Shown here: one piece after another, positions 1 to 41,001 of the stretch
Position numbering within the stretch: position 1 is the stretch's first letter
Layout: each line of letters begins with the position of its first letter
From: Myxococcales bacterium
GTDB lineage: Bacteria > Myxococcota > Myxococcia > Myxococcales > UBA5297
Assembly (NCBI GenBank): GCA_031262165.1
Contig: JAISIF010000155.1
Span: forward strand, 1-41,001
DNA: 41,001 nt
Direction of reading: 5' to 3'
Notes under the pieces: generated by a model
Databases searched by the model: none
The model's input: the letters and a program-made list of their open reading frames with translations, nothing else
Told to the model about the DNA's origin: nothing
Made by a program: the position numbers and the translations under genes

Positions 1-289
1 TTATCGGCTTTGCAGACATCTCCCTCGATGAAGGGGACTCCATCCAAAACTTCTCTCTCGGAGGGAGGTGACCCGGAGGGCCGGAGGGAGTGGTCGTGTC
101 AAACCAATGGAGAGCTCGCGCCCCCTGCCCTCCCCTGACGCGCGAGGTTGCTTTTTGGCGCCTCTCTGAATAGTGCCGCGCCGCTTTTTTGGAGGGGTGG
201 CTCAGCCCCTTCCCCGATTCACCTTCGAGAACGCTCGCCGCGGCAATCTGCCCTCCGGCGTTCCTCCTCCCCACGAGCAAGGAGCCTTC
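1..289. other. Leader region upstream of glgP, no gene seen
   Basis: This stretch is G-rich on the + strand, with several GGAGGG runs between 58 and 90. I see no complete gene, hairpin with a T tract, or recognisable RNA. It probably holds the promoter and leader of the glycogen phosphorylase gene, but I cannot point to a convincing -10/-35 pair. An open frame runs into glgP from 173. It has no ribosome-binding site at its first ATG and is better read as leader. Confidence 0.4.
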
Positions 290-2914
<2,625 letters not shown>

Positions 2915-2950
2915 GCACGCCTCCTCAGAGCTCCCGCAGACATCACTCCA

Positions 2951-2982
2951 AGGGGCGCGGTCGATCGCCGCGCTCCTTTTTT
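2951..2982 (+). terminator. Intrinsic terminator after glgP
   Basis: AGGGGCGCGG at 2951-2960 pairs with CCGCGCTCCT at 2968-2977 (10 bp with one G-U) across a 7-nt loop. Six T follow directly. It lies 37 bp after the glgP stop. Confidence 0.9.
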
Positions 2983-3166
2983 ATGACGGACCAGCACCGG
3001 CAGCTCGGCGCGCCGCAAGGCCTGTCGCGCAAAGTGGTTTTGCGACTATCGCCCCCTCCCCTCCCTTCGCTTCGCGGCGGCACTCTCCCGCGAGGAGGCA
3101 AGGGAAGAGATTGCGGATGGGGCGAAAGCGCATCTTCCGATCGATTCAGACAGACAGAGGCTCGCC

Positions 3167-4357
3167 ATGACCAACCACCTCCCCGTTCGCTTTGGCATCG
3201 ACGTGCTGCGCGCCCAAGGCTTCCAGTCCCTGCGCGGTCTCAGGGTCGGCGCCATCTGCAACACGACGAGCATCGACGCGCGCTTCGAGCACCTGGCCGA
3301 CCTGCTCCAGGGCGCGGCCGGTGTCACCCTGGTCTCCCTCTTTGGCCCAGAGCACGGCGTGCGCGGTGAAGCGCAGGACATGATCGGCGTGGACGACGAC
3401 GGCCGCGATCCAGCGACAGGCCTGCCGGTCCACTCGCTCTATGGCGCGAGCTTCGAATCGCTCTCGCCCACGCCCGCCTCGCTCCGAGGCCTCGACGCGC
3501 TCGTCTTCGACATCCAGGACGTGGGCAGCCGCTACTACACCTACATCTACACGATGGCGCTGTGCATGAAGGCCGCGGCGCGTGCGCGCATCGCCTTCGT
3601 CGTCCTCGACCGCCCCAACCCCATCAACGGCGTTCAGATCGAGGGCAATCTCGTGCATCCGGGCTTCGAGAGCTTCGTCGGCCTATTCCCGCTGCCCAAC
3701 CGCCACGCGATGACTGCGGGCGAGCTCGCCCGCTACTTCAACGACGTCCACGGCATCGGCTGCGATCTCACGGTCGTGCCGTGCGAGGGCTGGCAGCGCG
3801 CGATGTGGTGGGAAGAGACGGGTCGGGCGTTCGTTCCGCCCTCGCCCAACATGCCCACCGTCGACACCGCCTGCGTCTATCCAGGCCTATGCCTCGTCGA
3901 GGGGACGAACCTCTCCGAGGGCCGCGGGACCACGCGACCGTTCGAGCTCATCGGCGCGCCGTTCCTCGATTCCAAGCGCTTCGTCGAGGCGCTGCGGGCC
4001 GAACATCTGGAAGGCGTGGCATTCCGGGCGACCTCGTTCCTGCCGACCTTCCAAAAGCACGCGGGCCAAAGTTGCGGTGGCGCCATGATTCACGTGATGG
4101 ACAGGGCCTCGTTCCAGCCCCTCCGAACCGGGATCGCGCTCCTGCGCGCGGCCAAGGCCGTTGGTGGCGAGCGCTTCCAATGGCGCACCGAAAAATACGA
4201 ATTCATCGACGACAAGCCGGCCATCGATCTGCTGTGCGGGACGGATTCGATCCGAAAGGCCTTGGATGCCGGTCAATCCCTCGATGAGTGCATGAGAGGC
4301 TTCGAGGAAGAATTGAACTCATTCAAAGAAGTGAGGAAGAGGTATTTGATTTATTGA
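3167..4357 (+). CDS. namZ: NamZ/DUF1343 family exo-beta-N-acetylmuramidase
   Basis: Proteins of this family (Pfam DUF1343) include NamZ, which releases N-acetylmuramic acid from the non-reducing end of peptidoglycan fragments for cell-wall recycling. The 396-residue protein shows the family hallmarks in order: an N-terminal GIDVL segment, FGPEHG at residues 59-64, the DIQDVGSRYYTY segment, LDRPNPI, and the GLCLVEGTNLSEGRGTTRPFE block. ATG 3167 follows AGAGG by 6 nt. No signal peptide or lipobox is visible, so I infer a cytoplasmic enzyme, although several characterised relatives are exported. The gap from glgP holds the glgP terminator and a GC-rich imperfect inverted repeat (about 3050-3130). 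No other recycling gene is adjacent. Family assignment is firm; substrate is inferred from the family. Confidence 0.9.
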   Translation: MTNHLPVRFGIDVLRAQGFQSLRGLRVGAICNTTSIDARFEHLADLLQGAAGVTLVSLFGPEHGVRGEAQDMIGVDDDGRDPATGLPVHSLYGASFESLSPTPASLRGLDALVFDIQDVGSRYYTYIYTMALCMKAAARARIAFVVLDRPNPINGVQIEGNLVHPGFESFVGLFPLPNRHAMTAGELARYFNDVHGIGCDLTVVPCEGWQRAMWWEETGRAFVPPSPNMPTVDTACVYPGLCLVEGTNLSEGRGTTRPFELIGAPFLDSKRFVEALRAEHLEGVAFRATSFLPTFQKHAGQSCGGAMIHVMDRASFQPLRTGIALLRAAKAVGGERFQWRTEKYEFIDDKPAIDLLCGTDSIRKALDAGQSLDECMRGFEEELNSFKEVRKRYLIY

Positions 4358-4845
4358 ATGAACATAATACTCCAAAATGCCTTCGATTATTTTAAAAATT
4401 TATCTTTAGATCATCCGTTTTCGAGACTGCCTTTATGAATCAATTATTTCCCGGTTTGCTTCGGCGCTCAATCCTCGCAATGACGACATGTTTTTCAAGT
4501 AGAGGCGATCGGAGAACGACTCGACATCGAAGTATCTCGTCGACACTCCCATCTTTACGCCATTGGAAAAGTGACACGGCCTCCAATGGGATAAGTCCTA
4601 CAAATCCCCTCGTCTGTAGGGATTACCCATAAAACAATCATTCATTTTACCATTCTCCCAAACAAATCGGGTCCCCCCGGATTTCCCCGCCTGTATTCCG
4701 TTCGAGAAATCCGGCTGAGACCGCCTTGCCAAGCCCTCGGCGATGACTAGATTGCCGCGCCTTTTGGCGCCCTCTGGCGAATGGTTGCGCCCAATGGAAA
4801 TCAATTCATTTCTACCTCGCTCCCACTGAAACAAATGAGGTCCAC
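4358..4845. other. AT-rich gap between namZ and lon, with a stray MITE end
   Basis: This 488-bp stretch is clearly richer in AT than its neighbours and holds no convincing gene; the longest open frame (about 65 codons) has no ribosome-binding site. At 4590-4602, GGGATAAGTCCTA matches the terminal inverted repeat of the MITE copies at 14849-14994 and 33922-34081, but I find no partner end nearby. A degenerate, oppositely facing version (TGTAGGGATTACCC) follows about 12 bp later. It may be a remnant of an old insertion. The lon promoter must lie in the last 100 bp, but I see no clear heat-shock motif. Confidence 0.5.
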
Positions 4846-7326
<2,481 letters not shown>

Positions 7327-7363
7327 AGGCCTCGATTCGACTCTTTCGCTTCAAGTCGAGAAA

Positions 7364-7398
7364 AAGGCGGCTCTCCAAGGAGAGGGCCGCTTTTTTTT
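7364..7398 (+). terminator. Intrinsic terminator after lon
   Basis: GGCGGCTCTCC and GGAGAGGGCCGC form a hairpin with one bulged base and a very short loop. Eight T follow at 7391-7398. It sits about 40 bp downstream of the lon stop. Confidence 0.88.
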
Positions 7399-7444
7399 CG
7401 CCGTGGACCAAGAGAATTCGGCCGCCCTCGTCCTGCCCATAGGC

Positions 7445-7599
7445 AATCGAATTCTGTTTTTCGACCAAGAGCGAGGCGTCTCTTCGTAGGGGCATTGCGT
7501 GCAACACCCTGCGCTCGTCATTCGACACAAACACGACGGGCCATGCACGCAACGCCCCTACACATCCCGATTCGAGATCAAAAAAATAGAATTCGACCG
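7445..7599. repeat. Nested palindromic repeat with GTAGGGGC core, copy 1
   Basis: The outer ends are inverted repeats (CAATCGAATTCTGTTTTTCGA against a matching end with ATAGAATTCGACCG). Inside lies a 76-bp core at 7486-7561 whose ends, GTAGGGGCATTGCGTGCA and TGCACGCAACGCCCCTAC, pair over 18 bp with one mismatch. A closely similar copy in opposite orientation is at 33648-33803. Core-only or diverged relatives lie at 25847-25980 and 28311-28389, with a decayed one near 11414-11510. The size and terminal repeats fit a small non-autonomous mobile element. No transposase is linked to it here. Confidence 0.8.
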
Positions 7600-7667
7600 C
7601 CCTCGTCCTGCCCATGACGTTCTTTGCAGTTCGAGAGTGCCAGTGTAAGGTGCGCCGTTTTTTTTCG

Positions 7668-7697
7668 AGGGAGCGCCGACAGACGCTCCCTTTCTTT
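7668..7697 (+). terminator. Hairpin with T-rich tail upstream of the HD exoribonuclease
   Basis: AGGGAGCG at 7668-7675 pairs perfectly with CGCTCCCT at 7684-7691 over an 8-nt loop, followed by TTCTTTT. Eight T also precede it, so it could work in either direction or be a leader attenuator of the next gene, whose ATG is 49 bp downstream. Confidence 0.55.
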
Positions 7698-7745
7698 TGA
7701 TTATCGATGATTGAGGTCCCCCTCGATTCAATCCCTGGAGACGCC

Positions 7746-9293
7746 ATGAAAAAGACGTTCGTCAAAGACATCCACGACAAGGATTCGGTGAACAGCATCT
7801 TCCTCGTGACCCGCAAGACGCTCGTCACCAACAAGGCCAAGCCCTTCCTCGCGCTCATGCTGCGCGACCGGACCGGCGACCTCGACGCGCGCGCCTGGGA
7901 AGACGCCGAGCGCCTCGCCGCCCTGTTCGAGCGCGACGACTACATCCGGGTCGAAGGGACCGTTCTCCAGTATCAGGGCCGCCTCCAGCTCAAGGTGGAC
8001 GCCATCGAAAAGGCCAGCGCCGAGGGCCTCGATCCCGCTGACTTCGCTGGGCCGATCAAGGCCGCGCCAGGCGATCGGGCCATCGCCCAGATCCAGGACA
8101 TGGCCGAGCGCATCCAGGACCCCAATCTCAAGGCCCTGGCCCAGGCCTTCCTTGGCGACGAGGCCATCGTGGAGCCCCTGCGTCGCGCCCCTGCCGCCCG
8201 CAGCATCCACCACTCGGCGCCGGGTGGGCTCGCCGAGCACACCCTCTCGGTCATGCGCCTCGTCCAGCGGATCGCCGATCACTACCCCATGGCCGATCGC
8301 GATCTGATGCTCTGCGGCGCGCTGCTGCACGACATCGGCAAGCTGCGCGAGATGTCGATGGAGCGACAGACCGAATACACCGACGAGGGCCGTCTCCTGG
8401 GCCACCTCGCGATCGGCGCCCAGATGATCCACGACCGCTGCGCCAAGCTCCCCGACTTCCCCCAGACCTTGGAGACGCACCTGCTGCACATCGTCCTGGC
8501 GCACCATGGCGCCCTCGAATTCGGCAGCCCGCGCCTGCCCCAGACGCTCGAAGCCATCCTCGTCCACCACCTCGACGATCTCGACAGCAAGGTCGGCGCG
8601 CTCATGGAGATCTACCAGCGCGATCCCTACGAAAATGAGGCGTGGACCGACTTCCAGAAGGTCCACAACCGCCACTTCTTCAAGGGCCCCACGCCGACGG
8701 TGCACGCCAAGCTGCCCTTCGAGCGCAAGAAGCGACGCGCCGCCGCCGCTCAGAATCAAAAGGAGAAGCAGGGGAAGGTGGCGGAGCAGAGCGCACCCGC
8801 GCGCATGACCGAGAGCTCGGCACCACTGACCGAGTCCAAGGCAGCGCTCGGCACGCACGGCCAGCCGCCTCCCGCTCCAGAGCGGAAAGCCCCAGAGAAG
8901 GCAGCGGGCGATCCCAACGCCGAGCCCAGGCGCGAGAAGCGCGAGCGCGACGCAGACAGAGATCGAGACCGCAAGGGTGGCCCCAAGGTGCCTGCGGCCA
9001 ATGCCCTGTCCTTCAAGCCGTTCGCGGCCCTGGCGGCGGCGCTCGGTGAGCGCGACCCGCAGGAAGCCCTCGACGTGGTCCGCTCTGCCGTGGATGCCGT
9101 GGCGCAGACGGTCGAGGCGGCCGTCGATTCCGCGGTCAAGGTGCTCTCCGCCGACAAGCCCACGGCCGACGAGACGACAGCTGCCGAGAGCGTGGAAGCC
9201 ATCGACACCACTGAAAACATCGAGCGCCCAGAGAGCAGCGCCCAATCAGCGGGCGAGGCGCCTACCGATCGGCAGGACGACAGCGCGACGTGA
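7746..9293 (+). CDS. 3'-5' exoribonuclease YhaM-like: OB-fold plus HD domain, long C-terminal tail
   Basis: The layout matches YhaM/CBF1-type 3'-5' exonucleases. An N-terminal OB-fold nucleic-acid-binding domain (about 1-95, including FLALMLRDRTGDLDARAW) is followed by an HD metal-dependent hydrolase domain (about 160-310). The HD domain shows the HHSAPGGLAEHT segment, the H195-D196 pair in LLHDIGKL, then HHGALEFGSP and HHLDDLDSK. This core acts on RNA or single-stranded DNA ends in the cytoplasm. The last 190 residues or so are low-complexity, rich in Lys/Arg/Ala and then acidic, and are absent from the Bacillus protein. The tail may bind RNA or partners (inference). ATG 7746 follows GGAG by 5 nt; an in-frame ATG at 7707 lacks a ribosome-binding site. 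Confidence 0.85.
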   Translation: MKKTFVKDIHDKDSVNSIFLVTRKTLVTNKAKPFLALMLRDRTGDLDARAWEDAERLAALFERDDYIRVEGTVLQYQGRLQLKVDAIEKASAEGLDPADFAGPIKAAPGDRAIAQIQDMAERIQDPNLKALAQAFLGDEAIVEPLRRAPAARSIHHSAPGGLAEHTLSVMRLVQRIADHYPMADRDLMLCGALLHDIGKLREMSMERQTEYTDEGRLLGHLAIGAQMIHDRCAKLPDFPQTLETHLLHIVLAHHGALEFGSPRLPQTLEAILVHHLDDLDSKVGALMEIYQRDPYENEAWTDFQKVHNRHFFKGPTPTVHAKLPFERKKRRAAAAQNQKEKQGKVAEQSAPARMTESSAPLTESKAALGTHGQPPPAPERKAPEKAAGDPNAEPRREKRERDADRDRDRKGGPKVPAANALSFKPFAALAAALGERDPQEALDVVRSAVDAVAQTVEAAVDSAVKVLSADKPTADETTAAESVEAIDTTENIERPESSAQSAGEAPTDRQDDSAT

Positions 9294-9448
9294 GTGAGAA
9301 GATGAGGAAATCGCTGTCGCCTGAAGATCTCTCCGCGTAGAAAGCCCCCTTTTTTTTGAAGAGCGCCACCCGCTCGAAGTCTTCCAACGAAGGGTGTGTG
9401 GCTCTTGCCAGATGAAGTCTCTCGCCCAGTTCTGCCCGCGGAGGTTGG

Positions 9449-11263
9449 ATGAAGCTGATTATCGAGGATGATGAAGGCCGAAAGACCGCCGTCCCTCTCG
9501 TCCAAGACGAGATGGAGATCACGATCGGTCGCCAGGAAGACAACGTCATCCGGCTCACCGAGCGAAACGTCTCCCGCAAGCACGCCCGGCTCACGCGTAA
9601 GCACAGCGAACTCTTCATCGAGGATCTCGGCAGCTACTGCGGGGTCAAGGTGAACGGGCAGCGCATCCAGGGTTCCCGCAAGCTTTCGATGACTGACATC
9701 GTCCAGATCGGCGACTACGACATCGGCTTCCAAGAGGACAAAAAGGCCGAACGCGCTGCCGCCGACTCCAAGGCAGCCGCCGTGGGCAACGCGCCGACGC
9801 AGGGCCAGGACCAGATCCCATCGGAGCGCCTCTCCACGTCGATCATCGATATCGGTGACCTGAAGGCCTACGACAACATCCCGGTGGTGGACATCGCGAT
9901 CGAACAGGCGCCGCGCATCGTGGTTCAGTCGGGCGATCTCAAGGGGCGAGAGTTCGCGTGCATCCGCTCGGTCCTGACCGTTGGCCGCGACTTCGAGAAT
10001 GACATCGCCATCGATCACCGCAGCCTGTCCCGCAGCCACTGCAAGTTCCTCCGAACGCCGGACGGCGAATGGAAGGTCATCGATCTCGGCTCGTCCAACG
10101 GCGTCAAAATCAATGGCGAGCGCTACTCGGTGGGCACCCTCACTTCGGGCGACACGATCCTCATCGGTCGCGTCAAGCTCTCCTTCCTCATCCCGGGTCA
10201 GCCAGCGGCGGCGTCCAAGAAGGACAGAGCCCGAGACGAGGCCTCGGTCGTAGCAGCCAAACACGGCGCTCATCGCCCGAGCGCGTCGTCTGGTCGCCTC
10301 ATCGGCCTGATCGCCGCCTGCGCCGTGCTCCTCCTGGGGGCCGCGGGTGCTGGATTCTACTTCGTGAAAGACAGATCAGCGGCGCCCACCATGGCAGTGG
10401 CTGCCGTCACGTCGCCGCCACCGCCGCGCCTCGATGCCGACGAAGATGAAGCGAATGACAGAGTGTTCGATGCGCCAGCGCCAGCGCAGGCTCGAACGCC
10501 GCCCGCGGTCGTCTCAGCGCCAACCGCGGCGTCAGTGCCATCAACCCCAGCCGTGGTGGCCGCGGACAAATCGGAAGCGCCGGACACGGACGCCGAGGCA
10601 CGCCAAGCGTTCGACAAGGGCAAGGCCCTCCTGGCGTCGGGCAAATTCTCCGAGGCCGTTCAGCCTCTTCAGGAGGCCGTGGACGCCGAGCTCCAAGGGG
10701 CCGACGCGCTTCTCGACAAGGCGACGCGAGAGGCCAAGGCCATGGACGCCCTGGCATCTGGCCAGGCGCTGTTCGACGAGGCGAAGTTCGAGGAGGCCCG
10801 CACCGAGCTCAAGGACATCCCCGAGTCGAGCGCTCAGGCAGAGGCCGCTGGGGAACTGCTGACCAAGATCGATGCGGCAGTGGCCAAAGCCGAAAAGGCG
10901 GAGCGCCCCCAGGCCGAGGACGAACAACGGGCCAACCTCGCTCCCAGCGCACCAAAGTCCCAGTCCAAGAAGCAAAAGCCTAGATCCCCCTATGGCGCTG
11001 CCTACGACGAGATCCCCGAGGACAAGATGCAGGTGCTCGACAGCTATCTGGGCGAGATGTGCGACAAGCCAGAGGCCGCCATCCCTCCGCTCAGGCGCCT
11101 CATCAGGGAGAACCCGGACTACGGCTATGCCTACGTCTTCCTGGGCTCCTGCTACATCGAGTCGGACGAGGTGGAGAAGGGTAAGAAGCTCTACAGGGAC
11201 TTCCTGCGGCGCTGGCCCAAGCACCCTGACGCGCCTGTGGTCCGCGAGGCTCTTCAGGACTGA
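9449..11263 (+). CDS. Membrane protein with two FHA domains, one TM helix and TPR-like repeats
   Basis: The 604-residue protein starts with two forkhead-associated domains, which bind phosphothreonine peptides. FHA1 is at about 5-95 (ITIGRQEDN, NVSRKHARL, VNGQRI). FHA2 is at about 150-250 (LTVGRDFENDI, SLSRSHCKF, GSSNGVKING). A single transmembrane helix follows at about 283-307. A Pro/Ala-rich linker then leads to a C-terminal part with TPR-like helices from about 380 to the end. The FHA domains would be cytoplasmic and the TPR part outside the inner membrane. Such layouts are common in myxobacteria, where they couple Ser/Thr kinase signals to envelope complexes; no kinase lies in this window. 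ATG 9449 follows GGAGG by 4 nt. Domain calls are firm, the role is unknown. Confidence 0.85.
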   Translation: MKLIIEDDEGRKTAVPLVQDEMEITIGRQEDNVIRLTERNVSRKHARLTRKHSELFIEDLGSYCGVKVNGQRIQGSRKLSMTDIVQIGDYDIGFQEDKKAERAAADSKAAAVGNAPTQGQDQIPSERLSTSIIDIGDLKAYDNIPVVDIAIEQAPRIVVQSGDLKGREFACIRSVLTVGRDFENDIAIDHRSLSRSHCKFLRTPDGEWKVIDLGSSNGVKINGERYSVGTLTSGDTILIGRVKLSFLIPGQPAAASKKDRARDEASVVAAKHGAHRPSASSGRLIGLIAACAVLLLGAAGAGFYFVKDRSAAPTMAVAAVTSPPPPRLDADEDEANDRVFDAPAPAQARTPPAVVSAPTAASVPSTPAVVAADKSEAPDTDAEARQAFDKGKALLASGKFSEAVQPLQEAVDAELQGADALLDKATREAKAMDALASGQALFDEAKFEEARTELKDIPESSAQAEAAGELLTKIDAAVAKAEKAERPQAEDEQRANLAPSAPKSQSKKQKPRSPYGAAYDEIPEDKMQVLDSYLGEMCDKPEAAIPPLRRLIRENPDYGYAYVFLGSCYIESDEVEKGKKLYRDFLRRWPKHPDAPVVREALQD

Positions 11264-11654
11264 CACCCCCTCTCCCACAGGGAAGAGGTTGGCTTCGGCT
11301 CGGCTCGATTCGTCTTGCTTTGGCCGACGAGGCGAGGCGCCTGTCACCGATGCGGGGGAGGTAGCGAGGACTTTCCTGCCATCCAAGGCAAGCGCGGTCT
11401 GACGATTTCGAGCAAGGGCGTTGCGCTGTCTGTCGTCGTCCATCGTTCGACATGGCATTCATACGCCCCTCCCCGATTCGACAGCCCCGAACAGAATGCG
11501 ATTGCCCTGTCGTCCAGCCGACATACTGGACGTGGCGCGGGCAAAAGGTGCCGCGCGCGCATGTCTGCTCTGCCGTCGATGGGGGCGAACAAGCTCGCTC
11601 TCTGGGCCCCTCTGAGGCCAGTCCCTCCAGCGCGGCCTCCAGGAGATGAGAACC
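11264..11654. other. Gap before the ECF sigma gene, with a decayed repeat
   Basis: No gene is supported in this 391-bp gap. Around 11414-11510 the sequence keeps the order of features of the GTAGGGGC family: GGGCGTTGCG, a GTCGTC...TTCGACA segment, ACGCCCCT, then GAACAGAATGCGATTGCCCTG as an outer end. It has lost most of the pairing and looks like an old copy. AGGAG at 11641-11645 is the ribosome-binding site of the next gene. Confidence 0.45.
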
Positions 11655-12293
11655 ATGGTGGACAAAGCAGAAGAGGACATTGGCCTCTTGGTCGAAAGGG
11701 CACAGCGGCGCGATTTCCAAGCGTTCGAAGCGCTCGTGACCCGACACCGATCGAAGATCTACGCGCTCGCGCTGCGCATGGTTCACAGCTCGGGCGAAGC
11801 CGAAGAGCTGACCCAGGAGACCTTTTTGTCGGCCTGGCAGAACCTGCCGAACTTTCGTGGCGAGTCGGCGTTTGGCTCCTGGCTACACCGCATCTGTGCC
11901 AACTTTGCCCTGATGCGGCTGCGCCGTCTGAAGCTCGAACCAACGCTGGCCGACGAGCCGATCCTCCCCGAACCGCGCTTCGACTCGAACGGCGCCATGA
12001 TGGCGACCGTCTCCCACTCCTACGACTGGACACGGGGCACCGAGGAGAAGCTGCTCGACCATGAGCTACGCGAGGCCATCACGCAGGCCACCGATCGGCT
12101 GCCACCCGACTACCGAGCGGTCTTCCTACTCAAGGACATCGAGGGCCTTTCCTACGAGGAGATCGCCGAGCACTTCGGCATCACGGTCGCGGCGATCAAG
12201 AGTCGCCTGCACCGGGCCCGGGTCGCCATGCGCGAGGCCATCAACGCCTTTTACAGTGACTCTTCGAAACGCTCCCGCCCCTCGGGCATTTAG
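11655..12293 (+). CDS. ECF (sigma-70 family) RNA polymerase sigma factor
   Basis: This is an extracytoplasmic-function sigma factor, which directs RNA polymerase to a small stress or signal regulon. Region 2 is clear (FEALVTRHRSKIYALALRM, then EAEELTQETFLSAW and FGSWLHRI). So is region 4 with its helix-turn-helix (LPPDYRAVFLLKDIEGLSYEEI, then VAAIKSRLHRAR). I chose ATG 11655 because AGGAG at 11641-11645 is 9 nt away; the in-frame ATG 11646 is only 1 nt from that site. This gives 212 residues, a normal RpoE-like size. A zinc-finger protein starts 62 bp downstream and is the likely anti-sigma factor. The sigma factor's own target promoter could not be identified upstream. Confidence 0.93.
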   Translation: MVDKAEEDIGLLVERAQRRDFQAFEALVTRHRSKIYALALRMVHSSGEAEELTQETFLSAWQNLPNFRGESAFGSWLHRICANFALMRLRRLKLEPTLADEPILPEPRFDSNGAMMATVSHSYDWTRGTEEKLLDHELREAITQATDRLPPDYRAVFLLKDIEGLSYEEIAEHFGITVAAIKSRLHRARVAMREAINAFYSDSSKRSRPSGI

Positions 12294-12355
12294 CGAATCT
12301 TGGAGTTGGCGATTCAAAATCCATCGTCTGTCCCTCTGCCTCGAGGTCCTCTCCT

Positions 12356-12658
12356 ATGAGCGACGCCCAGCCGCCCAAGACAAAGCCGCCCGAATGGATC
12401 TCCTGTCAGGAACTCACCGAACAGCTGCTCGACTATGTCAGCGACACGCTCGAACTCGAGATGCGAGGGCGACTGGAGCGGCACTTCAAGCTCTGCCCGC
12501 CGTGTTTCAAGTTTCTCAGGGAATATCGGATGCTCCCCCAGCTCTGTCAGCGCACGCTCCAGCACGCGATGCCCGACGAGGCTGCCGAGCGCCTCACCGC
12601 GTTCCTGAGAGCCAGGGCCTGGGACGATCACGATCCCAGCGGGCCCTCTACCTCGTGA
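12356..12658 (+). CDS. Short zinc-finger (ZAS type) anti-sigma factor
   Basis: The 100-residue protein has the HxxxCxxC zinc motif of ZAS anti-sigma factors (HFKLCPPC at about 43-50). A cysteine sits upstream in ISCQELTEQLLDY, as in the HC2 zinc-finger family. It lies directly downstream of the ECF sigma gene on the same strand, the usual place for its anti-sigma partner. Unlike many relatives it has no transmembrane helix, so it would be a soluble inhibitor. That suggests a cytoplasmic signal, perhaps a redox state sensed by the zinc-binding cysteines (inference). GAGG lies 9 nt before the ATG. Its stop codon overlaps the ATG of a 13-codon reading frame. Confidence 0.85.
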   Translation: MSDAQPPKTKPPEWISCQELTEQLLDYVSDTLELEMRGRLERHFKLCPPCFKFLREYRMLPQLCQRTLQHAMPDEAAERLTAFLRARAWDDHDPSGPSTS

Positions 12659-12699
12659 TGAGCCGCCTGCCGCGCCGCGCTGCGTTGGACCGAGCCTGA
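12658..12699 (+). CDS. Possible 13-residue leader peptide bridging anti-sigma factor and rlmN
   Basis: ATG 12658 overlaps the anti-sigma stop as TGATG, and its own TGA at 12697-12699 overlaps the rlmN ATG, again as TGATG. The product would be an Arg-rich 13-mer, MSRLPRRAALDRA. rlmN has no good Shine-Dalgarno of its own, so this small frame would let ribosomes pass from one gene to the next by two stop-start hand-offs. It could also be chance; no homology can be judged at this size. Confidence 0.35.
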   Translation: MSRLPRRAALDRA

Positions 12700-13751
12700 T
12701 GCTGGAGCGTCCCCTCAACGACCTCGACTTCGACGAGCTCGTCCATTTCGTGGAGACCCTCGGCGGTTCTGGACCGCAGGCGCGCCGCATCTTTTCGGCG
12801 CTCTACAGACCAGGTCGCGATCCCAGCCTCGGCCTCCTGGGCCGTCTGGACGAGGTGAGCCCACGCCTCGTCTCCCAAATCGAGCGGGCGCCGTGGGGGA
12901 GCCTGCGCGTCCTCGACCGACGCCGCGCCTCGGACGGCTTTGTCAAATACCTGTTCGAATCGCCGTTGGGTGGCCGCTTCGAGACCGTGCGCATCCCGCT
13001 CTTCGACGAGAAGCACGTGGTCTGCGTCAGCTCGCAGGTGGGCTGCGCGCTCGGCTGTGACTTCTGCGCGACCGGCCGTCTGGGCTTCTCGCGCCACCTG
13101 GAGACCTGGGAGATGGTCGAGCAGGTGCGCGTGCTCCGCGATGAAGCGCCCCTGCCCGTCCGGCACGTCGTCTTCATGGGCATGGGTGAGCCCTTCCTGA
13201 ACGAGAAGCGCGTGCTGCGCGCCGCCCACCTCTTCACGCGCTCCGGCGGTCTCCAGATCGCTGGCCGCAACATCACGATCTCGACGGCGGGCATCGTCCC
13301 CGCGATCCGGCGCTACGCGGCAGCGGACCACCCCTTCCGCCTCACGTTCTCACTGACGAGCGCGATTCCCCAAAAGCGCCTGCGCCTCATGCCGATCGAG
13401 AAACGCTACCCGCTGCCCGAGCTCATCGACGCCATCCGTGAGTTCACACGGCTCCGGCGGGAGCGCGCGGTCGTCGCCTACGTCGCCATCCGTGGGCTCA
13501 ACACTGGCCCTGAAGACGTCGAAGCCCTTCGCGCTGCCTTCGAAGGCATCCCCATCAAGCTCGACCTCATCGACGTGTCGGATTCGACCGGCCGCTATCA
13601 GCCTCCCGACGAGGCCGAACTGCGTCGCTTCCGCGACATGCTCCAGACCCTGCGCGTGCCGATCGGGCGACGCTACAGCGGCGGCAAGGAGATTGGCGCT
13701 GCCTGCGGAAACCTCGCGGCGACGTGTCAGGGCGGAGAGCCGATCGATTGA
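12699..13751 (+). CDS. rlmN: Radical SAM 23S rRNA (adenine-C2)-methyltransferase RlmN
   Basis: RlmN methylates C2 of A2503 in 23S rRNA and A37 of some tRNAs, using a [4Fe-4S] cluster and S-adenosylmethionine. The 350-residue protein has the radical SAM motif C116-x3-C120-x2-C123 (CALGCDFC) inside the family block VSSQVGC...CATGRLGF. The two mechanistic cysteines are present: C109, seven residues before the cluster motif as in E. coli, and C336 in the C-terminal AACGNLA. MGMGEPFLN and the LNTGPEDV region also fit. ATG 12699 overlaps the preceding stop and lacks its own ribosome-binding site, which points to translational coupling. No antibiotic-resistance (Cfr) context is visible, and the housekeeping RlmN reading is preferred. 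Confidence 0.92.
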   Translation: MLERPLNDLDFDELVHFVETLGGSGPQARRIFSALYRPGRDPSLGLLGRLDEVSPRLVSQIERAPWGSLRVLDRRRASDGFVKYLFESPLGGRFETVRIPLFDEKHVVCVSSQVGCALGCDFCATGRLGFSRHLETWEMVEQVRVLRDEAPLPVRHVVFMGMGEPFLNEKRVLRAAHLFTRSGGLQIAGRNITISTAGIVPAIRRYAAADHPFRLTFSLTSAIPQKRLRLMPIEKRYPLPELIDAIREFTRLRRERAVVAYVAIRGLNTGPEDVEALRAAFEGIPIKLDLIDVSDSTGRYQPPDEAELRRFRDMLQTLRVPIGRRYSGGKEIGAACGNLAATCQGGEPID

Positions 13752-13929
13752 TTCGATGATTCGATCGAATTCATTCGAACCAATCGCACCTGAACGATTC
13801 TCACTATTCTAGAAACTTGAACTGGGATTAGAACTACAGTCATTGATTTGGGCGCTCGAAACATCTTTAAAGGCACATTTTAGAAAGGGCGCTATGGAAC
13901 AAGCCTCGACCGCTCAGAGGCAATAATAT

Positions 13930-14015
13930 TACAGCGGTTTCAAAAAAGAATGACGCATTCCTCAAAGAGAGACAGAAGGCTCAAGTTTGTGTCAAACTTT
14001 CCTGAAACCGCTGTA
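13930..14015 (+). mobile_element. TA-flanked MITE, copy 1 (82 bp)
   Basis: CAGCGGTTTCA at 13932 and TGAAACCGCTG ending at 14013 are perfect terminal inverted repeats, each flanked by TA. That is the target duplication expected for IS630/Tc1-type elements. The 82-bp body differs at one base from the copy at 14664-14745. A shorter relative lies at 20195-20252. One frame through the element is open from end to end, and 82 bp plus a TA duplication equals 28 codons. The ATG of the next gene lies inside this copy. Confidence 0.85.
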
Positions 14016-14423
14016 ATTGGAACAATTGAAGAACTAAGCCAATCGCAGGACGCGCGACCAGCGGCGGCTACAAGTTCATTCGCACCCGAGGACCTCATTT
14101 CAAATACACTCGGATTATTATTTGTAAAGCGTTCTGACGAGAGTATTGAATTCGAAACTTATCTGAGAACTTACCTTCAAGAAGTGGCAAAGCTATTTGA
14201 AGATCCAACTAATTTTCAAGGAAAGTATCTTACCGCAGATGATGTGGCTCTAATCAAGAGCCAGTCGCCAACCGGAAGGCTTGAGGATGTTAGGATAGAT
14301 TCGCCTTTATACACGAACAAGGCACATAATCAGCGTGTGGAGGAAATTAAAAATGTGATTGACCAAAATGATAAACTAAAATGGACGCTTGACATGTATG
14401 ACAAGGTTAAGGGCAACGAATGA
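13950..14423 (+). CDS. Unknown protein whose start codon lies inside a MITE
   Basis: I do not recognise this 157-residue protein. It is hydrophilic and charged with no signal peptide or membrane helix; the C-terminal half looks helical (HNQRVEEIKNVIDQNDKLKW). Its first 22 residues (MTHSSKRDRRLK...SNFPETAV) are encoded by the MITE at 13932-14013, and there is no other in-frame ATG, GTG or TTG between the upstream stop at 13881 and well into the protein. So the insertion seems to have supplied the start, or the gene is a 5'-truncated remnant. GC content is far below that of the flanking genes, which suggests transfer. The stop overlaps the next ATG (ATGA), so the two genes are probably translated together. 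Confidence 0.6.
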   Translation: MTHSSKRDRRLKFVSNFPETAVIGTIEELSQSQDARPAAATSSFAPEDLISNTLGLLFVKRSDESIEFETYLRTYLQEVAKLFEDPTNFQGKYLTADDVALIKSQSPTGRLEDVRIDSPLYTNKAHNQRVEEIKNVIDQNDKLKWTLDMYDKVKGNE

Positions 14424-14578
14424 AAATAGAGGAAACAAAAAAATCGACAAAGCGCTCGTGGCCCAAGGTAGCGTTTCTTATAGGAATTGGATTGGTAGTA
14501 GGTTTTATCCTTGCCATTCTTTTATGTGTTGCGCTTCTTTTATGGAGCGCACCTTCTTGGCCACGTTATCATGATTGA
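14420..14578 (+). CDS. Small single-pass membrane protein, unknown
   Basis: This 52-residue frame starts in an ATGA overlap with the preceding gene. It has a Lys-rich N terminus (MKIEETKKSTKRSWPK), then one strong transmembrane helix at about residues 18-43 (FLIGIGLVVGFILAILLCVA) and a short tail ending SWPRYHD. The positive N terminus predicts an N-in topology. With its partner it forms a two-gene cassette lying between two direct MITE copies in AT-rich DNA. No function can be named. A soluble protein plus a small membrane protein in translational coupling resembles small toxin-antitoxin or sensor pairs, but nothing in the sequence proves either. Confidence 0.6.
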   Translation: MKIEETKKSTKRSWPKVAFLIGIGLVVGFILAILLCVALLLWSAPSWPRYHD

Positions 14579-14661
14579 AGTTGTAGTTGTACTGTCAAAG
14601 CAAGAGTGAAAGTCCGTCCAAAGGGCCGTTTTTCATCAAAAAAATCAAAACCATTTGGTTT

Positions 14662-14747
14662 TACAGCGGTTTCAAAAAAGAATGACGCATTCCTCAAAGA
14701 GAGACAGAAGGCTCAAGTTGGTGTCAAACTTTCCTGAAACCGCTGTA
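14662..14747 (+). mobile_element. TA-flanked MITE, copy 2 (82 bp)
   Basis: Same element and same orientation as 13932-14013, differing by one base (GTTGG instead of GTTTG). The body is 14664-14745 between TA dinucleotides. The open frame through it stops at TAA immediately after the right end, so here it encodes only a 22-codon frame. With copy 1 it brackets the two-gene cassette. Confidence 0.85.
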
Positions 14748-14848
14748 TAATCATGTCATCCATTCGTTTTAATGGGACGACGATGTATATGACAAACAAT
14801 TGAGTCGGCGCATCGATTTTATATCTTCCACCTTATAGCCCTGATTCA

Positions 14849-14994
14849 AGGACTTATCCCTCAATTAGCCCGTCGCCAAAGCTCGTCCGTGAAACGCCAC
14901 TCTTCGTTGATTCGCTCTTCCGCCTGGAAGCTCCCGCCTCTTCTGGCTTTCCCCGTCCTTCGCGGTGCTCGGTCCTCATCGAGGGATAAGTCCT
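14849..14994. mobile_element. MITE with AGGACTTATCC ends, copy 1
   Basis: Terminal inverted repeats AGGACTTATCCCTC and GAGGGATAAGTCCT bound 146 bp. The interior (GTCCGTGAAACGCCACTCTT..., then CCGTCCTTCGCGGTGC) matches the element at 33922-34081 in opposite orientation. The ends resemble the outer end of the IS5-type fragment near 19317 (AGGGCTTATCCATAAAT), which suggests the same transposase family moves it. Confidence 0.8.
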
Positions 14995-15456
14995 AAATCC
15001 AATAAAATCAATGTGATCAACAATCAAAGCATGGCTCCGAAAGGTTCGAGCTCGGATTAAAGAACGTCTTTTAGAGAGAATGAAAATGGAATTTCAGAGG
15101 GTTATACTTTCTAATACAGTCGGATGGTTCAGACACTTCGGGTATAAATGACAATCTTTCTGAGAGATGCTATAATCATGCGTCTCGGCTCAAAACTCTC
15201 AGAATGATTTCATTGAGATGGTGTGGCCATAGAAACCGGAAAGATTCATTGTCGATCCAAGCCGCTTCACTCTGGGATCTTACGAGAATTCGACGTTATG
15301 CGTGAGGTGGCATGGAGTGCCGGAGGCAGAGGCAGCCTGCGAGACAAATCGAAACAGGGCGCACATTGAAGCCCCCAAGGGAAAATGATTCCTCGCGCGC
15401 CCCGCAACGCCGCCCTGCCCCCCCCTCTCGATTTTCGACAAGGAGCGATCTCCACC
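14995..15456. other. AT-rich gap before the response regulator
   Basis: I see no gene here. An imperfect inverted repeat of about 19 bp occurs at 15148-15166 (ATGACAATCTTTCTGAGAG) and 15196-15213, with no T tract after it. GC content rises to the genome norm from about 15300. An open frame upstream of the regulator start (from 15385) has no ribosome-binding site and is read as leader. Confidence 0.4.
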
Positions 15457-16161
15457 ATGCCCCCTGCTCCCAAGCGCGTCCTGCTCATCGAGGACGACTT
15501 CAAACTGGCCTCCCTCGTCCGCGAATACCTCGAAGCCACTGGCTACCAAGTCCTGACCGAGGCCAACGGAGCCCAAGCGCCAGCGCGCATCCTCAGCGAG
15601 CAGCCCGACATCGTCCTCCTCGACCTGATGCTCCCCGGCCTCGATGGGCAGTCCGTCTGCCAGCAGGTCCGGCCCAAATACAAGGGACCCATCCTCATGC
15701 TGACTGCGCTGGGCGACGAGCGAAACGAGGTGGGCGGCTTCGAGGCAGGCGCCGACGACTACCTCGTCAAGCCCGTCCGACCTCGCATCCTGCTGGCGCG
15801 CATCGAATCGCTCCTCCGGCGCACGGAGGGCTCGGCCTCCCAGAGCGATCTGCCCACCCAGATCAAGTGCGGCGATCTGGAGATCGACACGACGACGCGC
15901 GAGGTGAAGCTGCGCGGCGTCCAGCTCGACCTGACCACGGCAGAGCTCGAACTGCTCGTCTATCTGGCGCGCCGCGCTGGCCAGATTGTGGCCCGCGACC
16001 AGATCTATCGGGAGGTGCGCGGTATCGAATGGGATGGGATGGACCGCTCCATCGACCTGCGCGTCACGCGGCTGCGCCGCAAGTTGGGCGATGACGCGCG
16101 TGCCCCTCGCATCATCAAATCCGTGCGTGGCGAGGGCTACCTGATGTCGGCCCACCCATGA
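15457..16161 (+). CDS. OmpR/PhoB-family DNA-binding response regulator (orphan)
   Basis: This is a two-domain transcription regulator of a two-component system. The receiver domain (about 5-120) has the acidic pocket E12-D13-D14, the phosphoacceptor D56 (VLLDLMLPG) and K105 (YLVKPV). The C-terminal winged helix (about 140-232) is of OmpR/PhoB type, ending with RSIDLRVTRLRRKLGD and IKSVRGEGYLM. The receiver start resembles RstA. ATG 15457 gives 234 residues, the usual size, with AAGGAG about 12 nt upstream. No histidine kinase lies nearby, so the partner must be elsewhere. A terminator follows directly, so the gene appears to be transcribed alone. Confidence 0.92.
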   Translation: MPPAPKRVLLIEDDFKLASLVREYLEATGYQVLTEANGAQAPARILSEQPDIVLLDLMLPGLDGQSVCQQVRPKYKGPILMLTALGDERNEVGGFEAGADDYLVKPVRPRILLARIESLLRRTEGSASQSDLPTQIKCGDLEIDTTTREVKLRGVQLDLTTAELELLVYLARRAGQIVARDQIYREVRGIEWDGMDRSIDLRVTRLRRKLGDDARAPRIIKSVRGEGYLMSAHP

Positions 16162-16208
16162 GGTATCGACCCAAAGCCCTCCCCAAAAAACGAGAGATGT
16201 AGTCCAGA

Positions 16209-16243
16209 GCCGTCCGTGCCGAACCGATACGGGCGGCTTTTTT
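16209..16243 (+). terminator. Intrinsic terminator after the response regulator
   Basis: GCCGTCCGT at 16209-16217 pairs with ACGGGCGGC at 16229-16237 (one G-U), followed by six T. Confidence 0.88.
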
Positions 16244-16276
16244 GCGCCCTCGCCCAAGAGAGCCGAAGAGAACGAC

Positions 16277-16969
16277 ATGCGCAGCGCCGCCTCCAAGAAC
16301 TCGATCGCCCTCGCCCTGCCCCTCCTCTGCCTCGTCGCTGGCAGCCTCGGCCTCACTGGCGCGTGCGCCAGCACCTCGGAGCTCGCGACGCCGCCCCGGG
16401 TGGATCCCGCCATCCAGGCCAGGGCTGGCGATGCCGCGCTCCAGGCCGCCTACGAGGCAGCGCTCGATCGCTGGACACGGCGCGCGACGCTCTACGATCG
16501 GCTGGACGCACGCTTCTTCTTTGCCGCGACGCTCCTCGCCCCAGACTTCCTCAGGGCGCTGGAGGCGCGCGACGCAGGACTGGGGTTGTCCCCTTTGCGC
16601 CTCATCATCGCGCCGCCCGATGGCCTCCCCGCCAGCGCTCCCCCATCCCCGCCAGCCCCGGCCATGCTGCTCGGCCTCTATGCCCACGACCCCAAGCTCG
16701 ACGATTTCGCCGAGCGACAGAGTATCTGGAAGATCACCCTCACGACCCCGCAGGGCACGCTCACGCCCAAAGAGATCCGTCGCATCTCCCGGCCAGACCT
16801 CCGGCTGCGCTCGAGCTTTCCCGCCCTGGACCGATTCTGGGTCGCCTACCTCGTCACCTTCGAAGGCGGCAGCGCGCGCCCCATTGCGTGGGACGAAGCC
16901 ATCGTGGAGCTCAAGAGCATCCTCGGCCATGTCTCGCTGAACTTTGAGCCCGTCACGGCGCGCCACTGA
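16277..16969 (+). CDS. Lipoprotein of unknown function
   Basis: The 230-residue protein begins with a lipoprotein signal peptide. It has a basic start, a hydrophobic stretch (IALALPLLCLVAG) and the lipobox LTGAC with C30 as the lipidated residue. The next residue is Ala, so outer-membrane sorting is likely if E. coli rules hold. The mature part is mixed alpha/beta in appearance, with a Pro-rich stretch near the middle (PPSPPAPA), and I recognise no family. It lies between a terminator and a convergent PAP2 gene, so it is probably transcribed alone. GAAGAG upstream of ATG 16277 is the likely ribosome-binding site. Confidence 0.75.
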   Translation: MRSAASKNSIALALPLLCLVAGSLGLTGACASTSELATPPRVDPAIQARAGDAALQAAYEAALDRWTRRATLYDRLDARFFFAATLLAPDFLRALEARDAGLGLSPLRLIIAPPDGLPASAPPSPPAPAMLLGLYAHDPKLDDFAERQSIWKITLTTPQGTLTPKEIRRISRPDLRLRSSFPALDRFWVAYLVTFEGGSARPIAWDEAIVELKSILGHVSLNFEPVTARH

Positions 16970-17009
16970 AGCGCCTCGCGGATTCGAAACCCAGCACTGC
17001 CTCCTGCCT

Positions 17010-17999
17010 TCACCCTTCGGAAGAGTCCTGCAGGCCATCGCTCGATCTGCTGGAGCTCACGCCATCACCGCCGAACTTCTTTTTCTGGCTGGTCGAGAGA
17101 GAGAGGCGCTCCCATCCTTGCCAGCGCGCGCCAAGGGTCATGCCCAGGGCCACCACGAACCCGATCACCCCATCCACCAGATAGTGTTGCTTGAGGCAGA
17201 GCGTCGAAAAGGCAATGCCGATCGCCGTCACGAGCGCCCATGTCCCGAGCCAGCGCCGCTCCTGCAACAGGGCAAGGGCCGCCACAAGCGCCATCGCGCA
17301 GTGCTCCGACGGCAGGCAGTTCCACGCCGGATCAGCGCCGTGGACGAGCGAGAGAATCCAGGCGCCCAGCTCGTCCGCGTGCCCGGGCAGCGCGGGCCGT
17401 GCAAAGGTGACGGGAAACACGAAAAACGTGAGCGTGCAGAGCGAGAGCGTCAGAAAGTTGCTGAGCGCCGCGCGCCGGAGCGCCCGCTCGGAGCGCAACG
17501 CAAAGAATGGCAAGAAAAACAAAGGGAACACGAGAATGTAGATCAGGCTGAAGTCGGTCAGGAGTGGGACCTGGGTTTCGAGGCCTGGCGTGAGATAGCG
17601 CGCCCGCTCCTCCGTGGTCGCGGCGTCGGCGAGGAAATACCCGCCACACCAAAAGGCGAACAGGAGCAAGGCCGTCAGCATCCAGAAACCAGCGCGGGGC
17701 ACAGGCTCGGGCCGCCAGCCCTTCTTCCAGTCGCGCCAGACCATGAAGGCCGCCAAAGTGATGGGCAGAATGCCTGGAATGAAGAACTGCATGAGGTGGC
17801 GCTGAAAACTGAAGCCAATGACCATTAAAAAGAAAACAATCTGTGAAACGGCAATCAAGCCAAAAAAGTAATAATATCCAAACTGTCGCCAAATCCCCCA
17901 GAGGAGGCCGCTCTTTCGATCTTCGGTCGCGTTCAAGCCAGAAGTTCTCCCGGCTCGCAATCTAAGCGCCCGACAGCGGCGTTGCCAGGCGATGGCCAT
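17010..17999 (-). CDS. PAP2-superfamily integral membrane phosphatase/phosphotransferase
   Basis: The 329-residue protein has about six transmembrane helices and the conserved PAP2 motifs: PSEH at 230-233 (motif C2) and H272 with D276 in KQHYLVDG (motif C3). The layout and the NCLPSEH spacing fit the inositol-phosphotransferase-like PAP2_3 branch, whose members move or remove phosphate head groups on membrane lipids. The substrate is unknown. It is convergent with the lipoprotein gene, with only 40 bp between the stops. The start at ATG 17999 has no strong ribosome-binding site. The first 30 residues are basic and the true start may be further in, although the next Met is already past the first helix. 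Confidence 0.82.
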   Translation of the reverse strand: MAIAWQRRCRALRLRAGRTSGLNATEDRKSGLLWGIWRQFGYYYFFGLIAVSQIVFFLMVIGFSFQRHLMQFFIPGILPITLAAFMVWRDWKKGWRPEPVPRAGFWMLTALLLFAFWCGGYFLADAATTEERARYLTPGLETQVPLLTDFSLIYILVFPLFFLPFFALRSERALRRAALSNFLTLSLCTLTFFVFPVTFARPALPGHADELGAWILSLVHGADPAWNCLPSEHCAMALVAALALLQERRWLGTWALVTAIGIAFSTLCLKQHYLVDGVIGFVVALGMTLGARWQGWERLSLSTSQKKKFGGDGVSSSRSSDGLQDSSEG

Positions 18000-18163
18000 G
18001 GACTGCCTGCCGGAGAGCAGGTGCTCTCACTCCTACAAATAAATTCAATTTGCTTATCTCCATCAAACCGTAGGGGCGATCGGATGGTCGCCTGCCATGA
18101 ATCGAGGACAAGCCCTATTAGGATGTCCCAGAAAGATTTTTATTTATATCCGCAGCGTCCGAA

Positions 18164-18507
18164 TCATCCGACAATATTAGAAATTGTAACCCCCTGAAAT
18201 CCCACCACTTTGATGATCGACCCACTCGGATCCACAAACCTGAGCGGATTATTCGCGGCATAGGCATACGGATTGAGCGGATAACCGGCGACGGCATAAG
18301 CCTGAACGACTTCTGGGTTTTGATAGAGGGGTTCGGGTTGTAAATATCGTCCGGTTTTGGGTTCGTAATAGCGATAGCCGTTGTAATAGACGAAATCATT
18401 GTCCTGATATTGACCTGGATAGCGGAGATTGAATTCCAGGTCGCCGGACAGGGTTGCTTGTCCGAAGGGATTGGAATTGATTTTGAGGAAGCTCTCCCGT
18501 TCTTTGA
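18164..18507 (-). pseudogene. RHS core C-terminal fragment, module C
   Basis: Directly after lipoprotein C, the minus strand encodes the end of an RHS-repeat core: NPFGQATLSGDLEFNLRYPG, a YYNGYRYYEP block, TGRYLQPEP, then PYAYAANNPLRFVDPSG. These are hallmarks of the RHS-associated core, the conserved part that precedes the variable toxin tip. Only about 20 residues follow DPSG before a TGA at 18164-18166, so there is no full toxin. The frame has a stop upstream near the lipoprotein end and no start of its own. Similar fragments follow lipoproteins A and B. I read it as the seed of an orphan toxin cassette, now decayed. Confidence 0.8.
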
Positions 18508-19056
18508 CTAATCACAGATGAATCCCTGCTCAAATTCTTCTTCTTCGCCCCATTTTGAACAAGCGCCTACGAGATGGGGCGCAGCCAAAGTCCGCTCGAG
18601 GCAACGTCGGGCAACATAGATAAAACTTATTAAATAGGATTTTCTATAAACGGATTTAATCCATGGGGTTTTCTCTTTGACCTCGGGTGTTATTTTTCCT
18701 CCTGGGAGATAAAAAGCAGGCCCCTCAGGAAAGATGATTAGATGCTCACCGCTGATTGCGACTTCTGAAATAGAAGGTTCTATTTCTAAACGAAAAGAAT
18801 TCCGCTTACTATAAGCAAAAGGGCATGGTGGGCAGTCGCCATTATAAGAACCGTCGAGAGGACAACACTCTACCCGAGGACCATGCAGCGCATTGATGCT
18901 AATTGGTGAACAGACTATTTCAAGAGACAAGCTATCATTTTTATCTGCCGGTGGCCCAGACCAATGAATAGAATAATCCAGGTTTGGCTCTACATAAGAA
19001 TTATTTTGACATCCCAACATTACAGCTAGGAGCACAAGGTTGAGAAGATTTTTCAT
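18508..19056 (-). CDS. Cys-rich lipoprotein C, candidate immunity protein of the RHS array
   Basis: The 182-residue protein starts with a lipoprotein signal ending VMLGC (C16). AGGAGG lies 6 nt before its ATG. It is a paralog of the proteins at 19659-20267 and 20710-21255. The three share a CxPISINA segment, a CC pair, C-x-PCPF, LPxGxITP, an ARRC or TRRC motif, and the ending WGEEEEFEQGF[LI]C. Conserved cysteines suggest disulfides outside the cytoplasm. Its start overlaps the stop of the upstream toxin-tip-like frame (TAATG), which is the usual toxin-immunity arrangement, and an RHS core tail follows. That position supports an immunity role (inference); no named family is recognised. It is the most diverged of the three. 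Confidence 0.75.
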   Translation of the reverse strand: MKNLLNLVLLAVMLGCQNNSYVEPNLDYSIHWSGPPADKNDSLSLEIVCSPISINALHGPRVECCPLDGSYNGDCPPCPFAYSKRNSFRLEIEPSISEVAISGEHLIIFPEGPAFYLPGGKITPEVKEKTPWIKSVYRKSYLISFIYVARRCLERTLAAPHLVGACSKWGEEEEFEQGFICD

Positions 19057-19317
19057 TAGAGTCCTCCTATTCCAAATGGCTGCAATCCTGGATAATTCAC
19101 TTTTATTCGGTAACGATTCTCCAGTTGAACTGCATCGGATTCGCCAGGTTTTTGCGCTCGCAAACGCAGAAGAGGATTTCGTTTTGAAAATTCATAATAT
19201 CTATCTAAATCTATATGACCAAAAATCTCATGAAATTGCATCGAGTTCTTTACTAGCGCCATCAACACTGATGTCCCAGTTTGAGAGAGGATCCTGGTAT
19301 TTATCTCCTGGATGCAA
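19056..19317 (-). pseudogene. 5'-truncated RHS toxin-tip-like domain with an HExxGH motif
   Basis: The open frame ends at TAA 19056-19058, overlapping the ATG of lipoprotein C. It reads about 87 residues back to the IS fragment, which cuts off its beginning. It contains MQFHEIFGHIDLD, then ESDAVQLENRYRIK and a PGLQPFG ending. The first part has an HExxGH zinc-site pattern, as in dipeptidyl peptidase III. An E-x-x-A-V-x-x-E-N segment after it is what I recall from metallopeptidase-type RHS tips (M91-like). So this may be the C-terminal half of a zinc-metallopeptidase toxin. A shorter relative with FGHV and ESEYDAVVLENR precedes lipoprotein A. The enzyme class is an inference. Confidence 0.55.
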
Positions 19318-19613
19318 GGGCTTATCCATAAATAGTAATGACCTTATTGAAAGCAATCATCGCTGCCGCCAATTCACATAAAGCAATATATGATGCGTCC
19401 GTCTTTTCATAACGAGGAATCAATTTCCGAAAACGATTGAACCATGAATGACAAGCCTCAACCACCCAGCGCCTTGCTATAAAGTCTGGATTTTTCTCTA
19501 TCAGCCTCTTCTCTTCTCCTCGATGCCGAATATGTGGAACCATTTCGTGTTTCTCCACAACGTCCGCTTTCCCTACATATCCCGCATCCAAACATTAGAC
19601 CTCCTCGGAAACT
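19317..19613 (-). mobile_element. IS5-family transposase C-terminal fragment
   Basis: The minus strand encodes about 89 residues typical of the C-terminal third of IS5-family DDE transposases: a DAGY start, PHIRHRGEE, ARRWVVEACHSWFNRFRKL (with the catalytic Glu), and an end with AAAMIAFNKVITIYG. The first two thirds are missing, so it cannot move itself. The outer end near 19317-19333 (AGGGCTTATCCATAAAT) resembles the ends of the MITEs at 14849 and 33922. The other border falls in the RHS stub after lipoprotein B at about 19613, so the insertion split the RHS core and tip of the module between lipoproteins B and C. Confidence 0.85.
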
Positions 19614-19658
19614 AAAAGGGATCGTAATCTATCTTTTGGACAAACTTTTGAATTTCGG
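19614..19658 (-). pseudogene. RHS core stub, module B
   Basis: Immediately after the lipoprotein B stop the DNA matches the start of the RHS fragment that follows lipoprotein A (VTE, then a Lys/Phe-rich stretch, then DPF). It breaks off at the IS fragment border. It shows that all three lipoproteins were once followed by the same RHS segment. Confidence 0.7.
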
Positions 19659-20267
19659 TCACTCGCAGAGAAATCCCTGTTCAAATTCCTCTTCTTCGCC
19701 CCATTGGGAACAGTCTATTTTATTATGCTCTCGTCTGATACAGCGCCGTGTAGTATAAACAACGTTTAATACCTTGTCTTCTCTATAAACAGATTGAAGC
19801 CATGATTCTTGTCGTCTAAGATCGGGAGTTATTCTACCTTCGGGAAGATAAACTCTCCAGCCGAAATCCACGCTCCAAGGAAAAATAAGAATATCAATAC
19901 CACAGACTGCAACTCCCAGAATTTTGAGCTCTAAGTCCAAATTAACATCCTTCCACTTATTGACTCCAAAAGGACAAGGTGGACAGTTAGACGCAAGTTT
20001 CTGCACATTTGGGCAACACTGTATTGGAGGGCCACCTCGAATCGCATTGATACTAATTGGCAGACAAAGGCTTTCTGGTGACAAAAGTTCCTCTTGATCT
20101 GATGACCTATCAATCTGGCTGATTTCTTTACAGTGAGGTGAAACTGGAGAGGTCTTTTGGCATCCAGCGAGTATAATGATCACTAAAGAAATTACAGCGG
20201 TTTCAAGAAAGTTTGATGCCAAAGAGGAGGGCATTGTTTTTGGGAATCGCTGTAAGGAACTTTTCAT
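19659..20267 (-). CDS. Cys-rich lipoprotein B with a MITE inserted in its signal peptide
   Basis: This 202-residue protein is a close paralog of lipoprotein A; both share CQKTSPVSPHC after the lipobox and end WGEEEEFEQGFLCE. The start, ATG 20267, has a good GGGAGG 6 nt upstream. Residues 6-25 are encoded by a 58-bp MITE plus its TA duplication (20193-20254). Removing those 60 bp restores MKSSLISLVIIILAGC, which has the same length as MKFFLYLFIIIVIPGC in lipoprotein A. The frame is kept, so the product gains 20 residues before the hydrophobic core of the signal peptide. Export may still work, since the added part has basic residues and the core and lipobox are intact. Candidate immunity protein by position. 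Confidence 0.78.
   Translation of the reverse strand: MKSSLQRFPKTMPSSLASNFLETAVISLVIIILAGCQKTSPVSPHCKEISQIDRSSDQEELLSPESLCLPISINAIRGGPPIQCCPNVQKLASNCPPCPFGVNKWKDVNLDLELKILGVAVCGIDILIFPWSVDFGWRVYLPEGRITPDLRRQESWLQSVYREDKVLNVVYTTRRCIRREHNKIDCSQWGEEEEFEQGFLCE
20193..20254 (-). mobile_element. TA-flanked MITE, short variant, inside lipoprotein B
   Basis: The body is 20195-20252 (58 bp) between TA dinucleotides. Read on the minus strand it begins CAGCGATTCC and ends GAAACCGCTG, and it shares both halves with the 82-bp copies at 13932 and 14664 but lacks 24 bp of the middle. The same frame is open as in copy 1, giving QRFPKTMP and SNFLETAV where copy 1 gives QRFQKRMT and SNFPETAV. Insertion adds exactly 20 codons to the host gene. 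Confidence 0.85.
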
Positions 20268-20345
20268 GACGAACCTCCCTGAATTATTATAATGAATCTA
20301 AATCATCTCAACTCTGGATTCTTCGCCCAATCTCGATAATTCTCC

Positions 20346-20709
20346 TCAAATCCCTAGATTATATCTTCGCTTATAGAAACTCCAGGAAAGATTGTCACAT
20401 GCTTTCCCAAATGAAGAAGCCAGGAGCGGTATAACAGTTTTGATGATCAACCCACTCGGATCCATAAACCTGAGCGGATTATTCGCGGCATAGGCATATG
20501 GATTGAGCGAATAGCCTGCGATAGCATAAGCCTGAACGGCTTCGGGGGGGGGGATAGATCTGGCTCGTAATATCGCCAGTCGTTGTAATAGACGAAATCA
20601 TTTTCCTGATATTTTCCTGGGTAACGGAGGTTGAATTCCAGAGCGCCGGTCAGGGTGACTTTCCCGAAGGGAGCGTCATTTATCTTCAGGATGAACTTTC
20701 GAACTTCGG
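20346..20709 (-). pseudogene. RHS core C-terminal fragment with a G10-tract frameshift, module A
   Basis: After lipoprotein A the minus strand encodes FILKINDAPFGKV, LEFNLRYPGKYQ, VYYNDWRYYEP, then PEAVQAYAIAGYS, NPYAYAANNPLRFMDPSG and about 34 more residues to TGA at 20346-20348. The two halves are in different frames. The switch is at a run of ten G on the + strand (20544-20553), where 8 or 11 would restore the frame. The TGRYLQPEP segment of the module C copy is missing at this place. It has no start of its own and looks like an orphan core-tip cassette. The extra residues after DPSG could be a short tip remnant. Confidence 0.75.
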
Positions 20710-21255
20710 TCACTCGCAGAGGAATCCCTGTTCGAATTCCTCTTCTTCGCCCCAGTGTAGACACAAATCTTTATTAGGCATGCGTTCAATACAACGCCGA
20801 GCCACATAGATAACACTGAGCAATCGCTCTTCTTTGTAAACAGATCGAAGCCACGGAGCCGCCTGCCTGACATCTGGAGTTATTTTTCCTTCAGGAAGAT
20901 AAACCCTCCAGCCGAAGTCCATACTCCAAGTAAAGGCAAGCATATCAAGCCCGCAGATCGCAACTCCGTCAATTTGTGGAGCTAATTGCAGGCTAGCGGA
21001 TCTCCACTTGTCTGTCCCGAACGGGCATGGAAAACATTCGTGTAAAGATTCCTTGCCTACGCAGCATTCAACTGGAGGACCACCTCGTATCGCGTTGATA
21101 CTAATTGGTTCACAATAGCTTTCAGGCACCAAAGGGAGCTTTTGATCTGCAGGTCTCAAGACAAATTTAATATGCTCGCAATGAGGTGAAACTGGAGAGG
21201 TCTTTTGACATCCAGGAATCACAATAATTATAAACAAATATAAAAAAAACTTCAT
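20710..21255 (-). CDS. Cys-rich lipoprotein A, candidate immunity protein of the RHS array
   Basis: The 181-residue protein begins MKFFLYLFIIIVIPGC, a lipoprotein signal with C16 lipidated. I chose ATG 21255 because this gives a normal signal peptide that aligns with those of B and C; an upstream in-frame ATG at 21324 would add 23 unrelated residues. The mature part shares with B and C the CxPISINA segment, CC pair, CFPCPF, LPEGKITPD, ARRC and the ending WGEEEEFEQGFLCE. It is followed within about 20 bp by an RHS core fragment and preceded 35 bp upstream by a remnant related to the tip domain before lipoprotein C. Role as immunity protein is inferred from that order. Confidence 0.75.
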   Translation of the reverse strand: MKFFLYLFIIIVIPGCQKTSPVSPHCEHIKFVLRPADQKLPLVPESYCEPISINAIRGGPPVECCVGKESLHECFPCPFGTDKWRSASLQLAPQIDGVAICGLDMLAFTWSMDFGWRVYLPEGKITPDVRQAAPWLRSVYKEERLLSVIYVARRCIERMPNKDLCLHWGEEEEFEQGFLCE

Positions 21256-21290
21256 ATCAGATCTCGCGTTAGAGTGATCAGCATGGGAGA

Positions 21291-21410
21291 CTAGTTTGTG
21301 GACAGCCTCTTCATAATTCGACATCTGTTCTCAAGCACGACAGCATCGTATTCACTTTCGATTGATTTATTGTTTACATGACCAAACATTCCATAAAAAA
21401 AAGAATGGCA
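21291..21410 (-). pseudogene. Remnant of a toxin-tip-like domain before lipoprotein A
   Basis: The frame reads GMFGHVNNKSIESEYDAV and then VLENRCRIMKRLSTN before TAG at 21291-21293. FGHV and ES-x-x-DAVxLENRxRI match the tip domain at 19056-19317, although the HE of the zinc motif and about 18 residues between are absent. A T8 run just upstream (on the minus strand) marks a probable frameshift. Further upstream, up to about 21540, several short frames look protein-like but are broken. I read it as a decayed sister of the module C tip. Confidence 0.55.
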
Positions 21411-21557
21411 TCAAATGGATTATTTTCACCAGCGCTCTTTCTTTAGGTGGTCTACGGTCTGGATGCGAAAATGTCGCACCCCCACGGGTATTATAAAGTT
21501 TTCCTGGTGTTTCATAAATTCTGCACAAGCTTCTTCGACGGTTTTGGCGTGCAACTA

Positions 21558-21709
21558 GGGCGTGACTTCGAATTCGGACAGAGCCGCGCGGGCCATGGAA
21601 TGACAGGCCGGGCGCGAGGCGGGAGCTTCCTGAAGGAGGGAGCGATGAAGCAGCGATGCCTGGCCTTTCACGGACCAGCACGGCGCTCTCCGAATTCGAA
21701 GTCACGCGC
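21558..21709. repeat. 150-bp imperfect palindrome with GACTTCGAATTCGGA ends
   Basis: Two arms of about 52 bp, at 21558-21609 and 21658-21709, are inverted copies with scattered mismatches. The outermost 18 bases (CGTGACTTCGAATTCGGA) are identical. About 48 bp separate the arms. There is no T tract and no coding sequence I can support inside. It lies between the RHS array remnant and the end of the glcD-like gene and marks the sharp change from AT-rich to GC-rich DNA. A small mobile repeat or an array boundary are both possible. Confidence 0.75.
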
Positions 21710-21791
21710 CCAGGCTCCTCGATGAGATCGGGATGCCTCACGAGATGAACCATGGAGCTCGAGTCTCATCTCCAAAGCGTGGGCCTTCAGA

Positions 21792-23162
21792 TCAGATCAC
21801 CTTCCCAGGATTCAGCAGGCCCTTGGGATCGAGGAGCGACTTGAGCTGCCGGTGGAGCCCGAGGCTCGTCGCGCCGAGCTCCAAAGGCAGGAAGTCACGC
21901 TTGGCGAGCCCCACCCCGTGTTCGCCGGTGATGGTGCCACCGAGGGCCAGGGTCATCTCCATCAGCGCAGCCGTGGCGCGCGTCACGGCTGGCCTGAGCG
22001 CCTCGTCGTCATAGAGAAAGTTGACGTGCAGATTGCCATCGCCCGCGTGTCCATAGGTGGCCGTCAGGAGCCCGTGCGCCGCGCCGATGGCTTTGACGCG
22101 CGCGATGGCCTCCACGATCTTCGAGCGTGGCACGGCCACGTCCTCGCTGACCTTGAAGGGCCGCAGCGCCAACAGCGCCCGCGACACGCGCTGCCGCGCC
22201 TCCCACAGGTGCTCGCGCTCCGCATCGCTCGCCGCCGCGCGCACGTCGCGCAGATCGAACGGCGCGCACTTCAAAGCGAGCGCGTCGAGCTCTTTCATGA
22301 GTCGAGGGGAGGATTCGCCATCCAGCTCGACGATGAGCGCTGCCCGTGCGCCAGGCGGAAAGTCGAAGCCAGCGCCGTCGACCGCCGCGATGGCCGTATC
22401 GTCGAGGAGCTCCAGCGTCCTGGGCAGACATCCGCCCGTCAGGATCGCCGTGACCGCCCGCGCCGCGCCATCGAGCGAGGTGAAGCAGAGCAGAGCCGTG
22501 ACGACGGCGCGCGGCAGGGGTTGGAGCTGGAGCGTGATCTCGGTGACCACACCGAGCGTCCCTTCCGAGCCGACGAAGAGCGAGGTCAGGTCATAGCCAG
22601 CCACACCCTTGATCGAGCGCTTCCCAGTGCGCAGGAGCGCCCCAGACATGAGCGCGACTTCGAGTCCCAGCACGTAATCGCGGGTCACGCCGTATTTGAG
22701 CGCCCGCGGGCCGCCCGCGTTTTCGGCCACATTGCCGCCCACGGTGCACTCCTTCAGGCTCGCGGGATCGGGTGGGTAGAAGAGCGCGCGCGTCTCGGCG
22801 GCCTTCATCAGATCGCCGGTGATCACGCCAGGCTGGCACACGGCCACCATGTCCTCCACCGAGATCTCGAGGATGCGGTTCATGCGCGTCATGGCCAGCG
22901 CGAGGCCGCCGCGCACCGGGATGGCGCCACCGCTCTTGCCGGTCAGCGCGCCGAGCGGCGTGACCGGGATGCCGAGCGCGCCGCACAGGCCGAGGGCGCG
23001 TTGCACGTGCGCACTCTCGCGCGGCCAGAACACGAGCTCGGGCAGGGCTGGCGCACAGCACGACTCGTCCACCGAAGCTGCGCTCAACGCCTCGGGGGCG
23101 GCGCTCACGCTGTCCTCGCCACACTCGGCGACGAGCGCACGCGCCAACTCACGCATGGCCAT
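21792..23162 (-). CDS. FAD-linked oxidase, GlcD/D-lactate dehydrogenase family
   Basis: This is a flavin oxidase of the VAO/PCMH family that oxidises a 2-hydroxy acid such as glycolate or D-lactate to the 2-oxo acid. Visible features are the FAD-binding region (ALTGKSGGAIPVRGG, then DPASLKECTVGGNVAENAGGP and LFVGSEGTLGVVTE) and the C-terminal substrate domain with GHAGDGNLH and TGEHGVGLAKR. The 456-residue length is normal. ATG 23162 follows GGAG by 6 nt and overlaps the end of folE by 14 bp, so the two are translationally coupled. Partner subunits GlcE and GlcF are absent, so a single-subunit D-lactate or D-2-hydroxyglutarate-type enzyme is as likely as glycolate oxidase. Confidence 0.87.
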   Translation of the reverse strand: MAMRELARALVAECGEDSVSAAPEALSAASVDESCCAPALPELVFWPRESAHVQRALGLCGALGIPVTPLGALTGKSGGAIPVRGGLALAMTRMNRILEISVEDMVAVCQPGVITGDLMKAAETRALFYPPDPASLKECTVGGNVAENAGGPRALKYGVTRDYVLGLEVALMSGALLRTGKRSIKGVAGYDLTSLFVGSEGTLGVVTEITLQLQPLPRAVVTALLCFTSLDGAARAVTAILTGGCLPRTLELLDDTAIAAVDGAGFDFPPGARAALIVELDGESSPRLMKELDALALKCAPFDLRDVRAAASDAEREHLWEARQRVSRALLALRPFKVSEDVAVPRSKIVEAIARVKAIGAAHGLLTATYGHAGDGNLHVNFLYDDEALRPAVTRATAALMEMTLALGGTITGEHGVGLAKRDFLPLELGATSLGLHRQLKSLLDPKGLLNPGKVI

Positions 23163-23748
23163 CGTCAGCTCCAGATCCGAAGGCGCCGCGCAGCCGTTGG
23201 AGCGCGCCATCGCCGTCGCCAGAGATCGCCTCGCAGATCGCGCGCGCACCAGGCCGATTCTCGCCGCGCAAGCTCAGGCAGCCCTGCTCCGCGTCGAGCC
23301 GGACGAGGACGGCCCGCGCGTCGAGCGCCGTGCGGATCGTGTCCGCGAGCTCTTGAGCCAGCACCTCCTGGAGCGTGAAGCGGTGGGCGAGCGCGTCGAG
23401 CGCTTGGACGAACGCGCCAAAGCCCGCGACGTGGCCACGGGACAGGTAGGCGATGCGCGCCGTGCCTCGGTAGGGCAGCAGGTGATGCGGGCACACGCCG
23501 ACGAAGTGGAGCTCATCGAGCGCGATGACGACGCTGCCCGGCGATTGAGCCGCGATGCGCTCGCGCCGGAGCGGCTCGCCAGGATCGCGCTGGTAGCCGT
23601 CGAGAAACTCCTCGGCCCACGCGCTCGCCACGAGCCGAGGCGTGTCGCCCAGCGCCTCGTCCTGATCGGGGTCGAAGCCAGCGGCGCGCAAAAAGTCGGC
23701 GACGGCAACAGCCATGCGCCCGAGGTCAGGCTTCGTTCTGGTCGTCAT
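23149..23748 (-). CDS. folE: GTP cyclohydrolase I
   Basis: FolE converts GTP to 7,8-dihydroneopterin triphosphate, the first step of folate (and queuosine) synthesis. The 199-residue protein has the zinc-binding residues C86 and H89 in VCPHHLLPYRG and C157 in EQGCLSLRG. It also has the tunnel-fold block FGAFVQALDALAHRFTLQE. The sequence is rather diverged, for example CLSLRG where most have CMTMRG, but the metal ligands are complete. AGGAG precedes ATG 23748. The gene overlaps the ApaH-like gene upstream by 4 bp (ATGA) and glcD downstream by 14 bp, so the three form an operon. Confidence 0.87.
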   Translation of the reverse strand: MTTRTKPDLGRMAVAVADFLRAAGFDPDQDEALGDTPRLVASAWAEEFLDGYQRDPGEPLRRERIAAQSPGSVVIALDELHFVGVCPHHLLPYRGTARIAYLSRGHVAGFGAFVQALDALAHRFTLQEVLAQELADTIRTALDARAVLVRLDAEQGCLSLRGENRPGARAICEAISGDGDGALQRLRGAFGSGADDGHA

Positions 23749-24533
23749 GCGTGCTCTCCTGAGTGTCGTGGCTGCTGGAACAGCGCGCGATCTTCGAGGC
23801 GGAGCGCGCTGAGCGAACGCCCCCAGACGCAGCCCGAATCCAGGGCGATGAGGTTGGGCCGGAGCATCACATCGAGCGCGGCCCAGTGGCCAAACACGAT
23901 CGTGGTGCCGGGATCGCGCGGGCTCGGCCAGTCGAACCAGGGCCGCTCGCCGGGCGGCACCTCGCTCGGTGGACCGATGAAGCGCTCGTTCTGGACGCCG
24001 CGGCTGTCACAGGTCCGCAGGCGCGTGAGGCGGGCGACGGATGAGCGTGCGCGAAAGAGCGCTTCATCGCTGGAGTTTCGCTGGAGAAGTTCGGCCGCCC
24101 GGGGTGTCTGGAGGAGCGCCTCGACCTCTCTGGCGCGCGCTTCGGCCTCTTCGATCGTCCAGGCGGGATCGAGTCCGGCGTGGACCAGGCAGAAGTCGCC
24201 CTCGCGGATCAGGAGCGGTTGGCGCCGCAGCCACGTGATGAGCTCGCCGACATCCGGGGCCGACAGGATCTCCTGGATCGTGTCGCGGCTGTCGCCCTGC
24301 CCCACGCCCAGCGCGCAGGAGACGAGGTGCAGGTCGTGGTTGCCTAGGACGAGGCGGACAGCGCCCGCGTGCCACTTGGCCCAGCGCAGCACGTCGAGAG
24401 ATCTGGGACCTCGGTTGACCACGTCGCCCGTCAGCCACAGTTCGTCGCGGCCTGGACAAAAATCGACGCGCCGGAGCAGCGCCTGGAGTTCGTCGAAGCA
24501 CCCGTGGATGTCGCCGACCGCATAGGTGGCCAT
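23745..24533 (-). CDS. apaH: Symmetrical dinucleoside tetraphosphatase-like metallophosphatase (ApaH type)
   Basis: ApaH hydrolyses Ap4A to two ADP. The 262-residue protein has the calcineurin-type metal motifs: GDIHG (D8, H10), GDVVNRGP (D37), GNHD (65-67), a histidine in LVHAGLDP, and FGHWAA near the C terminus. The GDVVNRGPRSLDVL and LVHAGLDPAWTIEEA blocks are characteristic of ApaH rather than of general Ser/Thr phosphatases. Length fits. Its stop overlaps the folE start (ATGA). A pairing of nucleotide-stress clean-up with folate synthesis has no known logic and probably reflects only shared transcription. Confidence 0.85.
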   Translation of the reverse strand: MATYAVGDIHGCFDELQALLRRVDFCPGRDELWLTGDVVNRGPRSLDVLRWAKWHAGAVRLVLGNHDLHLVSCALGVGQGDSRDTIQEILSAPDVGELITWLRRQPLLIREGDFCLVHAGLDPAWTIEEAEARAREVEALLQTPRAAELLQRNSSDEALFRARSSVARLTRLRTCDSRGVQNERFIGPPSEVPPGERPWFDWPSPRDPGTTIVFGHWAALDVMLRPNLIALDSGCVWGRSLSALRLEDRALFQQPRHSGEHA

Positions 24534-24605
24534 GAGGTCTCTCGTTCAGGGGGGAGGGAGGAGGAGAAAGGGAAGGCGTGGGATGGGCGGGGCGGACGGG
24601 CTCGA

Positions 24606-25484
24606 TCACCCAGGCGGCGTGGGCCCGCGTCGGCGCCGCAGGGGCATCTGCTCGATGAGTTTTCGGACGTTCGCCTTTTCCCAGCGCATGGCCCGCTCGT
24701 AGTCGGGGAACGCCTGCTCCTCTCGCCGAAAGTCGGCGCCATGAAACGCCTGCCGCCCGTTGCGCTCGCGCGCTGGGATGGCCTGGTGGAGCATCTCGTG
24801 GAACACGATGAACTCGATGACGTAGGCCGGGACGTGGCGTTGATCGAGGGCTGGGTGGATGCGGATCGTCTGCGAGCGCGCGTCATAGACGCCCAGGCGG
24901 ATGGTCTTGCGGTTGCGCGTGCGCGGTTGTCGTCCCCAGCCGATGCGCGCCGCGATGCGGTTGCCAAAGAAGCGCGCATTGAGCGCGTCGAAGATCGTTT
25001 GGAGGTCCCAGAACTTGCCCCGCGCGTGGACCGCGTGCGGCCGGAACGCCTCTTCGCAGGGGCGCAGGCACTCCAGGTTCTCCTCGATGAAGCGGTCGAT
25101 GCGCTCGCTCGCCGCCTTTCTGTCAGGGCCGCCGCGCGTGAAGGCGACGAGGTCCTCGATGAGCTCGGACGGCGCGCCGAGAAACATGTGGTGGAGTCGC
25201 ACCGACATGGGCCTGCCCGGCGGCTGGCGAAACGAGAACATCGACGAGCGGTTGTCCGTGACGGTCAGGCGGATGGGGCTGCCGAGCGCGGCGCTGAAAC
25301 TCGCGGCGAGCTGCCGTGCCTGCTCCTGGAGCGCGTCCTTCGAGCCGAGCCCACGCTCCTCCTCCGAGAGGATGAAGGGAAGCTCTTCGAGGTCGAGGAG
25401 GTCCGGCGCGTCCGGGGGCGAGGCCGCGGATCGGGCGGGCGTCGATGTCGCGCCACAAAAGCCAAACTCTCTTTGCGAGGACAT
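24606..25484 (-). CDS. SprT-like zinc metalloprotein (HExxH)
   Basis: The C-terminal half resembles SprT/Spartan-like zinc proteins. It has HEMLH at 229-233 and a third ligand candidate H248 in AFHGADFR, preceded by a segment (QTIFDALNARFFGNRI) that resembles the start of SprT domains. Such proteins act on DNA-protein crosslinks in eukaryotes; bacterial members are poorly understood. The N-terminal 130 residues are not recognised and start with a Cys/Ala/Pro-rich part. I chose ATG 25484 (292 residues); an in-frame GTG at 25505 would add 7. The gene is 72 bp upstream of apaH and 59 bp downstream of the FmdB gene on the same strand, so it is probably in that operon. Confidence 0.72.
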   Translation of the reverse strand: MSSQREFGFCGATSTPARSAASPPDAPDLLDLEELPFILSEEERGLGSKDALQEQARQLAASFSAALGSPIRLTVTDNRSSMFSFRQPPGRPMSVRLHHMFLGAPSELIEDLVAFTRGGPDRKAASERIDRFIEENLECLRPCEEAFRPHAVHARGKFWDLQTIFDALNARFFGNRIAARIGWGRQPRTRNRKTIRLGVYDARSQTIRIHPALDQRHVPAYVIEFIVFHEMLHQAIPARERNGRQAFHGADFRREEQAFPDYERAMRWEKANVRKLIEQMPLRRRRGPTPPG

Positions 25485-25543
25485 CGATCTCACTCTCAGG
25501 CTCACCGAATCCGAATCCGAATCGGGACGCGCTCACGCGAGAC

Positions 25544-25780
25544 TCAGTGACAGCTCGAACAGCTTCCACCCGAGCATCCGCCGCACTTTCCCGAACTCGA
25601 CGAAGCGCTGGGCTGGGAGGTGAAGGTCTCGGAATCGCCGCCGCTCTTCTTCGCGAAGGTCGAGAGTTTTCGGCGAACGTCACCGACCTGGCAGTGAGGG
25701 CAGCTCACAGACTCACAGCCGCGCACGAGCTCCTCGAAGTCATGACCACACGTCTCACATTTGTATTCGTAGATGGGCAT
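25544..25780 (-). CDS. FmdB-family zinc-ribbon protein
   Basis: The 78-residue protein starts MPIYEYKCETCGHDFE, the FmdB/putative regulatory protein signature, with C8 and C11 and a second pair in VSCPHC forming a zinc ribbon. The C-terminal tail is Ser/Gly/Cys-rich (GKCGGCSGG, then SCSSCH), which is common in this family. Function is not established; the founding member was linked to regulation of formamidase/amidase genes. ATG 25780 is chosen because the signature begins there; the open frame extends further but is repeat DNA. It heads the group that includes the SprT-like gene. Confidence 0.85.
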   Translation of the reverse strand: MPIYEYKCETCGHDFEELVRGCESVSCPHCQVGDVRRKLSTFAKKSGGDSETFTSQPSASSSSGKCGGCSGGSCSSCH

Positions 25781-25846
25781 GGGCGCGGCGGACTGCCCTT
25801 GGAGGGCGGGGAAGTCAACAGGAAGAAAGGCGGACGCAGGAGGGCG

Positions 25847-25980
25847 GTCGGGGCACGGCATGCCGTCGTTCCCTGCGCTCGTCATTCGACACACACTCGA
25901 CGGGCACGGCACGCCCGCCGTCGTTCCCTGCGGTCCTCGTTCGACACACACTCGACGGGCACGGCACGCCGTGCCCCTAC
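25847..25980. repeat. GTAGGGGC-family palindrome with an internal 55-bp duplication
   Basis: The ends are GTCGGGGCACGGCATGCC at 25847 and a matching GCCGTGCCCCTAC ending at 25980. Inside, the segment beginning CCGTCGTTCCCTGCG occurs at 25863 and again at 25918, a 55-bp tandem duplication with few changes. Without it the element would be 79 bp, the size of the copy at 28311-28389. The middle (CGTCATTCGACACA, CGACGGGC) is shared with the copy at 7445-7599. After 25980 the outer-end motif AAAAAACAGAACTCGA also recurs. Confidence 0.8.
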
Positions 25981-26020
25981 CTCTCGTCGCGACATCCGAA
26001 AAAACAGAACTCGATGGCTC

Positions 26021-26797
26021 TCACCCATTCGACGCAACGGCCCGCGCATCTTGTTCCATCTGTGCGTCGTGGCTGCGCAGCGTCAGCAACGCCACCTCGG
26101 CAGGCGCGTTGACCCGCAGGGGAAAGCTGGCCCCGCCGATGCCGCGACTCACGTAGAGGCGCCAGTCGCCCACCTCAAACAGGCCCGCGAGGTAACGGTT
26201 CTCGCGGCCCATGAACCTACGGGTGATGAACGGCAGGTTGACGTGGCCGCCGTGCGTGTGCCCCGACAGGAGCAACGCACCTGGTTGGCCATCGAGCAGC
26301 TCGACGGTGCGCGGCACGTGGGCCAGGACGATGCGGGAGATCTCGGGCGCAACGCCCTCGAAGGCGCGCTCCACGTCTTGGCTCTCGGTGACGAGGTCGT
26401 CGATTCCAATGACGGTGAGCGGCGCGCCGCGCACGACGATGGTCTCGCTCTGATTTTGAAGCACGCGGTAGCCCATTCCCTCCAGGACCTGGCGCGTGCT
26501 GGCCGCGGCCACCCAGTGATCGTGGTTGCCCAGGACGCAGAACACGGGCGCGCGCAGTCCAGCCAGATGTTCGCGGACGAGCGCGAGGCCGCGCGCGTCG
26601 TAGCAGAGGTAGTCGCCGGTCATGACGACGAGGTCGGGCTCGAAGCGATTGGCGATGTCGATGGCGCGTCCGATCCGCTTTTTGGGCGTGATCGCGCCCA
26701 GGTGCAGATCGGTGAGGTGCGCGACCTTCAGGCCATCGTGCGCGAGGCTGAGCCCAGGGGCTGAGATCGACAGGGCGACAGGCTTGGGGCTGGGCAT
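26021..26797 (-). CDS. Calcineurin-like phosphoesterase, YaeI/YkuE type
   Basis: The 258-residue protein has the full metal site of this family: D30 and H32 in LTDLHLG, D62 in MTGDYL, GNHDHW from 90, a histidine in LAHVPR, and GHTHGGHV. The layout matches YaeI/YkuE phosphodiesterases, some of which act on lipid A precursors (UDP-diacylglucosamine) or other phospholipids. It lacks the twin-arginine or hydrophobic N terminus seen in some relatives, so it is probably cytoplasmic or peripheral. Its last residues end just before the 25.9-kb repeat. Substrate cannot be told from sequence. Confidence 0.82.
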   Translation of the reverse strand: MPSPKPVALSISAPGLSLAHDGLKVAHLTDLHLGAITPKKRIGRAIDIANRFEPDLVVMTGDYLCYDARGLALVREHLAGLRAPVFCVLGNHDHWVAAASTRQVLEGMGYRVLQNQSETIVVRGAPLTVIGIDDLVTESQDVERAFEGVAPEISRIVLAHVPRTVELLDGQPGALLLSGHTHGGHVNLPFITRRFMGRENRYLAGLFEVGDWRLYVSRGIGGASFPLRVNAPAEVALLTLRSHDAQMEQDARAVASNG

Positions 26798-26920
26798 GTG
26801 TAGGGGTTCCTCTGATCGATTCGATGCGATGCGCGAATGAGAGGAGAAAACTCCGAGGACGACGGCGTTTATTCGTGTGGGCAGCGGCCTTCGAACGCGT
26901 GCATCGTCCGCCGCGAAACG

Positions 26921-26951
26921 AAAAACCCCCGCCCGGTGTGATGGGCGAGGG
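26921..26951 (-). terminator. Intrinsic terminator of the small lipoprotein gene
   Basis: On the minus strand CCCTCGCCC (26951-26943) pairs with GGGCGGGGG (26934-26926) with one wobble pair, followed by five T (26925-26921). It is about 50 bp past the stop at 27003. Confidence 0.85.
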
Positions 26952-27002
26952 CTGGTGCTAGTGCTTGGTGCTGGTGTTGGCTTGATCGCGATCGACCGGG
27001 CA

Positions 27003-27200
27003 TCAATAGCGACGCGGCGGCGGCGGGGTGTGCTGCCTCACTGGTGCAGGCGGCGCGTGGTGCCTCTGCGGCGGTGGCGGCGCTGCCCGGCGCGGCGCTG
27101 GGGCGTGGTGGCGGCGCGGCGTATGGACGATGCACCCCGTGGCAAACGGAACCGCGATGAGGAGAATCGCGAAGAGCTTGGCGAGAGAAAGTCGGGACAT
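27003..27200 (-). CDS. Small Pro/His/Arg-rich lipoprotein
   Basis: The 65-residue protein has a lipoprotein signal (LAKLFAILLIAVPFATGC, C23). The mature part is only about 42 residues and consists mostly of Pro, His, Arg and Ala (RRHHAPAP, PPPPQRHHAPP). AGGAG lies 6 nt before the ATG and a terminator follows, so it is a real monocistronic gene. The composition suggests an extended, possibly metal-binding or cell-wall-threading peptide, but no function is known. Similar short Pro/His-rich lipoproteins are often overlooked in annotation. Confidence 0.75.
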   Translation of the reverse strand: MSRLSLAKLFAILLIAVPFATGCIVHTPRRHHAPAPRRAAPPPPQRHHAPPAPVRQHTPPPPRRY

Positions 27201-27317
27201 GAGTGGCTCCTAGGTAAAGGTGACTGCAACGGTCACCTTGCTTAGCATCAAACTCGAGTGCGGCAGAGATGATTTCCAGCTCCGCGAAACCCTCGGAGCC
27301 TGTATGCACCGCGCCCC

Positions 27318-28253
27318 ATGAGGCACTTCTCTGGATTCGAGGCAGCGGCGGGCGAGGTCGATGGGGCAGCGCTGGCGCTGGGAACATTCGATGGCCTGCA
27401 CCGGGGCCATCAGGCGCTCATCGGCGCGGCCATTGGCTGGGCGCGGGCGCACGATCGCTTGAGTGTGGTCGTCACCTTCGATCCGCCGCCAGTGGCCGTG
27501 CTCGCGCCACACCTCTTCCGCGCGCCGCTGCTCTCGCTCGCTCAAAAGCTCGACTGCCTGGCAGCGCTCGGCGCGGACGCGGTCGTGGTCCAGCCCTTCG
27601 ATCGCGCGTTCGCCGATCGAGAGGCGCTGGCATTCGTCGAAGACGATCTGATTGCCGCGCTCGCGCCCTCGGCCATCTTCGTTGGCGAGAACTTCAACTT
27701 CGGGCGTGGGCGCGTGGGCAACGCGGCCATGCTGCGCGCGATCGCCGCGAACCGTGGCGTCGAGCTCTTCACACCGCTCCTGGTTCAAGAGAACGCGATC
27801 ATCATCTCTTCGACAGAGATCCGCAGGCAGCTCGACCAGGGCGATGTCGCGACAGCCTCACGCCTCCTGGGCCGACTCTACGCGATCGAGGGCACGATCC
27901 AACACGGCCGTGCGCGCGGTCGATGCATGGGCTTTCCCACGGCCAACCTCGACGCGAGCGGTCGCTTTCTTCCACTCGGCGGTGTCTACGCGGCGCGCGC
28001 CCGGGTGGATGAAGAGCTCTTCCAGCCTGCAGTCGTGAACATTGGGACCAAGCCGACCTTTGGCGAGCGCGACACCACGGTCGAGGCGTTCCTACTCGAC
28101 GAGACGCGCGAGCTCTACGGTCGGACACTCTGCCTCGAATTCATCGCCCGCCTGCGCGCCGAGGAGCACTTCGATTCGACTGCCGCGCTCTGCCAGCAGA
28201 TCGAGCTCGACTGCCGCCGCGCCCGGGAGATTCTCGAAGCGCTCTCCTCTTGA
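27318..28253 (+). CDS. ribF: Bifunctional riboflavin kinase/FMN adenylyltransferase
   Basis: RibF makes FMN from riboflavin and then FAD. The 311-residue protein has the adenylyltransferase domain first (LGTFDGLHRGHQ at about 21-32, FVGENFNFGRGRVGN, then IISSTEIRRQL). The kinase domain follows (HGRARGRCMGFPTANL with the PTAN motif, then GVYAARARV and NIGTKPTFG). Both active sites look complete. ATG 27318 has only a weak upstream GGAG. It is divergent from the small lipoprotein gene and convergent with the rluC-type gene. No FMN riboswitch fold is visible in the 117 bp upstream. Confidence 0.93.
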   Translation: MRHFSGFEAAAGEVDGAALALGTFDGLHRGHQALIGAAIGWARAHDRLSVVVTFDPPPVAVLAPHLFRAPLLSLAQKLDCLAALGADAVVVQPFDRAFADREALAFVEDDLIAALAPSAIFVGENFNFGRGRVGNAAMLRAIAANRGVELFTPLLVQENAIIISSTEIRRQLDQGDVATASRLLGRLYAIEGTIQHGRARGRCMGFPTANLDASGRFLPLGGVYAARARVDEELFQPAVVNIGTKPTFGERDTTVEAFLLDETRELYGRTLCLEFIARLRAEEHFDSTAALCQQIELDCRRAREILEALSS

Positions 28254-28310
28254 ACCCCCAGGGCCGGGCCATCGAGGTCTGGCGATTTCGTTCAGGCCGC
28301 GAGCGTTTCT

Positions 28311-28389
28311 GTAGGGGTGCGGCATGCTGCACCCGCCGTGCATTTGCGTCGTCCGTCATGCGACGGGGCGTTCCGCGCAACGCCCCTGC
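28311..28389. repeat. GTAGGGGC-family palindrome between ribF and rluC
   Basis: GTAGGGGTGCGGCATGCTGC at 28311 and GCGCAACGCCCCTGC ending at 28389 form the ends of a 79-bp element. The middle (GCGTCGTCCGTCATGCGACGGG) resembles the other copies. It fills the gap between two convergent genes and might serve as a transcription stop through its hairpin, although no T tract follows. Confidence 0.7.
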
Positions 28390-28402
28390 ACACGGTTCGA
28401 TT

Positions 28403-29428
28403 TCAAGAGGAGGCTGGACGCGAAGCGCCGGGCGAGGTCTCGTCGAACGCGATCCCCATTGCCGTCAGCACGGCCTTCAATTCATCGGGCAGCGGCGCGG
28501 CGATCGTGAGTGGTTCGCCCGTGAGGGGGTGCTTCAGCGAGATGCGGCGCGCGTGAAGAAACATGCGCTTCAGCCCAAATCGGCTCTTGAGCTCGCGGTT
28601 GAAGCCAAAGTCGCCGTGGCGACGATCCCCCGCCACCGGGTGTCCCATCGCGACGAGGTGGCGGCGGATCTGGTGCGTGCGGCCCGTCTCGATCTGACAT
28701 TCGAGCAGGCTCGCGATCGAGCCAGCCGCCAGCGTCCGGTAGCGCGTGATGGCGGTCTGCATGTTCGTGCCGTGCAGCGCCTTGCTGCGGCCGCTCTGTT
28801 CGTGCTCGGCCAGCGGCAGATCGATGACGCCGCGTGGCTTGGAGCACGTGCCCTTGGCGAGCGCGAGGTAGCTCTTGGCCGGGTGGCCGTGCGTGAACAT
28901 CTCGGTCAGCGCGACCATGCATGGCCGCGTCTTGGCCACGAGGATCACGCCCGAGGTGTCGCGGTCGAGGCGGTGGGCGGGCGAGGCCGTGAAGTCGTTC
29001 CGCGTGGCGCGCGGGCCCAGGTAGCCGCGCACGAGATCCACGAGCGTCGCGCACTCGATGCCACTGCCAGGGTGGACGGCGAGGCCAGAGGGCTTGTCGA
29101 TGGCGAGCAGCACGTTGTCCTCGAACAACACTTTGAGCGGCGCGTCGGCGATGGCCGAAGGGCGCAGCGTTCGCCCCCCTTTGACGGATTTGGGATCGGG
29201 CGGAGGTTTGAGCAGGTCTGCCTCGTCGCCGCGGACGACCACGAGGTCACCGGATTTGAGCAGCGTCTCGGGGTAGCCGCGCGCGGCGTTGACGCGAATT
29301 CGGCGCGTCCGAAACAGCTTGTAGAGGTGTGAGAGCGGCACGCCGGGCAGCCACTTGCGGATGAACTTGTCGAGCCGCTGGCCTTCGGCGTCCTCACTGG
29401 CGGCGCGCTCTATCTGAGGGATGGGCAT
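28403..29428 (-). CDS. rluC: RluC-type 23S rRNA pseudouridine synthase
   Basis: This is a RluA-family enzyme that converts uridines of 23S rRNA to pseudouridine. The order is an S4 RNA-binding domain (about 15-75: QRLDKFIRKWL, TRRIRVNAAR), then the catalytic domain with HRLDRDTSGVILVAK (catalytic Asp after HRL), LLECQIETGRTHQIRRHL and RMFLHARRISLKHP. The 341 residues and details such as SGLAVHPGSG and VRGYLG fit RluC better than RluD, but the exact sites modified cannot be read from sequence. It ends the minus-strand group that begins with lspA; the esterase gene lies 11 bp upstream. Confidence 0.85.
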   Translation of the reverse strand: MPIPQIERAASEDAEGQRLDKFIRKWLPGVPLSHLYKLFRTRRIRVNAARGYPETLLKSGDLVVVRGDEADLLKPPPDPKSVKGGRTLRPSAIADAPLKVLFEDNVLLAIDKPSGLAVHPGSGIECATLVDLVRGYLGPRATRNDFTASPAHRLDRDTSGVILVAKTRPCMVALTEMFTHGHPAKSYLALAKGTCSKPRGVIDLPLAEHEQSGRSKALHGTNMQTAITRYRTLAAGSIASLLECQIETGRTHQIRRHLVAMGHPVAGDRRHGDFGFNRELKSRFGLKRMFLHARRISLKHPLTGEPLTIAAPLPDELKAVLTAMGIAFDETSPGASRPASS

Positions 29429-29439
29429 GGGATGGAGTC

Positions 29440-30423
29440 TCAGTCGTCGGATGCCAGCGCGCCGTCCCAGAGTTCGATCACCTTGTCGAGCTGGCTGTAG
29501 CCCTTGCAGTGCTCAGCGCCTTCGATGATCTGCTCGGTCACTGGGAAGCCGAGCGCGTCGTAGTGGTCGCGGCAGTCCTGGATGTCGTCGAACAGGTAGT
29601 CCTCGTCGCCATAGACGAACGAGAGGGCGGTCGTGGCGCGCAAGGCGGGATCACTCACGTCCCAATCCATCGCCTGCCACGGCACTTCGCCGCCGCACAT
29701 GAGCGCGTAAAACCCGGGGTGCGTATCGCCATGGCGCGGCAGATAGCTGCCCGTGAGCTGGATGGAGCCGCCGGACGCGCCACCGAACAGGATGCGGCGA
29801 TCGTCGATGTCCCAGGCAGCGCGCACGGCTGCCACGATGTCGCGCAGCACGTCGGCGTTCTTGCCTTCGACATCCGCGCCGCCCGTCAGCGAAGCGTTGC
29901 AGTCCTCGATGACGGGCAAGGGAGGCCTCCACCAGGAGCAGCCGTTGGGCGCGCGCGCCGAGACGTAGAGGACATCGTGCTGCTTCACCCAGGCGCCGTG
30001 GAAGCGCAGCGAGGTGTTGTTCGTGTGCGTCGTGGCGCCATCGCCGTGGACGAAGAGCGCGAGCGTGAGCGGGCGATCTGGGATCGGATCGGGCACGTAG
30101 ATCTTCAGCTCAGAGCCCGAGATCGTCGTCACGCAGTAATCGATCGTGCCCGCGCCGTTCTGGAGGTTGGCCGAGCCGGTCGAGGTGCAGGTGAGACCAC
30201 CCGATCCGCCAGAACTGGGGAGGAGCGGCACGCCCGCATCGCCATCTTCCTCGGAGGCGTCTGGCGGATCGTCGGTCGAGACGTCGGTCGAGACGTCGGT
30301 CGAGGCATCGGTCGAGGCATCGGTCGAGGCGTCAACAGGTTCGTCTTTTGGGGCGTCGGAGCAGGCAAAGGCCAGCGTGAAGAGAGAGAAGAGCGCGGCG
30401 AGGAGGAGAAGGCGTCGATTCAT
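29440..30423 (-). CDS. Lipid-anchored alpha/beta-hydrolase, PHB depolymerase/esterase-like
   Basis: The protein starts with a lipoprotein signal ending LAFAC (C21). A repetitive linker (DASTDASTDASTDVSTDVS, about 31-50) follows, then a Gly/Ser stretch and an alpha/beta-hydrolase domain. The nucleophile elbow is GASGGS with S217, preceded by FVHGDGATTH (oxyanion region), with a likely catalytic His in GAEHCKGY near the end. Conserved cysteines suggest disulfides. The fold and the GGASGGS context resemble secreted polyhydroxybutyrate depolymerases and feruloyl esterases. I start at ATG 30423 because the signal peptide begins there (327 residues). The linker is encoded by 12-bp tandem DNA repeats. 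Confidence 0.78.
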   Translation of the reverse strand: MNRRLLLLAALFSLFTLAFACSDAPKDEPVDASTDASTDASTDVSTDVSTDDPPDASEEDGDAGVPLLPSSGGSGGLTCTSTGSANLQNGAGTIDYCVTTISGSELKIYVPDPIPDRPLTLALFVHGDGATTHTNNTSLRFHGAWVKQHDVLYVSARAPNGCSWWRPPLPVIEDCNASLTGGADVEGKNADVLRDIVAAVRAAWDIDDRRILFGGASGGSIQLTGSYLPRHGDTHPGFYALMCGGEVPWQAMDWDVSDPALRATTALSFVYGDEDYLFDDIQDCRDHYDALGFPVTEQIIEGAEHCKGYSQLDKVIELWDGALASDD

Positions 30424-30774
30424 GACTGGGGGCTTTCCGCGAAATGCAGTGATATGAATCTCAATCGTATCCAATATGAGATCATTCGTCGCTGGCATTG
30501 GGATTGGTTGAAGGTCGGGGCAGAAACGATTTTATCGCGCTCATCAATAAAATTGGATTTTTAGGGGAAATTATCAATCGCCCACAGAAACGATTTTAAA
30601 ATCCAAACAATAATAGAAATCGCAACGAATCGAACTCAGCAATAAAATTGGATTCGCTGAGGCAATTATCAAGCGCCCGTCGTCATGCGTCGAAAACCAT
30701 TCGATTCATTCATCACGAATGAATTGCGCACAGACGACTGCTAATCGCTCCTGCGTATCGATGCATCAATCGAA
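30424..30774. other. AT-rich gap with direct repeats
   Basis: No gene is supported here. CAGAAACGATTTTA occurs at about 30521 and 30584, and CAATAAAATTGGATT with a following GCAATTATCAA-CGCCC segment occurs at about 30545 and 30639. The region therefore looks like an imperfect tandem duplication. The part 30698-30760 resembles 34277-34335 (TGACGATT-TAATCGCTCC). These may be remains of old insertions; no terminal repeats are clear. Confidence 0.4.
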
Positions 30775-31194
30775 TCAATCCCCTCTCGTCGTTCCGCGAT
30801 TCTCTTTCGCGAGCGCCATGCGGTGCGCCACGACGGACGCGATGATGCCGCGCGAGGTCTCGTCGAGATTCACGAACTCGATCCCGATCCCAGACACGCG
30901 GTCTGGGATGCCCGGCGGGTTGACGTGGACGACGCGGCCGAGGCCTTCGATGAGCGGGGTGCCTTCGCTCAGCCGGAACTGGAGATAGACGAGCTCGCCA
31001 TTGGCCCTGGGCTCGTCGGTGCAGATGAAGATGCCGCCCGTCGAGATGTCCAAGCTCGTGTCCGCGAGGAACGCCTCGTAGCTCGCGAAGCGGTATTGGA
31101 TCAGGATCTTGAGTTCCACGCGCGGCGAGCGGCGGCGCTCGGCACCCGTGGGTGGAGGGGCGGTGTTTCGGTCGGCCTCGATCGTCGTGGTCAT
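30775..31194 (-). CDS. PilZ-domain protein
   Basis: The 139-residue protein is a stand-alone PilZ domain, which usually binds cyclic di-GMP. The RRxxR motif is at 21-25 (RRSPR) and the DxSxxG motif at 49-54 (DISTGG), both intact, so ligand binding is likely. The TSLDISTGGIFI block and GLGRVVHVNPPG resemble the short PilZ proteins common in myxobacteria. It lies 39 bp downstream of lnt on the same strand and may be co-transcribed with the lipoprotein-processing genes. The effector partner is unknown. Confidence 0.88.
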   Translation of the reverse strand: MTTTIEADRNTAPPPTGAERRRSPRVELKILIQYRFASYEAFLADTSLDISTGGIFICTDEPRANGELVYLQFRLSEGTPLIEGLGRVVHVNPPGIPDRVSGIGIEFVNLDETSRGIIASVVAHRMALAKENRGTTRGD

Positions 31195-31233
31195 GGAGAG
31201 CTCTCGGCTGGGGGGGGATGAGGGGAGGGCCTT

Positions 31234-32814
31234 CTAGCCTTTCGGCGCCCGGCGTCCAGTCAGGGAAGAGAGGGCAGCGCCAAGCCGACTGCGGCCGATG
31301 AGCACTGCCACGATGGCGAGCGCGCAGAGCCACCCCAACACATCGCCGACGCGGCCATAGATCGTCGGGCCTGCCTCGATCATGGGCACGGGCTGGATCA
31401 GCGTCTCGGCCGTCTCGAAGCCGCTGTGCTGGACGAGCCGACCAGACGAGTCGATGAACGCGCTGATGCCCGTGGCCGTGGCCCGGATCATCCAACGCCT
31501 GTGCTCGATGGCGCGGAACACGGCCAGCGCCAGGTGGATCGGCGGCTCAGCAGGCCCATACCAGGAGTCGTTCGTCACATTGACCATCGCGTTCGGCGCG
31601 CGGCCCTGCGCGTCGGCCTCGACGCTGGCCCGCATGAGCGCGCGGATGTGCCGGGGCAGGATGTCCTCGTAGCAGACGTCCACCGAGAGTCGCCAAGGGC
31701 CGACAGGGAGCGACTCGAAGCGATCGCCGCGCCGAAACGCCGAGCTGAACGGCAGCACGCGATCGTAGAGCGGCTTCAGGAGCTTCTCGCCCGGGATGTA
31801 TTCGCCAAAGGCGAGCAACTCGACCTTGTCGTAGAAGGCCTCGATGTCACCGCCCGGCGCCACGGCAGCCACCGAGTTCCACGCGCCTGGCCGATCGCGC
31901 TCCGTGCGCACCAGGCCGACGATCATGGGCACGCGGACTTGCCTGGCGATGTGACCGGCCAGGTTGGGCCTACCCATCACCACGCGGTTGTAGGCGCTCT
32001 CGGGCCAAACGACGAGGCCGAGGTCGGGCCGTGCCTCCATCGCGGCGTCGGTCATCTCCCGGTAGCGCGCGATGCCCTCACTCGTGTGCAGGTGCTTGTC
32101 GCCCGCCCCCACGTTGGCCTGGATGATGGCCGTCGTGACCTGGGGTGCGGCGGCGTCGCGCGCCTCCATCTGCCGAATGCGCAGCGCCGAGTAGCCCACG
32201 TCGAAGGCGAGGAGCGCCATGGCCGTGAGCGCGATCGCCTTGGGAAAGGGGCGCCGCTCGACGCGCGCCGCGATGACCTCGAACAGCGCGCCGCTCATCG
32301 CCGCCATGATGAAGGAGACGAGCAGGACGCCGCCGAGGTCCGCCACCTGCGTGAGCCAGGGCACGTAGGCCAGCGAGTTGGCCAGGTAGCTCTGGAAGAA
32401 GAGCGGGATCACGAATTCGGCGGCCACGAGCGCGACCGGCGCGATCCAGCCCATGGACAGCCCCGTGCCTCGGCTCAGCTTCCAGGTCAGCGTGCCGAAC
32501 ACGCCGAACTGCAGTCCCTGGAGCGCGCAGAAACCGACGTAGAGGAGGAAGGCGATGGGCCACGAGAAGCTGGCGAACGTCTGGAACAGGTGGATGAGCC
32601 AGTAGTAGCCGCCCAGGAACGTCGCGGTCCCCATCCACCACGAGAGCAGGAACGCCCTCTTGCCCGTGGGCGCGCTGCGCAGGGCCCAAAGCAACGGCGC
32701 CAGGCAGATCCAGGCGATCGGCCAGATCCCGAAATCGACGAAGCCGACGAAGTAGAGGACGCCCGAGAGCGTGGCCAACGCGAGGGCCGTCCATGTCGTC
32801 CGCGCGCGCGTCAT
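31234..32814 (-). CDS. lnt: Apolipoprotein N-acyltransferase
   Basis: Lnt adds the third fatty acid to the N-terminal cysteine of lipoproteins in the inner membrane. The 526-residue protein has about six N-terminal membrane helices, then a periplasmic nitrilase-like domain. The E-K-C triad is E272 (VVWPESAYN), K330 (YDKVELLAFGEYIPG) and C381 (VDVCYEDILP). A final helix near the C terminus completes the topology. I start at ATG 32814 because the first helix begins there; the frame is open further upstream into the end of lspA. It follows lspA by 82 bp, giving two successive lipoprotein-maturation steps in one unit. Confidence 0.93.
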   Translation of the reverse strand: MTRARTTWTALALATLSGVLYFVGFVDFGIWPIAWICLAPLLWALRSAPTGKRAFLLSWWMGTATFLGGYYWLIHLFQTFASFSWPIAFLLYVGFCALQGLQFGVFGTLTWKLSRGTGLSMGWIAPVALVAAEFVIPLFFQSYLANSLAYVPWLTQVADLGGVLLVSFIMAAMSGALFEVIAARVERRPFPKAIALTAMALLAFDVGYSALRIRQMEARDAAAPQVTTAIIQANVGAGDKHLHTSEGIARYREMTDAAMEARPDLGLVVWPESAYNRVVMGRPNLAGHIARQVRVPMIVGLVRTERDRPGAWNSVAAVAPGGDIEAFYDKVELLAFGEYIPGEKLLKPLYDRVLPFSSAFRRGDRFESLPVGPWRLSVDVCYEDILPRHIRALMRASVEADAQGRAPNAMVNVTNDSWYGPAEPPIHLALAVFRAIEHRRWMIRATATGISAFIDSSGRLVQHSGFETAETLIQPVPMIEAGPTIYGRVGDVLGWLCALAIVAVLIGRSRLGAALSSLTGRRAPKG

Positions 32815-32896
32815 GCTCGAAACCAAAGGCGCCTCAGGCCGCTTCCGGCAACCATCAGCGCAATCGCAGGTCCATTCGGGCTGAAGGGCGCGGTGC

Positions 32897-33451
32897 TCAT
32901 GGCTTGGTTCCAGAACTTCCATCCGGTGTGGGCGCAGACGCGGGTTTGGAGGCGCGGCGCTGCGCGATGTCCTGCTGGAAGCTGAAGATGAACATCAGTG
33001 CGGCGCCCACGCAGATGAAGCTGTCGGCCACGTTGAAGTTCGGCCACGTGAAGCCGCCGTGCCAGTAGATGAAGTCCACGACGAAGCCGAGCCGGACGCG
33101 ATCGATGATGTTCCCGATGGCGCCGCTGGCGATGAGGCTCAGGCAGACGCGGAACTTCCAGTCGGACGCGCCCAAGCGCCAAATCCAGACGAGCAGCCCG
33201 AGGGCGAGGGAGGAGGTCAGGAGGATGAGCCCCCAGGCCTTGATGCTGGGTGAGATGGACTCGCCCAGGCCAAAGGCCATGTTCCTGTTCTCGGCATAGA
33301 CGAACGATAGGGCGCCCTCGATGATCGTCCGAGGGCGGCCTGGCAGGTTGGCGAGCACCCAGATCTTGGAGAGCTGGTCGGCCGCGATGCCCACGAGGAT
33401 GATGGCGAAGGCCATGAGGCGGGCAGGCGCGAGGGAGTGGGTCTGGTTCAT
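32897..33451 (-). CDS. lspA: Lipoprotein signal peptidase II
   Basis: LspA cuts the signal peptide of prolipoproteins after lipid attachment. The 184-residue protein has four membrane helices and the two catalytic aspartates, D117 in GNIIDRVRLG and D143 in NVADSFI. The N-terminal ADQLSKIW and the YAENRNMAFGL segment are also typical. The C-terminal tail is Ser/Pro-rich. ATG 33451 gives the normal family length; the open frame upstream is unlike the family. It heads the lspA-lnt-pilZ group. Confidence 0.93.
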   Translation of the reverse strand: MNQTHSLAPARLMAFAIILVGIAADQLSKIWVLANLPGRPRTIIEGALSFVYAENRNMAFGLGESISPSIKAWGLILLTSSLALGLLVWIWRLGASDWKFRVCLSLIASGAIGNIIDRVRLGFVVDFIYWHGGFTWPNFNVADSFICVGAALMFIFSFQQDIAQRRASKPASAPTPDGSSGTKP

Positions 33452-33647
33452 GAGGAGTCGATTCCGTTTGCCGTGTCGATCGGCGGTTGTCGGTCGTGTC
33501 TGATCTTCTGAGTCCGTCGAATCTGTCGAGCCGTGGGCCGACTGCCGAAAGCAGTTCGCTTGGAGGGCGTGGAGCCCACCCAAAAGAGCGGCGCGCCTTA
33601 CGATCCACCTCGGGAAATCGCAACGCGCTCACGAAGGCGCCCAGGGT

Positions 33648-33803
33648 CGGTCGAATTCTATTTTTTTGATCTCGAAGCGGGATGTGTCGGGGCGTTGCGG
33701 GCAATGCCTGTCGTGTTTGTGTCGACTGACGACCGCAGGGCGTTGCACGCAACGCCCCTACGAAGACACGCCTCGATCTTGGTCGAAAAACAGAATTCGA
33801 TTG
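33648..33803. repeat. Nested palindromic repeat with GTAGGGGC core, copy 2
   Basis: This is the opposite-orientation copy of 7445-7599. The outer ends are CGGTCGAATTCTATTTTTTT and a matching end with AAAAACAGAATTCGATTG. The core at 33686-33761 is 76 bp, exactly as in copy 1, and runs from GTCGGGGCGTTGCGGGCA to TGCACGCAACGCCCCTAC. Similarity to copy 1 ends sharply at the outer inverted repeats, which defines the element. It lies in the long gap upstream of lspA. Confidence 0.85.
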
Positions 33804-33921
33804 CCCTGCGAAGGCACCCGGGACGGATGGCTTGGAGCGATCGCCTCGGCTCGGGCGGCAGCCACGCCGATACTTGAAACAGCGCCCACCCCCCGCAGCC
33901 TTCCAGCAAGCACCCAAAATA

Positions 33922-34081
33922 AGGACTTATTCCTTCATTGGGACCTTTGCACCGCGAAGGACGGAGAATGTCAGACTTTGGCGCGAGGCTTTGAGCTTCC
34001 AGACGGAAGCGAAGAGCGAAGCAACGAAGAGTGGCGTTTCACGGATAAGTGGGGCGACGGGATGATTAAGGGATAAGTCCT
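33922..34081. mobile_element. MITE with AGGACTTATCC ends, copy 2
   Basis: AGGACTTATTCCTT at 33922 and AAGGGATAAGTCCT ending at 34081 bound 160 bp. Its reverse complement aligns with 14849-14994 (shared CCGTGAAACGCCACTCTTCG, TCTGGAAGCTC and CCGTCCTTCGCGGTGC). Both copies are followed by TAAAT-like sequence on the AGTCCT side. No open frame of note. Confidence 0.8.
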
Positions 34082-34458
34082 AAATTCAGGAGAATGACAT
34101 CGCAGGTGTTCGGCAATTCAATGGTCTCGATGACACAATCGAGATCGAGAATTCAGAAAACGAATATGATGAAACAATCATTGAATCACCGACGTATTCG
34201 AATCGAATCATTCGAATCATCAGCCGATCGCCGTCGAAAACCACCCGTCTCCACGCGATGTCTATCGAGCATCGACGATTCGATTCGCATGTCGCGGATG
34301 AAGTGCGTGCTGACGATTGATAATCGCTCCGTATGACGAGCGTGAATGGCTGTTCAGGAAGCAAGGCAGGACGAAATAAAAATGCATCTATTTATATTTC
34401 AAATGCCAGAAGTGCTTTCTTTGACCCGCCATACCCACACGACTAGAAGGCCGCGCCC
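34082..34458. other. AT-rich gap upstream of the ABC transporter genes
   Basis: I see no gene here. The sequence is rich in GAATC/ATTCG motifs. Part of it (34277-34335) resembles 30698-30760, suggesting a third, much diverged repeat. The promoter of the ABC operon probably lies in the last 100 bp. Confidence 0.35.
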
Positions 34459-35313
34459 ATGAATCGTGCCCAAGAAATCTATCTCGTCTGTAGCCATGAG
34501 CTTCGACGGACGCTGCGCTCGCCCAAGGCGGCCATCCTTCTCTTGCTCTACGCGCTCGTCGCCACGCTCGCAGGCCTGGCCTTCATGCACATCAAAGGCT
34601 TCGTCGGCGACACGCTCGACACCACCGCTGGTCTCGGGCTGGCCGCCGAGGAGGCCGATCTCTACCGAAAGGCCGTGGCGCTCTTCTTCGGCGAAGGCGC
34701 GGCGGCGCACGAGTGGCTCTTCCAAGTCTCGCCGTTCCTTCTCTTCTTCTACAAATTCAACCTGTTCTTCCTGCCCGCGCTCGTCGTGCTGATGGGCTTC
34801 GACCAGATCTCGGACGAGCTGCAGACGCGCTCGCTGCGCTACCTGGCGCCGCGCATCCACCGCGAGAGCGTCCTGTTCGGAAAGCTCCTCTCGCAGCTCG
34901 TGCTCGTCGTCCTCCTCATCACCGTGATGAGCCTGGGCGCCCTGGCCTTCAGCGACGGTGCGGCCAAAGCCTCCTGGAGCGTGTCGCTCTTCGGGATGCT
35001 GCGCTTCGGCGGCCAGACACTGCTCGTGATGCTGGCCTACCTGGGCCTGACGGCGCTCTTCTCCTCGCTCACGCGCACGCCGCTCTATGCCCTCGTGTTC
35101 TCGCTGTGCGCCCTCATCGGCCTGTGGCTCATGGGCACCCTGGCGAACTTCGACTCGCTCACCTTCTTGAAGTGGCTCACGCCAACCACCTACGAGCCGC
35201 TGCTCTTCTCCCCTCAGCCCCTGAGGCTCGTCGGCGCGCTGTCGGCCTACGCGGCGTTCACCGCGATCTTCCTGGGCGGCGCGCTCCTGCGCCTGCGCCG
35301 CTGCGACCTGTGA
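34459..35313 (+). CDS. ABC-2 type transporter permease
   Basis: The 284-residue protein has about six membrane helices, with a cytoplasmic N terminus (MNRAQEIYLVCSHELRRTLRSPK) typical of ABC-2 permeases. The GFDQISDELQTRSLRYLAPR loop between helices is a hallmark of this family, related to NosY/GldF-type exporters. It is followed after 8 bp by its ATPase gene. Substrate is unknown; such pairs export small molecules, polysaccharide precursors or take part in cell-surface assembly. No distinct ribosome-binding site stands out before ATG 34459. Confidence 0.87.
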   Translation: MNRAQEIYLVCSHELRRTLRSPKAAILLLLYALVATLAGLAFMHIKGFVGDTLDTTAGLGLAAEEADLYRKAVALFFGEGAAAHEWLFQVSPFLLFFYKFNLFFLPALVVLMGFDQISDELQTRSLRYLAPRIHRESVLFGKLLSQLVLVVLLITVMSLGALAFSDGAAKASWSVSLFGMLRFGGQTLLVMLAYLGLTALFSSLTRTPLYALVFSLCALIGLWLMGTLANFDSLTFLKWLTPTTYEPLLFSPQPLRLVGALSAYAAFTAIFLGGALLRLRRCDL

Positions 35314-35321
35314 GCCCTGAC

Positions 35322-36317
35322 ATGACCTCTCCTTCCCCACTCGCCCTTCAGACCGACGGCGCAGACGCCACATGGGCCACCTCCGCCTCTACCTCCACAC
35401 CAGTGCTTCAGATCGAGGGGCTGACCAAGCGCTTCGGCTCGCTCACGGCCCTCGACGAGCTCGCCCTCACGCTCGCGCCAGGCGAGACCCACGGCTTCAT
35501 CGGCCCGAATGGCGCGGGCAAGACGACGACCTTCTCGCTCATCGCTGGGTTTCTGCGGCCAGATGCGGGGACCATCCGCATCACGGGCCATGCGGCGGGC
35601 GAGGTGGCGGCCCTGCGAGGCGTGCTCGGCATCCTACCCCAGGACGCGCTCTTGCCCGCGAAGGACACGGTGGGCAGCGCGCTCACCTTCTACGCGCGGC
35701 TCCAGGGATTCTCGCGGGCCGACGCGCTCGCCGAGGCCAAGCGCTGGCTGGAAAAGGTTGGCATGTCCAGTTCGTGGGGGGCGCGCTGCGGCACGCTCTC
35801 GCACGGCATGGCCAAGCGGGTCGGGATCGCCCAGGCCTTTCTCGGAAACCCCAAGCTCGTGTTGCTCGACGAGCCGACCGCGGGCCTCGACCCCAAGAGC
35901 GCACACCAGCTGCGCGAGCTCATCCGAGAAGTCCACGACGCGGGCACGACGCTCCTCATCTCCAGCCACAACCTGAACGAGCTCGAAGCGCTGTGCGACA
36001 GCGCCACGGTCCTGGAGCGCGGGCGTGTCCGAACCCAGGGCACGCTCACCGAAATGACGAGCGCGCTCAGTCAGATCCGCATCCAGATCGCGAGCGACAG
36101 CTTTCCCGAAGAGGCGCTGCGCCAGCTGTGGGTCGTCCACGAATTCACCTTCGATCGGGCGCGCCGCACGCTCGCCATCTCACTCACGGCTGGGCTCGAC
36201 TCCCCCGAGGCAGGCATCGCCGAGATCCTCAAGTTCCTGCTCCAGGCAGGCGTGCCGATCAGCGGCCTATCCAAGGGCCAGGGCCTCGAAGCCAGCGTGA
36301 TCTCGCTCAAAGGGTAA
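35322..36317 (+). CDS. ABC transporter ATP-binding protein
   Basis: This is the nucleotide-binding subunit for the permease at 34459-35313. After a Thr/Ser/Ala-rich leader of about 28 residues it has Walker A GPNGAGKT (61-68), a degenerate signature LSHGMAKRVGIAQAF (LSHGM where LSGGQ is most common), Walker B LVLLDEPTAGLDP and the H-loop histidine in LLISSHNL. The C-terminal 90 residues resemble the accessory domain found in CcmA/NatA-type ATPases. I start at ATG 35322, eight bases after the permease stop. An alternative internal start close to VLQIEGLTKRFG has no Met, so the leader is probably real. Confidence 0.9.
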   Translation: MTSPSPLALQTDGADATWATSASTSTPVLQIEGLTKRFGSLTALDELALTLAPGETHGFIGPNGAGKTTTFSLIAGFLRPDAGTIRITGHAAGEVAALRGVLGILPQDALLPAKDTVGSALTFYARLQGFSRADALAEAKRWLEKVGMSSSWGARCGTLSHGMAKRVGIAQAFLGNPKLVLLDEPTAGLDPKSAHQLRELIREVHDAGTTLLISSHNLNELEALCDSATVLERGRVRTQGTLTEMTSALSQIRIQIASDSFPEEALRQLWVVHEFTFDRARRTLAISLTAGLDSPEAGIAEILKFLLQAGVPISGLSKGQGLEASVISLKG

Positions 36318-36380
36318 GCGGTCACGTTCAGCCCCCGCGGCGGTTCGATTCATCATTCACCAGACCAAGGAGATCACCTC

Positions 36381-37733
36381 GTGCGCCTCGTTCTTCCGGC
36401 AACTGCTCTAGGCCTGACCCTGGCTCTTGCGGGTTGCGATCAGCTCGCGCCCCTCTTCAAGAAGGAACCGACGCGGGAGGAGCTGTTCGTCCTGAAGCTC
36501 TCGCAGGGCGAGGCCGCGGCCCAGGCAGGCAACTTCGACGAGGCCATCGCGCGCTACAAGGAGGCGTCGGGCTTCTCGGCCTCCAACACCACCCCGACCA
36601 AGGCCCTCGGAAAGCTCTACGAGCGCATCGGGGACTCCCGGCAGGCCCTGCTCACGCTCCGCCAAATCCTGGTCTACACGCCCGACGATCTCGACGTGCA
36701 GAAGCAGCTCGCCGACCTCTACACGCTCGACGGCAACGACGAGGCGGCGGCCAAGCAGCTGCGCACGCTCGTCGACGCGAGCCCTGGAGAGCCCGACCTC
36801 GGCCTGGTCCGGCAGCTCGCCTCGGCGCTCATCCGAACGCGGCAGCTCGAAGAGGCCCTCCCGCTCGTGACGCGCATCGAAGATGTCGCGCCGGGCGCGG
36901 CGGACGCGATCGGCCTGCGCGCCGAGTTCGCGCTCGCGGAGGGCGACGAGGACGAGGGTGCCCGCCTCCTCGATGAGGCCGTGCGCGCCGGAGAGTCTTC
37001 GATCTACGTGCGCCTCCTGCGCGGCCGCTATTTCCTGGCCCGGGGCAATGCCGAGGCAGCCCGCGACGAGCTCGCGATCGCAACGGGCCTCGCGCCAGAC
37101 AATCCCGAGATCGTCCGCTTGCACGCGAACGCCCTGTATCTGCTCGAGCGCTACGCGGAGGCGAGCGCGCTGCTGGCCGACCTTCTCCAGTCGCGGCCCC
37201 GCGATCTGAAGCTCCGGGGCCTACTGGCCGAGGTCAAGCTCGCCGAGGAGAGCGCCGCAGACGCGCTCACATTGGCCGAGTCGATCCTCTCCGCCGCGCC
37301 GAACGATCCGCAGGCCCTGTTCCTCCGGGCCCGCGCCATCGAGCTGAGCAACCCCGACTCGCTCATGCCGGCCATCGGCGCCTATCGCCAGCTGCTCACC
37401 CAACACCCGAGCCACATGCCGACGCTCCACAGGCTCTGGAAGCTCCTGATCGACATAGGCGAGAAGACCGAGGCCCTCACGACGCTCGAACGCCTGCTGA
37501 CGCTCGAACGCACGACGAGCGAGGAGGACATCGCGCTGGCCGAGCTCTACATCGAGACGGCCCTGAACCTGCCACGGGCCCAGAAGCTCATCGAGGCTGC
37601 CCTGAAGGACAACCCGGGCGACGAGGAGCTCTTGGCGCTGCACCAGCAGCTCAAAGCCCGCTTGAAGGAGGTTCCGCCTCGCAGGAGTGGACCAGGCAGA
37701 TCGGGCATCCAGATCCTTCGAGGCGGACGCTGA
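36381..37733 (+). CDS. TPR-repeat lipoprotein
   Basis: The 450-residue protein starts at GTG 36381 with AAGGAG 8 nt upstream. It has a short lipoprotein signal ending LALAGC (C19). The rest is made of tetratricopeptide repeats (for example AAAQAGNFDEAIARYKEA, LGKLYERIGDSRQALLTL and ALYLLERYAEASALLADLL), at least ten helices pairs by eye, with a final basic tail. Such lipoproteins are scaffold parts of envelope complexes. It is 63 bp downstream of the ABC ATPase gene on the same strand and may act with the transporter; that link is by position only. Confidence 0.82.
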   Translation: MRLVLPATALGLTLALAGCDQLAPLFKKEPTREELFVLKLSQGEAAAQAGNFDEAIARYKEASGFSASNTTPTKALGKLYERIGDSRQALLTLRQILVYTPDDLDVQKQLADLYTLDGNDEAAAKQLRTLVDASPGEPDLGLVRQLASALIRTRQLEEALPLVTRIEDVAPGAADAIGLRAEFALAEGDEDEGARLLDEAVRAGESSIYVRLLRGRYFLARGNAEAARDELAIATGLAPDNPEIVRLHANALYLLERYAEASALLADLLQSRPRDLKLRGLLAEVKLAEESAADALTLAESILSAAPNDPQALFLRARAIELSNPDSLMPAIGAYRQLLTQHPSHMPTLHRLWKLLIDIGEKTEALTTLERLLTLERTTSEEDIALAELYIETALNLPRAQKLIEAALKDNPGDEELLALHQQLKARLKEVPPRRSGPGRSGIQILRGGR

Positions 37734-37781
37734 GCTCCCCTCTCCCTCTCGTGGAAGAGGGTCTCCCGCAGGGAGGGGAGC
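37734..37781. terminator. Hairpin between convergent TPR and hydF genes
   Basis: GCTCCCCTCTCCC at 37734-37746 pairs with GGGAGGGGAGC at 37771-37781 with a small bulge, and a second stem, CCCTCT with AGAGGG, can form inside. There is no T tract, but its place between two convergent genes suggests a bidirectional stop. Confidence 0.5.
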
Positions 37782-37800
37782 GGTCGAGGACACGCCCGAA

Positions 37801-39108
37801 CTACCCCTTCGATGCCGCCCGCTTTTCCAGATAGCGCCGGTGAACGTCGGGAAAGGGGCCCAGCGCTTTGTCGAGGATGCCCAGCGCGGCGGCGATGGCG
37901 AGCCCGTAATTGCTGATGGGCACGCCCTGGCGCTGGCAGCGCTCGATGCGCGAGAGCATCCCGCGGCGGTTGAACGTGCAGGCGCCGCAGTGGATGACCA
38001 TCGCGTAGGGCGTCAGGTCGTCGGGAAAATCGCGGCCCTGCACGGTCTCGAAGTTCAGCGCGCCGCCGACCTTTTGATTGAGCCAGCGCGGGATCTTCAC
38101 GCGGCCGATGTCCTCGCCGATCGGGTGGTGCGCGCAGGCCTCGGCGATGAGCACGCGGTCACCCGGCTTCAGCGCGTCCAGGGCCAGCGTGCCCTCGGCC
38201 TGGATCGCGAGCTCCCCCTTGAGGCGCGCGAACAGGATTGAGAACGACGTGAGTGGCACGCCCTCGGGCAGCATCGCATCGACCTCGCGAAAGGCCTGTG
38301 AGTCGGTGACGACGAGCTTGGGCAGCGCCTTCAGGTGGGACAGCGCGCTCGGCAGCGTCTTCTCGGTCGTCACCAGCGCGAGCGCTTGGGCGTCGAGCAG
38401 ATCGCGAATCGACTGAACCTGAGGGAGGATGAGGCGACCGCGCGGCGCCTCCTTGTCGATGGGCGTGACGAGGATGGCCAGCTCGCCTGGGCCGACGAGG
38501 TCCGAGAGGATCGGGCGGTCGGCGAAGAGCGACTCTGGTGCGCGCTCGATCAGCAGGGTCCGCACGTCGTCGAGGCCCTGGCCTGTTCGCGCGCACGTCG
38601 AGGCCACGCCAAAGCCACGGGCGGTCAGCTCTTCGCGGCGGCGCTGATCCGGCACGCCCAGATCACCCTTGTTGAAGACGACGATGACGGGCGTCTTGCG
38701 GCGCTCGAACTCGGCGAGCAGGCCGTCCTCGAACGCGGACCAGACGCCCTCTTCGGCCACGAGCAGGGCGAGGTCGGTCCGGTCGAACGTCAATCGCGTC
38801 TTCTCGATGCGCAACGCGCCCAGGGCGCCCTCGTCGTCCACGCCCGCCGTGTCGATGAAGAGCACGGGGCCGAGCGGCAACAGCTCCATCGCTTTCTCGA
38901 CGGGATCGGCCGTCGTCCCGGCCACGTTCGACACGATGGAGATGTCCTGGCGCACGAGCGCGTTGAGCAGGCTCGACTTGCCCACGTTGCGGCGCCCAAA
39001 CAGGCCGATGTGCAGGCGCATGCCCTTGGGCGTGGCGCTCGTCGATCCAGATAGAGAAGAGGCGGTGTCAGCGGCAGTGTCAGCGGCGGTCGAAGGCATG
39101 TCGGGCAT
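37801..39108 (-). CDS. hydF: [FeFe]-hydrogenase maturation GTPase HydF
   Basis: HydF is the GTPase scaffold on which the two-iron subcluster of [FeFe]-hydrogenase is assembled, together with the radical SAM proteins HydE and HydG. The 435-residue protein has a P-loop GRRNVGKS (38-45) and the G3 (IDTAGVDD) and G4 (FNKGDL) motifs. The HydF-specific metal site is C325-x-H327 (EACAHHP) and C374-x2-C377 (HCGACTF). All cluster ligands are present. The first 30 residues are an Ala/Asp/Thr/Ser-rich extension coded partly by a 12-bp repeat. Neither hydE, hydG nor a hydrogenase gene lies in the window. The membrane protein gene upstream is 30 bp away, so the two may be co-transcribed. Confidence 0.93.
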   Translation of the reverse strand: MPDMPSTAADTAADTASSLSGSTSATPKGMRLHIGLFGRRNVGKSSLLNALVRQDISIVSNVAGTTADPVEKAMELLPLGPVLFIDTAGVDDEGALGALRIEKTRLTFDRTDLALLVAEEGVWSAFEDGLLAEFERRKTPVIVVFNKGDLGVPDQRRREELTARGFGVASTCARTGQGLDDVRTLLIERAPESLFADRPILSDLVGPGELAILVTPIDKEAPRGRLILPQVQSIRDLLDAQALALVTTEKTLPSALSHLKALPKLVVTDSQAFREVDAMLPEGVPLTSFSILFARLKGELAIQAEGTLALDALKPGDRVLIAEACAHHPIGEDIGRVKIPRWLNQKVGGALNFETVQGRDFPDDLTPYAMVIHCGACTFNRRGMLSRIERCQRQGVPISNYGLAIAAALGILDKALGPFPDVHRRYLEKRAASKG

Positions 39109-39138
39109 CCACGGAAGAGGAGGAGGAATCGTCGTTCG

Positions 39139-40314
39139 TCACGGGATGGCTTCCGCTTCCATCGAATCGAGCTCCCGTGGCGTCGAAGGCGTCGAAGAAT
39201 CGGGCGGCGCTTTACTCCGTCGCGCGCGGCTGGGCAGAAAATCGCGCAGGCGCACTCGGTAGAGCACGATCGAGACGAAGCCGACGGCGAGGTGGGTGAT
39301 GACCGTGGTCAGGTGGGTCAGCAGGGCCAGCGCGGCCGCGTCACCATCTGGGACGCCGAGCGCGCGGGCTGCCCACGAAGCGCTCAGGTAATACATGCCC
39401 ACGCCGATGGGCAGGCCGACATTGAATTGGCTCAGCGTGATGGCGCCCAGGAGCAGTGGTCCGAGCAACAGGCCGTTCGGGACACCTAGGGCAGAGAGCG
39501 CGAGCCCATAGCCGAGCGCTGGCGCCACGACTGGTCCGAGCGAGGCGAGTGCGAGCCGACCGCTCTGGCGCAGGGAGCGGATCGGGGCGAGGCCCTTGCC
39601 CAGGTTTTCGAGGACGCCGCGCAGGCGAGGCAGGCGCCCTCGTGCTTCGAGCCAACGCGCGAGCGGCCCTGTCCAGCGCGCGAGGCTCCAGCTGAGCGCG
39701 GCGAGCACACCAAAGAGAGCGGCCGCGATCAGGACTGCCGAGTCGAGCCCGTGGAGCCCTGCACCCGCCGTGGTCAACAGGCATGAGATGCCGACCAGGG
39801 CGATGAGCGCCAGGAATTCGAAGAGCTTGCAGACGAGTGCCGAGCCAAAGCCCTCGAAGAGTGGCAGGCCGTGGCGCCGAGCCGCGAGCTGCGCGCGGCA
39901 CAGATCGCCGAGCTGTCCGGGCAGCGCGTTGTGCACAAAGGCACCAGCCGCGACCGCGTGGTAGCGCTCGCGAAAGGGCGGGGCCCGGCGCGGCCCAAGG
40001 GCCAGCCCCCATGACAGGGCCCTGAGCGGCAGGACCGCAGCAGCGCACGCGGCAAAGGGGATCACCCACAGGAGGTGGTGCGGCAGATCGGCCATCCACG
40101 CGCCGATCGAGAAGCGCGGCGACAGGTGCAGGCGGCCATCGGCGATCGAAGGATCGAAGAACGCACTCGCCATGAACGCGAGGCTGAGCAGCACCCCGAC
40201 GACCGTGGCAGGCACGCGCACGAACCAACGCTTCCAAAGAGGTGTCGTCTTTCCCTCAGCTTTTGCCTTTTCCTGCTCGTGCCCTTCGAACTGACGGTTC
40301 GCATCGATCGTCAT
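39139..40314 (-). CDS. YbhN/AglD-type (lysylphosphatidylglycerol synthase TM-domain) membrane protein
   Basis: The 391-residue protein has a charged N terminus (residues 1-35) and then about eight membrane helices. It resembles the flippase-like transmembrane family (UPF0104/LPG synthase TM region). The family segment AVAAGAFVHNALPGQLGDLCRAQLAARRHGL matches the usual P-x-R-x-G-E-x-x-R region, although here the residues are P-G-Q-L-G-D. No synthetase domain is attached, so it is not MprF. Members are thought to move or shield lipids; the role is unproven. I chose ATG 40314; an upstream in-frame ATG at 40404 would add 30 residues without a better ribosome-binding site. Confidence 0.78.
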   Translation of the reverse strand: MTIDANRQFEGHEQEKAKAEGKTTPLWKRWFVRVPATVVGVLLSLAFMASAFFDPSIADGRLHLSPRFSIGAWMADLPHHLLWVIPFAACAAAVLPLRALSWGLALGPRRAPPFRERYHAVAAGAFVHNALPGQLGDLCRAQLAARRHGLPLFEGFGSALVCKLFEFLALIALVGISCLLTTAGAGLHGLDSAVLIAAALFGVLAALSWSLARWTGPLARWLEARGRLPRLRGVLENLGKGLAPIRSLRQSGRLALASLGPVVAPALGYGLALSALGVPNGLLLGPLLLGAITLSQFNVGLPIGVGMYYLSASWAARALGVPDGDAAALALLTHLTTVITHLAVGFVSIVLYRVRLRDFLPSRARRSKAPPDSSTPSTPRELDSMEAEAIP

Positions 40315-40524
40315 CGGTTGCCGCGCTCTCTCTTTCCCCACGATCTCTTCTGAAGAAGGGAAAACAAGGCGCGCCGCCCCTGAAATTCGCGACGCGAACG
40401 GCACTGTGGACCGAGTGTAGGGCAGTCGAGTTCTGGCGATGTCGATTCGTTAAAGCGGAACCTCTTTTTCATGTGGATTCGACATGTCTGGAAATTGTTT
40501 TGATGAATATAAATCGAAATAATG

Positions 40525-40598
40525 CTCCCTCGGCAATGCCGAGGGAGGAGGGCCTTTCGCCGCTGGCCTCTCAAAAGAGGCCTTTTCGCGGCGTTTTT
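40525..40598 (+). terminator. Two stacked hairpins with T tract in a gap without a + strand gene
   Basis: CTCCCTCGGC and GCCGAGGGAG at 40525-40547 form a perfect 10-bp hairpin with a 3-nt loop. Then CGCCGC (40558) and GCGGCG (40588) enclose GGCCTCT...AGAGGCC, followed by five T. The T tract is on the + strand side, where I see no coding gene, so it may end a small RNA or a transcript from elsewhere. Confidence 0.6.
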
Positions 40599-40724
40599 CA
40601 AATATTCTCTGTCAGATTAAAATATTACATTAAAACGACATCCATACACTTGCGAATAACCATTAAGTCTGAACCATGAATTGAGTCAGCCATGGCTGAC
40701 CGCGGCGTTGTTTGAAACAACTGA

Positions 40725-41001
40725 TTAGTATTTCTTTTTTATACAGTCATATAACTTCTCGGCCTCAGCGTAATGCTTTTGCGCCTCTTCGTTCTGATCC
40801 AGGCGAAGCTCCAAACTCGCCATGGAGAGAAGGACTTTCGCCAAACCAAGGTTATCCCTTTCTTCACGGTATAACTTCTCGGCCTCGGCGTAATGCTTTT
40901 GCGCCTCTTCGATCTGGCCCAGGTGCCTCTCCAAAGCCCCCTTGGAGAAAAGGACTTGCGCCAAACCAAGGTTATGCCTTTCTTCACGGTATAACTTCTC
41001 G
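40725..41001 (-). CDS. TPR protein, C-terminal part (runs off the window)
   Basis: The frame is open from the window end to TAA at 40725-40727, giving the last 91 or so residues of a protein that starts outside. It consists of 40-residue tetratricopeptide units (AEKLYREERDNLGLAKVLLS, then RLDQNEEAQKHYAEAEKLY) with a short Lys-rich tail, CIKKKY. The units are encoded by DNA repeats of exactly 120 bp that are nearly identical, for instance from the TTCTCGGCCTC motifs at about 40758 and 40878. Long units of this kind resemble kinesin-light-chain-like TPRs. The GC content is lower than that of the neighbours. Confidence 0.8.
   Translation of the reverse strand, partial: EKLYREERHNLGLAQVLFSKGALERHLGQIEEAQKHYAEAEKLYREERDNLGLAKVLLSMASLELRLDQNEEAQKHYAEAEKLYDCIKKKY

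Follow-up and report, generated by a model that had tools for sequence, protein, structure and literature searches.

A TA-flanked, probably recently spread MITE family in a Myxococcales genome, read in frame within a lipoprotein gene and present at the probably damaged start of an orphan reading frame

The 82 bp repeat found twice around a small gene pair in this window (the whole stretch of 41,001 nucleotides analysed here, contig JAISIF010000155.1) is a typical small non-autonomous transposon, or MITE, that duplicates a TA target. Our account of it, to which we give a probability of about 0.7, has the element spreading recently within one genome, chiefly into islands rich in TA and in AT; when an insertion fell in a readable frame at a gene start, that frame may have survived with a MITE-encoded stretch. 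The 157-residue ORF that begins in copy 1 would most likely be an orphan gene that took the MITE into its 5′ end either during or following the loss or frameshift of its own start, and the ATG inside the copy would simply be the first ATG left to it. The two copies flanking the gene pair would most likely be independent insertions rather than the ends of a composite transposon. Coordinates are collected in Table 1.

Table 1. MITE copies and associated reading frames in the window
Feature	Position	Strand	Details
AT-rich island	13755..15270		43% GC; between rlmN and a response-regulator gene
10-codon ORF, MEQASTAQRQ	13894..13926	+	different frame from the 157-aa ORF; AAGGG a few bases 5′ of its ATG
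MITE copy 1	13930..14015	+	82 bp; TIR CAGCGGTTTCA/TGAAACCGCTG; TA flanking each side
157-aa orphan ORF	13950..14423	+	residues 1–22 from MITE copy 1; coding periodicity outside the element
52-aa single-helix membrane ORF	14420..14578	+	ATGA overlap with the 157-aa ORF; composition gives no clear coding signal
MITE copy 2	14662..14747	+	direct orientation; 1-base difference from copy 1
P3 paralogue without element	18508..19056	-	empty site, MKNLLNLVLLAVMLGC
P2 lipoprotein gene, 202 aa	19659..20267	-	carries in-frame MITE; AGGGAGG Shine-Dalgarno ahead of its own ATG
60-bp MITE variant	20193..20254	-	in frame within the P2 signal peptide, QRFPKTMPSSLASNFLETAV
P1 paralogue without element	20710..21255	-	empty site, MKFFLYLFIIIVIPGC

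The 82 bp unit is under ~300 bp, has terminal inverted repeats perfect over 11 bp (13 bp counting the TA) and contains no gene of its own, the features by which bacterial MITEs are recognised. A TA duplication was present at both ends of 6/6 near-identical copies, and for the 60 bp variant element-free paralogues show an empty site around a single TA. The element folds as RNA, its ends paired, into a hairpin with an energy of -32 kcal/mol and a z of -5 to -6; a search of Rfam gave no match. The sequence-only reading had described two 82 bp copies in the same orientation, differing at one base and flanking genes of 157 and 52 residues, and both its description and its coordinates were correct. 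At the one mismatched position copy 1 has T, while copy 2 and four other near-identical copies have G.

A TA target and CAG ends are expected of Tc1/mariner/IS630-type MITEs, and the transposase that mobilised this family was probably of Tc1/mariner/IS630-like type. No intact IS630-type or cognate transposase was found in the source genome, only weak DDE_3/IS630 fragments, and none of the fetched elements sharing the MITE ends (TACAGCGGTTTCA) carried a transposase. One DDE_3 fragment (C200:16690) was considered as a partner and rejected: its region consists of IS5-like pieces, with matching inverted repeats absent.

A census of the source genome (3.02 Mb, 214 contigs), built from searches and fetched stretches, recovered six near-identical copies (99–100% identity, TA on both sides) and about eleven related elements, ~17 in total, on different contigs. 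The related elements include diverged copies (85 bp unit on C173, 84 bp unit on C189), deletion forms of 60 bp (in the window) and 54 bp (C205:1006), and a class of 115–118 bp with related ends (C50 and C157, with similar elements on C10, C36, C170 and C23); diverged and deleted relatives share the inverted repeats of the near-identical copies. Two congeners and two confamilial genomes contained no copy, matches to the arms with one mismatch allowed were confined to the source genome among 145 genomes of the order, and exact arms occurred in 0 of 84,980 species genomes. Within the reach of these searches, the family is private to its source genome.

The strongest evidence that the element can lie within a translated frame comes from lipoprotein gene P2. 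Without its 60 bp, P2 reads MKSSLISLVIIILAGCQK, compared with MKFFLYLFIIIVIPGCQK and MKNLLNLVLLAVMLGCQN in its paralogues; the three are equal in length and share a Cys-containing end of the signal. P2 aligns with P1 and P3 with a gap of exactly 20 residues, and across the empty site the match runs residue by residue. These two element-free homologues demonstrate an in-frame insertion in a protein-coding gene, and at the level of gene sequence the family is shown to be capable of being read through, as proposed when the element was said to tolerate translation. The P2 product itself may tolerate the insertion. Its pre-cysteine stretch is as hydrophobic as those of its paralogues, and between P1 and P2 dN (0.31) is lower than dS (1.36), the dS being near saturation and the dN/dS value averaging over time before the insertion. 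A search of 59 other related genomes found no relatives. As P2 retains its own ATG behind AGGGAGG, a strong Shine-Dalgarno, the MITE contributes residues there and no start, placing 20 of them before the hydrophobic core and lipobox.

The surroundings of the lipoprotein genes hold other debris. A C-terminal fragment of a DDE_Tnp_1_2 transposase lies between the paralogues (19322–19591, minus strand), and broken pieces of Rhs-type core C-terminus (YYNGYRYYEP...NPYAYAANNPLRFVDPSG) occur over 18090–21500 on the minus strand, each near one of the three lipoproteins; they may be Rhs tips that have been displaced, accompanied by immunity-like lipoproteins.

It had also been suggested that the family favours translation, its frame being open throughout and its length, with the TA, a multiple of three. 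One of the six frames of the 84 bp unit does stay open, but this is at chance level: dinucleotide-shuffled elements average 1.7 open frames and 89.9% of them show one or more, which rules out anything special in the MITE's open frame. The 60 bp form has four. The multiple-of-three rule holds for the 84 and 60 bp units but fails for units of 85, 115 and 116 bp, and so is ruled out for the family. Most of the ~17 elements lie in AT-rich intergenic DNA amid further repeats or where broken genes end, and start-side fusion to a gene-like ORF was counted in only 2/~17 elements of the census; an in-gene location is thus not frequent across the family, and the suggested preference is not upheld. Elsewhere, the copy at C205:780 codes for the final residues of a transposase-like frame that was already broken, and the 54 bp variant at C205:1006 forms the C terminus of an unrelated ORF.

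Several reading frames touch copies of the element. An AT-rich ORF with a hydrophobic segment (L069, C205:1019–1489), itself of 157 aa, has its last residues encoded by the 54 bp variant. Copies at C87:9051 (L070) and C173:13693 (L072) are each found downstream of the start of a small membrane protein, the two starts being paralogous (MTVLGVVGSAF... and MSDLGVVGSAF...), and the latter copy terminates its small membrane-protein ORF. A 147-aa ORF that spans the C87 copy was discounted as a gene: its GC content is flat across codon positions, and some of its sequence resembles another repeat.

In the frame of the 157-aa ORF the last stop is at 13881–13883, and no ATG, GTG or TTG follows until the ATG at 13950, which lies in the MITE. 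The sequence-only reading, which placed this ATG and the first 22 residues in copy 1 and found no alternative upstream after the stop, was correct for the ORF as drawn. With the MITE removed, GTG 14184 becomes the first ATG, GTG or TTG of the frame, so any earlier start is no longer visible; it may have been an unusual codon, have gone with a lost 5′ end, or have been separated by a frameshift from the ATG at 13894. That ATG opens the 10-codon ORF, which hits TAA at 13924 and is a candidate remnant of the gene start that preceded the insertion. The 135 element-free codons have a 3-base periodicity matched by ~1 in 2000 shuffles, indicating that the frame is now coding, or recently was; its length as a bare open stretch is matched by about 2% of shuffles. 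No convincing homologue was found in 60 relatives, genome contigs, viral contigs, phages, plasmids, Pfam, PHROGs, PADLOC or PDB. The protein has a weak match (E = 0.007) to PHROG 14979, whose function is unknown, and an AlphaFold model made without an alignment (mean pLDDT 38) was uninformative.

What this frame now represents can be read in more than one way. The MITE could supply a working start, with translation from ATG 13950 and the first 22 residues of the protein encoded by the element. That ATG is, bar a GTG likewise inside the MITE, the sole in-frame ATG, GTG or TTG upstream of a stretch with coding periodicity, and N-terminal portions of proteins encoded by MITEs are on record (Delihas 2007, PMC2759123). 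However, it has no Shine-Dalgarno at usable spacing and is buried in the -32 kcal/mol hairpin, both of which make it doubtful as a start, and there is no homologue to show that the gene was kept; we regard a working MITE-supplied start as unlikely and, given also that no earlier start is visible, rank a damaged 5′ end above it. A stronger form of our preferred explanation, for this locus alone, is that the ORF is a 5′-truncated or frameshifted pseudogene from which no protein is made, its open frame through the MITE being accidental. Its position where synteny breaks, in an island full of repeats, the short ORF at 13894 with its RBS-like AAGGG in a different frame, and the decayed Rhs and transposase pieces in neighbouring islands all fit, whereas the uninterrupted ORF, its periodicity and the overlapping downstream ORF suggest that it was coding until recently; we put this reading at a little under even odds. 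It is quite improbable, in our estimation, that the family repeatedly hits gene starts and, translated in the same frame (QRFxKxM...SNFxETAV), shapes N termini, giving a new start in one case and a longer lipoprotein signal peptide in the other. The frame read in P2 is indeed that read in the 157-aa ORF, but this says little, since there are two cases only and gene survival selects readable insertions.

The paired copies had been thought capable of mobilising the two genes between them. Direct copies do flank an AT-rich gene pair that is missing from the congeners, and rlmN and the response-regulator gene are not adjacent in either of the two congeners, as might be expected had a composite transposon brought the cassette. 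Uniform scatter of 8 copies would give about 0.015 pairs within 732 bp, but copies are not so scattered: they concentrate in AT-rich islands, and a second clustered pair (C205:780 and 1006) has no intact gene between its members. The island in the window, set in a region otherwise near 65% GC, has 3.5 times the TA density of the rest of the window, and the non-adjacency of its flanking genes in the congeners marks it as a rearranged, repeat-rich spot. With such a TA-dense target, a TA at every MITE end and the C205 pair bracketing no intact gene, two independent insertions are sufficient. A second copy of the cassette, with or without the MITE, was found nowhere in the source genome, relatives, viral contigs, phages, plasmids or genome contigs searched. 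With this result, the failure to find an intact transposase and the C205 pair, mobilisation has no support, and we hold a composite transposon to be very improbable.

Other repeats share the island. One of ~150 bp at 14849–14998, with inverted ends AGGACTTATCCCTC...GAGGGATAAGTCCT, has about 40 relatives in the genome (75–87% identity) and none in the two congeners, and forms another MITE-like family, more abundant than the 82 bp one. A further repeat at 14994–15164 has relatives at C174:33430 and C67:9120 (83–87%), with similar sequence at 18110–18210.

In-frame fusion of MITEs with genes is already well described; what is added here is a new family of such elements. Rickettsia palindromic elements (RPEs) are likewise short palindromic repeats lying in frame inside protein genes (PMC2229807, PMC10969869), but they are 105–146 bp long, occur in many conserved genes and do not universally have TA ends, whereas the present MITE has a unit of 60–84 bp, TA ends as the rule and 2/~17 copies lying within genes, towards their starts. 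The enterobacterial MITEs ERIC/RU-1 and YPAL/RU-2 have ORFs fused in frame to host genes, as the MITE is in P2, and in Yersinia RU-2 forms part of the signal peptide of YPO1552 (PMC2759123, PMC2229807); P2, by contrast, keeps its native lipoprotein signal core and the MITE extends the region ahead of it. The Correia/NEMIS elements of Neisseria resemble it in having size variants with TA ends, a strong stem-loop and open frames fused to genes, these last in a 107 bp variant (PMC2229807), and are set apart, by description, in size and host.

The new family joins a short list of bacterial elements that are read inside proteins, and does so with a clean empty-site control within one window. Were the ATG borne by the MITE in fact used, the 157-aa ORF would offer a traceable example of a gene start made by a transposon; as matters stand, the insertion appears to be an ordinary, tolerated one.
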